Assembly (NCBI RefSeq): GCF_000337215.1
Contig: NZ_AOHZ01000111.1
Coordinates: forward strand, 1 to 64,000
Direction: 5' to 3'
Length of the DNA stretch: 64,000 nucleotides
Source of the DNA: Natronolimnohabitans innermongolicus JCM 12255
Lineage (GTDB): Archaea > Halobacteriota > Halobacteria > Halobacteriales > Natrialbaceae
The notes under the pieces were generated by a model. That model had not been told where the DNA came from. It worked only from the letters and a program-made list of their open reading frames with translations, and ran no database searches. Of this stretch, positions 1 to 64,000 are shown piece by piece; the first letter of the stretch is position 1, and each line of letters begins with the position of its first letter. Made by a program: the position numbers and the translations under genes.

Positions 1-94
1 TTGAGTGCGGGTTGGAACCTCGAACGCCACGCTCGGCGGAAATCCGATGGTCGGATTCCACGTCCTTCAGGGCGTGGAGGAGGTCAATCTTCGA
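1..94. repeat. two adjacent hairpins, possible IS200/IS605-type end
   Basis: AATCCGA (41-47) pairs perfectly with TCGGATT (51-57) across TGG. Directly after it CCACGTCC (58-65) pairs with GGGCGTGG (70-77) across TTCA, with one G-T wobble, followed by a short GAGGAGGTCAA run. Back-to-back hairpins of this kind are found at the right end of IS200/IS605 (TnpB-type) elements in haloarchaea. The window starts here, so no transposase can be seen and the assignment is a guess. No convincing gene lies in 1-159. Confidence 0.25.
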
Positions 95-159
95 GCCTTT
101 TGTACGGACGAGCCGAAGCTATCGGTGACGTGGTAATCGCAGCGACTGACGGGCGGCGA

Positions 160-1128
160 TCAGACGTAGCCGAGGGCACTCAATCGATCCTCGACGACGT
201 CTTCGTCAGACGCCGTGGCGCTTTTTTGCGGCGGTTCCGCAACAGTACGCCGGCGATCGGCACCCTCGACCTCGAGCCAGGGGACGGTTCGAACCTCGTC
301 GCGATCGAGGCCGCGCGGATGGCCGTACATCCGCATCGGGATCGGGAACCCACGCTCGCCGATCAGGTTGCCGTGGTCGGCGGTGACGACGCTCTTTCCG
401 CCGAGCGACTCGAGCAGCCGTTCGACGTGCGGAAAGAGGAGGTCGAGGTTCTCTCGGTAGGCAGTAAGCACGGTTTCGGCGTCGACGGTCCCGTCATAGA
501 TTAACCCGAACCAGGGGTTAGGCGCCTCGCTCCGCTCGTCTGCGTCGAGTTCTTCGATCCCCATATGATCGAACGTGCGCCCGGTCGGACCGAGAAACGG
601 GAAATGTGGTTGCATAAAGTGGACGATCAGCCGTTTGTCGGGGTATCGCTCGTGAGCGGCGATCGCTTCCTCGACGACCGCCTCCGGCTGCACCGTTCCT
701 GCGTCCTCGTCCCAGCGAGTCTCGAGTAGGTTCTCGACCGCGTGGAAGGTGTCGTCGGGAAGTTCGTAGACGTGGGGGTTGGCCGTCACGTACACCGTGT
801 CGTGGAGCGCCCGTTCGGCGAAGTTCGCTTCCATGAACTCCCAGCTGTCGCTGCCCTTCGACCGCACCGCTCGGAGGTCGCCCTCGAGCGGATTCCGGGC
901 CTCGAAGAGATCGTACCGACAGGCGTCGAGGATCAGCAGGTTGTCCCAGTCGGCGGCGATCGCGTCGAACCCGTCGTCGGTTCCGTCGAGGGCGTTCAGC
1001 GCGCGCCGGACCCGGGAGTTCACCCGGAGAGTCCAGTGGAACAGCTCTCGGTACACCAGACGCGGGTTCTCGAGCACTCGCCGGAGGTTCTCGCGGGAGT
1101 AGTGGTCAGGTAGAATCGCGGACACCAT
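160..1128 (-). CDS. AlkP-superfamily (sulfatase-like) protein
   Basis: This 322-residue protein belongs to the alkaline phosphatase/sulfatase fold. The metal-site segments are visible: NLLILDACRYD near residues 63-73 (first Asp and the Cys at the nucleophile region), HFMQPHFPF in the middle and SVVTADHGNLIGERG near residue 250. The exact substrate (sulfate, phosphate or phosphoglycerol esters) cannot be read. It lacks a signal peptide. It points away from the flippase and glycosylation genes that follow, which suggests a role in glycan or lipid head-group processing. Its tail VEDRLSALGYV resembles that of the other AlkP-type protein in this window (57365-58990). A TATA-like TTACAATTG lies about 27 bases before the ATG on the minus strand. 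Confidence 0.75.
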   Translation of the reverse strand: MVSAILPDHYSRENLRRVLENPRLVYRELFHWTLRVNSRVRRALNALDGTDDGFDAIAADWDNLLILDACRYDLFEARNPLEGDLRAVRSKGSDSWEFMEANFAERALHDTVYVTANPHVYELPDDTFHAVENLLETRWDEDAGTVQPEAVVEEAIAAHERYPDKRLIVHFMQPHFPFLGPTGRTFDHMGIEELDADERSEAPNPWFGLIYDGTVDAETVLTAYRENLDLLFPHVERLLESLGGKSVVTADHGNLIGERGFPIPMRMYGHPRGLDRDEVRTVPWLEVEGADRRRTVAEPPQKSATASDEDVVEDRLSALGYV

Positions 1129-1345
1129 ACGGCTACTCGCCTATCGCAGTTGCAATTGTAATGATGACGAAACAGACGCTGTATCGGCGCCATACGCGAG
1201 CCGGAAACAACCGTATGCTTCGAAAACCGCCGCCGGCCGCGTCGACGGAACGGGAACCGCTTACGTCCCCGTCAGCAGACGGGATCCGTGCCGTCGTCCC
1301 GTAACGACCGCACTACTAACTGGTCGGTACTGGAAATCGAGTCGA

Positions 1346-2836
1346 ATGTCTGAGCAATCGTCCTCGGCACTGGGGTCGTTACGTTCGGTCGCTGACGGTG
1401 CGTCGCTTCACTACATCGGGACGATCGTAATCAACCTGGCTGGATTTCTGTTGACCCTCGTCCTGACACGGACGCTCGGCGCGACGATCTACGGGATCTA
1501 CGCGTACGGAACGATGGTACTCCAGTCGGTATTGACCGTCGCTAATTTCGGAACCGACGTCTCCGCGACGCGGTATCTCTCGGCGAACCGGGACGATACG
1601 GCCTACCAGAATCGAATCCTGGGGCTCGCGTACGCGACGACGCTCGGCGTCAGTCTCGCCGTTGCGATCCTCCTCTTCGTCACCGCCCCGACAATCAACG
1701 CCTACACCCTCGATCAGCCGCTGTTCACGCCCGCCATGCAAGTGTTCGCGATCGCCCTGCCGTTTCAGGCGCTCACCTACGTCGTCTCGAGCACGTTTCG
1801 CGGCCTCGAGATGGCGGTCGGGAAGACGGTCGTTGCCGTCGTCGGTCCGGTTCTCCAGTTGCTTTTCGTCGTGATCGCAGTAGCGATCGGATACTCCGTC
1901 CTCGGGGTCGCCGCGGCGTATGCGACCGCCTGCCTCGTGGCGTTCTCGGTCGTGTTCTGGTACGTCCTCAAGCGAACCACTCTTCGGCCCGAGTTCGACT
2001 TCTCACGGCGCGAGGCGCTCGATTTCTACGACTACTCGGCGCCGCTGACGCTGTCGGAAGCCGGCAACTTCCTGTTCAAGCGCATCGACGTGTTCATGGT
2101 CGGAATCTTCCTCGCAGCTGCTGACGTCGGCATCTACAACGTCGCGGTGCTGCTCGCGACCGTCCTCGCGATGCCGCTGGTCGGCATCAATCAGTTGTTT
2201 CCACCGGTGGCCTCGCGACTTCACTCCAAAGGAGCGATTGACGAACTCGAGTCGGTGTACGCGACGGTGACCCGCTGGTCGATCACCGCCTCGGTCATTC
2301 TGGCGCTCCCGGTCGTGATCTACCGGACCGAAGTGCTGGCGCTGTTCGGTTCGGAGTTCGTCGCGGGGACGACCGTCGTAATTCTGTTCGTCGCCGGCCA
2401 ACTGTTCAACGCCGCCGCCGGCCCCGCCAACGACCTGCTGACGATGACGAACCACCAGTATCTCGTCATGGTGAACCACCTGGTATTCGGCGGCCTCAAC
2501 GTCGTCCTCAACTACATCTTCATCCTGGAGTTCGGTTTGGTCGGCGCGGCGCTGGCGACCGCGAGCGTGCTCGCCGTGTTGAACGTTCTCCGAGTTGCCC
2601 AGGTCTGGTACCTCGAGGGACTGTTCGCCTACACCGCGGCGCTGTGGAAGCCGCTCGCAGCTGCGTCCCTCGCCGCCGTCGTGATGTGGTTCGCAGGACT
2701 GTACGTCGACGGGTTGCTCCTCGTCGCCGTCGGCAGCGTCGCCGGTGTCGTCGTGTATCTCGCGTCGCTCTATCGGCTCGGACTGAACGAACGCGATCGC
2801 GAACTCGCCGGCGAGTACCTCGACATAATGGGCTAA
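1346..2836 (+). CDS. polysaccharide/oligosaccharide flippase (MOP superfamily)
   Basis: The 496-residue product is a polytopic membrane protein with about 14 hydrophobic segments, beginning near residue 21 (YIGTIVINLAGFLLTLVLT). It resembles Wzx/RfbX and archaeal AglR-type flippases, which move lipid-linked glycans across the membrane. Typical motifs are the early RTLGATIYGIYAYG and the mid-protein FLFKRIDVFMVGIFL. The length is normal for the family. It sits before a methyltransferase, a sugar kinase and a GT4 glycosyltransferase, so a part in surface glycan or N-glycan export is likely. Substrate is not inferable. Confidence 0.88.
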   Translation: MSEQSSSALGSLRSVADGASLHYIGTIVINLAGFLLTLVLTRTLGATIYGIYAYGTMVLQSVLTVANFGTDVSATRYLSANRDDTAYQNRILGLAYATTLGVSLAVAILLFVTAPTINAYTLDQPLFTPAMQVFAIALPFQALTYVVSSTFRGLEMAVGKTVVAVVGPVLQLLFVVIAVAIGYSVLGVAAAYATACLVAFSVVFWYVLKRTTLRPEFDFSRREALDFYDYSAPLTLSEAGNFLFKRIDVFMVGIFLAAADVGIYNVAVLLATVLAMPLVGINQLFPPVASRLHSKGAIDELESVYATVTRWSITASVILALPVVIYRTEVLALFGSEFVAGTTVVILFVAGQLFNAAAGPANDLLTMTNHQYLVMVNHLVFGGLNVVLNYIFILEFGLVGAALATASVLAVLNVLRVAQVWYLEGLFAYTAALWKPLAAASLAAVVMWFAGLYVDGLLLVAVGSVAGVVVYLASLYRLGLNERDRELAGEYLDIMG

Positions 2837-2970
2837 GCGACTGTCTTGATACGACAATCGTCGATTTTCACCTACAGAAACAGATCAGGGAAAGCGGGCG
2901 TCGTACACCAACCATAGGTCGGGCTTGCTGAACATTACTAATGTGGCCGACCGCTGTGCAAGACTGTGAC

Positions 2971-3807
2971 ATGGATGGGGAAGCAGTCAGCCAGTATTTC
3001 GACGCGACGGCCGACGTGTATACCACAGAGACAGAAATCGACGAAATGGATCCGCCGCCGCTCGTCGACGAATTCATCGATCACCGCTGTAAGAAAGGGG
3101 ATCGACTCCTGGAGATCGGCTGCGGTGACGGGAAATTGCTCGAGTACGTCCTCGAGTACACCGATATTTCGGAAGCGTACGGCATCGATATTTCGACGGA
3201 GATGCTTCCGGATCCCGACAACGACGCCCAGGGCCAGTATCTCCACGCCTCGGCGACAGACCTTCCGCTACCGTTCGAGCGCGAGGGATTCGATTTTGTC
3301 GTGATGAGCGACGTGCTTCACCACCTCGTCGGCCCATACCGCTGGGAAGCAAAGCGACGTGCACAGGCCGCCCTGGTCGAGGCGACGAACCTCCTCCGAC
3401 CCGGCGGTTACCTACTCGTGAAAGACATCTTTTACGAGAGTCGAGCTGGTCCTGATACGCTGACCTCGCATCTGATATTTCTCGGGCTCAGACACTGCTC
3501 CGGAGTCGCCTCGCGGATCGACGTCGAGGCGTTACCCGGACTGTTAGTATCGTTTTACACTCGTGATGAACTCCGCGAATTACTCCGCCAGTCGGGGACA
3601 ACGGTCGTCGATCGGTCGATCGAACGGGGGTCGAAACAATCGACTGTTCGTCGATTGCTCGTTGGTGACTCGGGGTGTATCCGGCTGTACGCCGAGAAGA
3701 AACGGCGGGACAATCCACCGACAAATGCGAAACGTGTCGACGCGGCCGGTTCGCGATCAGAGGGTGGAGCCGATGCCGAGAACGGGTCCGGAGCGCGCGA
3801 TGGGTGA
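2971..3807 (+). CDS. class I SAM-dependent methyltransferase
   Basis: This 278-residue product has a Rossmann-type SAM domain: LLEIGCGDGKLLEY (motif I) near residues 43-56, an acidic GIDIS end of strand 2, and FDFVVMSDVLHHLV at motif IV, followed by a glycine-rich RPGGYLLVKD. I chose the ATG at 2971 (MDGEAVSQYFDATADVY), which matches the usual N-terminus; an in-frame ATG at 2941 would add ten residues. The C-terminal 35 residues are polar and probably disordered. It ends 21 bases before the PfkB gene, so both are likely co-transcribed. The methyl acceptor is unknown; the context suggests a glycan or lipid precursor. Confidence 0.8.
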   Translation: MDGEAVSQYFDATADVYTTETEIDEMDPPPLVDEFIDHRCKKGDRLLEIGCGDGKLLEYVLEYTDISEAYGIDISTEMLPDPDNDAQGQYLHASATDLPLPFEREGFDFVVMSDVLHHLVGPYRWEAKRRAQAALVEATNLLRPGGYLLVKDIFYESRAGPDTLTSHLIFLGLRHCSGVASRIDVEALPGLLVSFYTRDELRELLRQSGTTVVDRSIERGSKQSTVRRLLVGDSGCIRLYAEKKRRDNPPTNAKRVDAAGSRSEGGADAENGSGARDG

Positions 3808-3828
3808 CTCGCTCTGGAGGTGGGACGA

Positions 3829-4767
3829 ATGACCGAGACACTCGACGTCGTGGCCGTCGGCAGCGCCCTACTGGACGAACAATACGCGGTCTCGAACCTC
3901 CCGGAACCCGACGGCGGTGCGTTCGCGTACGACGAATCGGTAGCTTTCGGCGGCGTCGCCGCGAACGTGGCGGTCGCGCTCTCGCGACTGGATCGGTCGA
4001 CCGGCGTCGTTGCCCGACTCGGTGACGACGACATCGCCGACGCCGTCACGGCAGACCTCCGCACGGAGGGTGTGGCGCTCGACCGGGTTAGACGAGGCGA
4101 CGAACGGTCGACCTACTGTATGGTCTTTCGCGACGCTGATGGGGAACGAACGATCGTAACCAGGGGAGGGGCCGCGAAGAACCTGCGACTGACCGAACGC
4201 GATGAAGCGACTCTCCGATCGGCCGACATCGTGTTCGCCAACGGATTCTGTCCGGACCGAGTCACGAGCAGGCTCTGTAGTCTGGCTGCGAACGGTGCGA
4301 TCGAACTCGCCTTCGACCTCGCCAGCCCGCTCGACGGGCTAACAGATCGCGGAACCGAACGCGAGACGATCGACGATTTGCTCCCATACCTCGACCTGTT
4401 CGTCGCGAACGAGGCGTCCATCAGGTCCTACCTCGGGGATGATGGACGGGACGCGGTCGAGGTCCTGCGGACCAGCGGTGTTTCCCGCGGCGCGCTCACC
4501 CGCGGTGAGCGCGGTGCACTCCTCTGGACGGACGACTCGGTCGTCGAACTATCAGCGATGGACGTACCCGTCGTCGATACGACAGGCGCGGGTGACGCAT
4601 TCGTAAGCGGATTGCTTCATCGGTGGGTGCTCGAGAACGAACCGATGCGGTCTGCCGGCCGATTCGCGACGGCAGCCGCGGGCTACAACTGTACCGAACA
4701 GGGTGCCCGTGGTGGGATGGTCGGTGAGGGGCAACTCGAGGACGTGTTGCGGAACCAGCTCGTGTAG
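3829..4767 (+). CDS. PfkB-family carbohydrate/nucleoside kinase
   Basis: The protein (312 residues) carries both PfkB signatures: the N-terminal glycine motif with AFGGVAANVAVALSRLD (about residues 43-59) and the C-terminal DTTGAGDAFVSGLLHRW (about residues 247-263), whose Asp is the catalytic base. It phosphorylates a sugar or nucleoside with ATP. The start is the ATG at 3829 because GGAGG at 3816-3820 lies eight bases before it; an upstream GTG at 3820 overlaps that site. It follows the methyltransferase by 21 bases. The sugar specificity (ribokinase, KDG kinase or other) is not determined by what I can see. Confidence 0.85.
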   Translation: MTETLDVVAVGSALLDEQYAVSNLPEPDGGAFAYDESVAFGGVAANVAVALSRLDRSTGVVARLGDDDIADAVTADLRTEGVALDRVRRGDERSTYCMVFRDADGERTIVTRGGAAKNLRLTERDEATLRSADIVFANGFCPDRVTSRLCSLAANGAIELAFDLASPLDGLTDRGTERETIDDLLPYLDLFVANEASIRSYLGDDGRDAVEVLRTSGVSRGALTRGERGALLWTDDSVVELSAMDVPVVDTTGAGDAFVSGLLHRWVLENEPMRSAGRFATAAAGYNCTEQGARGGMVGEGQLEDVLRNQLV

Positions 4768-4783
4768 GGGACTGTTGAGACGT

Positions 4784-4815
4784 CCTCGATCGCGGACGGC
4801 AGTGTCCGGTCGAGG
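4784..4815 (+). terminator. hairpin after the PfkB gene
   Basis: CCTCGA (4784-4789) pairs with TCGAGG (4810-4815), enclosing a second stem CGGAC (4793-4797) with GTCCG (4804-4808). It begins 17 bases after the kinase stop codon. A strong U-run does not follow, so it may be an RNA-processing or stabilising structure rather than a classical terminator. Confidence 0.35.
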
Positions 4816-4995
4816 ATGCACACGGGGGAGACGAAACAACGGATCGTTGTCGACGGGTGGTATCGACGCGTCCCTGACGAACAGTGCTGTAATTGTATCC
4901 TGACCGTAGTATAACAATTCTATTTTGATACGTTCGTTACTATGGACGTCTGTTCGCTGCAAATGGTTATACCCGTCAATAGTTTGCTCGGCGGC

Positions 4996-6198
4996 ATGAG
5001 AGTGGGTGTCTACCACGACAGCATCGGAACGAAACACGCGGGCGGTATCGCCGTCTACGCACGCGAACTGGCCATCGAACTATCGTCCAGACACGAGGTC
5101 TACGTGTACACGCAGGAAGGAGAGATCGCACCGGAACTAGCGGACTCGGACGTCGAAGTCGTGACCACGCCACGCTTCGACGTCCCGACGCTCAACGGTC
5201 GGCTGTCGTACTCGGTTGGGTGGCCTCTCCCGTTCGGACAGCAGCCGATCTCCAAACTCGCGATGATCGCCTGGTCGGCGTACAACGACGTGCTCGATCA
5301 CATCGAGGAGCACGTCGACGTGCTGATCGACTACCAGCTCCCGGACGACCTCTTACTCTCGAACTTGGTCGACGTTCTGACGATCTGTGGCTTCCTCAGC
5401 GACGAGAGCGGCGGCATCGGGACGGCGCTCCACAGCCGGTACACGAAGACGGAAACGAACTTCGCTATCTCGCCGTATCTGGCCGATCACGTCACCGAAA
5501 CGCTCGGCTACGACGTCGACGAGGTTGTGCTCCCCGGCCTCGACGTCGATCAGTTCCACCCGGAAACCCTACCGGCGTTCGATCGCGAGGAAGAGACGAT
5601 CCTCTTCGTCGGCCGCCTCATCGAGGCGAAGGGTATCTTCGATCTCCTCGAGGCGGTCGCGACGCTCGAGCAGAACGTCCACCTCCGGATTGTCGGGGCC
5701 GGACCGGCGGAGGGAGCGATTCGCCGTCGGGCTCGGGCGCTCGGGATAGCTGACGACGTAATTCTGGAAGGCGAAGTCCCCCACGAGGAACTCCCAGCCT
5801 ACTACACCGCTGCGGACGTCTTCTGTCTCCCGACGCACGTCGACAGTTTCGCTATGGTCAATCTCGAGGCGATGGGCTGTGGCGCGCCGGTCGTAACGAC
5901 CGATCTGGACGGGATCAAGACCTACCTGACCCCTGATGAGAACGGCGTCGCGGTTCCCCCCGAGGATCCCGACGCGCTCGCCGCCGCGCTCGGGGACCTG
6001 CTCTCGGATCCCGTCCGCCGTCAAGAATTGGGGCGGAACGCGAGAGCACGAGCCCGCGAATTCTCCTGGAGCGAACAGGCTGCGAAACTGGAACGACTCT
6101 GTGCAGCCGAACTGGGGATCGAACCGCCCGAACGCGAGCAGGTCCGCACCCGCGGCGAACCGGTGACGGACTACACCCGATCGACATACGGTCGCTGA
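4996..6198 (+). CDS. glycosyltransferase family 4 (group 1)
   Basis: This 400-residue GT-B glycosyltransferase starts MRVGVYHDSIGTKHAGGIAV, the usual N-terminal strand plus glycine loop. The C-terminal nucleotide-sugar domain has ILFVGRLIEAKGIFDLLEA, then DVFCLPTHVDSFAMVNLEAMGCGAPVV, the family's EX7E-like region, here with Asp in the first acidic position. I start at 4996 rather than 4942 because GGTTATAC (about 4963-4971) is a TATA element about 28 bases before the 4996 ATG. It probably adds one sugar to a glycan that the nearby flippase exports. Donor and acceptor are unknown. Confidence 0.87.
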   Translation: MRVGVYHDSIGTKHAGGIAVYARELAIELSSRHEVYVYTQEGEIAPELADSDVEVVTTPRFDVPTLNGRLSYSVGWPLPFGQQPISKLAMIAWSAYNDVLDHIEEHVDVLIDYQLPDDLLLSNLVDVLTICGFLSDESGGIGTALHSRYTKTETNFAISPYLADHVTETLGYDVDEVVLPGLDVDQFHPETLPAFDREEETILFVGRLIEAKGIFDLLEAVATLEQNVHLRIVGAGPAEGAIRRRARALGIADDVILEGEVPHEELPAYYTAADVFCLPTHVDSFAMVNLEAMGCGAPVVTTDLDGIKTYLTPDENGVAVPPEDPDALAAALGDLLSDPVRRQELGRNARARAREFSWSEQAAKLERLCAAELGIEPPEREQVRTRGEPVTDYTRSTYGR

Positions 6199-6207
6199 GT
6201 CTCCTGT

Positions 6208-6252
6208 CGACCGGTTTGGGATCGACGAGGTGCACAACCATCCCAACGGTCG
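6208..6252 (+). terminator. hairpin after the GT4 gene
   Basis: CGACCG and TTGGGAT in 6208-6222 pair with ATCCCAACGGTCG (6240-6252), with a two-base bulge and a 17-base loop. The structure begins nine bases after the GT4 stop codon and probably ends or protects that transcript. The rest of the gap to 6411 shows nothing else I can name. Confidence 0.4.
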
Positions 6253-6411
6253 GAAGCACCGAAATGGCCGGAACAGTTAGCTCTCCCTATCGTTCTGACT
6301 GTGGACCGCCGCCACGACGAGTTCGCGTTCGCCGAGGATGTAGCAGTTGCCGACACGCTTGATCGTTACGAATAACCAACGACTATTCGTTCCGCCGCCG
6401 AACGAAGCTAC

Positions 6412-6618
6412 ATGTTTGGGAACCGACCGTCGTCGTCGAGAAGCGACACCGAATCCGACTCCGAAGCTGCACCCGCGTCCGAAACCGGCCGAGGGCCTCT
6501 CGGACGGCCTGCTGCGCTCTTCCTCGCTGTAACGCTACTCGCGTTTGTACTCGTACTCGCACTGGCTGCTCGTCGAACCCGGCGACGCGACGAGCCGTCG
6601 CTCGAGCCCCCCTTCTAA
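6412..6618 (+). CDS. small single-span membrane protein
   Basis: The 68-residue product has a polar, Ser/Glu-rich N-terminus, one clear transmembrane segment at about residues 33-52 (PAALFLAVTLLAFVLVLALA) and an Arg-rich end of that helix, giving N-out or anchored topology with a short positive tail. No family is recognised. It lies 73 bases before the formate dehydrogenase genes on the same strand and could be a membrane anchor for them, but that is only a positional guess. The hydrophobic block flanked by charge is the main reason to call it real. Confidence 0.5.
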   Translation: MFGNRPSSSRSDTESDSEAAPASETGRGPLGRPAALFLAVTLLAFVLVLALAARRTRRRDEPSLEPPF

Positions 6619-6691
6619 CAACCCGACCGATACCCCACGCGATCGCCCTCGAGCCCGGGGTTTTTCGTCCTGTGCGTGAAACTCGCGAGCA

Positions 6692-8401
6692 ATGGACGAA
6701 CGGAGCGAGTCGGGCGACGGGGCGGCGGTGATCCGCGTCGCCGGCGGCTCGACGCACGGACGACGGAATCGACGGGCCCTCGAGGCGATTCGGTCGGCGG
6801 CGACCGACGCTCGCGTCCTCGAGACGGGGCCGACGGGAATTTGCGAGTACGAGCCGCTCGTGATGCTCACGCTGGACGACCGGACGGCGTTTCACCCGTC
6901 TCCGGGCGCCGGGCGCCTCGAGTCGCTGGTCGACTCCCTCGAGCGCGGCGACCTGCCGACCGATGATGCGATCGCGGTCGTCGATCACGAGCCGACTCCC
7001 GAGGCGTTGCCGACTCCCGACGAGGGTCCGCTTTCGGTGGGACAGCGCCGGATTCTCGCCAGATGCGGCTGGCTCGAGCCGACGGCGGTTCCTGTGGGTG
7101 GAGTCCCCGACGACGGTACCGACGCCGCTGCTGACGGAGCCGACACCGACGGGGATGGCGATACGACGACCGAATCCGCAGCCGTCTTCGCGAGCGACCA
7201 CCCCGAGGACGCGTTCGCTCGAGTGCGCGAAATCGGGCTCCTCGGTCGCGGACGGGGCGACTGGCGTACCGACGAGCCGGTCACAGACGAGTGGGAGATC
7301 GCCCGCGATGCGGCCGGTGGAGACGCCGCCGTCGACACCGACGACGCTCGAGCCCCCGTCGTCGTCGTGAACGCCAACGAGAGCGACGATCGGAACGAGA
7401 CCGACCGGCTCCTGCTCGAGTCCGTCCCGGGCGAGGTCGTCGACGGCGCGCTGGCGGTCGCGGAACTGATCGGCGCCGACGACGTCGTTTGCTACTGCAA
7501 CGAGGCGGACGACCGGGCGCGCGAACGCGCCCACGACGCGGTCCGCAACGCCGCGGAGACGCTCGGCGACCGACTCGAGCGCGCCGCCAGCCCGGAGGTC
7601 GTCGTCGGCCCGGACCGGTACATCGCCGGCGAGCCGACGATGGCCCTCGAGGCGATGGAGGGTACCGACCGACTCGAGGCGCGGCTCCGTCCCCCCTCGC
7701 CGGCGGAACACGGCCTCTACGGGCGGCCGACGGTCGTCCACACACCGCGGACGCTGGCGCAGGTCCGGCAGGCCGTGCTCGACCCCGACACGTTCGACGC
7801 CGACGACGCGGACCCCGGAACGCGACTCCTCACCGTGACGGGCGACGTCGACGCGCCGGCGACCGTCGAACTGCCGACCGGCGGGAGCCTCGAGGCCGTC
7901 CGGGAGGCCGTCTCGCTCGAGGGACGGTTCAAGCTGGCCTGCGTCGGCGGCCAGTTCGGCGGCTTCACGCGCTCGCTCTCGCAGTCGCCGTCGGCGCCGG
8001 CACTCGAGGGGGCCGGACTCGGCACCGAGGGCGTCGTCGAACTGCTGAACGAGGACACCTGCGTTCTCGCGACGGCCGGGCGCCGAGCGAACTTCGCGAT
8101 GGAGGAAAATTGCGGACGCTGTGTCACCTGCCGCGAGGGATCCAAACAGCTCACTACCATGCTCAGAGACGTCTACAGCGGCGAGTACCGAGATGCGAAG
8201 ATCCGCGAACTGACCCGCGTAATGGGCGAGACGAGCCTCTGTCAGTTCGGACGTTCGGCGGCGCGCCCGGCCGTTACGGGGCTGCGCGAGTTCGAACGCG
8301 AAGTGGCCGCCCACGCCGAGGGGCGGTGTCCGAGCGGCGAGTGCGAGGTCGGTGACGGCGCCGGCAACGGCGCCCTCCGGGGCCGGGGAGGTGGCCGATG
8401 A
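6692..8401 (+). CDS. NuoF-like (51 kDa type) subunit of formate dehydrogenase
   Basis: This 569-residue subunit follows the NuoE/NuoF layout: a degenerate thioredoxin-like segment ending TGICEYEPLVML (about residues 48-59), the QRRILARCGWLEP linker, an FMN/NADH-like domain, an SLBB-like stretch (LLTVTGDVDAPATVELPTGG) and the C-terminal iron-sulfur region with CGRCVTCREG and a fourth Cys at TSLCQFG that would bind the N3-type [4Fe-4S] cluster. The usual glycine-rich flavin loop is replaced by LGRGRGDWRTDEPVTDEW and the thioredoxin-like part keeps only one Cys, so NADH/FMN binding is doubtful. It overlaps the next gene by ATGA and probably passes electrons from the catalytic subunit to an acceptor. 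Confidence 0.8.
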   Translation: MDERSESGDGAAVIRVAGGSTHGRRNRRALEAIRSAATDARVLETGPTGICEYEPLVMLTLDDRTAFHPSPGAGRLESLVDSLERGDLPTDDAIAVVDHEPTPEALPTPDEGPLSVGQRRILARCGWLEPTAVPVGGVPDDGTDAAADGADTDGDGDTTTESAAVFASDHPEDAFARVREIGLLGRGRGDWRTDEPVTDEWEIARDAAGGDAAVDTDDARAPVVVVNANESDDRNETDRLLLESVPGEVVDGALAVAELIGADDVVCYCNEADDRARERAHDAVRNAAETLGDRLERAASPEVVVGPDRYIAGEPTMALEAMEGTDRLEARLRPPSPAEHGLYGRPTVVHTPRTLAQVRQAVLDPDTFDADDADPGTRLLTVTGDVDAPATVELPTGGSLEAVREAVSLEGRFKLACVGGQFGGFTRSLSQSPSAPALEGAGLGTEGVVELLNEDTCVLATAGRRANFAMEENCGRCVTCREGSKQLTTMLRDVYSGEYRDAKIRELTRVMGETSLCQFGRSAARPAVTGLREFEREVAAHAEGRCPSGECEVGDGAGNGALRGRGGGR

Positions 8402-11400
8402 GCAGCGAGGACCCGGCGAGCCACGTCGACGACGTCGAGGCCGAACGCCGGCCGACGGCGGTCGCGCAACTTCCGTCGGTGCCGAACGTGACCGATCCGC
8501 GGCCGAGCACGCCGCTGACGGAGCAGTTCGAAACCGGAACCGCGAACGACCCCGACGTGCGAAGCGCTGGCGTCGGTACCGCCACCGGTACTGCCACCAG
8601 CGCCGGAACCGACGCCGACGCTGTCGAGGAAATGATCCGGCTCACGGTCGACGGCACCCCTGTCTCCGTCCCGCCCGGCTCGACGATCATCGACGCCCTC
8701 GAGGCCGTCGAGCCCGCTGCGGAGGTCGCGGCGCTCTGTTACTACGACCGCGATACCGAACAGGCGGACGCGATCGGGCCGCGAGGTGCGTGTCGGACCT
8801 GTACGGTCCATACCGAGGAACACGGCCTCGTCTCGTCCTGTTCGCACCCCGCCGAGGACGGGATGACGGTCCGGACCGACGAGGACGGGGCAACGGAGGC
8901 CCGCGAGGTCAACCTCGACCTGCAGCTGTCGGATCACAACCTGCGCTGTACCACCTGCGGCCAGAACGGCCGCTGCGAACTGCAGGATACCTCGATCGAG
9001 CAGGGGGTCGAAGAGCCGCGCTGGGGCGTCTTCGAGGACCGCGACGAGTACGAACCGCTCGACGACACCTCGCCGGCGATCCAGATCGACCGCAACAAGT
9101 GCATCCTCTGTAACCGCTGCGTCGAGGCCTGCAACGACGTGCAGGTCGAGGGCGTCCTGCGGATGGAGGGCAACGGCCAGGACACCCGCATCGCCTTCCA
9201 GAACGGCGAGGAGACGTTCGACGAGTCCACCTGCGTCTCCTGTGGCCACTGCGCGACCGTCTGCCCGACCGGCGCCTTAGTCGAGCAGGGACTGACCGAC
9301 GCCGCGACGATCCCGCTGCCGGGCTTCACGCAAGCGAACTCGATCGGGACGGTCCTCGAGAGCCCCAAAGCCGAGACCGCCGACCAGACGGAGGCGCCGA
9401 ACCGCGACCTGCCCTACGATATCGACGGCCGTGGCGGGGCCACCGATGCCGACGAGGACCTCGCCGGCGTCGCCCGCTTCATGTCGATCGCGAAGGCTCG
9501 AGCCGGCGACGCGCGAACCCGGGCTCGGCACACGCTCCTCGAGGCCGGCGACCGCGCGTTAGCGGAGTTCGAACACGTCGCCGAGGAGATTGCCAGCGAG
9601 GCGATGCCGGCTGGCCGGCTGTTCAACGTCGCGACGACGATCGGGGACGCGCGGCTCTCCCGAATCACGAAAGCCGAGACCACCTGTAACTACTGCGCCG
9701 TCGGCTGTCGATTCGAGCTCTACGGGAAGGACGGCGAAGTCCTCGGCGTCCGACCCGCGGAGGCCGAGGCGGCGCCGGCGAACGACTTCTCGACGTGCGT
9801 GAAGGGGAAGTTCGGCTACGACTTCGTCGACGCCGACGACCGACTCGAGACGCCGTTGATTCGCAAGGAAGACGCCCCGGACGGCCCCGTCGGCCGCGAG
9901 GCGTTCCGCGAAGCGACCTGGGCGGAGGCCATCGACCGGGTCTACGAGGGGCTCTCCGAGATCCGGGACGAACACGGCGCCGACGCGCTCTCGGTCATCT
10001 CCTCGTCGAAGACGACCAACGAGGAGAACTACCTCAACCAGAAGTTCGCCCGACAGGTCCTCGGGACGCCCCACGTCGACAACTGCGCGCGGCTCTGTCA
10101 CTCCTCGACGGTGGCGGGGCTCCAGCAGACGGTCGGCTACGGCGCGATGACCAACCGGATCAACGAGGACATCGGCGAGACCGACTGCTACCTGATCACG
10201 GGTTCGAACACGACGGAGTCCCACCCCGTCCTCGCGACGCGGATCAAGCAGAACGTCCGCGACGGCGCCGAACTCATCGTCTTCGATCCGCGCGAGATCG
10301 GACTGGCGGAACATGCGGACCGGTACGTCCGGACGACGCCGGGAGAGGACGTCGCCTGGCTCAACGGGATGATGCGACACATCATCGAGGAGGACCTCTA
10401 CGACGAGGCGTTCGTCGAAGAACGAACCCGGAACTTCGACGACCTGAAGGAGAAGGTCGAGCCCTTCACGCCCGAACAGGTCGAGGAGCTGACGGCCGTT
10501 CCCGCGGCGGAGCTGAAAGCGGCCGCCGAGACGATCGCCACCGCCGACACCTGTATCTTCGGCTGGGCGATGGGGCTGACCCAGCACACCACCGGAACGC
10601 GAAACGTGATGGCCATCGCCGACCTCGCGTTGCTGACCGGCAACCTCGGTAAACCCCGCGCCGGGCTCTCGCCGTTCCGGGGGCAGAACAACGTCCAGGG
10701 CGGCGGCGGCGACATGGGACCGGCGCCGCACACCCTCCCCGGCTACCAGAGCCTCGGCGACGAGGCCGTCCTCGAGAAGTTCGAGGGCGAGTGGGGCGTC
10801 CGCCCGCCGAACGATATCGGGTTGCGCCTCCCCGAGCAGTTCCACGCGATCGACGACGGGGAGCTTCGCGGCATGTTCGTCATGGGCGAGAACCCGGTCC
10901 TCTCGGAGCCGGATATCGACGACGTCGAGCGGTCGCTCCGGGAGATCGACTTCCTCGCTGTCCAGGACATCTTCCTGAGCGAGACCGCCGAGTACGCCGA
11001 CGTCGTCCTTCCGGCCGCCTCCGCCGCCGAGAAGTCGGGGACGTTCACCAACACCGAACGGCGTATCCAGCGCGTCCGGCCCGCGGTCGATCCGCCCGGC
11101 GTCGCCGAACCCGACCAGGAGATCCTCATCCGGTTGGCTCGCCGCTTCGGCTACGACTGGGACTACGACGGTCCGGCGGACGTGATGGACGAGATCAGTA
11201 GTCTGGTCCCCATCTACGGCGGCGTCACCTACGAGCGACTCGAGGCGGAGCCGAACGGCATCCAGTGGCCCTGCGTCGACGAGGACGACCCCGGAACTCC
11301 CTACCTCTACGAGGACGAGTTCAACTTCGAGGACGGGAAGGCTCGGTTCGTCCCGGCCGACTACGCGAGTCCGCCGGACATGCCCGACGAGGAGTACCCG

Positions 11401-11847
11401 CTCACGCTCTCCTCGGGTCGGGTGCTGTATCACTGGCACACGGGGACGATGACCCGTCGCGTCGGGACGTCGATGAACCACGTCCCGGAGAGCTTCGTGA
11501 CGATCCACCCCGAGATGGCCGCCGAACTGGGCATCGAGGACGAGGAGTACGTCCGCGTGCAGTCCCGTCAGGGCGAGATCGTCGTCAAATCGAACGTCGA
11601 GGACACCGCCGATCCCGGCGTCGTCTTCATCCCGATGCACTTCCCGCAGGGGGCGATCAACAAGCTCACCCAGCACGAACTCGATCCGACGTCGTACATC
11701 CCGCAGTACAAGGTGACGAGCGTCCGCGTCACGCCGCTCGACGTGCCGCCGTCGGAGGCGGCCAACCTGGTCGATCCGACGCCGGGCCAACTCGAGGGCC
11801 AGCAGGGCGACCCCGACGACGTCGGGGGCCGTCGCGCCGACGACTGA
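8398..11847 (+). CDS. fdhA: formate dehydrogenase catalytic subunit (FdhF/NuoG type)
   Basis: The 1149-residue protein oxidises formate to CO2 at a molybdenum or tungsten bis-pterin site. After about 75 disordered residues come a plant-type [2Fe-2S] domain (RGACRTCTV, SSC), a His-Cys cluster site (HNLRCTTCGQNGRCE), two [4Fe-4S] motifs (CILCNRCVEAC and CVSCGHCATVC), the molybdopterin-domain cluster CNYCAVGC at residues 430-437, and ARLCHSSTVAGL, whose Cys 567 sits where other formate dehydrogenases have Sec or Cys. The MoPterin-dinucleotide domain closes the chain. It is translationally coupled to the NuoF-like gene. No fdhD sulfurtransferase gene is in the window. Confidence 0.88.
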   Translation: MSSEDPASHVDDVEAERRPTAVAQLPSVPNVTDPRPSTPLTEQFETGTANDPDVRSAGVGTATGTATSAGTDADAVEEMIRLTVDGTPVSVPPGSTIIDALEAVEPAAEVAALCYYDRDTEQADAIGPRGACRTCTVHTEEHGLVSSCSHPAEDGMTVRTDEDGATEAREVNLDLQLSDHNLRCTTCGQNGRCELQDTSIEQGVEEPRWGVFEDRDEYEPLDDTSPAIQIDRNKCILCNRCVEACNDVQVEGVLRMEGNGQDTRIAFQNGEETFDESTCVSCGHCATVCPTGALVEQGLTDAATIPLPGFTQANSIGTVLESPKAETADQTEAPNRDLPYDIDGRGGATDADEDLAGVARFMSIAKARAGDARTRARHTLLEAGDRALAEFEHVAEEIASEAMPAGRLFNVATTIGDARLSRITKAETTCNYCAVGCRFELYGKDGEVLGVRPAEAEAAPANDFSTCVKGKFGYDFVDADDRLETPLIRKEDAPDGPVGREAFREATWAEAIDRVYEGLSEIRDEHGADALSVISSSKTTNEENYLNQKFARQVLGTPHVDNCARLCHSSTVAGLQQTVGYGAMTNRINEDIGETDCYLITGSNTTESHPVLATRIKQNVRDGAELIVFDPREIGLAEHADRYVRTTPGEDVAWLNGMMRHIIEEDLYDEAFVEERTRNFDDLKEKVEPFTPEQVEELTAVPAAELKAAAETIATADTCIFGWAMGLTQHTTGTRNVMAIADLALLTGNLGKPRAGLSPFRGQNNVQGGGGDMGPAPHTLPGYQSLGDEAVLEKFEGEWGVRPPNDIGLRLPEQFHAIDDGELRGMFVMGENPVLSEPDIDDVERSLREIDFLAVQDIFLSETAEYADVVLPAASAAEKSGTFTNTERRIQRVRPAVDPPGVAEPDQEILIRLARRFGYDWDYDGPADVMDEISSLVPIYGGVTYERLEAEPNGIQWPCVDEDDPGTPYLYEDEFNFEDGKARFVPADYASPPDMPDEEYPLTLSSGRVLYHWHTGTMTRRVGTSMNHVPESFVTIHPEMAAELGIEDEEYVRVQSRQGEIVVKSNVEDTADPGVVFIPMHFPQGAINKLTQHELDPTSYIPQYKVTSVRVTPLDVPPSEAANLVDPTPGQLEGQQGDPDDVGGRRADD

Positions 11848-12018
11848 CCGCGTGTAGCGCGAGTGGATCGCGAGCGATCGCTCGCTCGAATGGGTGGGTC
11901 GGTTGTCGATTCGGATTTTTCGATATGTATGGTGTAATGCCGAGCGATTGTGTTAGAACGGACCAGAAGTTGACGCGTGGCGACCGAACGACCATAATCT
12001 TCCTCCCAAATGAATATA
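11848..12018 (+). terminator. palindrome and T-run after the fdh genes
   Basis: GCGAGCGATCGCTCGC at 11870-11885 is a perfect 16-base palindrome 23 bases after the fdhA stop, and GGATTTTTCG follows at about 11913. Together they probably end the fdh transcript. Open frames here are antisense extensions with no sign of being genes. Confidence 0.35.
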
Positions 12019-12036
12019 TTGGCACCTTAGTGCCAA
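12019..12036. promoter_or_regulatory. perfect inverted repeat, likely operator
   Basis: TTGGCAC (12019-12025) and GTGCCAA (12030-12036) are perfect inverted arms across CTTA, in AT-rich DNA. The arm sequence recurs near the start of the rhodanese-MBL gene at 25692 (GTGCCAA) and of the trxA gene at 17598 (TTGGCAC). No gene begins close by, so what it controls is unclear. Confidence 0.4.
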
Positions 12037-12538
12037 AATAACCATGATTGTCCCATTATATCCTCAGAGTAGCAGTGTTTACCCGAGTAAATACCTTTAT
12101 TATGGGACGAACGGTAAGTGTAGTCGAGGTGGTGATGACACGAACAACGATGCACCGCACCAACCGATAAGACGGAACCACTGTGGCCTGTGACACCGCA
12201 TCAGTGTGTGTCGATACCGCATACGGCGAATACGAACGCCTCAACCATGCCCTGATAACGGCGTTTTTCGTTTTGCTGTCCGCGTCGGCCGTACTCGACG
12301 TGCCCATCGAGTTGCGTCCCGATCACTGACGCCAGCGGCCGACAGCCGATTTTGTCACCGTTCGCTCGTTCGACGATTTCAGCGTACACAACCCGACCAA
12401 CACCGACGCGAGTCGCGTGACCTGCGCCGATTCTCGTAGCCACTGATCGTCAGTGTCCATCTGCTCGCAAGATGGCCTCGTGAGCAGTGTGTTACTCGTT
12501 TCGACGATACGATAGCAAACCGCTCTCGAAGACGATCG
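12037..12538. other. gene-free AT-rich gap with second inverted repeat
   Basis: TTTAC (12078-12082) and GTAAA (12087-12091) form a perfect inverted repeat across CCGA, immediately before a TATA-like CCTTTATTATGG (12094-12105) pointing right. No convincing coding frame follows; only short frames without family resemblance are present. The region to 12538 otherwise holds nothing I can name. A small RNA is possible. Confidence 0.3.
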
Positions 12539-12976
12539 TTACCGAACGATCGTCACCGGCACCGCGACCCGACGACTCACCGTCTCGGCGACGCTGCCGA
12601 GTAGCACCCGCGACACGCCGGAGCGGCCGTGGCTGCCGATGACGACGTGATCGACGTCGTGCTCGTCGGCGTACGAGACGATCGTTCTCGCGGGGCGGCC
12701 GGTTTCGACGGCCGTCTCGACGTCCGCGACGGATTCGTACCCTTCGTCCTCGAGGCGCTCGAGGGCCTGCTCACAGAGGGTTTCGCCGCGCTCGCGGGCA
12801 CGGTCGAACGCGTTGACGTCGTAGTAAGCCCCTTCGGTTCCCCCGTAGCTACCCGCGACAGGGTCGACGACGTGCAAGACGGTAAGCTGGCTGTCGGGAA
12901 ACTGCTCGGCCGCACACTCGAGGGCGGCCCACGACGGCGGCGAGCCGTCGATCGGAACGAGTACGTGGTTCGGCAT
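12539..12976 (-). CDS. universal stress protein (UspA family)
   Basis: The 145-residue protein has the UspA nucleotide-binding fold: MPNHVLVPIDGSPPSWAAL at the start, an HDVDHVVIGSHGRSGVSRVLLGS block (G-2X-G-9X-G[ST] ATP-binding motif) near residues 110-132 and VAVPVTIV at the end. I start at the ATG at 12976; the frame is open much further upstream only because of the GC-rich antisense of the next gene. It converges with nothing nearby and seems monocistronic. UspA proteins support stress survival; the specific signal is unknown. Confidence 0.88.
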   Translation of the reverse strand: MPNHVLVPIDGSPPSWAALECAAEQFPDSQLTVLHVVDPVAGSYGGTEGAYYDVNAFDRARERGETLCEQALERLEDEGYESVADVETAVETGRPARTIVSYADEHDVDHVVIGSHGRSGVSRVLLGSVAETVSRRVAVPVTIVR

Positions 12977-13106
12977 ACGCGTGGAGATGCCGCGGAGCGA
13001 CAAAGAAACCCCCCGCCAATTTTCACCTGCCGGTCTCCGAACTGGGCGCCGACTCGAAAGCGAACCACGGTGAAAGGTACGTCCCGTCGGAGCCCCTTGG
13101 GTCCGT

Positions 13107-14366
13107 ATGGTCACGCAGACGGACGTCCTCGTCATCGGCGGGGGTGCGACCGGAACCGGAATCGCCAGAGACCTCGCGTTGCGGGGCGTCGACGTGGTAC
13201 TCGCCGAGCGCGACGGCCTCTCCGCGGGCGCGTCGGGCCGCTCACACGGCCTGCTCCACAGCGGCGCCAGATACGCGGAGAGCGACCCCGAGGGCGCCCT
13301 CGAGTGCCTCGAGGAGAACCGAATTCTCAGGGACGTCGCCGGCGCCTGCGTCCGGGAGACGGGGGGGTTGTTCGTCCAGCGAAGCGAGGACGATCCGGAG
13401 TACTTCGAGGAGAAACGCGCGGCCTGCGAGGAGATCGGCATCCCGGTCGACGTAATCGACGGCGACGCGGCCCGCGAGGCGGTGCCCGGCCTCTCCACCG
13501 AGGTCGAACGCGCGATGTGGGTTCCCGACGCAGTCGTGGTTCCGTCGCGGCTGGTCGCGGCGAACGCGGCCGACGCCCGCGAGCACGGGGCGCGAATTCT
13601 GCCCCACTCGCCGGTCGCGTCGATGGCCGTCGCGAACGGACGGGTCGAATCGGTTACGCTCGAGCGCGGCGACGGAGCGACCGACGGCACCAGTACCGAG
13701 GAGACGATCGAACCGACGTACGTCGTCAACGCCGCGGGCGCCCACGCCGGACGAATCGCCGCGATGGCCGGCGTCGACGTCGAGATGCGGCCGACTCGAG
13801 GCGTCATGGTCTCGGTCGAACACGACGGCCTCGAGCCCGTGCTCAACCGCTGTCGCGACCCCGACGACGGCGACATCATCGTCCCCCACGACGGCCAGGT
13901 CGTCCTCGGAACGACGAGCGTTCCCGTCGACGATCCCGACGACTACGAGACGGCCGACTGGGAACTCGAGGGGACGATCTCGGAGTGCGCGACGATGTTG
14001 CCGGCGGTCGCAGACGCCGAGCGCGTCCGAACATGGTGGGGCGTGCGGCCGCTGTACGAACCCGAGGAGGCCGAACACGGCGGTCGCGGGATCTCGAGAG
14101 GGTTTCACGTCCTCGAGCACCCCGACGAGGGGGCAGAAAACTTCGCCAGCGTCGTCGGCGGGAAGCTGACGACCTACCGCCGGATGGCCGAAGCGACGGC
14201 CGACCTCGTCGCCGATCGACTCGGCGTCGACGCCGCGTGCACGACGGCCGAGCGCGAACTGACCGGCGCCGCCGACCCCGAGACCCTCGACGAATTCGTC
14301 CGCGAGTTCGACGGGCAGGGGCCGACTGACTCCGATTTGATCGGGAGTCCGACACCCGGTGCGTAG
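13107..14366 (+). CDS. GlpA-like FAD-dependent glycerol-3-phosphate dehydrogenase
   Basis: The 419-residue DAO-family flavoprotein begins TDVLVIGGGATGTGIARDLALRG, the dinucleotide-binding GxGxxG, and continues GLSAGASGRSHGLLHSGARYA, the characteristic GlpA/GlpD segment. Later EDPTRGVMV-like and SVVGGKLTTYRRMAE segments also match. GlpA proteins oxidise glycerol-3-phosphate to dihydroxyacetone phosphate. Full-length GlpA has a C-terminal Bfd-like [2Fe-2S] domain; here the chain stops soon after the FAD domain and has no Cys cluster. No glpB, glpC or glycerol kinase lies beside it, so the substrate may differ. Confidence 0.72.
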   Translation: MVTQTDVLVIGGGATGTGIARDLALRGVDVVLAERDGLSAGASGRSHGLLHSGARYAESDPEGALECLEENRILRDVAGACVRETGGLFVQRSEDDPEYFEEKRAACEEIGIPVDVIDGDAAREAVPGLSTEVERAMWVPDAVVVPSRLVAANAADAREHGARILPHSPVASMAVANGRVESVTLERGDGATDGTSTEETIEPTYVVNAAGAHAGRIAAMAGVDVEMRPTRGVMVSVEHDGLEPVLNRCRDPDDGDIIVPHDGQVVLGTTSVPVDDPDDYETADWELEGTISECATMLPAVADAERVRTWWGVRPLYEPEEAEHGGRGISRGFHVLEHPDEGAENFASVVGGKLTTYRRMAEATADLVADRLGVDAACTTAERELTGAADPETLDEFVREFDGQGPTDSDLIGSPTPGA

Positions 14367-14441
14367 CGATCACGACTCCGACTCGAGACTGATCGGTGAG
14401 CGCGATAGTAACTCGAGTCCGACGAGGCGATTATCGGTGCG

Positions 14442-16070
14442 TCATCCGTTTTGGACGAGTCCGCGCGTCATCGTCCGGAGCGACTGCGTCACGGCCGCAG
14501 GGTGGGGTAATCCGAGCCGGTAGCGGATCCGATCCTGGCGCTTGAACGGCTCGAACACCGCGGGCTCCTCGAGGTCCCAGATCGTTGCACGGGCGTTCGT
14601 CCCACCGTGTCGGGACAGAATCGCGTTCGCGGCGCGACGCCCGGCCTCGTTGGCCGACTCCATCGACGCCAGATCCGAATTCGTCCGGACGTAGTCGCTC
14701 GCCAGCGTGAGGTTCGCAACGCCGACGTCGGCCGGCGGCCGGTTCCGAAGCGAGCCGACGGTGTTGATCAGCAGCGGCGAGCGGTTCTCGACCCCGCCGT
14801 CGGTCTCGACGATCGCCGGATCGAGGAACCAGTCGACGAGCAGCTCGTCCCGGAGGCGCTCGGCCGGAGCGTTCAGGTGCGCTTTCAGTTGCTCCCAGAT
14901 CTCCGTCGCGATCTCCTCGCGCGTACACTCCCTGGCCGGCCGCTCGTAGACCAGTCCGGGCGTCTCCCAGTCCGAGGCGATCGCCGAGATAACGCCCGTC
15001 GCTTCGTCGGGACCGCGGCCGTCGAGGTCGTAATCGGTCCAGAACTGGCGCTGGGAGATCGACGTGAGCGCCCACGGCGAGTCGGCGTAGACCTGATGAC
15101 CGCGAGTGAGTGTGACGTCCTCGCTGAGGTAGAACTGGATCCCGTTCATCCACGCCGTCTCGAGCCGCTCGATTCGACCGAGTTCGGGCGCCGCGCGGGT
15201 TAGCGCCGGCGTGACGAGTTCGGGAGCGACCTCGACCGGCACGGCGAGGACGTACTCGTCGGCGACGACCGTCTCGCCGTCGGCCAGCGCGGCACCCGTG
15301 ATCCGCCGACCGTCGAACTCGAGTTCGGTTACGGGTGCGTTCGGCCGGAATTCGACGCCGAGGGTCTCGAGGTGGCGGATCCAGGGATCGATCCAGGCCT
15401 CGCTGGTCGGCGCGTTCAGGATGCGCTCGGTCGGCCGCGTCGGATCGAGTTGGCCGAGTAGCAACTGCAGGTAGATGGTTCCGATCGTCCGGGCGCTGCC
15501 GAGTTCCGGTCGCAAAGCGACCAGCGACTGGGTTGCGAACGCGAGCCGGTCGCGAAACTCCGGAGAGCGGTTTTCGGCGTCGACGAACGCCCACCAGGAG
15601 ACGTCGTCGAGCTCTTCAGCCCGACGCGCCTCGCACGACGTCAGCAGATAGCACAGTCGCTCGAGCAGGAAGCGAACGTCTCGGGCGGGCACGTCCTCGG
15701 CGAACGCCGGTCGGAGCGACTCGAGCCAGCCGCGGACCGGATCGGGCGTCCGGGTCTCAGCGACCTGATCCGCGGCCGTTGCACTCGCGATGAGCGTCGC
15801 TTCGGTTTCGACGAGGTTGTCCGCGACGGTGCTGTCGCCGTCGGGGATCCGCGCCATCGTCTCGACGACGTGGCGATAAAAGGCCGGAAAGAATCGAAAT
15901 CCGTGTTCGCCGTGCAACGGTCGCTCGGCGTCGGAAAGCGGGATCGATCGGGCCTTCCCGCCGAACTGATCGGTCGCTTCGTAGACGGTCACCGACAGGC
16001 CGCGGTCCGCGAGTTCGTGGGCCGCGGTGAGGCCGCCGATTCCGCCGCCGAGTACGGCAACGTCGGTCAT
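14442..16070 (-). CDS. FAD-dependent amine-oxidase/phytoene-desaturase-like protein
   Basis: This 542-residue flavoprotein starts MTDVAVLGGGIGGLTAAHELADRGLSV followed by an acidic EAT and FGGKARS, the hallmark of phytoene desaturase, hydroxysqualene dehydroxylase and amine oxidases. HGEHGFRFFPAFYRHV near residue 54 resembles the 15-cis-phytoene desaturase/HpnE group. The C-terminal FAD segment (NLTLASDYVRTNSDLASMESANEAGRRAANAIL) is intact. A carotenoid or squalene-derived substrate is plausible for a pigmented archaeon but not proven. It faces the GlpA-like gene tail to tail. Confidence 0.7.
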   Translation of the reverse strand: MTDVAVLGGGIGGLTAAHELADRGLSVTVYEATDQFGGKARSIPLSDAERPLHGEHGFRFFPAFYRHVVETMARIPDGDSTVADNLVETEATLIASATAADQVAETRTPDPVRGWLESLRPAFAEDVPARDVRFLLERLCYLLTSCEARRAEELDDVSWWAFVDAENRSPEFRDRLAFATQSLVALRPELGSARTIGTIYLQLLLGQLDPTRPTERILNAPTSEAWIDPWIRHLETLGVEFRPNAPVTELEFDGRRITGAALADGETVVADEYVLAVPVEVAPELVTPALTRAAPELGRIERLETAWMNGIQFYLSEDVTLTRGHQVYADSPWALTSISQRQFWTDYDLDGRGPDEATGVISAIASDWETPGLVYERPARECTREEIATEIWEQLKAHLNAPAERLRDELLVDWFLDPAIVETDGGVENRSPLLINTVGSLRNRPPADVGVANLTLASDYVRTNSDLASMESANEAGRRAANAILSRHGGTNARATIWDLEEPAVFEPFKRQDRIRYRLGLPHPAAVTQSLRTMTRGLVQNG

Positions 16071-16183
16071 CGGGAAGGACTCGGAGCGCTAGCGACCTAA
16101 CGCTCCTCCCTAACGAAATAGCAATCGCAGTACCTTCGAACGGCACACCAGCGGACCCGCCGAACGAGACCGTTCCCGCGCGG

Positions 16184-17242
16184 TCAGTCGTCGGCCTGGG
16201 CTTCCGCAGCGGCCGGCGCTTCGGCCTCGAGTTCGAGTTCCTGCGCATCGAGCCACGTCTCGGCGTCGAGGGCGGCCATACTGCCGGTTCCGGCGGAGGT
16301 GATCGCCTGCCGGTACTCCGGATCCATCACGTCGCCGGCGCCGAAGATGCCCTCGACGGCGGTCTCGGTCGTCATTCCATCGAGCGTCTCGAGGTGGCCC
16401 GACTCGGCGAGTTCGACCGGCGTTTCCTCGAGGAACGCGGTGTTGGGGACGTGGCCGACGCCGTAGAAGACGCCGCCGGCGGCGACGTCTTCGCGGTCGA
16501 CTTCGCCGCCGGCTTCGAGTTTCGATTTCGGCCGTCCGTCGGGGTGAGAGACGAGCGTCGCCCCGGTGACGCCCTCCGCTTGCGAGCCGTGGATTTCGAG
16601 CAGTTCGGCGTTCCAGCGGAACGAGATTCGCTCGTGGTCGCGGGCTCGCTCGGCCATGATATCGGAGGCGCGCAGTTCGTCGCGACGGTGGACGACCGTG
16701 ACGCTGTCGGCGAACTTCGCGAGGAACAGCGCCTCCTCCATCGCGCTGTCGCCGCCGCCGATCACGAGGACGTCGTCGCCGCGGTGGAAGGCGCCGTCGC
16801 AGGTCGCACACGTCGAGACGCCGTAGCCCATGAGTTCGTCCTCCCCGTCGGCGCCGACCCAGCGCGCGCTCGCGCCAGTCGCGACGATCAGCGCGCGCGT
16901 TCGGAGCGCGTCGCCGTTCGCGAGTTCGAGTTCGAATGGTCGCTCCTCGAGCGACGCGTCTTCGACGGTTCCGTGGACGAACTCGGCGCCGAATCGCTTG
17001 GCCTGCTCTTTCCCGCGCTGGATCAGTTCCATGCCGCCGACGCCCTCGGGGAAGCCGAGGAAGTTCTCGACGTCGGTCGTCAGCGTCAGCTGGCCGCCCG
17101 GCTCCGGTCCCTCGAGAACGAGCGGCTCGAGGTCGGCCCGTGCGGCGTAGACGGCGGCCGAGAGGCCGGCGACGCCCGAGCCGACGACGACGACGTCGCG
17201 AACGTCCGCGGCGGTCTCGGTTCTCTCGGTCCCCTCGCTCAT
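16184..17242 (-). CDS. trxB: thioredoxin reductase
   Basis: The 352-residue protein is a low-molecular-weight TrxR: VVVVGSGVAGLSAAVYAARA (FAD), the redox pair STCATCDGAFH near residue 143, VLVIGGGDSAMEEALFLAKF (NAD(P)H) and the closing GIFGAGDVMDPEYRQAITSAGTGSMAA. About 15 N-terminal and 30 C-terminal residues are extra acidic tails. It reduces thioredoxin with NAD(P)H. Its ATG overlaps the stop of the upstream thioredoxin gene by four bases, so the two are translationally coupled and make one redox unit under one promoter near 17625. Confidence 0.92.
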   Translation of the reverse strand: MSEGTERTETAADVRDVVVVGSGVAGLSAAVYAARADLEPLVLEGPEPGGQLTLTTDVENFLGFPEGVGGMELIQRGKEQAKRFGAEFVHGTVEDASLEERPFELELANGDALRTRALIVATGASARWVGADGEDELMGYGVSTCATCDGAFHRGDDVLVIGGGDSAMEEALFLAKFADSVTVVHRRDELRASDIMAERARDHERISFRWNAELLEIHGSQAEGVTGATLVSHPDGRPKSKLEAGGEVDREDVAAGGVFYGVGHVPNTAFLEETPVELAESGHLETLDGMTTETAVEGIFGAGDVMDPEYRQAITSAGTGSMAALDAETWLDAQELELEAEAPAAAEAQADD

Positions 17243-17598
17243 TCCGTGTATCCCTCGATCAGGTCGCGAAGGCGGTCTTCCGGCAGCACGCCGGTGTGCT
17301 GTTCGGCCTGTTCCCCGTTCGCGAAGAGGACGATCGTCGGGACGCCGCGAACGCCGAACTCGCCGGCGAGCGGCTGGTTGTCGTCGACGTCGACTTTCGC
17401 GATTACGGCCGCAGTGTCACTCGCCAGCCCGTCGAGAACGGGCTCGAGCATCTTGCAGGGACCACACCAGTCGGCGTAGAAGTCCACGAGCACGACGTCG
17501 TGCTCGTCGACGACCTGCTCGAGGTGATCCGCTCCCTCGATGTAGACTGGTTCGTCGACCGAGGCGCCGTCCGATCCGCTGTGTGCATCAGTTGCCAT
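17239..17598 (-). CDS. trxA: thioredoxin
   Basis: The 119-residue protein has a canonical thioredoxin fold with YADWCGPCKMLEPVLDGLA (active-site CGPC) at about residues 49-67 and the cis-Pro loop GVRGVPTIVLFANG. I start at the ATG at 17598: TTTAAA on the minus strand (about 17623-17628) is 27 bases upstream, fitting a leaderless message, while the GTG at 17601 adds only one residue. It donates electrons to disulfides and is recharged by the coupled TrxB. Confidence 0.92.
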   Translation of the reverse strand: MATDAHSGSDGASVDEPVYIEGADHLEQVVDEHDVVLVDFYADWCGPCKMLEPVLDGLASDTAAVIAKVDVDDNQPLAGEFGVRGVPTIVLFANGEQAEQHTGVLPEDRLRDLIEGYTE

Positions 17599-17622
17599 CA
17601 CGTCTTCGTAGGAGCCGATAGC

Positions 17623-17659
17623 GTTTAAAGGTTTTGTGAGTAATGTGCAATATTGGCAC
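17623..17659 (-). promoter_or_regulatory. trxA-trxB promoter with sulfur-type operator
   Basis: A TATA element (TTTAAA, 17623-17628) is preceded, on the minus strand, by GTGCCAATATTGCACA (17644-17659), which is close to a palindrome and shares CAATATTG with the element at 37608-37624. The site lies just upstream of the basal promoter, where an activator or a blocking repressor could act. Confidence 0.5.
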
Positions 17660-17731
17660 GCCGGAGATCACAACCGGCCGTCCCTCGAGATCCGTGGCAG
17701 ATTCATACCCCTCGAGACCGTTCGACAGTCC

Positions 17732-18175
17732 ATGGATCGAGTCGAATTCGTTTACACGCTTGGGATGTCCGAAGCGGAGGTCGAAACGCACCTCGAACGC
17801 GTCGAGACCGGCGTTCTCTCGCTCGCGTCGGACGACGACGCGTACGCGATTCCCGTCGCCCACCACTACGAGGACGGGTCGCTCTACGTCCGCCTGTCGA
17901 CCGACGGCTCGAGCACGAAGCTGTCGTACCTCGAGGAGACCGAAACCGCGTGTCTCACGCTGTACGACGTCGACGTGTCCGGGGACTCCTGGAGCGTCGT
18001 CGTTACCGGGCCGCTCCGGCAACTCAGCGACTCCGAGCGCGAGGCGTTCGACGCGGCGGCGGTCAACGAATCGTTCCTCGAGTTGCGGGTCTTCGACGAG
18101 GATATCGAGGCGATCGACCTCGAGATCTACGAACTCGAAATCGAGACGATCGCCGGTCGGAAAACGGGGGCGTAA
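17732..18175 (+). CDS. pyridoxamine 5'-phosphate oxidase-like (FMN-binding split barrel)
   Basis: The 147-residue product resembles the PNPOx-like flavin-binding family common in haloarchaea: AYAIPVAHHYEDGSLYVRLS (strands around the flavin) followed by KLSYLEETETACLTLYDVD and SVVVTGPLRQL. The start is the ATG at 17732 because ATTCATACC, a TATA-like element, lies about 28 bases before it; the frame is open 96 bases further up. Substrate is unknown; such proteins bind FMN, F420 or haem. It is divergent from the trx genes. Confidence 0.75.
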   Translation: MDRVEFVYTLGMSEAEVETHLERVETGVLSLASDDDAYAIPVAHHYEDGSLYVRLSTDGSSTKLSYLEETETACLTLYDVDVSGDSWSVVVTGPLRQLSDSEREAFDAAAVNESFLELRVFDEDIEAIDLEIYELEIETIAGRKTGA

Positions 18176-18242
18176 CGGTCGAAAACTGTCGGCGAAACGT
18201 GGAGTACGAACCACGCTGTGTTACAGGACGTGTGGGAAGTTT

Positions 18243-18275
18243 GTTTTATCTGCACAATATACGCGCGCAAACGTG
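18243..18275 (+). promoter_or_regulatory. orphan promoter with operator in a convergent gap
   Basis: GTTTTATC (about 18243-18250) looks like a TATA box and TGCACAATATA (18251-18261) directly follows it, matching the element seen at other promoters in this island. No protein gene starts downstream before the convergent CBS gene; a GTG at 18273 opens only a 19-codon frame. The gap 18176-18417 is otherwise empty, so a small RNA or micropeptide is possible. Confidence 0.35.
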
Positions 18276-18417
18276 TCGGCCACACCGTACCGTCGGTACC
18301 GCACGCTCATACTGTCGGACACCAGTCAGTGAGACGTCGGTCACGAATTCGCGGTCGTCTCCGACGGTGACGACCGCAGTAGCGCGACCGATCGTCAACT
18401 CGTGCTGTCCGGCAGTA

Positions 18418-18840
18418 TCAGTAGGGCGGTCGCTGTGCTCGAACGACGGCGGCGAGTTGCTGGTGTTCGTCTGCGAGCAGTTCGTTCAGGTCGTCGACAG
18501 TGATGATCCCCGCCAGTTCGCCGCCGGAATCGACGACGGGAAGCCGACGAACCCCGTGTTCGCTCATCAGTTCGGTCGCCTTGTAGAATCCGGCGCCGCG
18601 ATCGATCGTACACAGGTCGGTCGACATAACGTCCTCGGCGGTGAGGTCGTTCGGATCCGCGCCGCTCGCGATGACTTCGAGGGTGAGGTCGCGGTCGGTG
18701 ACGATACCGACGGGTTCGCCGTCGTCGGAAATCACGACGCTTCCGACGCTCTCCGCTTGCATCGTCGTCGCGAGTTCCTGGACTGACGTATCCGTCGCCG
18801 CGGTAACGACGTCGCTTCGGGCAAGGTTGTCGACTGGCAT
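18418..18840 (-). CDS. CBS-domain pair protein
   Basis: The 140-residue protein is two CBS repeats: VGSVVISDDGEPVGIVTDRDLTLEVI (about residues 32-57) and VRRLPVVDSGGELAGIITVDDLNELL (about residues 99-124), which form a Bateman module that binds adenine nucleotides or SAM. It has no effector domain, so it probably regulates a partner protein. The start at 18840 follows a TATA-like GTATTATACG (about 18868-18878). It sits next to the island regulator on the same strand but 188 bases away. Confidence 0.85.
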   Translation of the reverse strand: MPVDNLARSDVVTAATDTSVQELATTMQAESVGSVVISDDGEPVGIVTDRDLTLEVIASGADPNDLTAEDVMSTDLCTIDRGAGFYKATELMSEHGVRRLPVVDSGGELAGIITVDDLNELLADEHQQLAAVVRAQRPPY

Positions 18841-19028
18841 GGGTCGGGTATTTCTCCCCACGCTCGAGCGTATAATACTGTGTGGTGTCAGCCCGGCCAC
18901 AGAGCAGTCACGCCCGGAGCAGTTCGCTACCAGCGGTCGGTTCAGACGCTCGTCACGATTGCCTGCGTGGACGCCACAGTAGTGTTGAGGTACCGCCGTT
19001 TCGACACCGACGCAGCGAATCGGACCGA

Positions 19029-19433
19029 TCAGCTCTCGGCCATCGCCGGCTCGCTCTCGACGTGGTCGTACTTGTCCTCGAACTCCTGGATGAGCTGGCC
19101 CATCTTGGCGTACCAGTCGTTTAGCATCCGCTGCATGTCGTTTGCGATCTGCGTCGGATCGGTCGGATAGTAGACGTGGTAGTAGCCGCCCTGGTCGTAG
19201 TTGACCTGCTCTTTCTGGATGAAGCCGCTCTGGAGCAGCCGCTGGATCGAGCGGTAGGCCGTCGAACGCTCGCGGTCGACGCGCTCGGCGACCTCGTCGA
19301 TCGTCAGCGGCTCGTCGCTTTCGACCATCGCCCGGAAGCAGTCCTTGTCCAGTTGCTTGAGTCCGTGAATACACTCCAGCAACCCTTCGCACTCCATATC
19401 TTGCTGAAGTTGTTCTGCCATCGAATTAGCCAT
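19029..19433 (-). CDS. winged-helix regulator with N-terminal cysteines
   Basis: The 134-residue protein has three Cys near the N-terminus (C15, C21, C32, in DMECEGLLEC and DKDCF), then a winged helix (LTIDEVAERVDRERSTAYRSIQRLLQSGFIQKEQV, about residues 43-77) with a Tyr-rich wing (YDQGGYYHVYYP), and a C-terminal amphipathic helix (ANDMQRMLNDWYAKMGQLIQEFEDKY) likely for dimerisation. It resembles TrmB/MarR-like haloarchaeal regulators. The Cys set could sense persulfide, disulfide or a metal. Start is the ATG at 19433, about 30 bases from TATAAGG. Its own promoter carries the element repeated across this island, so it is the best candidate for the local regulator and for autoregulation. Confidence 0.75.
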   Translation of the reverse strand: MANSMAEQLQQDMECEGLLECIHGLKQLDKDCFRAMVESDEPLTIDEVAERVDRERSTAYRSIQRLLQSGFIQKEQVNYDQGGYYHVYYPTDPTQIANDMQRMLNDWYAKMGQLIQEFEDKYDHVESEPAMAES

Positions 19434-19460
19434 GGTAGCTATACCGAGGGGCCCAACGGG

Positions 19461-19488
19461 TATAAGGGTTATGCGAATATTGTGCAAT
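19461..19488 (-). promoter_or_regulatory. promoter and operator of the cysteine-bearing regulator
   Basis: The TATA element (complement of TATAAGG, 19461-19467) lies about 30 bases before the regulator ATG. AATATTGTGCAAT (19476-19488) sits nine bases further upstream, against the BRE position. Its core ATTGTGCAAT is a near-perfect palindrome (ATTG-TG-CAAT). Confidence 0.5.
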
Positions 19489-19957
19489 TGTGTTGTGCCG
19501 CCGTCTCAGAACCTCTCAGTACGAATCCAGCAGTGGCTTCGGCTATTCGAGATCGTCGCACTCGATCAACCGAACGCTGACACAACGTGTGTCTACAGGC
19601 TGAACAGGGCGAGTGCCTCGGGGCTTGCCCCCGAGGTACTTCACGTGCGTATAGTACGAAACTCTCGCTCCACTCGACTCTCTCACGGCTGACGTCGTGG
19701 TCTCCCGCCTGTGACTCCTGTAACAATTTCCGGTCACAGGTGCGTTGACGACTCGAGTTAGGTTCCGGTTGACCATCGGAACGAACCGTAAAACGCCGCA
19801 CGCGGCGGCGAGTAGCGGCGCCCAGAGAAGCGTAGACGATATTGTGGGTTGTGCACATAGGGCAATAGCGGTGCACCGTTACCGAACAAGTCGCACAGAC
19901 GTGTGAAGGCCGTCCAGCGGAACACCCGGTTCGCGCTCGAGCGACGCAATCGACCGC
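19489..19957. other. gene-free gap with GC hairpin and an operator-like site
   Basis: CCTCGGGG (19616-19623) and CCCCGAGG (19629-19636) form a perfect eight-base stem with a CTTGC loop; similar hairpins occur in the ends of IS200/IS605-like elements, but no transposase remains here. GATATTGTGGGTTGTGCACA (19838-19857) resembles the island operator. I see no credible gene in this 470-base stretch. Confidence 0.3.
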
Positions 19958-21886
19958 TCAGTCGTGTGGGTGGAACCGTTTGACCGCACGGTCGACGGCC
20001 TCGGTTTGGCCGAGGAACGTCACCCGGTCGCCGTCCCGGAGTTCGTGGTCGCCGGTCGGGACTTCGGTCGCGCCGTCGCGATGGGTGAGCAAGCCGACGA
20101 TGACCCCGTCGGGGATTTCGGCGTTGAGTTCGGCGATCGTTTTCCCGACGAGATCCGTCGCCGTCACTTCGATCTCCTGGACGTCGCCAGTGCGGCCGAG
20201 TTCGTTCATCCACGCCGACAGCGACGGCCGTTCGAGGACGTTTTCGAGCGACCACGCGGTCGCCATCGAGAGGTCGATCGCGTGGACGCCGAGCGATTCG
20301 AAGGCGTCGACGTTGTCGGGCTGATTGACTCGCGACGCGACCTGTTCGACGTCGAAGGTCGTCTTGGCGAGCTGGCAGACCAGCAAGTTGACGTCGTCGT
20401 CGGGCGTGGTCGCGATGACCGTTTTCGCGCCGTCCGCGCCCGCACGTTCGAGAACGTCGGCGCTGGTTCCGTCGCCCTCGAGCGCGCTGAGGCCGCGCTT
20501 GCGGGCCGTTTCGACCGCGTCGGGATCGTGATCGACGAGGAGTACGTTTTCGCCGTCCTGTTCGAGCCGTTCTGCGAGGGACAGGCCGACCCGTCCCCCG
20601 CCAATGAGTATCGTGCGCATGGGTGAAACGTCGAGGTAGTTCGCGATCTGGCGCGCGAGGCCGGCCTGGAGGACGACCGTCGCGAAGATGATGAGAAAGA
20701 CGGTTCCGGCGAGCAACTGGGCTTCCTGTGGCCGGCCGAGCGCCTGCAGTTCGACGGCAAAGAGCGTCGCGACGCTGGCGGGGATGATCCCGCGCGGACC
20801 GACGGCGCTCAGGAAGAGCCGTTCGTTGCGCGTAAACCGTGCGTTCGTCGTCGAAAGATAGATGACGGCCGGTCGGAGCACCACGGAAATCGCGACGACG
20901 ACGGCGAGTCCGGCCAGTCCGAGCGCCCGGATATCGCCGAAGTCGATCAGCGCCGCGAGCGCGACGAAGACGAACGAAAGGACGACGACCGAGAGGTCGT
21001 CGAGGAAGTCGATCACGTCCTCGTGATAGGGGAGATCGACGTTTCCGAGTGCAAATCCGGCCATCGCGGCGGCGGCGATACCCGTCTCGCTGGCGATCGT
21101 TTCGGCGCCGGCGTACGCGACGACGATTCCGGCGAGGACGATCAACCGGGCGTGAAGCGGTGCCGAACACGGCCTGGACCGCCCGCGATCGAGGAGTAGC
21201 CACACGACGGCGGCGACGATCGCACCGAACGCGAGTCCGATGACCAGCCGCATCGCGAAGTCGCCGACGAGCGCGGCCGGGGTTCCGTTGCCCGCGACGA
21301 GCACTTCGAAGACAGCGACCACCAGGATCGCCGCGGTCACGTCGTTGATGATCCCTTCACCCTCGAGAACGGACGCAACGTGGTCTCTGACGGTAACGAC
21401 CTGGAGGATGGGACCGACCACCGTCGGACCGGTTGCGATCAACAGTGCACCGACCAGCAGGCCGACCTCGAGGCTGGTCTCGAGGAAGACGACGACCGCG
21501 GCCGCCGTCCCGAGCCAGGTGATCGCCGCGCCGACGGTGACGAGTCGGGTCAGCGCCGTCGGACTCTCGCGGAGTTTCTCGAGGCGGAGGTGGTAGCCAC
21601 CCTCGAAGAGGATGATCGCGACGCTGACGCCGACCATCGCCGAGAGCCCGCCGCCGAACGTCTCTCGAGAGACGACGCCGAGCACCTCGGGGCCGATCGC
21701 GATCCCCGCGACGATCAAAAAGAGGACGCTCGGGATCTGCAGCCGGTCCGCGAGGACGCGAGAGGCGACGCCGAGTGCCAGAACGAGTGCGACAATCGCG
21801 ACGAGACTCACGGCTGTGTACGTTTCGAGCCGAGTGTGTGGTGCCCGTTTCGGCCGTACGGGTGGTTCGACGACTCCATCAGTCAC
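19958..21886 (-). CDS. CPA1-type cation/proton antiporter with TrkA (RCK) domain
   Basis: The 642-residue protein has about 12 hydrophobic segments of a NhaP/CPA antiporter, including GLLVGALLIATGPTVVGPIL and EGEGIINDVTAAI (the family's Asp motif), followed near residue 425 by an RCK domain (MRTILIGGGRVGLSLAERL, then VDHDPDAVETARKRG) and an RCK-C tail. It would exchange Na+ or K+ for protons, gated by a nucleotide. The GTG start overlaps the tail of the TauE-type gene by eight bases, so it belongs to the operon that begins with the 49-residue membrane protein. Confidence 0.87.
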   Translation of the reverse strand: MTDGVVEPPVRPKRAPHTRLETYTAVSLVAIVALVLALGVASRVLADRLQIPSVLFLIVAGIAIGPEVLGVVSRETFGGGLSAMVGVSVAIILFEGGYHLRLEKLRESPTALTRLVTVGAAITWLGTAAAVVVFLETSLEVGLLVGALLIATGPTVVGPILQVVTVRDHVASVLEGEGIINDVTAAILVVAVFEVLVAGNGTPAALVGDFAMRLVIGLAFGAIVAAVVWLLLDRGRSRPCSAPLHARLIVLAGIVVAYAGAETIASETGIAAAAMAGFALGNVDLPYHEDVIDFLDDLSVVVLSFVFVALAALIDFGDIRALGLAGLAVVVAISVVLRPAVIYLSTTNARFTRNERLFLSAVGPRGIIPASVATLFAVELQALGRPQEAQLLAGTVFLIIFATVVLQAGLARQIANYLDVSPMRTILIGGGRVGLSLAERLEQDGENVLLVDHDPDAVETARKRGLSALEGDGTSADVLERAGADGAKTVIATTPDDDVNLLVCQLAKTTFDVEQVASRVNQPDNVDAFESLGVHAIDLSMATAWSLENVLERPSLSAWMNELGRTGDVQEIEVTATDLVGKTIAELNAEIPDGVIVGLLTHRDGATEVPTGDHELRDGDRVTFLGQTEAVDRAVKRFHPHD

Positions 21887-22910
21887 CCCCGTCGGGAGTC
21901 GCGCGTGCGTCCGATTCGGCTGCGCCGATCGACTGGATAACCTGATAGAGGATCATCGAGGCGACGAAGAACGACGAGCCGACGAGCAGGAGGACGCTCA
22001 CCAGATCGAGCGCGCCGGTCCCGAGCCAGTTTGCGAGTTCGCTCAGGGCGATCCCGGCGCTGGCGAGCACCATCATGATGCCGAAGTAGATGATGACGTC
22101 GTCTTCTTCGACCATCGTCGTCGCCGCCGAGCCGATACGGGCGCCAAGTGCGCTACCGACCAGCAGCAAGGAGACGACCGTCAGGTCGACGCTGCCGGAC
22201 ATTCCGTAGGTGAACGTGCCGAACGCACCCGAGAACAGCCCGGCGAACAGGCTGGTCCCGACGGCGGCGGTCAGCGGCGTCCCGATCAGGTAGTAGATCG
22301 CGGGCATGCGGATGAATCCGCCACCGACGCCGATGAGGCCGGAGATGAGGCCGACGCTCCCGCCGGCACCGCCGATCGTCCACAGCGACGCCCGGCCGCC
22401 GGAGGTCAGGTTGATCATCGGCGGCACGTTGTACGACTGGATCTTCTGGCCGACCGCCGGGATCTCGTCGTCGTCGACGTCGTCTTCGCCCTCGGCTTCG
22501 TCCTCGTCGTCGAGTTTGGACGCACGGCGTAGGAACAGCGCGCCGATCCCCGCAAGCAAGACGACGTACGCGATGCCCGTGACGAGATTGGCGATTCCCA
22601 GCGCTTCCAGACCGAACACGAGTCGACTCCCGAGTTCGATCCCGATCGAGAGGACGACGAACAGGATCGCGCCGAGTTTGTAGTCGACCTGCCCGACGTC
22701 GTAGTGTTTCAGGACGGCGATCACGGACGTCCCGAAGTAAAACGCCAGCCCGCTGCCGATCGCGACTGAGGCGGGATAGTCGAGGATCAACAGGGTCGGC
22801 GTAATCAAGAAGGAACCGCCCATCCCGAAGAAGCCGAACAGCACTCCGACCATGAAGCCGAAGCTCACGAACAGGGCCAACAGCGGCAGGCTGAGTCCCA
22901 GGAACTCCAT
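21879..22910 (-). CDS. TauE/SafE-family sulfite or sulfonate exporter
   Basis: The 343-residue membrane protein has two homologous halves, each with the TauE glycine motif: FGFFGMGGSFLITPTLLIL near residue 25 and GLIGVGGGFIRMPAIYYLIG near residue 190. The halves are separated by an acidic cytoplasmic loop (SKLDDEDEAEGEDDVDDDEIP). TauE/SafE proteins export sulfite, sulfonates or related anions, fitting the sulfur genes nearby. It starts directly after the stop of the 49-residue gene and overlaps the antiporter gene. Confidence 0.87.
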   Translation of the reverse strand: MEFLGLSLPLLALFVSFGFMVGVLFGFFGMGGSFLITPTLLILDYPASVAIGSGLAFYFGTSVIAVLKHYDVGQVDYKLGAILFVVLSIGIELGSRLVFGLEALGIANLVTGIAYVVLLAGIGALFLRRASKLDDEDEAEGEDDVDDDEIPAVGQKIQSYNVPPMINLTSGGRASLWTIGGAGGSVGLISGLIGVGGGFIRMPAIYYLIGTPLTAAVGTSLFAGLFSGAFGTFTYGMSGSVDLTVVSLLLVGSALGARIGSAATTMVEEDDVIIYFGIMMVLASAGIALSELANWLGTGALDLVSVLLLVGSSFFVASMILYQVIQSIGAAESDARATPDGGD

Positions 22911-23060
22911 CTATCGTGCGTTGGCGATCGTCTCGATCAGCGGCGTTGCGACTCGCTCGAGGGCGCCGTACCCGACGTAGAGGGCGACCGCCTGGGCGAG
23001 GATAACGCCCACGAGGAGCGTTGCCTGTACCGGTGCGGGGAGGGCTGCGGCCTCGATCAT
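22911..23060 (-). CDS. 49-residue membrane protein partnered with TauE
   Basis: The frame encodes a short start (MIEAAALPAPVQATLL), one transmembrane segment (about residues 12-32, LVGVILAQAVALYVGYG) and a tail ending ETIANAR. GGAGGT at 23069-23074 lies eight bases before the ATG, and the stop codon directly abuts the TauE start, so it is well placed for translation. I believe similar tiny proteins precede TauE genes in other haloarchaea (possibly the family called DUF7512, from memory). It could assemble with or regulate the exporter. Confidence 0.7.
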   Translation of the reverse strand: MIEAAALPAPVQATLLVGVILAQAVALYVGYGALERVATPLIETIANAR

Positions 23061-23136
23061 GCGCCCCGACCTCCATTCGTCTTCGATAGTGTGCGGGTCA
23101 TGGATTGCTACTCACTACTCTCTATTCGGAGAGTGC

Positions 23137-23170
23137 GTATAACGCTTTTGGGACTGTCGCACAATATTAC
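23137..23170 (-). promoter_or_regulatory. promoter and operator of the TauE operon
   Basis: A TATA element (complement of GTATAAC, 23137-23143) is followed upstream by GCACAATATTAC (23159-23170), a good match to the island element. The predicted start of transcription gives a leader of about 50 bases, consistent with the Shine-Dalgarno site in front of the small gene. Confidence 0.45.
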
Positions 23171-23200
23171 TGCAGAGTATGTAACGGCTAACCCATGGAA

Positions 23201-23225
23201 ATATCTGTATAGGTTATGCAGATAT
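23201..23225. promoter_or_regulatory. perfect inverted repeat with 11-base spacer
   Basis: ATATCTG (23201-23207) and CAGATAT (23219-23225) are exact inverted arms 11 bases apart, the layout of a dimeric regulator site. It is in the 540-base gap between the TauE operon and the SHOCT gene; TGGCACAATAGTCC (23363-23376) in the same gap resembles the island operator. No gene is apparent in the rest of the gap, which is unusually AT-rich at 23160-23350. Confidence 0.4.
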
Positions 23226-23598
23226 AGCGCCGATGCTGTCCCTCTCGGATCGCACTGGTGGGTCGTACTACTTCTATGATTAGTTTTGGCGGAATTGTCA
23301 TAAAGATAATAGCAGATAATTCACTGTGCTAACAGACGGTGCAGTGATGAATGTGTACAAAATGGCACAATAGTCCAACGCAAACGGTGGACCGTTCACC
23401 GAACTCCACTAACTTGGGCAGACACGGTCATCGCTGGGACTGCTCCGCGGCCATTCCTGTGACTTCTCGCTCGAGTGACCGAACGGACCGTTCGTCCCGA
23501 CGGTCTGAGGGAGACGGCACCCTTCGACCGGTAACGCTATTGCGAATTCAACGGAATTGTGACCGAGCTTTATGCCCGACTCGGGTGAACTGTTCCGT

Positions 23599-23952
23599 AT
23601 GGCCACCAATACGACGTTCCTCCGAGCCGTGTTACTCGTCATCGCGCTCGTCGTGCTCGTTCCGCTGGTAATGATGGCCGTCGCGTGGCCGACGATGGGC
23701 ATGTGGGGCGGCGGACACGCATGGAACGACAGCACGTGGACCGGCCACGGTGGGACGGGAATGTGGCTGTTGAGTTGGCTCCCCCTTCTGTTGCTTCTCG
23801 CCGTCGGTTACCTGGTGTACAGAGCCGCCGTCCACTCGACGCGATCCGAGGACGATCCGGCGCTCGAGGAACTCCGCCTCGCGTACGCTCGTGGTGATCT
23901 CTCCGACGAGGAGTTCGAACAACGGCGCGAACGACTCCAGCGAGAAGAGTAA
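23599..23952 (+). CDS. SHOCT-domain membrane protein
   Basis: The 117-residue product has two transmembrane segments (about residues 8-32 and 56-77) joined by a Gly/Trp/His-rich loop (GMWGGGHAWNDSTWTGHGGTGMW) and ends in a SHOCT motif (ALEELRLAYARGDLSDEEFEQRRERL). SHOCT tails are thought to help oligomerisation. The His/Met/Trp-rich loop might bind a metal. I start at the ATG at 23599, with TATA-like GCTTTATG about 28 bases upstream. Its role in the sulfur island is unknown. Confidence 0.75.
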   Translation: MATNTTFLRAVLLVIALVVLVPLVMMAVAWPTMGMWGGGHAWNDSTWTGHGGTGMWLLSWLPLLLLLAVGYLVYRAAVHSTRSEDDPALEELRLAYARGDLSDEEFEQRRERLQREE

Positions 23953-23977
23953 GCGAAACGACGGAACGTGGCGTCGA

Positions 23978-24325
23978 TCAGCCGATCGTCAGCACGCGGT
24001 CGGACGACGTCACGATCTCGAGAAGGTCCGACATCGTCGACATCGAGCAGTACTCGCTCTCCTCGCTGTTGCGAATCTCGAGACACGTCCCGCACGCTTG
24101 CAGGTCGCCGCCGGCGTCGACGAACGCTTCCATCCGGTCGCGGACATCGAACTGCTCGTCGGTGATCTCCTCGGCCTCGACACCCTCGCCGAGGAGAAAC
24201 ACGGAGACGTCGTGGCCGTCCTCGGCGGCCGTGATACCGAGTCGAAGCGCGTTCCAGGCGCGTTCGGAATCTGCGGTCTCGAGGACGATACCGATCCGTT
24301 CGGTCGCTGCATCCTGTTCAGACAT
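23978..24325 (-). CDS. DsrE/DsrF-like sulfur-relay protein
   Basis: The 115-residue protein has the DsrE fold: RIGIVLETADSERAWNALRLGITAAEDGHDVSVFLLGEGVE, then DAGGDLQACGTCLEIRN with a CGTC pair near residue 80 in the position of the catalytic DsrE cysteine. Such proteins carry persulfide sulfur. The start at 24325 follows TATA-like TAATTTATAG (about 24347-24357). ACACAATTATG overlaps the start and may be a weak form of the island operator. It converges with the SHOCT gene. Confidence 0.82.
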   Translation of the reverse strand: MSEQDAATERIGIVLETADSERAWNALRLGITAAEDGHDVSVFLLGEGVEAEEITDEQFDVRDRMEAFVDAGGDLQACGTCLEIRNSEESEYCSMSTMSDLLEIVTSSDRVLTIG

Positions 24326-24495
24326 AATTGTGTGTAGGATTCCCAAGTCTATAAATTACTGGGTCGATGCCGATCCAATCCGCGGACGGACACACAGCGA
24401 GAACGCACACGGAGCGGGCTGACGTCCGCCGGTGCCAGCGCAACCGCTGGACGGGTCGCGATTCCATTCGGAACGGATCCGTGTGCGAGACGACG

Positions 24496-25692
24496 CTAGG
24501 CCGCGCAGTTGTTCGGCCCCAACTCGAGTTCCGTCGCTTCCGACTCGTCGTCGACCGGGTCTCGACCCGAATTGATCTCGATGACCCGCTCGTAGTTCGG
24601 GGGCTTGTCGGGCGCGTTCTCGGTCAGTCGCGCCACGAACTCGTCCTCGTCCAGCCCGAGCAGTTCGAGGTCCGAACGCAGCGTTCCGAGTCGTTCGGCG
24701 ATCGGATCGCCGGGCGAGCCGACCCCGTAGCGGTTCTCTTCCGACACCGAGACGTGGCCCGGACAGATTCGCGTCTCGTCGGGGAGCTCGAGGATCGTCT
24801 CGTGGAGCGTCTCGTAGAGGAGTTCGGCGCCCTTCGAGGCGTCCGCGGGAATAGCGGTTTCACCGCTCTGCTCGTCCGAGGCGCTGTGCGCCTCGCTATC
24901 GCCGAACTGGAGCTCCGTCCGGCCGACCGACTCGACGAACAGCGTGTCGCCGGTCAGCAGCGCCTCGCCGTCGACGAGGTAGTTTACCATATCGGACGTG
25001 TGACCCGGCGCGTGGAGCGCCTCGATTTCGATCTCGCCGACCTCGATCGTTTCGCCGTCCGCGAGCGGTTCGAACACGTATTCGACGTCCCGTTCGGCCG
25101 CGTGTTCGCCGAGGTGATAGGGAACGTCGAGTTCGTCCGCCAGTTGCCGGCCGCCAGAGATGTGATCGGCGTGAATGTGCGTGTCGAGAACGCGCTCGAT
25201 GGTGAGTCCAGCGTCTGCGGCGGCGATTTTGAACCGGTCCGTCTGTCGAGTCGGATCAACGACGACCGCTCGGCCGGACGACGCCGAACCGACGACGTAG
25301 CCGAGACAGCCCTTCGCTCGGCGCTGTAGCTGAATAACGACGAGATCGTCGCGCTCGGTCTCGAGCGGGACGACCTCGTACACTTTGCTCCAGTCTTCCA
25401 TCCCGCCTTTCACGACGGAGACGTCGTCGTATCCTCGTTGCTGTAACTCGAACGCGAACGGCGTCGACGTCAGCCCCTTGCCGCAGATGGCGACGATCGA
25501 GTCGCCGTTCTCGGCCCCGATGTGCTCGAGTCGGTCGTCCGAGAGTTCGTCCTCGGGTCCGAACGGGACGTTCGTCGCGCCGTGGATTCTCCAGCCCTCG
25601 TAACTGTCCTCGGGACGCGTATCGATCAGCGTGAACGATTCCTCGGAATCGAGCTTCGCCGCGAGGTCGTTCGCAGATATCTGGGTCACCAT
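24496..25692 (-). CDS. rhodanese-MBL fusion (persulfide dioxygenase type)
   Basis: The 398-residue protein joins an N-terminal rhodanese domain with active-site loop ICGKGLTST (about residues 81-89) to a metallo-beta-lactamase domain with all persulfide-dioxygenase ligands: THIHADHISGG, HAPGHTSDM, TGDTLFVESVGRTELQ and CPGHVS. ETHE1-type enzymes oxidise glutathione-like persulfides to sulfite; haloarchaea would use another thiol. The tail is LELGPNNCAA, shared with two other fusions in this window. Start at 25692 is chosen because the further upstream frame runs through the promoter. Confidence 0.85.
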   Translation of the reverse strand: MVTQISANDLAAKLDSEESFTLIDTRPEDSYEGWRIHGATNVPFGPEDELSDDRLEHIGAENGDSIVAICGKGLTSTPFAFELQQRGYDDVSVVKGGMEDWSKVYEVVPLETERDDLVVIQLQRRAKGCLGYVVGSASSGRAVVVDPTRQTDRFKIAAADAGLTIERVLDTHIHADHISGGRQLADELDVPYHLGEHAAERDVEYVFEPLADGETIEVGEIEIEALHAPGHTSDMVNYLVDGEALLTGDTLFVESVGRTELQFGDSEAHSASDEQSGETAIPADASKGAELLYETLHETILELPDETRICPGHVSVSEENRYGVGSPGDPIAERLGTLRSDLELLGLDEDEFVARLTENAPDKPPNYERVIEINSGRDPVDDESEATELELGPNNCAA

Positions 25693-25710
25693 TGGAATTG
25701 CTCTACAAGA

Positions 25711-25737
25711 CCATATCGGCGGAGTGCCAATAGTGTT
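25711..25737 (-). promoter_or_regulatory. promoter with operator-like site of the rhodanese-MBL gene
   Basis: GTGCCAATAGTGTT (25724-25737) lies 32-45 bases before the start at 25692, beside a weak TATA-like GATATG on the minus strand. It shares GTGCCAATA with the trxA upstream site (17644-17659) and is a more distant match to the TGCACAATAT form. Confidence 0.35.
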
Positions 25738-25829
25738 CATCCCTGCAAAGACATCCGCGAGCGAACGAACAACCCAGCACTCTCGGCGACGACACCCACG
25801 CAGACGCCAAACTCGGGAGAGCGAGACCG

Positions 25830-26954
25830 TCAGTTCGCAGCGCAGTTGTTCGGCCCCAACTCGAGTTCCTCGACGTTCCCGTCCGGCTGTTTTTCACCCC
25901 AGTTGATCTGTTTGATCTCGTTGTAGTTCGCCGGTTCGTCCGCGAGGCTCTCGACGATGGTCTCGACGAACGCCTCCTCGTCGCCGTCCGCCACGTAACT
26001 GAGGAGTTCGTTGGTCGTTTCCTCGCGAAGCTCGCCGAGCTCGGTCGCGAGCGGACGGATCGACTCGTCGCTGAAGTGACCAGGCAACACGACGGTCTCG
26101 TCGCCGCGGTCCATCAGCCGGTCGAGGCTGTCGAACAGCCGGCTCGAGGCCGTTCGGATCGCCTCCTCCTGGCCGTCCTCGAGGTCGGGGCGGCCGACGC
26201 TACGCAAGAAGAGCGTATCGCCCGACAGCAGGGCGTCGCCGAACTGGAACGAGACGCTACCGGGCGTGTGCCCCGGCGTCTCGACGACGTCGAGGTCGCG
26301 TTCGCCGACGGAAATCGATCGGCCGCCCTCGAGTTCCGAAACCCGCTCGAGGGAGCCGGCGTCGTCGCCGTGCAGGTAGTACGGCACGTCGAGTTCGCCG
26401 GCGAGTCGGCGGGCGCCGGAGACGTGGTCGGCGTGGGCGTGCGTATCCGCGACGCCGACGATGTCGAGGTCGCGTTCGTCCGCCGCGTCGAGATACCGGT
26501 CGACGTACTGGCTCGGATCGACGACGAGGCCCTCGCCGTCGTCGTGAACGAGGTACGAAACGCAGCCCGTACCGGGGCGAACGATCTGGACGACGCCGTC
26601 CGCGGCGTCGACGTCGTACGTCCGATGGACGCGGCCCCAGCCGTTCATTCCGTCGTCGACCGACCGCGCGTCGAAGCCGCGGTCGCGGAGAAACGACGCG
26701 GCCCGCGCGGACGTGATGCCGGCGACGCAGACGACGGCGATCTCCGCATCTCGAGGGAGTTCGTCGACGTGAGACTCGAGCGTGGAGAAGTCGGACTCGA
26801 GCAGTTCGTCGTAGATGGGAAGGTTCGTGCTTCCCGCGATTTGCCACTCTTCGTAGTCGTCTTCGTTGCGGACGTCGAGGACGAAGAGGTCCGTCGTCGC
26901 TTCGCCGTGGACGCGCCGGGCGACCGTCTCGGGTTCGATATCGGTATTGCTCAT
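25830..26954 (-). CDS. second rhodanese-MBL fusion protein
   Basis: The 374-residue product has the same order of domains: rhodanese with loop VCVAGITSARA near residue 80, then an MBL domain with HAHADHVSGA, TPGHTPGS, SGDTLFLRSVGRPDLE and LPGHFSD, ending EELELGPNNCAAN. It is a diverged paralogue of the fusion just downstream (24496-25692) with a shorter MBL tail; the 137-base gap suggests separate promoters. Start at 26954 has TGTTTACGG about 27-36 bases upstream. It likely acts on a persulfide or polysulfide. Confidence 0.83.
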   Translation of the reverse strand: MSNTDIEPETVARRVHGEATTDLFVLDVRNEDDYEEWQIAGSTNLPIYDELLESDFSTLESHVDELPRDAEIAVVCVAGITSARAASFLRDRGFDARSVDDGMNGWGRVHRTYDVDAADGVVQIVRPGTGCVSYLVHDDGEGLVVDPSQYVDRYLDAADERDLDIVGVADTHAHADHVSGARRLAGELDVPYYLHGDDAGSLERVSELEGGRSISVGERDLDVVETPGHTPGSVSFQFGDALLSGDTLFLRSVGRPDLEDGQEEAIRTASSRLFDSLDRLMDRGDETVVLPGHFSDESIRPLATELGELREETTNELLSYVADGDEEAFVETIVESLADEPANYNEIKQINWGEKQPDGNVEELELGPNNCAAN

Positions 26955-27087
26955 TTCACTCAATAATCTCGGCCCGACGACCGTAAACACACCGCCTGAG
27001 AGACTGTCAGTTTCGACTGTGCTATCGGAGTCGCCGAACGTCGCTGCGCGCGAACGCCTCCAACCGGGGTCGACAACGTGCGGACGA

Positions 27088-27654
27088 CTACCGGCGGGCG
27101 ACGACCGCCAGCGTCTCGGGACGGTCGTGTGCGCGGTCGACGGAGAATCCGGCGTCCTCGAGGTGGCCCGCGACCTCGTCGGGGCCGAACCGCTCGTCCA
27201 TCGACGGCCCGTCCTCGCCGGTGCCGGCCGCCGACCAGTCGACGGTGACGAGACGACCGCCCGGACGGATCACTCGGGCGAGTTCCGCGAGCGTCTCGTC
27301 GGTCGCGTACTCGTGGTGGGTCATCGTCGAGAACGCGCCGTCCAGTTGGTCGTCGTCGAAGGGGAGCGAGTCGACGCCAGCCGTAACCAGTTCGACGTTG
27401 GCCGCGACGCCCTCCTCGCGGTGGCGCTCGTGCATCTCCTCCTGGACGTCGACCGCGTAGAGGGTGTCGACGAACGGCGCCACGTCGCGCGAGTAAAAGC
27501 CCGTTCCCGACCCCAGGTCGGCGACGACGGCGTCGGAGTCAGAGTCGGAACCGAGATCCAGCATCTCGACCAGTTCCTCGCGCGAACAGAAGCGATAGCG
27601 CGATGGATCCTCGAGTTTATCGGCGCGCTCGACGGGGAACGTGTGGAATCCCAT
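27088..27654 (-). CDS. class I SAM-dependent methyltransferase
   Basis: The 188-residue protein has a compact SAM fold: VVADLGSGTGFYSRDVA (motif I, about residues 43-59), YAVDVQEEM and FDDDQLDGAFSTMTHHEYATDE, then RVIRPGGRLVTVDW. The N-terminus includes RYRFCSREELVEML, a Cys near residue 23. Its position among sulfur and metal-resistance genes hints at a thiol, arsenic or similar small substrate but no specific motif (for example ArsM cysteines) is present. Confidence 0.78.
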   Translation of the reverse strand: MGFHTFPVERADKLEDPSRYRFCSREELVEMLDLGSDSDSDAVVADLGSGTGFYSRDVAPFVDTLYAVDVQEEMHERHREEGVAANVELVTAGVDSLPFDDDQLDGAFSTMTHHEYATDETLAELARVIRPGGRLVTVDWSAAGTGEDGPSMDERFGPDEVAGHLEDAGFSVDRAHDRPETLAVVARR

Positions 27655-27777
27655 GTCGATACGTTTGGGCGGGAGTTACAAGAGTGTACGTTTTCGCATC
27701 CGTCCGTTTCGGAGATGCGCGTCGCGACGCGTCCCGACGAGGCGGCGAGGCGGCGAGGCCTCGGTCGACCAGCCGTC

Positions 27778-29814
<2,037 letters not shown>

Positions 29815-30136
29815 CTGTATACGAACATGGTCGGTATGGGCGGTTTGATACGCGTTCGTGTGCGCTGTTGTGGATCTTCCCGGTGTCGACACCGATCACT
29901 CGGCCGCCGAAGAGATCGTGGGCGTGTCCGAAGGGTACATCGAGATCACAGCGAGCGATCGTGATCCTACATTGGATTGTAGTGCAAAGACGCTATCGAA
30001 AATTACGAGTCGACGAGAACAGACGACGAGGGGATTCGTTTCGAATGAACCCGAGGACCGGTCGGCGTGTGTCGGTTGTATCGAAGCGGAGGCGAGCGCT
30101 GCGAGCAACTCGAGTGGTCTCCGGAAACTCCACCCA
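29815..30136. promoter_or_regulatory. divergent promoter gap with 14-base palindrome
   Basis: CGGTGTCGACACCG (29881-29894) is a perfect palindrome about 67 bases before the metal ATPase start and is a good candidate operator for it. CTACA (29967-29971) and TGTAG (29978-29982) form a second short inverted repeat. No credible gene lies in this gap. Confidence 0.35.
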
Positions 30137-30167
30137 GTATTGCCCCCTATACACAATACATATAGTC
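30137..30167 (+). promoter_or_regulatory. promoter and operator of the second thioredoxin
   Basis: GTATTG (30137-30142) and CAATAC (30154-30159) are exact inverted arms 11 bases apart, and TACACAATAC (30150-30159) resembles the island element. The site runs into the TATA element ATACATATAG (about 30157-30166), which is centred about 27 bases before the ATG at 30190. Confidence 0.45.
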
Positions 30168-30189
30168 GACGACGCCGTACGAGACGTCG

Positions 30190-30627
30190 ATGAGCGATTC
30201 TGGATCACTGGACGACGAACGGGACCGAATCCGCGAGCGGAAGAAACGGGAACTGCAGCGACGCCTCGAGAACGGCGGCGAATTGGGCGCGGACGACGGA
30301 GCGGCGACGCCGTCCGAACCGATCGCGATCGAGGGACAGGCCCACCTCGACGACGTCGTCGACGAGCACGACGTCGTCCTCGTCGACTGCTACGCCGACT
30401 GGTGTGGTCCCTGCCAGATGCTCGAGCCGACGATCGAGGCGCTGGCCGAAGAGACCGACGCCGCGGTCGCGAAAGTCGACGTCGACCGCCATCAGCGACT
30501 GGCCCAGCAACTCGGCGCTCAGGGCGTCCCGACGCTCGTGCTGTACGCCGACGGCCAGCCGGTCGAGCGAACGGTCGGGGCGCAAAGTAAGGGACAGCTC
30601 CGGGGACTGATCGAACAGTACAGCTGA
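30190..30627 (+). CDS. thioredoxin with N-terminal helical extension
   Basis: The 145-residue protein carries a charged helix (DDERDRIRERKKRELQRRLENG, about residues 8-29) before a standard thioredoxin domain with YADWCGPCQMLEPTIEALA at about residues 69-87 and AQGVPTLVLYADG. The helix might dock it to a membrane or a partner. It is divergent from the metal ATPase and convergent with the histidine kinase. The promoter carries the island-type operator, so it may serve persulfide or disulfide reduction with the trxB at 16184. Confidence 0.9.
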   Translation: MSDSGSLDDERDRIRERKKRELQRRLENGGELGADDGAATPSEPIAIEGQAHLDDVVDEHDVVLVDCYADWCGPCQMLEPTIEALAEETDAAVAKVDVDRHQRLAQQLGAQGVPTLVLYADGQPVERTVGAQSKGQLRGLIEQYS

Positions 30628-30735
30628 CGCGGACCGCCGCCGTCGCGAGACGCAGTCACTGAGCCACGCTCGAGTCGAACTCACGACGCCGTCTCGGTTC
30701 AGAATTGAACGACTGATCGCAAGCCGACTCGACTC

Positions 30736-33700
30736 TCACGCGAGCGAGAGCGTAAGCGAGAACGTGGCCCCCTCGCCGCGCTCCGAATCGACCCAGATGC
30801 GGCCGCCGTGGCGCTCGACGATGCGCCTGGAGAGGGCGAGCCCCATTCCGGTACCCTCGTGTTCCTCGCACGAGTGCAGGCGCTCGAAGATTTCGAAGAT
30901 CCGATCCTGATCGTCCGGCTCGATGCCGATCCCCTCGTCTCGAACCGAGAGAACGCACCGCCGCCCGCGCCGTTCGACACCGACGTCGATTCGCGGCGAT
31001 TCGTCGCCGCTGTAGTCGATCGCGTTGCCGACGAGGTTCTGCAGAACCCGTCGCAACTGGCTGGCGTCGCCGCGAACGGTCGGCAACGATTCCCTCGTGA
31101 TCTCGGCGTCGCTCTCCTCGATCCGGAGTTGCAGATCGTCGAGGACGTCGTCGAGCAGGTCGTCGAGATCGACCGGTTCGAAGGAGCTGCCCCTCGTATC
31201 GACGCGCGAGTACTCGAGGAGTCCATCGATCATCTCCGTCATTCGCTCGGCGCCGTCGACGGCGAACTCGATGAACTCCGTCGCGTCCTCGTCCAGGTCG
31301 TCGCCGTACCGACTCTCGAGTAATTGCAGGTAACTCGAGACCATCCGCAGCGGTTCCTGCAGATCGTGACTCGCCGCGTAGGCGAACTGCTCTAAGCGTT
31401 CGTTGGACTCCTCGAGTTTGCGTTTGTACTCGTTGCGCTCGGTGACGTCGACGGCGACGAGCATCCCCGCGAACACGTCGCCGTCGTCGTCTCTGACGGG
31501 AACGATGTGGACGCTCCAGAACCGGTCGAGATAGGAGACGTCCGTCTCGGTCGATTCGCCGTCGAAGACGGCCCGAAACGCCGGCTCGAGTTCGGTAACG
31601 AGTTCGTCGGAGTAGATGTCGTAAATCGTCCGTCCTTCGAGTTCGTCGACGGGGAGATCGATCTCGTCGAGAATCTGCCCGTCAGCGAACGTATACCGGA
31701 GGTCCTCGTCGAACATCGTGATCGCCCCGTTCGGAAAGTTCTCGACCAGCGTTCGGTAGCGTTGTTCGCTCTCCTCGAGTCGGCGCTGATAGGCGAGTCG
31801 CTCGGAGATGTCCCTGACGACGCCGATTCGGCGTTGCGTTCCGGCGTCGGAGACGTGGGACGTAACCGCCGTCTCGGTGGGGACCGCCTCGCCGTCGGCC
31901 GTCTCGATCGTCGTCGTCAGTTTCGACGCGGTCGACTCGTCGGCCACCGCTCGAGTGCGGTCGACCACCTCGTCGTCGACGACGAGCGACTCGTGTGCCC
32001 CGAGCAGCTCCTCGCGATCGTAGCCGGTCAGGTCGACGAAGGCCTGGTTGACGATGGTGTACCGGTTCTCGTCGTCGACCGTGTAGACGCCGTCGTCGAT
32101 CGCCTCGATGATCGTTCGATACTTCTCGAGTTTCCGTTCGCGTTCTTTCCGTTCCGTGACGTCGGCGTCGATGCCGACGATGTGCTGTACCGCCCCCTCG
32201 TCGTCGGTGACCGGAATCGCCTGGGCGTGAATCCACCGCCGGTCGCCGTCCGGCCTGACGACCCGGAACTCCTCGTCGAACGGAATCTCCGGCAGCGCAG
32301 TGTAAGCGTCTCGAACGCGACCGCGGTCCGCCGAGTGGACGAGTTCGAGCCACGAGAAGCCGTCGTCGTACAGGTTCTCGCGGTCGTCTCCGAAGACGTC
32401 CTCGTAGGCGGGGTTCACGTAGATATACTCCGACGGATCCGCGTCGGTCAGCCAGATGACCTCCTCCAGGTGTGCGCTGAGCGTTCGGAACCGACGTTCC
32501 TTCTCTCGAAGCGCTTCCTCCATCCGGCTTCGATCGGTTACATCCCGGACGACCCCGACCCGCTTCTCACCACCCTCTTCCTCCAGAAGGACGAATCGGT
32601 TCTCGACCGTCCGGTTCTCGTCCGGACCGGCGATGATCGTCTCCTCGAACGTCGGGGGATCGTCCTCGCACCCGTCGCTCCACTGTTCGGCCTCGATCGA
32701 CGCGAACTCCTCGCCGAACACCGTCGACGCGTGTCGCCCTCGCAGCTCCGACCGCGAGAACCCGGTCAGGTCGGCGAACGAATCGTTGACCAGTTCGAAT
32801 CGACGCTCCTCGTCGAGGACGTAGATGCCTTCGTGGGCCGTTTCGACGACCGTTTCGTACCGCTCGAGTTCCCGATCCCGCTCGAACTGGTCGGTTACGT
32901 CCTCGATCGCGAAGACGACGCCGGTGGGTTCGTCGCCGCCATCGTCGTCGTAGAGCGGCGCACCGTTGACCGATATCCACACCCGTTTCCCGTCCGGACG
33001 CAAGACGCCGCTTACCTGATCGAACAGCGGCTCGCCCGACTCGAGAATCCGCGGAAACGGTAGCTCCTCCCGCGAGAGCGACCGGCCGTCCGTCCCAATT
33101 TCGTCCCACTCGGGATCGTCGAACCGGAGGTCGTTGATCCGCTCTTTACTGCGGCCGAAAATCTCCTCGGCACGGTCGTTGGCAAACCGCATCTCGCCGT
33201 CGGTACCGACGATCGTGATGCCGATCGGGCTCGTCTCGACGATCTTGTCCTTGAGGGTCGCCTCCGCATCTCTGTGCCGGTTCGCTCGCTCCCGGTCGAC
33301 GGCCGAACCGAGGACGTTCGCGACGCTCTGGACGAACGTCCCGTCCGGGTCGTCGAACGCGTCCGTCGCCGTCGTATAGGTCGCGAGGACGCCCCACGGT
33401 CCCTCCGTCGAGCCGATACTGACGCAGATGGCGCTTCCGAGCCCGCGATCGGGGAGAAACGCCGGGTGCTCGAATCGGTCGTCGGCCTCGAGGTCGTCGA
33501 CGACGACGGGCTCCGCCGACCCCAGCGCCGTTCCGTGTGCGGTGTCACAACAGTGGGAGGTCGTCATCGTTCCGAGGGAACCGTCGATGCCGTCTCCGTG
33601 TCGAATGACGAACCGGTCGTCGCCGGTCGTCGATTCGAGAACGGCCGTGAACTCGGCCTCGAGAACGTCGCTGACCGCGGTGATAGCGTCGTGAATCAAT

Positions 33701-33813
33701 TCGTCTAGATCGTCCGTTTCGAACGCTCGGCGACCGAGTTCCGCGACGAGATCCTGCTGCCGGATAGCCGACCGCGTCGTCGAATTCCCATCCGGACGAG
33801 GAGGTGGGGTCAT
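30736..33813 (-). CDS. multi-PAS/GAF sensor histidine kinase
   Basis: This 1025-residue soluble kinase has an N-terminal GAF domain (about residues 20-170), then five PAS domains whose starts are recognisable (VETSPIGITIVGTDGEM, VETAHEGIYVLDEERRF, LEEVIWLTDADPSEYIY, IEAIDDGVYTVDDENRY, VENFPNGAITMFDEDLR), a HisKA helix with YAASHDLQEPLRMVSS (His about residue 815) and an HATPase_c domain (QNLVGNAIDYS, DEGIGIEPDDQDRIFEIFERLHS, GTGMGLALSRRI). No transmembrane helices and no adjacent response regulator are seen; the partner must be elsewhere. It is likely a redox, light or small-ligand sensor. Confidence 0.88.
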   Translation of the reverse strand: MTPPPRPDGNSTTRSAIRQQDLVAELGRRAFETDDLDELIHDAITAVSDVLEAEFTAVLESTTGDDRFVIRHGDGIDGSLGTMTTSHCCDTAHGTALGSAEPVVVDDLEADDRFEHPAFLPDRGLGSAICVSIGSTEGPWGVLATYTTATDAFDDPDGTFVQSVANVLGSAVDRERANRHRDAEATLKDKIVETSPIGITIVGTDGEMRFANDRAEEIFGRSKERINDLRFDDPEWDEIGTDGRSLSREELPFPRILESGEPLFDQVSGVLRPDGKRVWISVNGAPLYDDDGGDEPTGVVFAIEDVTDQFERDRELERYETVVETAHEGIYVLDEERRFELVNDSFADLTGFSRSELRGRHASTVFGEEFASIEAEQWSDGCEDDPPTFEETIIAGPDENRTVENRFVLLEEEGGEKRVGVVRDVTDRSRMEEALREKERRFRTLSAHLEEVIWLTDADPSEYIYVNPAYEDVFGDDRENLYDDGFSWLELVHSADRGRVRDAYTALPEIPFDEEFRVVRPDGDRRWIHAQAIPVTDDEGAVQHIVGIDADVTERKERERKLEKYRTIIEAIDDGVYTVDDENRYTIVNQAFVDLTGYDREELLGAHESLVVDDEVVDRTRAVADESTASKLTTTIETADGEAVPTETAVTSHVSDAGTQRRIGVVRDISERLAYQRRLEESEQRYRTLVENFPNGAITMFDEDLRYTFADGQILDEIDLPVDELEGRTIYDIYSDELVTELEPAFRAVFDGESTETDVSYLDRFWSVHIVPVRDDDGDVFAGMLVAVDVTERNEYKRKLEESNERLEQFAYAASHDLQEPLRMVSSYLQLLESRYGDDLDEDATEFIEFAVDGAERMTEMIDGLLEYSRVDTRGSSFEPVDLDDLLDDVLDDLQLRIEESDAEITRESLPTVRGDASQLRRVLQNLVGNAIDYSGDESPRIDVGVERRGRRCVLSVRDEGIGIEPDDQDRIFEIFERLHSCEEHEGTGMGLALSRRIVERHGGRIWVDSERGEGATFSLTLSLA

Positions 33814-33952
33814 TGGCTGTGCTAGCGCAGCGAGTCCGTAAAAGGGCACCTCCTCGGACGGCGAGGCGACGGCACCGAAATCAAACCCGGCCAGAACCGG
33901 ACGTCGGTTCTGCGGACCGGACGGTCCGCGGTTCCGGAAGCCGAAACGAGGG

Positions 33953-35122
33953 TTACCCCACGACGAACATCGACCCGTAGCCGAGGACGAACGCGAGGAC
34001 GAACGAGCCGATCCAGGCAAGCACCGTGAGCCCGAGCTTTCGGGGACTGACGCCGGCGCCGCCGCCGACGGCCAGTCCAGCCCCGATGACGGCGCTGACG
34101 ATGATTTCGTTGAACGAAACCGGAACGCCGAGCAGGACCGCCGTCTGGGCGATTAGGAACGACGGAACCAGCGTCGCGATCGAGCGGCGCGGCCCCAGCG
34201 AGGCGTACTCCCGTGAAATCGCCTTGATCATCCGCGGCGCGCCGGTCCACGAGCCGACGAGAATGCCGAACCCGCCGCCGAGCAACACCGCGAGCGGCGA
34301 GACGATCGAGACGTCGTCGAGCAGCGGCAGTAACGGTCCGACGGCGAGCCCGACCTGGCTCGCACCCGCGGAAAAGGCGACGAGACCGCCGAGAGCGAGC
34401 AAGAATCGTCGCAGTCCGCCGGTCCGATCGCGACCGATGTCCCACCAGACGAGCAACGCCGCAACCGCGCCGGCGAGCAGCGATATCGTGATCGCTGCAC
34501 CGGCGTCGTCGAGCGGAAGAACGGGAGAGCCGGCGGCGACGAGCGTCCCGCCGACGCCGTCGAGAAAGACGAACTCGAGGTTCGCGAGGACGGCGCCGAC
34601 GACGCCGGCCAGCAACGCGACGCTGACCCGTTCGGGAACGTCCGGTCGGGGAAGTACGCTGGCGATGGCGTACGCGAGGCCGCCGCCGACGAACGGCGTC
34701 AAAACCCACATGGCGCCGATTTCGGCGTACTTCTCCCAGGCAGGCTCGCCGCCCAGCGCGAAGCCAACACCGATGACGGCGCCGGTGACCGTAAACGCCG
34801 TCGCGATCGGGTAGCCGGTGACGATTCCGATCATCATCAGTCCCGCCCCGATCAGAAGGACGACAATGACGCTCGTGGCGGGCAACGAGATGCCGACGAC
34901 GAGGTCCCTTCCGACGGCCTCGGAGACGCTCGCTCCCTGCGTCACCGCGCCAGCGAAGCCGAGGAGGCCGACGAGAAACGCGGCGCGCATCGTTCCGATC
35001 GCGTTCGCGCCGACGGCCGGAGCGAACGGCGTCGCGCCGCTCGAGCCGGCACCGATAACCCAGGCCATAAAGAGACTCGAGAGCGCGGCAACGGCGAAGA
35101 GTAGTATCGTCGTTGGATCCAT
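33953..35122 (-). CDS. PiT-family anion permease (phosphate or sulfate)
   Basis: The 389-residue integral membrane protein has about ten hydrophobic segments and the two PiT repeats: PFAPAVGANAIGTMRAAFLVG near residue 31 and VGVPVSFNEIIVSAVIGAGLAVGG near residue 335. PiT members are sodium or proton phosphate symporters, but the Bacillus CysP branch carries sulfate. Because the gene directly follows a YeeE transporter pair and lies by tusA, an oxyanion of sulfur is a real alternative. It starts 48 bases after the second YeeE half. Confidence 0.82.
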   Translation of the reverse strand: MDPTTILLFAVAALSSLFMAWVIGAGSSGATPFAPAVGANAIGTMRAAFLVGLLGFAGAVTQGASVSEAVGRDLVVGISLPATSVIVVLLIGAGLMMIGIVTGYPIATAFTVTGAVIGVGFALGGEPAWEKYAEIGAMWVLTPFVGGGLAYAIASVLPRPDVPERVSVALLAGVVGAVLANLEFVFLDGVGGTLVAAGSPVLPLDDAGAAITISLLAGAVAALLVWWDIGRDRTGGLRRFLLALGGLVAFSAGASQVGLAVGPLLPLLDDVSIVSPLAVLLGGGFGILVGSWTGAPRMIKAISREYASLGPRRSIATLVPSFLIAQTAVLLGVPVSFNEIIVSAVIGAGLAVGGGAGVSPRKLGLTVLAWIGSFVLAFVLGYGSMFVVG

Positions 35123-35170
35123 TGTAACGAAGCCGCGATCGGCTACCGGTTGTGGCGAGATCGAACGGGC

Positions 35171-35632
35171 TCAGTCGGCGCTCGTGGGTGCGGTTTCGGA
35201 CGCGGCGCGCTGGCTTCGCCAGTAGCCCTGGACGTAGGCGCCGACGAACATCCCGGCGAGCGCCCAGAGGATCGTGACGTTGCCGACGCCGAGGCTGGCG
35301 TAGGCCGCGCCGGGACAGATTCCCGAGAGGCCCCAGCCGACGCCGAAGATCGCGCCGCCGATCAGGACGTTGCGGTCGAACGATTTCAGCCGTCGGCCGT
35401 AGGCGTCGCCCGTCAACGGGGCGCGGTCGAACAGCCGCGGCACCAGCGCGAAGGCGATTCCGGTGACGACTGCCGCGCCGCCCATGACGAACAACAGCCC
35501 GAAGTCCTCGAACTGCAGGAAGTTCAGGACGACTTCGGGACGGGCCATGTGGCTAAAGCCGAGACCGAAGCCGAAGATCAGGCCGCCGACGAAGATCAGC
35601 GGCATGAACAGGGGGTGTCTTTGCTGACTCAT
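35171..35632 (-). CDS. YeeE/YedE half-transporter (second half)
   Basis: The 153-residue membrane protein has four to five helices and the YeeE signature FGVGWGLSGICPGAAYASLGVG near residue 98. YeeE/TsuA proteins import thiosulfate through conserved Cys; here the Cys in GICPGA matches. It is the C-terminal-half counterpart of the preceding gene (35634-36191), from which it is separated by a single base. The two together are the length of one full YeeE. Confidence 0.82.
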   Translation of the reverse strand: MSQQRHPLFMPLIFVGGLIFGFGLGFSHMARPEVVLNFLQFEDFGLLFVMGGAAVVTGIAFALVPRLFDRAPLTGDAYGRRLKSFDRNVLIGGAIFGVGWGLSGICPGAAYASLGVGNVTILWALAGMFVGAYVQGYWRSQRAASETAPTSAD

Positions 35633-35633
35633 A

Positions 35634-36191
35634 CTATGGTGTCACCCCCAGTGCCATCACGACCTGTGCTGTTCCGATCGCCACGATCAGGAACGTCATC
35701 ACGCCGACGATCGACGTCTTCGAGGCCGAGCCGACGCCACAGACCCCGTGGCCCGACGTACAGCCCTTGCCGATTCGGGTGCCGATCCCGACGAGAATCC
35801 CGCCCAGGAACAGCCGCCAGGGCTGGACGTCAGTCATCCAGACCGTGAGGCCGCCGACGTCGTACAACTGGCCGGTCGTGCCGGACTCGTAGAGCCCGCT
35901 CGAGACCAGCCCCGACTGGAACGTGAGCGCGTAGACGAACGCCCCGGCGATGATCCCGAGCGTGAAGACGACGCGCCAGTCCCGCGAGGAGACGTATCGC
36001 TGGAACCGCGACTGGTCCGAGACGTACGACAGCGTCGACTCGAGGAACGTGCTCGCGCCGGCCGGAATGCCGGTCCCGAGGTAGATGACGACGGCGCCGA
36101 GGCCGACGAGCAGCCCCCCGACAGCGTAGCGACTGATCCCGACGGGGAACAGCGTCTCGTACAGCGCGGGTGCGAAGAGTTCAGTTACCAT
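35634..36191 (-). CDS. YeeE/YedE half-transporter (first half)
   Basis: The 185-residue membrane protein contains GTRIGKGCTSGHGVCGVGSASKTSIVGV near residue 130, the hallmark GCTSGHGICG loop of YeeE/YedE transporters, whose Cys is the thiosulfate relay site. About five hydrophobic helices are seen. It begins 20 bases after the stop of the rhodanese-MBL gene and is followed by its partner with one base between, so these three genes form one operon with tusA and dsrE divergent. Thiosulfate or persulfide import is the likely role. Confidence 0.85.
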   Translation of the reverse strand: MVTELFAPALYETLFPVGISRYAVGGLLVGLGAVVIYLGTGIPAGASTFLESTLSYVSDQSRFQRYVSSRDWRVVFTLGIIAGAFVYALTFQSGLVSSGLYESGTTGQLYDVGGLTVWMTDVQPWRLFLGGILVGIGTRIGKGCTSGHGVCGVGSASKTSIVGVMTFLIVAIGTAQVVMALGVTP

Positions 36192-36211
36192 TCGACTGGT
36201 GGAAGGTGGGG

Positions 36212-37405
36212 TTAGTCACCGGCCAGCGACTCCTGGCTGGCGGCGCAGTTGTTCGGGCCGAGCTCGAGTTCGAACGCTTCCTCGTCGCCGGTCTCTTGCT
36301 GACCGAGGTTCGTCGCGATGATCGCCTCGTAGTTGGCCGGACGGGGCGGCATGTCTGAGAGGATCAACTCGACGAACTCGTCTTCGTCCATCGTCAGGGC
36401 GGCCATGTCTTCCTCGAGTTGGCCGATCGGTGCCGTGTACGTGCCGTCTTCGGCGGGAACGGCTGCGTCGCTGAAGTGAGCGCCGCCGACGAGCGTCTCG
36501 TCGGGCAGCGAGAGCACGCGCTTCTGGAGGGACTCGTAGAGCTGTTTGGCGGCGTCTTCGGCGCCCTCGTCGCCCTCTTCGAGGTCGGGACGGGCGACGC
36601 TCTCGACGAACAGGCCGTCGCCGGTCGCGAGCAGCGAGTCGTCGATCAGGTACGAGGTCATTCCGGACGTGTGACCGGGCGTGTAAACCGTCTGGATGGT
36701 GGCGTCGCCGACCTGGAACTCGTCGCCGTCGTCGGTCACCGTCACGTCGTCGGCGTAGGTGACGCCGCGGTCGACTGCGGCCGCGGGAACGACGCCTTCG
36801 ACACCCTCCTCGACGAGGTTTCGAACGCCCGAGATGTGATCCGCGTGGATGTGCGTGTCGATCGCGTATTTCAGGTCGACGCCGAGGTCGTCGGCGTCCT
36901 CGAGATATCGGTCGGTAAACGCGCGCAGCGGGTCGATAACGGCCGCTTCGTCGCCATCGTGGACGAAGTAGCCGAGACAACCCGAGGAGGGACGCTGGTA
37001 CTGGAGGAGCGTCCCCGCGCCATCGTAGCGGTCGACCTCGACGGCCTCGTAGATGCGGGCCCAGCCGTTCATCCCGTCCTCGAGGTGGTTCACGTCGTAG
37101 CCTTCTGCTTTGAGCGAGCCGGCGACGAACTCGCTGGCGCCGCCTTTCGCACAGAGGACCGTGACTTCACGGTCGTCCGGAACTCGTGCAAGAATCTCGT
37201 CGTCGACGTCCTCGTCAAGGAAGTTGAAGTAGGGAACGTTGATCGACTCGACGGTCTCACCGTCGATGCTCCACTCCTCGTAGTCCGACTCCATTCGGGC
37301 GTCGAGGAGAACGACGTCTTCGCCCGCGTCGATACGTCCTTTCAGTTCGGCCGGCGTCACCGATTCGATCTCGACGTCCGGCGTTGGAAAGTCCATGTCG
37401 TCCAT
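36212..37405 (-). CDS. third rhodanese-MBL fusion, first gene of YeeE operon
   Basis: The 397-residue protein has the rhodanese loop LCAKGGASEFV (about residues 84-94) and an MBL domain with THIHADHISGV, YTPGHTSGM, LATGDGLFVESVARPDLE and VGGAHFSD. The last conserved His lies in AHF rather than PGH, a variation from the other two fusions. The tail is FELELGPNNCAASQESLAGD. It probably converts the imported sulfane sulfur to sulfite. Two close start codons (37405 and 37396) are possible; TATA-like CACTTAAGGG at 37435-37444 favours the first. Confidence 0.85.
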   Translation of the reverse strand: MDDMDFPTPDVEIESVTPAELKGRIDAGEDVVLLDARMESDYEEWSIDGETVESINVPYFNFLDEDVDDEILARVPDDREVTVLCAKGGASEFVAGSLKAEGYDVNHLEDGMNGWARIYEAVEVDRYDGAGTLLQYQRPSSGCLGYFVHDGDEAAVIDPLRAFTDRYLEDADDLGVDLKYAIDTHIHADHISGVRNLVEEGVEGVVPAAAVDRGVTYADDVTVTDDGDEFQVGDATIQTVYTPGHTSGMTSYLIDDSLLATGDGLFVESVARPDLEEGDEGAEDAAKQLYESLQKRVLSLPDETLVGGAHFSDAAVPAEDGTYTAPIGQLEEDMAALTMDEDEFVELILSDMPPRPANYEAIIATNLGQQETGDEEAFELELGPNNCAASQESLAGD

Positions 37406-37648
37406 ATTGTACAGTTTCCAGTACCGGCTACGAGCACTTAAGGGTTTGTATGGTATTTCCCCGATTGCACAATATAGAAGAGGAAGTTATTGTGTGAACG
37501 AACCCATTACGCGCGCTACTAACACTAGATATAATAACTGTCCGAATAGCGCCGATGACAGAGTTTTGTATACTGTGCAATAACCGATATCCTTTTATGG
37601 ACGGAACCAATATTGTGTAATAGCTCCAATAGAGCACAGAGATAGACT
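37406..37648. promoter_or_regulatory. divergent control region with four to five operator copies
   Basis: Between the YeeE operon and tusA are ATTGCACAATATAG (37464-37477), TTATTGTGTGAAC (37487-37499), ACTGTGCAATAAC (37573-37585) and CCAATATTGTGTAATAG (37608-37624), plus ATATTGTACA (37404-37413) across the left start codon. The leftward TATA is CACTTAAGGG (37435-37444); the rightward one is CCTTTTATGG (about 37592-37601). The 37573 copy is just upstream of that TATA and the 37608 copy overlaps the predicted start of transcription. This is the densest cluster of the element in the window. Confidence 0.6.
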
Positions 37649-37894
37649 ATGAGTTCGGAATACGACATCACAGAGACGCTCGACGTGAAAGGACAGTCCT
37701 GCCCAATGCCTATCGTCAAGACGAAACAGGCTATCGACGATCTCGAGGCCGGCGCCGTCCTCGAAGTCGTAGCAACTGACTCGGGTAGCATGAGCGACAT
37801 TCAGGGCTGGGCGGACGGTACCAATGGGGTGGACCTCCTCGAGCAGGTCGAGGACGGGGACCACTACATCCACTACGTCGAGAAGACGGCGTAA
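37649..37894 (+). CDS. tusA: TusA-family sulfur carrier
   Basis: The 81-residue protein has the TusA active site VKGQSCPMPIVKTKQAI (CPMP Cys at residue 18), followed by AVLEVVATDSGSMSDIQGWA, the usual beta-alpha sandwich. It carries sulfur as a persulfide on that Cys between sulfurtransferases such as the neighbouring rhodanese fusions and the DsrE-like protein. It starts about 27 bases downstream of the expected TSS region, with one base between its stop codon and the next ATG. Confidence 0.92.
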   Translation: MSSEYDITETLDVKGQSCPMPIVKTKQAIDDLEAGAVLEVVATDSGSMSDIQGWADGTNGVDLLEQVEDGDHYIHYVEKTA

Positions 37895-37895
37895 C

Positions 37896-38486
37896 ATGAG
37901 CACGGATAATCCACCAGCGTCGGTCGACGACGCCGACCGCGAGTTCGACGCCGCGGAGTTGCAAGCGCTGCGCGAGCGCGTCGACGACCTCGAGTCGTCG
38001 ATGGCCGATCTGGACGACGGTGACACCCAGAAGAAGATGACCATCGTCGCCACCCAGGGAAGCTTCGACATGGCGTATCCGCCGCTGATCCTCGGAAGTA
38101 CGGCGGCCGCCTTCGGCTGGGACGTCGTCGTCTTCCACACGTTCTGGGGGCTCGACATCCTCCACGAGAAGAAGTCGAAGAACCTGAAGCTGTCCGCCGT
38201 TGGCAACCCGAACATGCCGGTTCCCAACGCGCTCGCCGCGATTCCCGGCATGGATCGGATGGCCACGCGCATGATGGAGAAGAAAATCGACGAGAACGGC
38301 ACGGCCACCATCGAGGAGTTGATCGATCTCTCGATCGAAAGCGGCGTCGACCTCCAGGCCTGCCAGATGACGATCGAGCTGATGGACTACGACGAGGACG
38401 ACTTCTACGACGGCGTGACGACGGGCGTCGGCGCGGCCACCGCGTTACAGCACATGGCCGAATCCGACATCCAGCTCCTCGTGTGA
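37896..38486 (+). CDS. DsrE/DrsE-like (DsrEFH superfamily) sulfur-relay protein
   Basis: The 196-residue protein has a short acidic N-terminal coiled segment (ALRERVDDLESSMADLDDG) and then a DsrE-like domain: KKMTIVATQGSFDMAYPPLILGSTAAAFGWDVVVFHTFWGLDIL, with a VDLQACQMTIELMDYDEDD segment (Cys about residue 159) where DrsE proteins carry the persulfide. Such proteins are usual partners of TusA and rhodanese. The ATG at 37896 is chosen because the frame before it overlaps TusA. It is co-transcribed with tusA. Confidence 0.85.
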   Translation: MSTDNPPASVDDADREFDAAELQALRERVDDLESSMADLDDGDTQKKMTIVATQGSFDMAYPPLILGSTAAAFGWDVVVFHTFWGLDILHEKKSKNLKLSAVGNPNMPVPNALAAIPGMDRMATRMMEKKIDENGTATIEELIDLSIESGVDLQACQMTIELMDYDEDDFYDGVTTGVGAATALQHMAESDIQLLV

Positions 38487-38732
38487 TCGCTGCTTCGACG
38501 CAGTCACGTCTCGAGCGACGTCGCCGACCGAAACGAGCCTCGAAAGGTCGGACCCTCGGTTCCAACGACCTAACGGCACGCTCACCCACCACCGACGGCC
38601 GATCGAGCCACCCTCGAGCAGGCGGGCGGATCGGCCACTGACACGCACTCGTTCTGTGGCGCGGCAATTCGGACGGCAGTCAAAACTCGAGCGGGAGAGT
38701 CGGTGCGCACAGTCGAACGCGGGCGAACGAAC

Positions 38733-39182
38733 TTAGCGGACGAGGCTCACTCGCATCGGCGCTCGGAACACGACCGACTCCGTCACGCTCCCCAGCAGAA
38801 TGCGGGCGTCTTCCTCGCGACTGTGACTTCCCATGATGATCTGATCGACGTCGTTGTCAGTCGCGTACCCGACGATCTCTCGGCCCGGTTCTCCGACGGC
38901 CGTCTCGAGCGTGAGTTCGGCATCGTGCTCAGCGGCGACCGACTGGGCTTCCTCGAGGAGTTCCGTCGCGAGCTCGTCGGCGCGGTCGTGCCACTCCTCG
39001 GAACCGTGGATCGGTTCGCTCTCGATATCGTACGGGACGTCGTAGACGCTGTACCCCGGTTCGAACGGGTCGGTGACGTGAAGGGCGACGATATCGCCAT
39101 CGGGATACTCAGTTAGCGCCGTTTCGAGTGCCTGACGCGACAGCGGCGAGCCGTCGAACGGAACGAGGATGCGCGGTGACAT
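38733..39182 (-). CDS. universal stress protein (UspA family)
   Basis: The 149-residue protein begins MSPRILVPFDGSPLSRQALETAL and has the ATP motif DQIIMGSHSREEDARILLGSVTESVV near residues 115-140, with Ser after the glycine. It converges with the dsrE-like gene across a 246-base gap in which I see nothing notable. The island-type element is not present upstream. It may be a general stress protein. Confidence 0.87.
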   Translation of the reverse strand: MSPRILVPFDGSPLSRQALETALTEYPDGDIVALHVTDPFEPGYSVYDVPYDIESEPIHGSEEWHDRADELATELLEEAQSVAAEHDAELTLETAVGEPGREIVGYATDNDVDQIIMGSHSREEDARILLGSVTESVVFRAPMRVSLVR

Positions 39183-39233
39183 GCTCCATCACGTCCGACG
39201 CACAGCGTGAAAAAACCAGTACCCACGACCGTT

Positions 39234-39599
39234 CTACAACTTCCGAATCGCGTTCGCCCAGCCGCCGAGCGATTGCGCCTGCGATTGGTCGACGTCGATC
39301 CGGAACGTCCGCTCCTCGTCGAGGCAGATTCCGATCCGATCGAACGTCGCGACGTAGCGCGATTTGGTGTGTCGACCCTGTCGGACGCCGACCGTCTCCT
39401 CGACCAATCCGGCCTCGGTCAGTCGGTCGAGTTTTCGGTAGGTCGTCGACAGCGGGAGGTCGGCTGCGTCCGCGATATCGGACACAGTCTTCGGCGCTTC
39501 GAGTACGGCAATGATCTCCCGACAGGCAGCGTCGTCTAACACGCCGACGACGCGTTCGAGACCGGGGGTCTCATCGGACGACGAGAACTCGAGAGGCAT
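39234..39599 (-). CDS. winged-helix transcription regulator
   Basis: The 121-residue protein has an ArsR/MarR-like winged helix: LDDAACREIIAVLEAPKTVSDIADAADLPLSTTYRKLDRLTEAGLVEETVGV (about residues 21-72), then a C-terminal beta-rich region ending in SQAQSLGGWANAIRKL. Only one Cys lies in the helix (AACREI) and one later (ICLDEE), so the ligand is unclear. It sits beside a UspA gene and may control it. Confidence 0.72.
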   Translation of the reverse strand: MPLEFSSSDETPGLERVVGVLDDAACREIIAVLEAPKTVSDIADAADLPLSTTYRKLDRLTEAGLVEETVGVRQGRHTKSRYVATFDRIGICLDEERTFRIDVDQSQAQSLGGWANAIRKL

Positions 39600-39799
39600 A
39601 TACTGCGACCACGTTGGAAGCGAAGCCTAATGACACGTTTGGTCCTCGAAACGGTCGGTCGACTCGGGCGCCTCGGCGGAATTTTCAGCGGTAACCACTC
39701 GCAGTGCTCGTGGCAGAGTGGTGTTCCCTCGAGAGGTCAGCGTTCGTCTGCGAATCCGAGGAAGCTAATTACATGTAGATCCGCTCCGACGCGTTCCGT

Positions 39800-40489
39800 A
39801 TGCGCGACGAAACGACGTCCGACTCGACGGTCGAAAACACGCCGGGACAGGGCCGATCGCCCGAACCCGAGCGAATCGAACCCGCGGCGCCGGAGGCGTT
39901 TGGCCTCGTGCAGGTCTGGTGGGGCGACGGGAAAGGAAAGACCACGGCGACACTGGGTATGGGGATGCGCGCGGCCGGTCACGGCTACCGCGTGCACATG
40001 CTTCAGTTCATGAAAGGCGGCGCCTCGAGTGTCGACGCTGTCCGCGGCGAGTACAACGCGATCGCCGCGTTGCCGGGGATCAGCTACGAGAACCTCGGCC
40101 ACTACGGCTGGCACGGGATGGCCGACGGCAGCGACGAGGCAGACCACGAAGCGCAGGCGCAGGCCGGACTCGAGCGCGCCCGCGAGTTGCTCGCGGCGGC
40201 CGACGACGCCGACCTCGAGGCGCCGATCGATCTCGACTCGCCGCCCGAAGACGGCGTTCACATGCTGCTTCTGGACGAAATTCTGTACGCTGCCGACCGC
40301 GATCTGGTCAGCGAGGCCGACGTGTGTGAACTGATCGACTCGAAGCCCGCCGACCTCGAACTCGTGCTGTCGGGGAGCCACGCCGAACCGACGTACCTCG
40401 AGGACCGAGCCGACCTGATCACGAACGTCCGGAAGGTGAAACACCCCATCGAGGACGGACAACGGGCGCGACGCGGGACTGAGTTCTGA
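39800..40489 (+). CDS. cobO: cob(I)alamin adenosyltransferase (CobO/BtuR type)
   Basis: The 229-residue product carries the P-loop WWGDGKGKTTATLGMGMRAAGHG (about residues 39-61), then LQFMKGGASS and MLLLDEILYAADRDLVSEADVCELI, which identify the CobA/CobO/BtuR family. It transfers the adenosyl group of ATP to Co(I) corrinoids to make coenzyme B12. About 35 polar N-terminal residues precede the domain. TATA-like AATTACATG is about 28 bases before the ATG. No other cobalamin genes are adjacent here. Confidence 0.88.
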   Translation: MRDETTSDSTVENTPGQGRSPEPERIEPAAPEAFGLVQVWWGDGKGKTTATLGMGMRAAGHGYRVHMLQFMKGGASSVDAVRGEYNAIAALPGISYENLGHYGWHGMADGSDEADHEAQAQAGLERARELLAAADDADLEAPIDLDSPPEDGVHMLLLDEILYAADRDLVSEADVCELIDSKPADLELVLSGSHAEPTYLEDRADLITNVRKVKHPIEDGQRARRGTEF

Positions 40490-40610
40490 CCTCCGTCCGT
40501 CGCCCATCCCTCCGACGGCACAACCGTCACGCTCTCGTGACCGTTGAGACGGTACCGGACTATGCGTAAAACACCCATGATATATGTTACCAGAGGACAA
40601 TTAGTCGAAC

Positions 40611-41027
40611 ATGCACGTACTGGTTCCGATCGACGACTCCGAACCCGCTCACGCGGCAGTCGAGTACGCGCTCGAGCAGTACCCTAACGCCGAAATCACC
40701 GCGCTCCACGTCGTCGATCCGTCGATGTCGGTCTACCACGGTGACAGTTCCCACAGTATGCAGCGACTTCTCGCACTCGAGGAGGAAAACGCCGCGACGC
40801 TGTTCGAGGACGTCGAAGCGATCGCGGCGGAGTACGACGCCTCGATTACGACGGAGACGACGCTCGGCATGCCCATCGACGGCATCGTCGAGTACGCCGA
40901 GGACCACGACGTCGACAGCATCGTCATCGGAAGCCACAGGCGGTCTGGCGTCTCGCGCGTGTTGCTGGGAAGCGTCGCCGAACAGGTCGTTCGACGCGCG
41001 CCGATGCCGGTGACGGTCGCTCGGTGA
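40611..41027 (+). CDS. universal stress protein (UspA family)
   Basis: The 138-residue protein begins MHVLVPIDDSEPAHAAVEYALEQYP and has the nucleotide-binding motif VDSIVIGSHRRSGVSRVLLGSVAEQVVR (about residues 104-131), the standard G-2X-G-type block. TATATGTTACC is a TATA element about 25 bases upstream. It is a close relative of the UspA at 12539-12976 in its ATP-binding block (SGVSRVLLGSVAE). Confidence 0.87.
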   Translation: MHVLVPIDDSEPAHAAVEYALEQYPNAEITALHVVDPSMSVYHGDSSHSMQRLLALEEENAATLFEDVEAIAAEYDASITTETTLGMPIDGIVEYAEDHDVDSIVIGSHRRSGVSRVLLGSVAEQVVRRAPMPVTVAR

Positions 41028-41106
41028 ATCGGGGCCGCAGCGCCCGGCTATCCGCGATCGTCGCCAGCACAATTATTACCAGCTACGACGAACGATCAGC
41101 TATCCG

Positions 41107-41880
41107 ATGGGTGTAATTCAGGTCGACGGGCTGTGGAAAACCTACGGTGATATCACGGCGGTGAACCAAATGAATTTCGCCGTCGAGCGCGGCGAACTGT
41201 ACGGTTTTCTCGGTCCCAACGGCGCGGGGAAAACGAGCACGATCCGAATGCTCACGGGGCAACTCCAGCCGGACGCGGGCACCGTCCGCGTCCTCGAGAC
41301 GGATCCGACGGCGACGCCGCTCGAAACGCGACGGCGGGTGGGAATTCTTCCGGAACAGCAGTCGCCGCCGAGTTTCCTGACGCCGCGAGAGTACCTCGAG
41401 TTCGTCGGGGACGTCCGCGATCTCGACTCGGAGTGGATCGCCGAGCAGACGGCCGTCTGGGCCGATCGACTCGGGTTCGAGAGCAAGCTCGATACGCTCC
41501 ACACCGACCTTTCGCGGGGCCAGCAACAGAAGGTGATGATCACGCAGGCGTTCATCCACGAGCCGGACGTGGTCTTCATCGACGAGCCGCTAGCGAATCT
41601 CGATCCGCTGGTCCAGGAGCAGGTCAAGCGGTACCTCGTCTCCTATGCTGCCGGCGACAACGCCGTCTTCGTCTCGACGCACAACATCGACGTCGCCGAG
41701 GAGATCTGTTCACGGGTCGGCATCGTCGCCGACGGCCGGATCGTAACCGAGCGGTCGCTGCAGAGTGACTCCGGGGAGCGACGCGACGAATCGCTGCTCG
41801 AACTCTTCCTCGAGCGCGTCGAGGGCGCCGGCGTCCGCGACGCGCCGTCGCTCGGACGGATCGGGGACCGGGAGCGATGA
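41107..41880 (+). CDS. ABC transporter ATP-binding protein
   Basis: The 257-residue protein has Walker A GPNGAGKTST near residue 38, the signature DLSRGQQQKVMITQAF near residue 137 (the usual LSGGQ reads LSRGQ), Walker B DVVFIDEPLANLDP and the switch His in FVSTHN. The family is the CcmA/NatA-like exporter class. It overlaps the permease gene by ATGA and is transcribed from a leaderless promoter with TATA AATTATTACC about 30 bases before. It probably exports a small molecule or modifies envelope components; substrate unknown. Confidence 0.88.
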   Translation: MGVIQVDGLWKTYGDITAVNQMNFAVERGELYGFLGPNGAGKTSTIRMLTGQLQPDAGTVRVLETDPTATPLETRRRVGILPEQQSPPSFLTPREYLEFVGDVRDLDSEWIAEQTAVWADRLGFESKLDTLHTDLSRGQQQKVMITQAFIHEPDVVFIDEPLANLDPLVQEQVKRYLVSYAAGDNAVFVSTHNIDVAEEICSRVGIVADGRIVTERSLQSDSGERRDESLLELFLERVEGAGVRDAPSLGRIGDRER

Positions 41881-43385
41881 GCAGGGACTTCACATCGGGG
41901 AGTTCGGATGGCGGGCCACCAGTCTCGAACGCGAATCGGCGCACTGCCGGAACGACGCGGCGACTGTTCGTCACGCTCCTTCGCGAGGAGTGGCGCCTGC
42001 ACACGCGGCTGTTCGGCGGCTGGCGTTTCGCGCTCTTTCCGGTCGTCATTGCCGCTCTGGCAGTGGGTGCGACCGTCGCGCTGCTCGAAACCGGGACGGC
42101 CGAGGGGACGATCATGACGGGTATACACGTGCTCGCGCTCGGTTTCGGCCTCTACAGCGGAACGGCTGGCTTCGCGGGTTCGGACATGCTCGAGAACGTG
42201 TTCGGGCGGCTCTCGCTGGTGCTTTCGACCTCGACGACGCTGCCGCTCTCGAGGAAGCGACTGCTCGGCGTCTTCCTCGTGAAGGACGCGCTGTTTTACG
42301 CGGTCGCGTTCGTGTTGCCGATGGCGCTCGCCGGCGCGACACTCGAGGGTGTCTCGGCGACCGCTCCGGTTGCCGTCGGCGCGCTCTGGCTCTCGCTCGT
42401 GGTGACGTTTCTCGCCGGCATGGCCCTGACCGTCGCGTTGATCGCGATCCGCACACAGGGAGTCCCGACGTGGGCGATCCTCGGCCTGATCGTCGCGGGC
42501 GTAGTGAGCCTCTGGGTGACGGGAAGCGCCGGTGCCGTCAGGAACGTCCTGATCCCGCTCGAGGGGGCGCCGATCGGCGCGCTCGGACTACTGGTCGGAA
42601 CCGTCCTCACGAGCGCGGGTGCGCTCGCGTTGTACGACCCGACCTACGGCCGGCCGTCGCGGACTGCCGGCGATCGGTTCGCCGATCTGAGCGACCGACT
42701 GCCGGTCGAGGCCGTCGGTGCCGATAGCGCGCTCGTCTCGAAGACGCTGCTCGATCTGGCCCGGTCGTCGGGCGGCGTCGCGAAGCCGTTCGTCTCCGCC
42801 GCAGTCTTGCTCGCGCTCGTGGCCGCACTCGTCGGCGTCGTGGATTCGATCACCGGCGTCGCACCGGCACCCGGGATCTTCTTCGGCGGCGTGCTCGGGT
42901 TGACCGCGTTTACCACCTACAACTGGCTAACCCAGTTCGACTCGCTCGAAGACTACCTCGCCTACCCCGTCTCGATCGCGGACGTCTTCCGTGCGAAGCG
43001 GGTTGCGTTCGTCGTCGTCGGCACACCGACCGTCGCCGTGCCGTATCTGGCGGCCGTCGTCTGGTTCGAGGCGGCGCTCGTCGACGCCGCCGTCGGCGCC
43101 CTGTTGCTCGTAGGCTACGCGCTGTACTACTACGGGCTGACGGTCTACATCGCCGGATTCGACCCCAACGAGTTTCTCTTCGACGCCGTCCGGTTCTCGC
43201 TGTTCACGCTCGGGGTAGCCGTCGCGCTGGTACCGACGCTCGTCGTCGGCTTCGTCGTCGTGCCGCCGACCGGTCTCGTCGCCCTCGCGCTCGGCGCCGC
43301 CGGCGTCGGATTCGGTGCGATCGGAGTCGTGCTCTCGAGTCGGGCAGGCCCACGCTGGGAAACGCGGTATCGATCGAGCGATTGA
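41877..43385 (+). CDS. ABC-2-like transporter permease
   Basis: The 502-residue product has roughly a dozen hydrophobic segments, starting near residue 55 (FALFPVVIAALAVGATVALL). It has no nucleotide-binding domain. The first 35 residues are polar and cytoplasmic. It overlaps the ATPase gene and completes a two-gene exporter. The sequence is not similar enough to any substrate class that I can name. Confidence 0.75.
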   Translation: MSRDFTSGSSDGGPPVSNANRRTAGTTRRLFVTLLREEWRLHTRLFGGWRFALFPVVIAALAVGATVALLETGTAEGTIMTGIHVLALGFGLYSGTAGFAGSDMLENVFGRLSLVLSTSTTLPLSRKRLLGVFLVKDALFYAVAFVLPMALAGATLEGVSATAPVAVGALWLSLVVTFLAGMALTVALIAIRTQGVPTWAILGLIVAGVVSLWVTGSAGAVRNVLIPLEGAPIGALGLLVGTVLTSAGALALYDPTYGRPSRTAGDRFADLSDRLPVEAVGADSALVSKTLLDLARSSGGVAKPFVSAAVLLALVAALVGVVDSITGVAPAPGIFFGGVLGLTAFTTYNWLTQFDSLEDYLAYPVSIADVFRAKRVAFVVVGTPTVAVPYLAAVVWFEAALVDAAVGALLLVGYALYYYGLTVYIAGFDPNEFLFDAVRFSLFTLGVAVALVPTLVVGFVVVPPTGLVALALGAAGVGFGAIGVVLSSRAGPRWETRYRSSD

Positions 43386-43439
43386 GGCGAGTTGCCGCCG
43401 GTCAGTTCCGGCCTGACGACCGCGTTCCACGAAGTGGCG

Positions 43440-43988
43440 TCAGAGACTCGAGGCGACTCGGATATCGGGATTCGGCTGTTCGTCGATGTAGTTGCTGTCC
43501 GAGGGCGGGATGATCTCGAGTTCGATCTCACCCAGGTCCTGATCGGCGCGGAGATCCTGATCACCGTCGAACACGAGGACGGCCTCGTTGTCCTCGAGGT
43601 TGCTGTAACCGCCGATCGACGGATCGGTCCCCGTTTCTGCCCTGACGACGCCGTCGAGCTGTGCCGAATCGGCCGTCGCGACGACCGTCGCGTCGGGAAC
43701 GTTGTTGCCGTTCTCGTCGATCACCTCGACTTTCACCGCACCGTCTGCACCGGTTGCACCGGCCTCGATGAGTTCGTCGTCGACGATTTCGATCGTAACC
43801 TCCGTGTCCCCGACGTCGCCAATATCGCCGAGCATGCTCAACATGAGTGCCAGCGCGGCGACGCCGACGGTCAGCGCGATCACGAGTCGGATCGGTAACC
43901 CCTCGATCGCGCGGTCGTCGCGACCGAACGACGTTCGGAAGCGATGCGGTCTGTCGACGTCGTTCGACGTCGATCGGCTCGGAACCAT
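43440..43988 (-). CDS. pilin-like secreted or membrane protein
   Basis: The 182-residue product has a basic N-terminal region, then DRAIEGLPIRLVIALTVGVAALALMLSML (about residues 24-52), which resembles an archaeal prepilin: a charged residue, a small residue and a long hydrophobic helix, though the usual SPVIG is replaced by IEGLP. The rest is an acidic beta-rich domain (TEVTIEIVDDELIEAG...KVEVIDENGNNVPDATVVATAD), like a carboxypeptidase-regulatory repeat. It is divergent from the secretion locus and may be its substrate or minor pilin. TATA-like GTTTAAG on the minus strand is about 27 bases upstream. Confidence 0.6.
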   Translation of the reverse strand: MVPSRSTSNDVDRPHRFRTSFGRDDRAIEGLPIRLVIALTVGVAALALMLSMLGDIGDVGDTEVTIEIVDDELIEAGATGADGAVKVEVIDENGNNVPDATVVATADSAQLDGVVRAETGTDPSIGGYSNLEDNEAVLVFDGDQDLRADQDLGEIELEIIPPSDSNYIDEQPNPDIRVASSL

Positions 43989-44084
43989 ACCCCCCTGTGG
44001 CCCCGGCTTCCGACTTAAACCTCAGAATCGACGTGCAGCCGTGCGATGCAACCGTTTAAGTACGATCGGGCGGCGAGAAGCGCT

Positions 44085-44270
44085 ATGCTCCACCGCGTGC
44101 AGGCCGGGACGCGCCGGCGTTCCAACGAGAATCGCGTGCTCGGCGCCCTCGAGAGGGGTGGACCACTCGAGCGAGTTACGACCATCGTCACCGCCAGCGA
44201 CGACGGGAATGGAATCGGGAACGAGAACGGGAACGTTGGCGAGTCGAGCCGACCGGCGGGATCCGCGTGA
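44085..44270 (+). CDS. small protein at the head of the pilus-like locus
   Basis: The 61-residue product starts MLHRVQAGTRRRSNENRVLGALERGGPLERV and ends in a low-complexity Gly/Asn/Glu stretch. Arg-rich first half and no hydrophobic segment are seen; the family is unknown. The ATG at 44085 has TATA-like GTTTAAGTA about 27 bases upstream and its stop overlaps the GTG of the next gene, both good signs. It might be a cytoplasmic cofactor of the ATPase. Confidence 0.5.
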   Translation: MLHRVQAGTRRRSNENRVLGALERGGPLERVTTIVTASDDGNGIGNENGNVGESSRPAGSA

Positions 44271-44731
44271 TTCGATACGTACTCGCGGCGATACTCGCGG
44301 TCGCGATTCTGGCGGTCGCCGTCCCGGCGGTCGACCGGGCCGCGTCGATGAACGCCGAGCGAACGATCGACGCGAGCATCGCCGACATCGACGACGCGGC
44401 ATCGTCGCTTACAGCCCACGACGAACCCACGCCGGGGTCACACCCCGATCCGAAGCGAATCGTCACGGTCTCACTCCCGGACCGGTCGCTGACCACGGCG
44501 GGCGTCGATCACGTCGAGATCGTCCCCCACGACAGCGGCGAGTTTAGCACGGCGCGGTACGTCCTCTCGGACGGAACGACTCGGGAGGCGACGATCGACG
44601 AGCGGATCGTCCACCGAGAACCGGACGGTGACGAACCAGTCGAACTCGGCGGCTCGGGCGAGCAGCAACTGCTCCTGACGCTACAGACGGACGCGGACGA
44701 CGACCCCGTCGTCGTCGCCCGGCAGGCGTGA
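44267..44731 (+). CDS. membrane-anchored protein of the pilus-like locus
   Basis: The 154-residue protein begins with a transmembrane or signal helix (RYVLAAILAVAILAVAVPAV) followed by a helical linker and a beta-rich external domain. GTG at 44267 overlaps the previous stop (GTGA). The helix-plus-domain layout resembles pseudopilins or accessory anchors of archaeal pilus clusters, but no class III signal cleavage site is clear. I believe it belongs to a haloarchaeal family of unknown function (perhaps DUF7311, from memory). Confidence 0.6.
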   Translation: MIRYVLAAILAVAILAVAVPAVDRAASMNAERTIDASIADIDDAASSLTAHDEPTPGSHPDPKRIVTVSLPDRSLTTAGVDHVEIVPHDSGEFSTARYVLSDGTTREATIDERIVHREPDGDEPVELGGSGEQQLLLTLQTDADDDPVVVARQA

Positions 44732-44762
44732 GTTTATACCGGAACACGCGGCCAGTGGCTCC

Positions 44763-46862
44763 ATGACTCGAGACGGAACGATGAGCGCCATTCGAGCCGC
44801 CGTCGACGGGCTGACAGCGGGGACCGTCCTCGACGGAATCGGTCCGCTCGGTGGACGCGAACGGAGGGACGCGTGTTCGTGTCGCGCCTCGATCGCGGAC
44901 GGTACGCTCGTCCTCGAGGCGAGCGACTGTCCCGGAGACGGCCGACTGTCGGCCGAACCGGCATGTCGCCGGACCGCCGTCGACGCGCTCGCCAAGCGCG
45001 ACGCGGATCGAATCGTCGTTCGATCGAACGGCATCGAACGCCACCACTACGGACAGAGTGTCGACCTGTTCGCCGCGGCCGGCCGGTTCGTCGACCGGTT
45101 CGGAAACACGAACGACGAGTTGGCAGCGACCGCACGAGCGGATCCACTTTCGATCGGGGCGCAATTACGGCAACCGGGTACCGGTCACGCGTCGGAATTC
45201 GGTTCCGGTGACGGCTCGCCGCTCGTCCACGAAACGGAACTCGTCGCCCTCGCGAACGAGTTCGACGCGTACGAATCGATCCCGTCACCGACCGTCGGCC
45301 TCACGATCGGTCACTACCGTATCGACCCGACGATGCCGGACGACGCCCGACTCCGGGACGGCCGCTCGCTCGAGACGGGCAGCGACGTGCGGCTCTACGA
45401 CCGCCGTCGGGGCGTCACACGGTATACGCTCGACCCCGCCGAGTTGCGACTGACGGAGGACGAGCGCTCGCAGCTTCTCGAGGGGTACGAAGCGATCGCC
45501 GAGGGCGTCGTCGACGGCGACCGCGCGGCCGCTCGAGCGCTCGAACACGTCACCGGCGAGCCGGCCGATCCGCTGCTCAGGGAGATCCTCGCGAAACACA
45601 CGGCGGGATACGGCGTGCTCGAGGACCTGTTCGCGGATCCGCGTCTGACGGACGTCTACGTGACATCGCCGGTTTCGCGAAACCCCCTGCAGGCGGTCGT
45701 CGACGGCGAATCGATGCGGACGAACGTCTACCTGACGATCGAGGGGGCGCGAGCGCTCGCGTCTCGGATCCGCCGGACCAGCGGTCGTGCGTTCTCGCGG
45801 GCGAAGCCGACGGTCGACGCGACCGCACCGCTCGAGAGCGGAACCACCGTCCGCGTCGCGGGCGTAACCGATCCGGTTAGCGACGGCGACGCCTTCGCGT
45901 TTCGAGAACAGACGGACGATCGGTTCACGCTGCCGGCGCTCGTCGCGAACGGAACCGTCTCCGCGAAAGCGGCGGGATTTCTCTCCGTCGCCGTCGAGCG
46001 AAACGCCGCGGCGCTGATCGCTGGGACCCGCAGCGCGGGGAAGACCACCCTCCTCGGGACCCTGCTGTACGAACTCTCGCCCGAAACGCGGACGGTCGTG
46101 CTCGAGGACACCCCCGAACTGCCGGTCGAAGCGCTGCAATCGGTCGGGAGAAACGTCCAGCCGCTCAGAACGGGCGGCGAGGGCGGTCCGGAAATCACGC
46201 CCGAGAAGGCACTCAGAACGGCGCTCCGACTCGGCGACGGCGCGCTCGTCGTCGGCGAGATACGGGGCGAAGAGGCCCAGGTCCTGTACGAAGCGATGCG
46301 CGTTGGCGCCAACGCCAACGCGGTGTTGGGAACGGTACATGGCGACGGCGCCGACGACGTCTTCGAACGCGTCGTCACCGACCTCGGCGTCGCTCCCTCC
46401 TCGTTCGCCGCGACGGATCTGGTCGTTACCCTCCAGTCGACTCGAGTGGACGGCGAACGGACGCGACGCCTCTCACAGATCGAGGAGGTCGTCGGCGACG
46501 GCGACGAACACTGGTTCGAGCCGCTCTACGAGCTCGGTGAGTGCGAACGCGAACGCGAACGCGGCGTCGGAACCGACCGCGGGAGCGCCTGTGCGACGGA
46601 CGGCGGGAACGACCCGACGGTCCAGCGACCGGAGCGTCAGCCCTCCGTGACGGCGGTTCCGACCGGCCGAATCGACCGCGGCGAAAGTCGCGTCGTCGAG
46701 CGACTCGCGGCCCCGGACGAATCGTACGCCGACGTCCGACGAGCGATCGAGCAGCGAACGGAACGGCTGGCAGCACTCGCCGCGGACGGCCGAACGCGTC
46801 CGCGAGAAGTTGCAGCTGCCTGTGCCGGACGACACGACCGCGGAGGGACCACCGGAGGGTGA
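44763..46862 (+). CDS. type II/IV secretion ATPase (PilB/ArlI-like)
   Basis: The 699-residue ATPase has Walker A AGTRSAGKTTLLGTLL (about residues 419-434), the Asp box VVLEDTPELPVEAL, Walker B GALVVGEIRGEEAQVLYEAMRVG and the His-containing LGTVHGDG. These define the VirB11/PilB/GspE group that powers archaeal pili and archaella. N-terminal 250 residues are family-specific, with a Cys-rich strip (ACSCRASI...DCPGDGRLSAEPACRR). It is leaderless, with TATA GTTTATACC about 27 bases before the ATG, and precedes the PilC-like membrane gene by seven bases. Confidence 0.88.
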   Translation: MTRDGTMSAIRAAVDGLTAGTVLDGIGPLGGRERRDACSCRASIADGTLVLEASDCPGDGRLSAEPACRRTAVDALAKRDADRIVVRSNGIERHHYGQSVDLFAAAGRFVDRFGNTNDELAATARADPLSIGAQLRQPGTGHASEFGSGDGSPLVHETELVALANEFDAYESIPSPTVGLTIGHYRIDPTMPDDARLRDGRSLETGSDVRLYDRRRGVTRYTLDPAELRLTEDERSQLLEGYEAIAEGVVDGDRAAARALEHVTGEPADPLLREILAKHTAGYGVLEDLFADPRLTDVYVTSPVSRNPLQAVVDGESMRTNVYLTIEGARALASRIRRTSGRAFSRAKPTVDATAPLESGTTVRVAGVTDPVSDGDAFAFREQTDDRFTLPALVANGTVSAKAAGFLSVAVERNAAALIAGTRSAGKTTLLGTLLYELSPETRTVVLEDTPELPVEALQSVGRNVQPLRTGGEGGPEITPEKALRTALRLGDGALVVGEIRGEEAQVLYEAMRVGANANAVLGTVHGDGADDVFERVVTDLGVAPSSFAATDLVVTLQSTRVDGERTRRLSQIEEVVGDGDEHWFEPLYELGECERERERGVGTDRGSACATDGGNDPTVQRPERQPSVTAVPTGRIDRGESRVVERLAAPDESYADVRRAIEQRTERLAALAADGRTRPREVAAACAGRHDRGGTTGG

Positions 46863-46869
46863 TCGGTCG

Positions 46870-48615
46870 ATGCAACGACACCACGTCACCGAGCGGGCGG
46901 GACGACGGGCTGCGCTCCTCGAGGGACTCGCCGCACTCGCCCCGATCACCGTCGACGAGCCACCGACGAGCCTCGAGGACTCGCTCTCGTTCGTCGATGC
47001 ATCCTACGACGCCGAGACGGTCATTCGGGCGAGCTACGGTGCCGGAATCGTCGCCGGGGTCCTTCCGCTGGGGTTATTGCTGTTCGAGGTCCCGCTCTCG
47101 TTCGTCCTGTTTTTTACCCTGGCGACGCCGATTGCGGCGGGCTCGCTCGTCCGGCAGCTACCACACGTTCGGGCCGCGTTCCGTCGCACGGAATCACTCG
47201 GCGAAACGCCGAATCTGATCGGCCGCGTCGTGCTCCGAATGCAGGTTCAGCCGGCGCTCGAAGGGGCGACGCGATTTGCGGCCGAAACGGGAATCGGACC
47301 GCTCTCCGAGAGCCTGTCGGCACACGTCGATCGGTCGGTCGGAACGTCGAAGACGGGACTGCTCACGTTCGCCGAGGAGTGGGCGGCGTGGTTTCCCGCG
47401 CTGCGACGGTCTGCCCATCTGCTCGCAGCAGCCCAGGAGGCGCCGCCTGGGGAACGCGCACGGACGCTCGACCGCTCGCTTGCAGCCGTACTCGACGGAA
47501 CGCGGGGACAACTCGCCGAGTTCACGGCGTCGATCCGTGCGCCGACGACTGGGCTGTTCGCGTTCGGAGTCATGCTTCCGCTCGCGCTCGTTGCGATCGT
47601 TCCGGTCGTTCCGATGGCCGGGTTTTCGGTCAACATCTGGATTCTCGTGTTTCTGTACACGCTCGTGCTCCCCGCCTGTCTCGTCGCTGCTGGAGTTCGG
47701 CTCCTCGTCCGTCGCCCGGTTGCGTTTCCGCCGCCGACGATCGGACGCGAGCATCCAGACGTACCCGACTCGCTGCGTGTTCGGGCGCTGTGGGGGCTGC
47801 TCGCCGCCGTCGTCGGGTACGTGATCCCGACAGTCGTCGGACCGGCACACCTCGTGCCGATCACGACCGTCGGATTCGGCGCTGGCGTCGCGCTGCTCGC
47901 CGTCTACGGCCCGATCCTCGAGGTCAGACACTACGTCCGAGCCGTCGAGGCGAATCTCGCCGACGCGCTGTACATCGTTGGCCGACAGGTCGCCGACGGC
48001 GAGTCCGTGGAGTCCGCCGTCGAACTCGCTGCCGAACGCGTGCCGGGCGAAACCGGGGCCGTCTTCGAACGCGCGGCTGGTGTCCAGCGTCGCCTCCGAA
48101 TCGGCGTCGAGGCGGCGTTCCTCGGCCCCCACGGGGCACTCAGAAACGTCCCCAGCCCCAGAGCTCGCGGAACGGCGACGCTACTGGCGATCGCCTCGCG
48201 AGAAGGAAAGCCCGCCGGCCGCGCCATCGTGTCGATGGCCGACCACCTGGACGAACTCGCCGAAGTCGAAGCCGAGGCAAAACGGGATCTGGCCAACGTG
48301 ACCAGCACGCTCGACAACACGGCCGCCTACTTCGCCCCGCTGGTCGCCGGCGTCACCGTCGGTCTCGCCACGATGATGGCGGGCGGCGACCTGTTCTCGG
48401 CAACCGACCTCGACGCGGCCGCGTTCCCGGCCGAATCGCTCGCGATCGTCATCGGCGTCTATCTCCTCATGCTATGTTTCATCCTGCTCCCGCTCTCGAT
48501 CGCCCTCAGACACGGCGTCGACCGCGCGCTCATCGGCTACCACGTCGGCCGGGCGCTCGTCTCCTCGATGGTCTGCTATACTGTCACCGTCGGACTCATC
48601 GACATCGTCCTGTGA
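46870..48615 (+). CDS. PilC/TadC-type membrane platform protein
   Basis: The 581-residue protein has two type II secretion F (GspF) domains with large cytoplasmic segments and about seven to eight hydrophobic helices (for example FGVMLPLALVAIVPVVPMAGFSVNIWILVFLYTLVLPACLVAAG). I start at the ATG at 46870 because GGAGG (46854-46858) lies eleven bases before it; a TTG further upstream overlaps the ATPase gene. It forms the inner-membrane base of a pilus or archaellum-like machine with the ATPase. Confidence 0.85.
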   Translation: MQRHHVTERAGRRAALLEGLAALAPITVDEPPTSLEDSLSFVDASYDAETVIRASYGAGIVAGVLPLGLLLFEVPLSFVLFFTLATPIAAGSLVRQLPHVRAAFRRTESLGETPNLIGRVVLRMQVQPALEGATRFAAETGIGPLSESLSAHVDRSVGTSKTGLLTFAEEWAAWFPALRRSAHLLAAAQEAPPGERARTLDRSLAAVLDGTRGQLAEFTASIRAPTTGLFAFGVMLPLALVAIVPVVPMAGFSVNIWILVFLYTLVLPACLVAAGVRLLVRRPVAFPPPTIGREHPDVPDSLRVRALWGLLAAVVGYVIPTVVGPAHLVPITTVGFGAGVALLAVYGPILEVRHYVRAVEANLADALYIVGRQVADGESVESAVELAAERVPGETGAVFERAAGVQRRLRIGVEAAFLGPHGALRNVPSPRARGTATLLAIASREGKPAGRAIVSMADHLDELAEVEAEAKRDLANVTSTLDNTAAYFAPLVAGVTVGLATMMAGGDLFSATDLDAAAFPAESLAIVIGVYLLMLCFILLPLSIALRHGVDRALIGYHVGRALVSSMVCYTVTVGLIDIVL

Positions 48616-48654
48616 ACGCTCGAGTTTACATACCAGAACGCGGCCACGGTGTCC

Positions 48655-49560
48655 ATGGACTTGGAAGCCCCCGCCGACGCCTGGTACGTCTGGGTCGCCG
48701 TCACCCTCGTCAGCCTGGCGATCGGCGGCATCGTACTCGGACTGCCGACGGGACCGCCGCCGGACGCGGCCCAGGCCGCAAACACCGTCGAACGGACGGC
48801 CGGGAGCACGATCGACACCAGCGGCCGCTACGAACACGACGCCGACGAGGTCAACATCGACGGAACGACCGTCGCGCTTCGGAACGAACACGGGACGACG
48901 CGAGCAAGCAGCAGTTACGGCCGCCTCGTTCCGGTGATGGGCAACGACGACCTCGAACGAATCGCTCGCGGAGACTCGCTCGAGGACGTGTACGGAACCA
49001 GTGATGCGGACGGGCAATTTCTCGCGGATCTCGCCGCCGCGAACGAGCGCGTCGCTGGCGAATGGCAGACGGCGGACGGCGAACTGGCCGTCAGAACGCT
49101 TACGCTCGAGGCCGAAACCGGTCCGTCGGTGTCCCTATTGGGGACGCAAGCGGCCGCCGATTGGGAGTCAGACGATGATCGCGGACTCACCGAAGCGACG
49201 ATTCAATACACCGCCAGCGCCGAGACCGACCTCTCGATCGAACTCTCGATGCCCAAATTCATCAGAGGAGAAGAGACGACCAAAACTGCATCGCTTCCGA
49301 CCGACGGGACACAGAGCGAACACGAACTCGAGTTCGTTTCGAGAGACGACCCCGATATCGAATCAGCTGTCGATTATAAGATTTCGGCCGAGGTGTATAC
49401 TGACGGCACCCTCGAATGTGACGCCTTCCTGAACAGCCCGGGACGATTCGGGACGATCTGTGACGGCGGCGCACTCGCCGGCGAGACGGGCGACGCGGTC
49501 GAACAGATCGCGGAGTACAGGGGCAACGGAGAGTACCGAGTCACCGTCGTTACCGCGTGA
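48655..49560 (+). CDS. membrane-anchored protein of the pilus-like locus
   Basis: The 301-residue product has one N-terminal transmembrane helix (about residues 11-32, WYVWVAVTLVSLAIGGIVLGL) and a long acidic external domain. TATA GTTTACATACC is about 27 bases before the ATG at 48655. An IsoT-like prepilin motif is absent. It closes the pilus-like operon and may be a pilus-assembly or pseudopilin-type component. A haloarchaeal family of unknown function (perhaps DUF7283, from memory). Confidence 0.6.
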   Translation: MDLEAPADAWYVWVAVTLVSLAIGGIVLGLPTGPPPDAAQAANTVERTAGSTIDTSGRYEHDADEVNIDGTTVALRNEHGTTRASSSYGRLVPVMGNDDLERIARGDSLEDVYGTSDADGQFLADLAAANERVAGEWQTADGELAVRTLTLEAETGPSVSLLGTQAAADWESDDDRGLTEATIQYTASAETDLSIELSMPKFIRGEETTKTASLPTDGTQSEHELEFVSRDDPDIESAVDYKISAEVYTDGTLECDAFLNSPGRFGTICDGGALAGETGDAVEQIAEYRGNGEYRVTVVTA

Positions 49561-49664
49561 AGATCGTCTCTAGGTGGTATGGGAAGATAGCGGTCTCGGA
49601 GCGGCCAGTGCTGCCGCCAATCCGAACGAAATCGGTTTACTTCCACCGCCGCTACGGGCGGGCA

Positions 49665-51629
49665 GTGAGCGACGAACGTGCTTCGGACGTGACCGGCGAG
49701 CCCCAGCAGGCAGACGACGCGGCGGCTGAAGCCGACGGCGAACCGAGCGACGACGAGCAGTTCTCCATCGCGGACTTCCACGACGCCTCGCAGGAGGCCG
49801 GACGACCCGTTCTCACGGCCGCGGCTGTCGCCCGTGCCCACGAGATTTCGCAGGACGCCGCCCGCGAGGCCCTCGAGTCCCTCCAGTCGCGAGACGAACT
49901 CGAGCGGCTCTCCGTCGAGGCCGATCCCGTCGTCTGGTATCCCAGCGAACTCGAGGATTTGACCGACCGCGAGCGGGTGGTCGTCTTTCCGAAGCGACGC
50001 GAGATCGTCGTCGACCGGCCGGACCAGTTCACGCGCGCCCAGCTCTCGCAGTTCGCCCACCTCGCGGACGGAAACGGCGAGCAGGGGTATCGATACGTCG
50101 TCAGGCCGGAGGACGTCTGGCAGGCGCCCCACGACTCCTTCGACGACCTCGCCAGAACGATGCGCCAGGCGCTGGGCCAGCGCTCGGACGCTCTCGAGGA
50201 CTGGGTCGAGAGCCAGTGGGATCGGGCCCACCAGTTCCGACTGACGACCCACGAGGACGGCTACACCGTCCTCGAGGCGAAGAGCCCGGAGGTCATGGGT
50301 AACGTCGCCCGCCAGAAACTCGACGAGGAACACGTCCACGCGCCGATCTCGGAGACCGAAGACTGGGTTCGCGAGGGGTCAGAAGCCGCGATCAAACGGA
50401 TTCTCTACGAGGCGGGGTATCCGGTGCAAGACCACCGCGAACTCGAGGCTGGCGAGGACCTTCAGATCGACCTCGAGGTATCGCTGCGAGCGTACCAGCG
50501 AACCTGGGTCGACCGATTCGCCGACGCGGGCGAAGGCGTCTTCGTCGGTCCGCCGGGCAGCGGGAAGACGGTCGCCGCGATGGGGGCGATGGCCCACGTC
50601 GGCGGCGAGACGCTGGTGCTCGTCCCGAGTCGCGACCTCGCGCGCCAGTGGGCCCAGACGATCGAGGAGTACACCTCGCTCGAGGCTCACCAGATCGGGC
50701 AGTACCACGGCGGCCAGAAGCACGTCCGTCCCGTTACCATCGCGACCTACCAGATCGCGGGGATGGATCGGCACCGATCGCTGTTCGACGACCGCGAGTG
50801 GGGGCTGGTCGTCTTCGACGAGTGCCAGCACGTTCCCTCTGACGTCTATCGCCGGAGTACGCACCTGCAGTCGCGCCATCGCTTGGGGCTCAGCGCGAGT
50901 CCCATCAGGGAAGACAACCGCCAGACCGAGATTTTCACCCTCGTCGGGCCGCCGATCGGCACCGACTGGGAGGCGCTGTTCGACGCCGGCTTCGTCGCCG
51001 AGCCCGAACTCGAGATTCGCTACGTTCCGTGGGGCGACGAGGAGCAGCGAAACGCCTACGCCTCGGCGGACGGACAGGAACGCTACCGGATCGCCGCGAA
51101 GAACCGCGGCAAAGTCGACGAGGTGCGGTACCTGCTCTCGGCTCACCCCGACTCGAAGGCGCTCGTCTTCGTCGACTACCTCGAGCAGGGCGAGGATCTC
51201 GCGGCGGCCCTCGACGTGCCATTTCTCAGCGGCGAGACGCGCCACCACGAACGCCGTCGGCTCCTCGAGGAGTTCCGACGGGACGAACGCGACCTGCTGA
51301 TCGTTTCGCGGGTCGGCGACGAGGGGATCGACCTGCCGACAGCCGACCTCGCCATCGTGGCCTCGGGACTCGGCGGCTCCAGGCGCCAGGGAACGCAGCG
51401 TGCCGGTCGAACGATGCGCCCCGCCGGCGGCGCGCTGGTCTACGTCCTCGCCACGCGCGGGACCCGTGAAGAAGACTTCGCCCGCAAACAGCTCCAGCAC
51501 CTCGGTCGAAAGGGGATGACGATCCGAGAGCAGACGGTCGAGCGCGGGGACGGTGGCGGCAGTGGCGGTGCGGGCGGTGGCGGTGACGACGACGGCGAAG
51601 AAAACGACGGAAACGGCGAGACGGAATAG
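49665..51629 (+). CDS. XPB-like superfamily 2 DNA helicase
   Basis: The 654-residue helicase has motif I FVGPPGSGKTVAAMGAMAHVG (about residues 292-312), motif II VVFDECQHVP (DECQ), the LGLSASPIRED motif III and motif VI QRAGRTMRP. A UspA-independent N-terminal region (about 250 residues) resembles the damage-recognition part of archaeal XPB. The C-terminus is Gly/Asp-rich. I use the GTG at 49665 since GGTTTACTTCC lies about 29 bases upstream; a frame start at 49557 overlaps the previous stop. Likely a DNA repair or transcription-coupled helicase. Confidence 0.85.
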   Translation: MSDERASDVTGEPQQADDAAAEADGEPSDDEQFSIADFHDASQEAGRPVLTAAAVARAHEISQDAAREALESLQSRDELERLSVEADPVVWYPSELEDLTDRERVVVFPKRREIVVDRPDQFTRAQLSQFAHLADGNGEQGYRYVVRPEDVWQAPHDSFDDLARTMRQALGQRSDALEDWVESQWDRAHQFRLTTHEDGYTVLEAKSPEVMGNVARQKLDEEHVHAPISETEDWVREGSEAAIKRILYEAGYPVQDHRELEAGEDLQIDLEVSLRAYQRTWVDRFADAGEGVFVGPPGSGKTVAAMGAMAHVGGETLVLVPSRDLARQWAQTIEEYTSLEAHQIGQYHGGQKHVRPVTIATYQIAGMDRHRSLFDDREWGLVVFDECQHVPSDVYRRSTHLQSRHRLGLSASPIREDNRQTEIFTLVGPPIGTDWEALFDAGFVAEPELEIRYVPWGDEEQRNAYASADGQERYRIAAKNRGKVDEVRYLLSAHPDSKALVFVDYLEQGEDLAAALDVPFLSGETRHHERRRLLEEFRRDERDLLIVSRVGDEGIDLPTADLAIVASGLGGSRRQGTQRAGRTMRPAGGALVYVLATRGTREEDFARKQLQHLGRKGMTIREQTVERGDGGGSGGAGGGGDDDGEENDGNGETE

Positions 51630-51673
51630 TCCAGGCCGTCAGTGCCGTCTACTCGAGTCGATTCGGCCAGCGC

Positions 51674-52159
51674 TCACTCGTCTCGAGCGTCGAGGATTTC
51701 CTCGATCAAGCCGTCGGTATCAGTCGCCGCGAGCCGAAAGACGGCGTCGTAGAACTCGCGGCCGGTCAGATCGCGAACGTCGTGGTCCGTCCGGAGCTGT
51801 GCGTCGACCAACGCTCGCGCGTCGTCGACGCGCTCGAGGGTCTCCGGGCGAACGTAGACCGTCTTCTTCTCGGTCGCGTCGAACGGGAACGCGGTCGGAT
51901 CGTCGGGGTCGATGTCGGCGTCGCCATCGGTGTCGGTGTCTGCGACGTCGGCCGTGTCATCGGCGGTCGCCGCGGACGCGTCCGTCGACGCCGTCTCGGT
52001 TTCCGAATCGGTGCTCGAACGGGCGGAATCTGCGTCAGTGTCGGCGTCACTGCCGGCCGAGTCTGACCGATACTCGACCGCCGTCGACTCGTCGGCGTCG
52101 CTCGACGTGTCGTCTTCGACGGCGTCGCTCAACCCCGCGAACCGGTTGTCCTCAGGCAT
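51674..52159 (-). CDS. acidic protein with putative ribbon-helix-helix domain
   Basis: The 161-residue product has an extremely acidic, Ser/Thr/Asp/Ala-rich N-terminal tail of about 95 residues and a compact C-terminal domain: KKTVYVRPETLERVDDARALV (strand, then helix), DVRDLTGREFYDAVFRLAATD (second helix) and an acidic tail. Strand-helix-helix order and the KTVYV strand fit a ribbon-helix-helix DNA binder. It is translationally coupled to parA (its ATG overlaps parA's TGA). In other partition systems this position holds the centromere-binding protein, so I propose that role. An N-terminal tail binding ParA is possible. Confidence 0.6.
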   Translation of the reverse strand: MPEDNRFAGLSDAVEDDTSSDADESTAVEYRSDSAGSDADTDADSARSSTDSETETASTDASAATADDTADVADTDTDGDADIDPDDPTAFPFDATEKKTVYVRPETLERVDDARALVDAQLRTDHDVRDLTGREFYDAVFRLAATDTDGLIEEILDARDE

Positions 52160-52982
52160 CGGCGACACCCCCGCGTTCGACGACGGCGGCCAGTTCGTCC
52201 AGTCGGTCGAGCATATCGCTTTCGGGGTCGTACTCGGCCAGCGGCACGCCCTCGCGCCACGCGCGCTTGAACGCGATCCGTTCGCGCAGGCCGGGACCGG
52301 GAGAGTCCGGATCGTCGAAGTGAGCCGAGCGTGCGAACTCGGGGAGGTACTCGCCGAACTGCGACTCCTCCAGATCGCCGATGATCCGCTTTTCCTCGTT
52401 GTCGCCGGCCAGCGAGTTCGGAACGATCGCGAGGATATCGAGGTCGATCTCCTTGCGGATCGGGCCGATCTGCTGGGTGTACATCCGCTCGAAGCCGCTG
52501 ACGCTGGGCTCGCTCATCCGCAGCGGAACGATGACGTTCTGCGTCGAGATGAGCGAGGCGTCGGCGAGCGGACCCAGGTTCGGGGGCGAGTCGACGACGA
52601 CGTAGTCGTACGCGTCGCCGAGGACGGGGTCGACGATCTCGTTTCTGATCCAGAGTTCGCCGAAGGTCGCGCTGCGGATGCTGTTCTCGACGCTATCGAG
52701 ATCCTCGTGGGCTGGCAAGACGTCGAACGCCTCGGTCGAACGGATCACGTCGCCGAGGGTCGTCTCGTTGCCGTCCTCGAGAACGTCCCCGAGGTGAACG
52801 TCGCTCGAGTAGGCCTCGGCGAGGCCGACGCCCTCGGTGGCGTTGCCCTGTTGGTCCAGGTCGACCAGCAGAACGTCGTTACCGCGGTTAGCGAGGCGTT
52901 CGGCGAGGTTGATCGCGATGGTCGTTTTGCCGACGCCGCCTTTCTGCAAGGCGACGCTGACGGCGCGTGGGGTCGTTGTCAT
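52152..52982 (-). CDS. parA: ParA/MinD-family partition ATPase
   Basis: The 276-residue protein starts MTTTPRAVSVALQKGGVGKTT, a deviant Walker A KGGVGKTT with signature Lys 14, followed by LLVDLDQQGNATEGVGL (Walker A' near residue 40) and YVVVDSPPNLGPLADASL (Walker B). It lacks a MinD amphipathic C-terminal membrane helix, which favours a ParA role on DNA. No N-terminal HTH domain is present (ParA type Ib or Soj-like). The start at 52982 is used because the open frame before it runs into the repeat array. Confidence 0.88.
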   Translation of the reverse strand: MTTTPRAVSVALQKGGVGKTTIAINLAERLANRGNDVLLVDLDQQGNATEGVGLAEAYSSDVHLGDVLEDGNETTLGDVIRSTEAFDVLPAHEDLDSVENSIRSATFGELWIRNEIVDPVLGDAYDYVVVDSPPNLGPLADASLISTQNVIVPLRMSEPSVSGFERMYTQQIGPIRKEIDLDILAIVPNSLAGDNEEKRIIGDLEESQFGEYLPEFARSAHFDDPDSPGPGLRERIAFKRAWREGVPLAEYDPESDMLDRLDELAAVVERGGVADA

Positions 52983-53049
52983 TCGTGGGTACACCTCCGT
53001 CGTCTCCGATCGCCGCGGCGTCGTTCGGTCCGGCGTCTCGAGTCGATCG

Positions 53050-53935
53050 GCGAAGTGGACACCGTGTACACAGTGTGAACAGTACGAACCGTTCGAGATG
53101 TGAATCCGGTCGCAGTGCCGTCGCTTCGACTGATCTGGAGCGGACACCTGCCTCGAGAGGCCCTAGAATACCGTTCGAACCGTTTCCGCGGTTCTGACGG
53201 TTCACACCTGGTGGACGGTGGAGACAGTCCACACATTGTAGACAGTGTAAACGCGTCACGCATTGCGGACAGCGTATGCCGTGTGAACGGTACGGGACAG
53301 CGGATCGATCGCTGGTTCAGGAACTGTCCGAACAGTTCGAACAGTCGGAACCGTGGACACGGTGTGGACATCGTGTAAGGTTTGGTTGACGCCGACGCGT
53401 ATCGGATGCGACGCGTGATACGTCTACCATCCGACCAGCGTGACTTAACAGTAGCGGAAACAGTTACACATTGCACACGGTGTAGACAGTGTGTCCGGAA
53501 ATTTCGGTAGCACGGTGAACGGTACTTTCCGGGTAGTGCTTTCAGCGGGAACCACAGGCCCTGAGGGGCGAGATACCTAGAGGGTGAATCGAAGACCCCT
53601 AGATGAAAAGTCCAAACGGTCCACACTGTGGAAATCAGTACCCTATCTACAATGTGTGGACTTTTCAGAGCGTTCACACGGTTTACCCCGCACGGTAACA
53701 GTGAGTTGGCGGAGAACTGATCGAAGCGTTCCGTCCGAACGGCGGCCAAAACTGTTTGAACAGTCCACACTGTGTAGACGGTTCGTGAGTTACACGACGG
53801 CCGGTCGATACCGAGTGAAACGGATACCGGCGCGCTGGACGGGAGTGTCGAGAGCCGGACACAGTGAGAGACGTATTTCAGTGGAGACAGTTTACACTGT
53901 TCAGACGGTGTCAAATGTGTAGACGGCTCGAGGCG
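53050..53935. repeat. array of nine-base palindromes between parA and herA
   Basis: The gap consists largely of nonamers of pattern NNACNGTNN, many of them perfect palindromes (GAACAGTTC, ACACAGTGT). Units sit end to end: 53059-53112 (six units), 53168-53374 (23 units in strict register, for example AGACAGTCC, AGACAGTGT, GAACGGTAC, GAACAGTTC), then 53466-53492, 53614-53631, 53749-53784 and 53885-53929. Copies with one or two changes fill the spaces. The nine-base period makes a false reading frame of repeating Thr-Val, but codons and composition do not behave like a gene. It is probably a multi-site protein-binding region. Confidence 0.75.
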
Positions 53936-54047
53936 ACGCGAGTGAGTGATCCACGTCGGCCGGCGGCGTCGAGGCCAATATTCAAGGTGCCGTGTTCGAA
54001 GTGTACCTGTATATGAACACGTCGCGCGCGCTCGAGGTGGGTCGTCG

Positions 54048-56000
54048 GTGAGCGACCAGCGGGAGATTATGGTCGGCGAGACGGCTGCCGACTCGGAGCT
54101 GTGGCTCCCCGTCGTCGAACTGCTGACCGGCCGCGGCTTCGTAACGGGGAAGTCAGGGTCGGGGAAGTCGAACACCGCGTCCGTTATCGCGGAGGAGTTA
54201 CTCGAGGCGGGCTTTCCCCTCCTGATCGTCGACACGGACGGGGAGTACTACGGGCTCAAAGAGGAGTACGAGATGCTCCACGCCGGCGCCGACGAGGAGT
54301 GTGACATCCAGATCGGACCGGAGCACGCCGAGCAGATGGCGACGCTGGCCCTGGAGGAGAACGTGCCGATCATTCTGGACGTTTCGGGCTACCTGGACGA
54401 GGACGTGGCGGACGAACTCCTGCGGGAGACGGCCAGGCAGCTGTTCGTCAAAGAGAAGAAACTGAAAAAGCCGTTCTTGCTCGTCGTCGAGGAGGTTCAC
54501 GAGTACATTCCCGAGGGCGGCGGCGTCGGCGAGACGGGCAACCTGCTGATCAAGATCAGCAAGCGCGGGCGCAAACACGGCCTCGGCATCCTCGGGATCA
54601 GCCAGCGCCCCGCCGACGTCAAAAAGGACTTCATCACGCAGGCGAACTGGCTCGTCTGGCACCGACTGACCTGGGACAACGACACCAACGTCGTTGGACG
54701 GATCATCGACACCGAGTACTCGGAGCTCGTCTCCGACCTCGACGACGGCCAGGCGTTCGTCCAGACCGACTGGAACGAAGTCGACGTCCGAAAGGTCCAG
54801 TTCCGACGCAAACGGACGTTCGACGCCGGGGCGACCCCCGGCCTCGACGACTTCGAACGACCCGAACTCAAGTCGGTCTCGGACGCCCTCGTCGGCGACC
54901 TCCAGAAGATCTCCGAGCGGAAGGACCGCGAGGAAAACCGCATCGTCGAACTCGAGAACGAACTCGAGAAGAAAGAAACACGCATCGAGACCCTGGAAGA
55001 CGAACTCGAGTCCGCGCGGGATATCTCCTCGGCGGCCAAGCAGATGGCCGACGCGCTGACGAGACCCGAGACGGTCCAGACGCAACTCGGCGCGGGGGGA
55101 GCGGACGACGGCGAGGAACTGCGCCGGCTCCACGACGAAATCGTCGACCTCGAGGACGAACGCGACGAACTCCGGGCGCAACTGGACGAGCGAGACGAGC
55201 GGATCGAGAGCCTGGAAAGCGATCTCGAGTCGCGGGCGGAGACGATCGAGCGTCTGCGAGCGGAGAACGAGCGGTTGCGTGTGCGCGTTACTGATACCTC
55301 GACTTCGGTGGACGCGCCGGCGACGAACGCCGACGGCGGCGTCGCCGATACCGTCTCCGGTGGCGCTTCCGACGCCGACGACGAGATCGTTCACGCCGGC
55401 GGCGACGAGATCGAGTTCGGCTTTACGTCGATCAGCGAGGAACTCGAAAACGTCAGGGCGCGAGCGGACGCGGAACGCGGCGAAAACGAGTCGGCGGTCG
55501 GATCGGCGATGGCCGGCAACGGAATCGGGAAAGCCGACATCGACGCCGACGTCGACGCCAACACCGACACCGAACGCGACGAAGACGGACGAAGCGAACG
55601 GACCGCTGGGAGCACCGCAGCCGGCACGGCGCGGTCGTCGACGACGCAGTCGTCGCAGCCGAACGGCGACGAATCGATGCCGGAGGCGGAGCGGTTCACC
55701 GGCGACTGGATCGACGAGCGACTCGAGCGCGCCGCCGAGCAGTCACGCTGCACGGCGAAGACGGGACGGCGGGCGCTCGCCGTACTCGAGAGAGACGGCC
55801 CGCTCGGAACCGTGGCCGTCGCCGAGGCCGTCGGTCGATCGACGGTCGCGGTCCAGAGTTTGCTCTCGGAGCTTCGGACCGAGGGACTGCTCGATCGGCC
55901 GAGCGAGCGAACGTACGCGCTCGACGCCGACGTTCGGTCTCGAGTGTCGGACGAAAAAACGGAAAGAGAATCGGAGACGGGATCGACGAGCGCCGACTGA
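54048..56000 (+). CDS. HerA-like ATPase with coiled coil and winged helix
   Basis: The 650-residue product starts at the GTG at 54048 (GAGGTG nine bases before). It has Walker A GKSGSGKSNT (residues 34-43), DTDGEYYGL, Walker B LLVVEEVHEYIPEG near residue 147 and a LGISQRPADV motif, typical of the HerA/DUF87 branch of FtsK-HerA translocases. After about residue 290 there is a coiled coil (VELENELEKKETRIETLEDEL...LRAQLDERDERIESLESDLESRAETIERLRAENERLRV), a long acidic linker and a C-terminal winged helix (GRRALAVLERDGPLGTVAVAEAVGRSTVAVQSLLSEL). A translocase acting on DNA and recruited through its winged helix is plausible. No NurA nuclease gene is beside it. Confidence 0.85.
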   Translation: MSDQREIMVGETAADSELWLPVVELLTGRGFVTGKSGSGKSNTASVIAEELLEAGFPLLIVDTDGEYYGLKEEYEMLHAGADEECDIQIGPEHAEQMATLALEENVPIILDVSGYLDEDVADELLRETARQLFVKEKKLKKPFLLVVEEVHEYIPEGGGVGETGNLLIKISKRGRKHGLGILGISQRPADVKKDFITQANWLVWHRLTWDNDTNVVGRIIDTEYSELVSDLDDGQAFVQTDWNEVDVRKVQFRRKRTFDAGATPGLDDFERPELKSVSDALVGDLQKISERKDREENRIVELENELEKKETRIETLEDELESARDISSAAKQMADALTRPETVQTQLGAGGADDGEELRRLHDEIVDLEDERDELRAQLDERDERIESLESDLESRAETIERLRAENERLRVRVTDTSTSVDAPATNADGGVADTVSGGASDADDEIVHAGGDEIEFGFTSISEELENVRARADAERGENESAVGSAMAGNGIGKADIDADVDANTDTERDEDGRSERTAGSTAAGTARSSTTQSSQPNGDESMPEAERFTGDWIDERLERAAEQSRCTAKTGRRALAVLERDGPLGTVAVAEAVGRSTVAVQSLLSELRTEGLLDRPSERTYALDADVRSRVSDEKTERESETGSTSAD

Positions 56001-56025
56001 GACGGATCCGTGTCGCGGTTCCGGC

Positions 56026-57135
56026 TCACCGACGGAGCCGGGCGCCGACCGACTCGATCGACGACGGCTCGATGTGTTGGTGTACGGGGAGGACGACGAT
56101 CTCTCGAGCGAGCCGTTTCGTGACCTCGTACCCCGGGTCCGCGACGACGGTCTCGGAGAGTCGTGGCCAGGTGTGTGCGCCCACGCCGCAGTCCTCGAGG
56201 TCGGCGAGGAACCGCTGGGGGTCGTTCGCGCGGACGGGGACGACCTGGGGGCAGATGCCGGCCGGGAGCGAGTCGTAGCAGGCGTCGACGTCGGGACAGT
56301 CCTCGAGGATAGCTAGCCAGGTCCGGTAGTTCTCGCGGCGTGCGTCCCTGATCGCGGTGGGATCGGCGTCCTCGATGACGTACGCCGAAAGCTTCGACAT
56401 CTGGGTCTTGCCGGACTCGTACCGGGCTCGTGGGTCGGGCACCGACGGGCCGCGGCCGGCGACGAGTTCGTCGACCGACTGGCGAAGCGTCGCGTTCCGG
56501 TCGAGAAGTTCGGCGACGAACGACTTGAGGGCGAACCGACAGTCGGTCGTTCCGAGCTGGTCGCGGACGCCGGCGATCGAGGACGGTTCGAACCGCTCTG
56601 CGACGGTCTCGTCGTTACAGTAGAGGATCGCTCCGTCCGGAATCGGCAGGAGCTTCCAGAGGCTCGTCACGCCGAGATCGCCGCGAGTCCCGAGAAGCAT
56701 CCCGTCGGCGACGCTCAGGGGGGCGTGAGCGTTGTCGTCGATGAGATAGCAATCGTACTCCGAGACGAGCGCCGAGAACGAATCGAACCCGGGCTGGGGA
56801 AATCCGAAGTAGTCGACCGAGACGGCGGCCGCCGTCTCGTCGTCGAGTCGCCGCTCGACGTCGGCGAGGTCAGGGGAGAGATCCGATTGCAGGCGGTAGT
56901 ACCGGGGCTCGAGGCCGAGTTCGTGAAACGGCTCGGCGACTGCATCGGGAAGATACGCCGGAAGCAAGACGTTCGAATCGGGCTCGACGAACCCGGCGAG
57001 ACCGTCGTATAACGCCGCCTTTCCGGAGCCGTAGAAGGTGACGTGGGCGGCGTAGCGCTCGAGGAACGACTCGATACCCGTCGGCTCCGGTTCCGACAGT
57101 GACCAGGCGACCAGCGACGGGCTCTCACTAATCAT
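56026..57135 (-). CDS. DegT/AHBA-type PLP aminotransferase-like protein
   Basis: The 369-residue protein follows the DegT/DnrJ/EryC1 fold: HVTFYGSGKAALYDGL (phosphate loop), DYFGFPQPGFDSF, YDCYLIDDNAHAPLSVAD and VTSLWKLLPIPDGAILY, where the Lys of SLWKLLP is the candidate PLP Schiff-base residue. These enzymes transfer amino groups to nucleotide sugars or similar. It points away from the AlkP and FemAB genes. An alternative is a cysteine-desulfurase-like role, but no persulfide Cys is apparent. Confidence 0.75.
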   Translation of the reverse strand: MISESPSLVAWSLSEPEPTGIESFLERYAAHVTFYGSGKAALYDGLAGFVEPDSNVLLPAYLPDAVAEPFHELGLEPRYYRLQSDLSPDLADVERRLDDETAAAVSVDYFGFPQPGFDSFSALVSEYDCYLIDDNAHAPLSVADGMLLGTRGDLGVTSLWKLLPIPDGAILYCNDETVAERFEPSSIAGVRDQLGTTDCRFALKSFVAELLDRNATLRQSVDELVAGRGPSVPDPRARYESGKTQMSKLSAYVIEDADPTAIRDARRENYRTWLAILEDCPDVDACYDSLPAGICPQVVPVRANDPQRFLADLEDCGVGAHTWPRLSETVVADPGYEVTKRLAREIVVLPVHQHIEPSSIESVGARLRR

Positions 57136-57364
57136 CCGTATATCGACTCCCGAGTGAGTTTCTGTCTCGCTGCACAGTTAGTACGCTGAGAGTTAGTCGA
57201 ACGACACCTTAGTGATTGTGACGATACCACGTGACACAGCGAGCATAGGCAGCCCTTACACCGAAACGCGCGCGTTGACTATCGTTCATTGCAAATTCAC
57301 AGTCATTGCTTACAGCGGACCAGCAGTCGAATAACAAAACCGGGGTGGATCAACGGCTTCAGGC

Positions 57365-58990
57365 ATGGGAGATTCGACAGACGAAGACGATCTGCGCCTC
57401 CTGGTGGTCGGACTCGACGCTGGCTGTCGTCCGATACTCGAGCCGTTGTTCGAGGCGGACGAAATCCCGACGTTAGAACGACTGTTCGAGACCGGGACCA
57501 GCGGCCCCCTCGAGTCACAGATACCGCCGTGGACGGCCAGCGCCTGGCCCTCGATGTACACCGGAAAGAATCCGGGCAAACACGGAGTGTACGACTTTCT
57601 CTCCTTCGAGGGCTACGACTGGGACGTCGTGAACGCGAGCCACGTTCGCGAGCGACCCGTCTGGGAGTTGCTCAGCGAGCACGGGCTCACGAGCGTCGTG
57701 GTCAACCTGCCCGTCACGCACCCTCCACGAGAGTTCGACGGCGCGTTGATCCCGGGGATGACCGCACCGGAGAATCCTCCCTGCCATCCGACGGGCATCC
57801 TCGAGGATATCGAGATGGCCTGTGGCGACTATCACGTCTATCCGCAGAGCACGGACGCACCGGCACAGTCGATCGAGGGCTACGAACGCACGATCGAATC
57901 TCGGGGCGCGGCGTTTCGGTACCTCTGTCGCCGGATGCAACCGGAGTTCGGCTTCCTCCAGTTCCAGATAACCGACTCCGTCTTTCACGAACGCCCGGGC
58001 GACAAGGAGGCCATCGAGGCAGTCTACCGCGCGGTCGACCGCCAGCTCGCCGAGACCATCGAGGAGACCGATCCGGAGCACGTCCTGATCGTCAGCGACC
58101 ACGGAATGGGGAAGGTGACGGGCACCGAGTTCCGGGTCAACGAGTTCCTTCGGGAGCGTGACCGCCTCGAGGTGCAAAGCGGCGGCGAGGGAATGCCCGA
58201 CTGGTCGACGACGTGGCGAAAGGACCTCCTCGAGGGCGAAGACGCGAGCGAGCACGAGGAAAGCGTCCTCGAGAAAGGCATGAACGTGGCTGCGAAATTC
58301 GGGATTACCACGCAACGGGTGGCGAACACGCTGGATCGTGTAGGGTTGAAAGAACCGATCGGAAAGCGCGTCCCGAACGACATGATTCGGGCCGCGAGCG
58401 AGCAGGTCGATTTCCCCGAGTCGGAGGCCTACGTCCGCTCGAAGAGCGAACTCGGCGTTCGGATCAACCTCGAGGGGCGAGAGCCGAACGGCCAGGTTCC
58501 GGAATCGGCATACGAAGCGGTTCGAGACGAACTCATCGACGAACTCTCGGACGTTCGAACGCCCGACGGCGAGCCGATGTTCGACGTGGTCGCTCCTCGC
58601 GAGGCGTACTTCGACGGCCCGCACGTCGATCGGGCGCCCGACATCGTGACGGTTCCCGCGGACTTCGACAACGCGATCACCGCCGACGTCGGAACGTCGC
58701 AGTTCGGCGAGCCGATGGAGCCCTGGAATCACAAACAGACGGGGATCGTCGCGGCCGCGGGTAGCGAGTTCGACGAGACAGTTCCGATCGAAGGGGCGAC
58801 GATCTTCGACGTCGCGCCGACGATCTGTGCGCTGTTCGACGTGCCGATCGACGCCGAGATGGACGGGACGACGCTTCCGGTGATCGAAGACGGCACGGAA
58901 GCCGAGTATCCGGACTACGAGGCCGGACCGATCAGCGCGACCGACGACGGCGCCGTCGAAGACCGACTCTCAGACCTCGGGTATCTCTAA
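57365..58990 (+). CDS. type I phosphodiesterase / AlkP-superfamily hydrolase
   Basis: The 541-residue protein matches nucleotide pyrophosphatase/phosphodiesterases: LLVVGLDAGCRPILEPLF (first metal Asp), PPWTASAWPSMYTGKNPGKHGVYDF (nucleophile Thr with the GKxPGxHG loop), VLIVSDHGMG and a late His (EPWNHKQTGIV). It may cleave phosphodiesters of nucleotide sugars or phospholipid head groups. The tail VEDRLSDLGYL is like that of the protein at 160-1128. It precedes the FemAB-like gene by two bases. Confidence 0.83.
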   Translation: MGDSTDEDDLRLLVVGLDAGCRPILEPLFEADEIPTLERLFETGTSGPLESQIPPWTASAWPSMYTGKNPGKHGVYDFLSFEGYDWDVVNASHVRERPVWELLSEHGLTSVVVNLPVTHPPREFDGALIPGMTAPENPPCHPTGILEDIEMACGDYHVYPQSTDAPAQSIEGYERTIESRGAAFRYLCRRMQPEFGFLQFQITDSVFHERPGDKEAIEAVYRAVDRQLAETIEETDPEHVLIVSDHGMGKVTGTEFRVNEFLRERDRLEVQSGGEGMPDWSTTWRKDLLEGEDASEHEESVLEKGMNVAAKFGITTQRVANTLDRVGLKEPIGKRVPNDMIRAASEQVDFPESEAYVRSKSELGVRINLEGREPNGQVPESAYEAVRDELIDELSDVRTPDGEPMFDVVAPREAYFDGPHVDRAPDIVTVPADFDNAITADVGTSQFGEPMEPWNHKQTGIVAAAGSEFDETVPIEGATIFDVAPTICALFDVPIDAEMDGTTLPVIEDGTEAEYPDYEAGPISATDDGAVEDRLSDLGYL

Positions 58991-58992
58991 CG

Positions 58993-60003
58993 ATGAGCAT
59001 CGAAATTACGACACTCGACCCGCAAACCGACGCCGACGAGTGGAATCGCTACGTCGAACGATCAGACGGAACGAACCCGTTCTACCGGGCCGAAGCACTC
59101 CGGTTGCAAGCCGACGACACGGACTCGACGGTACACCTCCTCACGGGTTTTAAAGGACAGGAGGCGATCGGGATCTTTCCCGTCTTCGAGTACAGCAAGG
59201 GTCCGGTCACCGGTGCGTTCTCGCCGGCGCCGTTCTCCTGGTCGTGTTACCTCGGCCCGGCATTGCTCAACGTCGACAAACTCAAACAGCGCAAGGCGGA
59301 TCGGCGAACCGAGCGATTCCTCGAGGGCTGTCTCGCCTACATCGAGCAGAAGATTTCGCCGCTGTACTCGAAGTTCGTCACCGCCGAATTCGACGACGTT
59401 CGCCCGTTTATCTGGGGCGAGTACAACGTCGAGCCGGGATACACCTACGTGGTCGACCTCGACGGAACGGAGGAAGAACTGCTGAAACGGTTCAGCAGCG
59501 ACGCGCGGAGCAACATCCGAAACGCCGACGAGGACGCCTACGTGATCGAGGAAGGCGACGGCGAGGACGTCGAGCGGATCGTCGATCAGGTCGCGAAACG
59601 GTACGCGAGCCAGGGACGGTCGTTTCAGCTGAGTCCGTCGTTCGCTCGAGCCGTCCACGAAGACCTCCCCGACGGCGCGATTCGTCCGTACGTCTGTCGC
59701 GTCGACGGCGAGTTCCTCGGCGGCATCCTCGTCGTCGAGTCCGAACGAACCCGATATCGGTGGCAAGGCGGGGTCAAACCCGATACCGGCGTCGATATCC
59801 CGATCAACGACCTGCTCGACTGGCACGTCATGCGCGACGGCCTGCGAGACGGCATCGAGGAGTACGACCTCGTCGGAGCCGGCGTGCCGAGTATCAACCG
59901 CTACAAGGCGAAGTTCAACCCGCGACTCCAGACGCACTACACGATCACGTCGGGTGCGTTCGGGATCGACATGATGGTCGACCGTTACCGAAAACTCAGG
60001 TAG
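58993..60003 (+). CDS. FemAB-like / GNAT-type acyltransferase
   Basis: The 336-residue protein resembles FemX/FemAB peptidyltransferases: two GNAT-like halves with NPFYRAEALRLQ near residue 27, GYTYVVDLDGTEEELLKRFSSDARSNIRNADE in the middle and YDLVGAGVPSINRYKAKFNPRLQTHYTI near the end. In bacteria these add amino acids to lipid II; archaea lack it, so another acyl acceptor (lipid or glycan) is likely. It is in the same transcript as the AlkP-type gene and ends before a large hairpin. Confidence 0.75.
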   Translation: MSIEITTLDPQTDADEWNRYVERSDGTNPFYRAEALRLQADDTDSTVHLLTGFKGQEAIGIFPVFEYSKGPVTGAFSPAPFSWSCYLGPALLNVDKLKQRKADRRTERFLEGCLAYIEQKISPLYSKFVTAEFDDVRPFIWGEYNVEPGYTYVVDLDGTEEELLKRFSSDARSNIRNADEDAYVIEEGDGEDVERIVDQVAKRYASQGRSFQLSPSFARAVHEDLPDGAIRPYVCRVDGEFLGGILVVESERTRYRWQGGVKPDTGVDIPINDLLDWHVMRDGLRDGIEEYDLVGAGVPSINRYKAKFNPRLQTHYTITSGAFGIDMMVDRYRKLR

Positions 60004-60043
60004 CGACCGGGGCGGCGTTTCGAGTCGCGAACGGCGGGCGCTC

Positions 60044-60125
60044 ATACGGATTGCTGTCCCGATGTCCCGGCGCAACCACCCCACGGGTCGCGGTTGTGCC
60101 GGAACTGACGGACAGTAACCCGTAT
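60044..60125. repeat. 82-base imperfect hairpin between convergent genes
   Basis: ATACGGATTGCTGTCC (60044-60059) pairs with GGACAGTAACCCGTAT (60110-60125) at 14 of 16 positions, and inside it CCGGCGCAACC (60067-60077) pairs with GGTTGTGCCGG (60092-60102) at 10 of 11. The outer right arm ends at the stop codon of the convergent HTH gene. It may be a two-way terminator, a structured RNA or a member of an inverted-repeat family; I have a memory of similar hairpins in other haloarchaeal gaps, but I cannot verify it here. Confidence 0.55.
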
Positions 60126-60436
60126 CAGTCGATGATCCGATATTTCGACTGCCGGGCGTCCTCGAGGTAGACTCGACTCGCGACCAGTTGCTCGTCTTCG
60201 AGCTTTCCGAGGGCGTACCTGACGGTGCGCGAACAGAGTCTGGATTCGCCGGCGATCTCTTCTTGCGTCATCGATCCCTCGTACTCGAGGACCTTGTAGA
60301 CGAGCTTCGAGCTGGGCGGCAGTTCCGACAGGGACATTGCCTCCGCTGATTCGCCCTCGGCATCGACGTCGGCGTCGGCATTGGATTCCGGTTCGGATTC
60401 GGAATCGGGCTCGGGTTCGGGTTCGGTGGTGCTCAT
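60125..60436 (-). CDS. winged-helix regulator with acidic N-terminal tail
   Basis: The 103-residue protein has a long acidic N-terminus (TTEPEPEPDSESEPESNADADVDAEGE) and a MarR/TrmB-like winged helix: SLSELPPSSKLVYKVLEYEGSMTQEEIAGESRLCSRTVRYALGKLEDEQLVASRVY (about residues 35-90). A Cys (RLCSRT) falls inside the recognition helix. Ligand and target are unknown. The FemAB-like gene converges on it. Confidence 0.75.
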   Translation of the reverse strand: MSTTEPEPEPDSESEPESNADADVDAEGESAEAMSLSELPPSSKLVYKVLEYEGSMTQEEIAGESRLCSRTVRYALGKLEDEQLVASRVYLEDARQSKYRIID

Positions 60437-61090
60437 AGTGAACGCTGACTTCCGCGGCGTTTTGCGTCCGTTCGAGGGGCGCCGAACGGCTCAGTACTCG
60501 TAACTGTGTTCACTGGCGTCATTCTCACAGAAGGCAACACGAGATGTGCACATATACGACCCCGACAGTTCAAATCGCTAGGTCGTGTCTAACCGTTCGT
60601 AGGAGGGCAGAAACGGCCGCGAACGAGAACGGAACGCACCCGCCTGCAGCGGTTGGAAACGCGAGTATGGCCACCGGCTCCGACAATTCCTCGAGCCGAA
60701 ACTGCCACTATACAGAGATTACAACGGATTAGCGGCTTCGATCGGCACCGCGAGAAGGTCCGGTTCCGGTGGCGGCTGGCCCGTGGGTGACTACTGACGA
60801 CGCGAGAGCGAAGGCGATGGCAAGGGTCGTTGCGAGCACGTGGACACTGCTCGAGAAGCGCCAGCTGGTCCACACGAACGCACGGGACCGACGGAGCGCT
60901 ACTCCCACTGGACCGCGCAACACCGACGGGGCGGGTTACACGCAACTGTCGGCAGTTGTGGACCGCGCCTCGGACGCTGCGGGCCACCGTCGGCTACCGT
61001 ACATGCTGGACGTTGGACACGTTCTGGACGCTACGGACTGCGGATCGGTTCGACGAGAGACAGAACAGAGCGCGACGCGTCGGACGAACG
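60437..61090. other. gene-free stretch with a 6-4-6 palindrome
   Basis: CAACTG (60943-60948) and CAGTTG (60953-60958) form a perfect inverted repeat across TCGG. Frames in this 650-base region have no family signal and poor codon character. A few GGAC-rich nonamers around 60830-61040 (for example GTGGACACT) faintly resemble the nine-base units at 53 kb but are not in register. Nothing else is evident. Confidence 0.3.
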
Positions 61091-61300
61091 TTATCGCTTG
61101 TCTTCAGGAATGAAATCGGAAGTCTTCATCTCGCGGTACGTCGCGCAGTCGGGACAGGCGTGGACGACGTCGCGGTTGTCGCCGAAGACGCGAGCGAACT
61201 GTCGGGTGACCTGGTTACCACAGTTGACACAGCGGGGGGCGGTCGTTTGCTGGCCGGACGTCATTGGCGCCCACTTCGCGTTGGATGGTTCCGTCGACAT
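61091..61300 (-). CDS. small zinc-ribbon protein
   Basis: The product has a four-Cys zinc ribbon: RCVNCGNQVTRQFARVFGDNRDVVHACPDCATYRE, with CVNC and CPDC as ligand pairs. With the ATG at 61300 it is 69 residues; TATAGTAAATACC (complement, about 61324-61336) is about 29 bases before that ATG. A shorter start at 61264 (57 residues) is possible. Such proteins are common in haloarchaea (perhaps DUF7563, from memory) and may bind nucleic acid or protein. Confidence 0.72.
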   Translation of the reverse strand: MSTEPSNAKWAPMTSGQQTTAPRCVNCGNQVTRQFARVFGDNRDVVHACPDCATYREMKTSDFIPEDKR

Positions 61301-61547
61301 CAACAACTCGTAACCACAGAACGGTATTTACTATAGAGTGCATAATACAGCACACGCCGTCGTTGTGGGCACAACCGTCGAGACAAATAGCTCAGCTAAA
61401 CAGTTCGGAAATCAGCAGTGTAACACTCCAGCACGCCAGAAATTCAATATTTCTTGTGTTTAACCGACTGTTTTACCGGCCAAATACCCGGCTCGAGTCG
61501 GCTGCACGGCGCGACCCGTCACCGCGAGCGTCGGCGATGTCGAAACG

Positions 61548-61599
61548 CGGGTATCGAACGACGTCGCGACCGCGGAACCCGCGCCCCCGTCGATACCCG
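61548..61599. other. structured element with nested stems
   Basis: CGGGTATCGA (61548-61557) and TCGATACCCG (61590-61599) are perfect ten-base inverted arms; the 32 bases between them contain a second stem CGCGG (61571-61575) with CCGCG (61579-61583) and an AAC loop. AT-rich DNA follows. No promoter is obvious in front. It could be a small RNA, a terminator of a leftward transcript or a protein site. The rest of 61301-61755 holds no gene. Confidence 0.4.
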
Positions 61600-61755
61600 A
61601 ATAATATATGACAAATTTTCAATAGTTTCTTGGAAGTCGCCGAGCGATCGCCGACCACTCGATGGCGCCGGCCGGAGACGAGCGACGCCGGTCAGATGCG
61701 AGCGCACCCGGTAACAGCCGGATAATTAACCGGGCGATCGAGGTACGACGACGGG

Positions 61756-62937
61756 ATGCAAGCAGTCGTTCTCACGGCGGGGCAGGGGACACGAATGCGA
61801 CCGCTCTCCGACGCGGTACCGAAACCGATGCTTCCGGTCGCAGACAGGCCACTCGCAGCGCACACGGTCTATACGGCCGTCGACGCCGGCGCCGACGAGA
61901 TCGTCCTCGTCATCGGCTACGAGGGGGCGATCGTCCGCGAGTACTTCGGCGAGACGTACCGCGGCGTTCCGGTCACCTACGCGGTCCAGACCGAACAGGC
62001 TGGAACGGCGGACGCCGTCAACGCCGCCAGCGAATACATCGACGGTCCCTTCGCCGTCCTGAACGGCGACAATCTCTACGAGCCGGCGGCGATCGAACGG
62101 CTCTTCGACCGCTGTCCGGCCGTCTGTGCCGTCGAGGTCGACGACCCGCGCAACTACGGCGTCCTCGACATCGACGACGAAGCGGTCGTCGAGATCACCG
62201 AGAAACCGTCGAACCCGCCGACGAACCTCGCCAACGCCGGCGCCTACGCCTTCCCCGAAGACGCCCGCGAGTGGCTCGAGGTTCCCGAAAGCGAACGCGG
62301 CGAACGCGAGATCACCGACGTGCTCGCGCGCGTGATCGAACGATTCGCAGTGAGGCCGGTCACCCTCGAGCGCTGGCTAGACGTCGGCCGTCCGTGGGAA
62401 CTGCTCGAGGCCAACGAGTGGAAACTCGGCGACCTCGAGGCCCGCGTCGACGGCGAAGTGAGTGGAGACGCCCACCTCGAGGGCGCGGTTGTCGTCGAGG
62501 ACGGCGCTACCGTTGAGGCGGGAGCCGTGATCGACGGCCCGGTACTGATCCGCGCAGGGGCGACCGTCGGGCCGAACGCCCACGTTCGCGGCGCGACGCT
62601 GATCGGAGCGGACGTCGAAATCGGCAACGGCGTAGCGGTGAAAAACAGCGTCATCTCCCGCGGGACGTCGATCAGCCACCTCTCGTCCGTCGGCGACAGC
62701 GTACTCGGCCGAAACGTCAACCTCGGCGCGGGAACGAACGTGGCGACCCGTCGCCACGACGGCGGCGATATCGACGTTACGGTGAAAGGCGAGCGCGTCT
62801 CGACGGGGCGACGGGCGTTCGGCGTCGTGGCGGGCGACGGCGTGAAGACGGGCATCAACTCGAGTCTGACGCCGGGGTTGAAGCTGACGAGAGAGGCGAC
62901 GACTCGGTCCGGCGAAGTCGTCGAGCGCGACCGCTAG
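61756..62937 (+). CDS. glmU: GlmU-like sugar-1-phosphate nucleotidyltransferase/acetyltransferase
   Basis: The 393-residue enzyme has an N-terminal nucleotidyltransferase: AVVLTAGQGTRMRPLSDAVPKPMLPVADRPL (residues 3-33), EQAGTADAVNAA, LNGDNLYE and the NAGAYAF and WLDVGRPW segments. The C-terminal half is a left-handed beta-helix (hexapeptide repeats such as VVVEDGATVEAGAVIDGPVLIRAGATVGPNAHVRG) with KNSVISRGTSISHLSSVGDSVLG. This matches archaeal bifunctional GlmU (GlcNAc-1-P/UDP-GlcNAc synthesis). TATA GATAATTAACC is 27 bases before the ATG. The neighbouring glmS makes its substrate pathway plausible. Confidence 0.87.
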   Translation: MQAVVLTAGQGTRMRPLSDAVPKPMLPVADRPLAAHTVYTAVDAGADEIVLVIGYEGAIVREYFGETYRGVPVTYAVQTEQAGTADAVNAASEYIDGPFAVLNGDNLYEPAAIERLFDRCPAVCAVEVDDPRNYGVLDIDDEAVVEITEKPSNPPTNLANAGAYAFPEDAREWLEVPESERGEREITDVLARVIERFAVRPVTLERWLDVGRPWELLEANEWKLGDLEARVDGEVSGDAHLEGAVVVEDGATVEAGAVIDGPVLIRAGATVGPNAHVRGATLIGADVEIGNGVAVKNSVISRGTSISHLSSVGDSVLGRNVNLGAGTNVATRRHDGGDIDVTVKGERVSTGRRAFGVVAGDGVKTGINSSLTPGLKLTREATTRSGEVVERDR

Positions 62938-63005
62938 CGCTTCGAACTGAACGGCCGAACGCGACGGAGTGCTGCTCGTCGCCGACCTGCGCTATCAAGT
63001 GCGAG

Positions 63006-63165
63006 CTTTATACAGCGACGAGCGGCTAGTCTACCTGGAGGGAGTCGATCTGACCCGAACGATCGCACCAGTTCCCCTCCAGGACGACTCCGACGCGTTC
63101 GAGTGCGGGTCGCGGGTCGCAACCCGGCGACGTCGCGTGGATCCTGGAACTATGGGGGTGGTTCC
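63006..63165 (+). ncRNA. candidate structured RNA with its own promoter
   Basis: TTTATACAG (about 63008-63015) is a strong TATA element and predicts transcription from about 63033-63036, exactly where a hairpin begins: CCTGGAGGG (63034-63042) pairs perfectly with CCCTCCAGG (63075-63083) over 32 bases. Two more stems follow: CGGGT (63113-63117) with ACCCG (63122-63126), and GGAAC (63146-63150) with GTTCC (63161-63165). No credible protein frame lies in the 413-base gap between the convergent glmU and glmS. I cannot assign it to a known RNA family. Confidence 0.35.
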
Positions 63166-63350
63166 GGCTCCTGTGACGTCGTCGACTCGTACTCAACAGA
63201 GCGACGACGAGCGACGGGTTTTCCACCGCCTTTCGCTGGACGGCTCGAGAAGCGACGGCGACGCAGCGAGTTGACTGGCGCGACGACGGAGAAAACGGGG
63301 CCGAAAACGATCGGAGGCGACGGAAAACGGGGACGAGACGACTGACGCAG

Positions 63351-64000
63351 TTACTCGACCGTGACGCTCTTGGCCAGGTTCCGCGGCTTGTCGATCGGTC
63401 GGTCGAGGAGGTCGGCCGCGTAGTAGGAGACCAACTGGAGCTGGACGTTCGCGAGCAGGCCCGCGAGATCGGCGTCGGTCTCGGGGATCTCGAGGTGGGC
63501 GTCCGCGACGTCGACGGCCCGGTGGCCGTCGGGACAGATCGCGACGACGGGCGCACCGCGGGTCTGGGCCTCCTCGGCGTTTTTCAGCGTCTTCTCGTCT
63601 TCCTCGCCGGTGAAGACGGCAAAGACCGGCGTGTCGGGCGTCACCAGGGCCAGCGGCCCGTGTTTGAGTTCACCCGAGGCAAAGCCCTCGGCGTGCTCGT
63701 AGGTGATCTCCTTGAACTTCAGCGCGCCCTCGAGGGCGACCGGGAAGCCGAGTCCGCGGCCGATGAAGAAGTACGACTGGCTCCCCTCGTAGCGTTCGGC
63801 GATCGACCGAGCCGAGGTCGTCTCGAGGATCGATTCGATGGACTCGGGCATGGACTCGAGGTCCGGCAGCAGGGAGTCGAGATCGGACGGAACCTCACCG
63901 AACTGGTCGGCCGCGATGCGCTGGCCCAGCAGGGAGAGCATAACGGCCTGCGAGGAGAACGTCTTCGTCGCGGCGACGCCGATCTCCGGGCCGGCGCGGA
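63351..64000 (-). CDS. glmS: glutamine--fructose-6-phosphate transaminase, C-terminal part
   Basis: The visible part (about 216 residues, 5' end beyond the window) is the isomerase half of GlmS: EIGVAATKTFSSQAVMLSLL at the right edge, then YFFIGRGLGFPVALEGALKFKEITYEHAEGFASGELKHGPLALV, whose Glu-Gly-Glu stretch and HGP motif are typical of SIS domains, and PRNLAKSVTVE at the terminus. It makes glucosamine-6-phosphate from fructose-6-phosphate and glutamine; the glutaminase domain must lie to the right of 64000. It faces glmU tail to tail, with a structured gap between. Confidence 0.93.
   Translation of the reverse strand, partial: RAGPEIGVAATKTFSSQAVMLSLLGQRIAADQFGEVPSDLDSLLPDLESMPESIESILETTSARSIAERYEGSQSYFFIGRGLGFPVALEGALKFKEITYEHAEGFASGELKHGPLALVTPDTPVFAVFTGEEDEKTLKNAEEAQTRGAPVVAICPDGHRAVDVADAHLEIPETDADLAGLLANVQLQLVSYYAADLLDRPIDKPRNLAKSVTVE

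Follow-up and report, generated by a model that had tools for sequence, protein, structure and literature searches.

An array of nine-base palindromes upstream of a haloarchaeal parA-B operon as a likely plasmid centromere

Genes and repeat units between parA and a herA-like gene

The window, by which we refer to the whole stretch of 64,000 nucleotides analysed here, is part of a contig of Natronolimnohabitans innermongolicus JCM 12255 and harbors a parA gene on the minus strand (positions 52152 to 52982), which encodes a Walker ATPase of 276 residues (Pfam AAA_31, 3.1e-36, and CbiA). The protein carries the sequence QKGGVGKTT near its N-terminus, with the Walker motif at about residue 13, and possesses no N-terminal DNA-binding extension; its closest solved chains are the Soj/ParA segregation ATPases (E 7e-21). 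The second gene, B (51674 to 52168, minus strand), overlaps parA by 17 bp and encodes a predicted centromere-binding protein of 164 residues. Together, parA and B form a two-gene operon that is followed by a convergent gene for a DEAD-box helicase. The overlap amounts to 17-23 bp in most orthologues of the window family and to 4 bp in the chromosomal paralogues and in the paralogue on contig C84 of the same genome. This second parA-B system (L065/L002) encodes a B protein with the strand QQKPFYAR and displays a weaker period-9/18 signal (z of 2.9/3.8 over 700 bp) with units resembling CCTATTG/CAATAGG.

According to the alignment, the N-terminus of B is a conserved peptide, MPxDNRFAGL, which an acidic linker of low complexity connects to a C-terminal domain starting with KKTVYVR. 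AF2 modeling of the C-terminal domain with 42 sequences yielded an extended strand and three helices at a mean pLDDT of 91.8; the model of the full-length protein, based on 14 sequences, was poor (pLDDT 62.8). No family match for B was obtained among Pfam, NCBIfam and PDB profiles, and the monomer model of the C-terminal domain produced no meaningful match, including none to RHH folds, with Foldseek against the PDB and viral libraries or with VIA-align. Similarly, comparing the B profile to omega, CopG and Arc by hhalign gave no meaningful alignment, each of these being represented by a single sequence, of which that of omega was checked against the PDB, and a search in phages did not identify a homologue of the domain. 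Since no profile or fold library recognises B, its apparent resemblance to ribbon-helix-helix (RHH) proteins lies in the strand pattern alone, which includes K-T-V-x-V-R as in omega.

A gap of 1,065 bp (52983-54047) separates the start of parA at 52982 from a gene on the plus strand (54048 to 56000) that encodes a divergent HerA-like ATPase (Pfam DUF87, 1.4e-11), and it is this gap that holds the array. Viterbi decoding with a position weight matrix trained on relatives alone resolved about 48 nine-base units of the consensus RNACNGTNY in nine in-register runs, which extend from about 53050 to 53929; 29 of these units contain an exact ACNGT. Run 1 (53050-53103), which is also apparent from the list of ACNGT sites, comprises about four to six units, four strong ones being located at 53059-53094, and precedes the parA start by about 76 bp. 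The 14 contiguous units of run 2 (53168-53293), likewise evident from autocorrelation, are followed after a gap of 27 bp by the seven units of run 3 (53321-53383) in the same register. Run 4 (53466-53492, three units) adjoins a conserved non-repeat element, ACTTAACAGTAGCGGAA (53443-53459, plus strand), which was recognized in the alignment of relatives and resides within the array region. Runs 5 and 6 occupy 53605-53684, with three units at 53605-53631 and four at 53649-53684. The four units of run 7 (53749-53784) were additionally detected as exact matches to a triple-unit pattern, and runs 8 and 9 (53859-53929) provide two units at 53859-53876 and five at 53885-53929, the herA-like gene following about 120 bp downstream. 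Six runs in the window have at least four units.

The element ACTTAACAGTAGCGGAA is present near letter-for-letter in most relatives at a similar distance from parA, about 340-520 bp upstream, and is unique in that a single match is found in the whole genome when up to two mismatches are allowed. It may represent a promoter, a site for a host factor or a point of nucleation for the array. Units of the window motif also occur at other positions. On contig C22 (4082-4113; L066, 1501-1532), four units form a mini-array that is flanked by genes for a beta-propeller-like protein and an acyl-CoA dehydrogenase and has no parA within the surrounding 3 kb, and a five-unit in-register cluster away from parA on plasmid pHTUR04 (L191, 33469-33513; at about 108468 of the plasmid) is a possible secondary site.

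Period nine and its conservation with parA-B

A sequence-only reading of this region had described nine-base palindromes at 53059-53374 in an unbroken register. The array as such was confirmed. Across 53001-53960, the self-match at lag 9 was 0.364 (z=7.5 versus 500 dinucleotide shuffles), accompanied by harmonics at lags 18 (z=6.5), 27 (z=2.8) and 36, and for 53168-53374 alone the z-scores at lags 9, 18 and 27 were 6.7, 6.3 and 5.9, respectively. As a signal at multiples of three is inherent in coding DNA, we added a control that cancels this periodicity by comparing lags 9, 18, 27 and 36 with other multiples of three; the array region stood out from the remainder of the 64 kb with z=12, and the signal occurs nowhere else in the window. 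Among the 35 ACNGT sites within 53059-53920, 16 pairs occur at a spacing of 9, 11 at 18 and 7 at 27, compared with none or one at most of the other spacings that are not multiples of nine. The relatives-only matrix averaged +3.6 bits per unit when applied in the register originally proposed, versus -6 to -14 bits in the other eight. Tandem Repeats Finder listed nothing at the array because the units are too diverged. This degeneracy, together with the fact that short palindromes are common, would be in line with an effect of chance or of base composition; however, such an origin is rejected by the shuffles, by the other registers, by the other 63 kb and by over 80 other loci. The excess at lag 9 relative to the shuffled sequences already refutes it, and the probability left to it is negligible.

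With regard to details, the earlier description required some revision. Among the 23 units that had been read in one register from 53168, 19 score positive and 12 have an exact ACNGT, but three (53294-53320) are clearly not sites, so that the block consists of 14 and six units around a three-unit interruption rather than being unbroken; the phase is nevertheless kept across these 27 bp. Six more units had been proposed from 53059; four of them proved strong, another is marginal and the remaining one does not qualify as a site, and the one-base phase offset of this block was correctly recognized. The array is, moreover, larger than had been assumed, as the runs continue to about 53929. The different phases of the runs also bear on the question of whether the period, nine being a multiple of three, might stem from a tripeptide repeat in a coding region, since an open reading frame of 418 codons (52979-54235, minus strand) is open across the array. 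As the runs sit at positions 6, 7, 8, 3, 4 and 5 modulo 9, a coding frame is not kept; in addition, the motif is palindromic and pHTUR04 has no annotated gene at its array, which renders a coding origin highly improbable.

In a set of 125 Natrialbaceae genomes, 26 close orthologues of B were identified, most of them on contigs of about 100-250 kb that match named plasmids, among them pHTUR04 of Haloterrigena turkmenica and plasmids of Natronorubrum and Halostagnicola. On pHTUR04, two orc1/cdc6 genes are present and a single ParA is annotated. As the contig of the window is an incomplete fragment of 73.7 kb, its assignment to a haloarchaeal large plasmid is inferred from these relatives. A period-9 array is located upstream of parA in the window and in all 26 orthologues (z of 5.1-13), and models that were fitted independently, genus by genus, recovered RNACNGTNY. 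While parA shares 80-89% DNA identity with its orthologues along its length, the array aligns in short patches only; spacing and motif outlast the turnover of the sequence itself, as is characteristic of repeated protein sites under selection. Across the class, homologues of B were detected in 201 of 391 haloarchaeal genomes. Among 80 loci examined, parA could be recognised within the retrieved stretch in 67, and a lag-9 z of at least 3 was reached by 61 of these parA-B loci when the best of three upstream lengths was scored, the shuffle z-scores of related loci not being independent tests; the remaining six had a weak array or none. Thus, period nine, which had been considered unusual, is the rule in this haloarchaeal parA-B family. 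The laboratory species Haloferax mediterranei harbors two B homologues, on pHME505 and on a 132-kb plasmid.

A herA gene resides beside most arrays, but none was found next to the array at two loci (L050 and L054), both of which are among those with the strongest arrays, and on Haloferax plasmids arrays are kept next to different neighbor genes. Therefore, the array belongs to parA-B, and HerA was rejected as a required part of the system. The same loci are relevant to the idea that the array chiefly serves as a transcriptional operator of parA-B and herA, read by B or another regulator, without any role in partition. Many RHH partition proteins double as repressors (PMC5016525), and the outer runs, about 76 bp from parA and 120 bp from herA, are suitably positioned. 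However, about 48 sites across nearly 900 bp far exceed what an operator would need, and the array persists both with other neighbors on the Haloferax plasmids and in full strength at L050 and L054. We therefore regard an operator without partition function as unlikely; run 1 in particular is nonetheless placed to act as an operator as well.

Dependence of the array motif on the type of B

The loci fall into two motif classes. ACNGT-type units accompany B proteins with the strand [TS]-x-YVR, and CTANNNTAG-type units, which are carried by two lineages only, accompany those with the strand P-x-Y[AV]R. In a two-fold cross-validation, for which each class was split in two so that models trained on one part could be tested on the other, the motif of the own B class scored higher in 94 of 94 loci, a count which is inflated by relatedness and corresponds to at least two independent switches in specificity rather than 94. 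Two loci, L173 and L178, gave no clear signal under any model. Their B strand reads SPIYAR, their ParA forms a divergent branch and their period-9 units are approximately ATAGAA; with scores that stay around or below zero whichever model is applied, they are best treated as representing a third motif.

Eight genomes hold one system of each class and keep two distinct arrays, which excludes genome composition as the source of the motif. In the ParA tree, the P-strand label requires at least three changes. Two loci in genomes G340 and G406 (L185 and L187) are natural recombinants, in which a ParA of the window type (about 70% identity, compared to 47% with the best P-class ParA) is encoded beside a B of the other class (about 69% identity to P-class B). 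At both loci, the array obtains +26 to +30 nats under the P-class motif versus about -5 under that of the window class and hence goes with B and not with ParA. The array motif thus depends on the type of B, and not on ParA, the neighbor gene or the genome background. Short of an experiment, this is the strongest evidence that B would be the reader of the array.

The dependence on B also bears on a possible role of the repeats as iterons of a replication origin, bound by an initiator such as Orc1/Cdc6 or Rep. Origins typically carry repeat arrays, and orc1/cdc6 genes are close to the parA-B loci of Haloferax; yet, the motif tracks B and not an initiator, the two orc1/cdc6 genes of pHTUR04 are about 90-105 kb away from the array according to the record coordinates, and tblastn with four Orc proteins detected no Orc in the window. 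An iteron function is thus very unlikely. The sequence-only reading had seen palindromic, dimer-sized sites without spacers and had named the omega and ParR arrays as the nearest cases, an interpretation that is supported in part. The gene context with parA and a partner gene, the conservation of the array in every orthologue and the link between B type and motif all favor an array of protein sites such as those found at centromeres. We consider it very likely that the array is the parS site, or centromere, by which a large haloarchaeal plasmid is partitioned through its ParA-B system; B dimers would occupy successive 9-bp sites.

Relatives of parA-B also reside on chromosome-sized contigs (L193-L207), with strong period-9 arrays in L194, L197, L202 and L206 and weak or no arrays in the others. 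An orc1/cdc6 gene lies within 9 kb at only four of the 15 loci on long contigs, and several of the 15 are without a clear array, for which reasons the idea of a chromosome centromere was set aside. As two of the orc genes in their vicinity share about 78% identity with orcs of plasmids, integrated plasmids are likely among these loci, which remain candidates for chromosome segregation or for integrated plasmids.

A putative partition complex and its relation to known systems

Several traits of the locus correspond to those of type Ib ParABS systems, namely a Walker ParA without N-terminal DNA-binding domain, a small downstream partner gene in the same operon and a centromere of short repeats upstream. 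With respect to the RHH partner typical of this type, B displays the predicted strand and three helices, and the profile and fold searches described above returned no match. The delta-omega system of pSM19035 is similar in its small Walker ParA, its small partner with a flexible N-terminus and its contiguous short repeats, and the omega strand DKTVRVRAD (PDB 2bnw) resembles KKTVYVRPE of B. In contrast, the repeats of the delta-omega parS measure 7 bp, whereas the unit is a 9-bp palindrome in the archaeal system, and B, with a longer acidic linker and first helix, has no detectable homology to omega. The type Ib ParB of pCXC100, a bacterial system, is an RHH partner whose centromere consists of direct repeats only (PMC5016525); the similarity to the archaeal locus would extend to the partner if B is indeed RHH-like. 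SegAB of the Sulfolobales combines an archaeal ParA orthologue with a site-specific RHH partner and sites upstream of the cassette. The SegB sites, however, are individual palindromes of 13 bp, TCTAGASTCTAGA, which are scattered over the chromosome (PMC12284271), as opposed to the contiguous 9-bp RNACNGTNY array, and the locus is therefore not assigned to SegAB. Nor does the two-gene operon correspond to the tricistronic AspA-ParB-ParA cassette of pNOB8 with its AspA and two-domain ParB. The centromeres of ParMRC systems, with repeats of 10-11 bp for ParR, would be comparable with regard to tandem RHH sites and helical assembly of the partner, but the NTPase of our locus is a Walker ParA, which sets it apart from type II (ParMRC, actin-like ParM) and type III (TubZRC, tubulin-like) systems. 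Tandem unspaced palindromes of 8 bp, AGACGTCT, form the met boxes, which are read by an RHH dimer of MetJ, a transcriptional repressor that has no ParA; the half-site AGAC is also present in the window array, with a unit of 9 instead of 8 bp.

By analogy to type Ib systems, it might be hypothesized that each nine-base palindrome is the site for one dimer of B, encoded immediately after parA, and that the dimers load cooperatively side by side along contiguous runs to form a partition complex. In the case of pSM19035, ParB assembles as a left-handed spiral along the 7-bp repeats, and four or more of these must be contiguous for ParA to be activated (PMC9499535). In a similar way, the loaded B dimers would probably wind around the DNA in a shallow left-handed spiral, and a wrapped filament on the array is plausible by this comparison. 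At about 34.3 degrees per bp, 9 bp correspond to about 309 degrees and thus to an advance of about -51 degrees from site to site, giving about seven sites or 63 bp per left-handed turn; the predicted spiral would be shallower than that of omega with about -120 degrees, which is a matter of arithmetic and not evidence. Such a complex would present many flexible N-terminal peptides of B to ParA. Flexible arms that act on ParA are general among such partners (PMC5393062), and the conserved N-terminal peptide of B fits this role. Nucleoid-bound ParA-ATP might then capture the complex of B and array, clustered B would trigger ATP hydrolysis by ParA, and this cycle would move the sister plasmids apart. 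In addition, the runs closest to parA and herA probably allow B to repress its own operon.

Haloarchaea are polyploid and maintain several large replicons, and how their DNA is handed over to the daughter cells is largely unknown. A 2024 review describes SegAB of Sulfolobus, with no haloarchaeal mechanism named in the passages considered, and a 2025 review on Haloferax counts segregation among the open questions. We regard the centromere array of the haloarchaeal ParA-B locus, along with its testable specificity code, as real and functionally coherent; a prior description is possible, preprints being outside the literature searched. It might tentatively be speculated, with less confidence than doubt, that a class-wide haloarchaeal segregation module exists, based on a previously unrecognised family of centromere-binding proteins which all read unspaced 9-bp arrays, with a few strand residues setting the specificity; such a module would act on large plasmids and, in part of the lineages, also on the main chromosome. 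The system offers a testable centromere, a probable reader and a two-class specificity code, for which the natural recombinant constitutes an internal control. It also provides a signature by which centromeres may be recognized in other haloarchaeal replicons, and it predicts which plasmids would be incompatible with each other and which would not.
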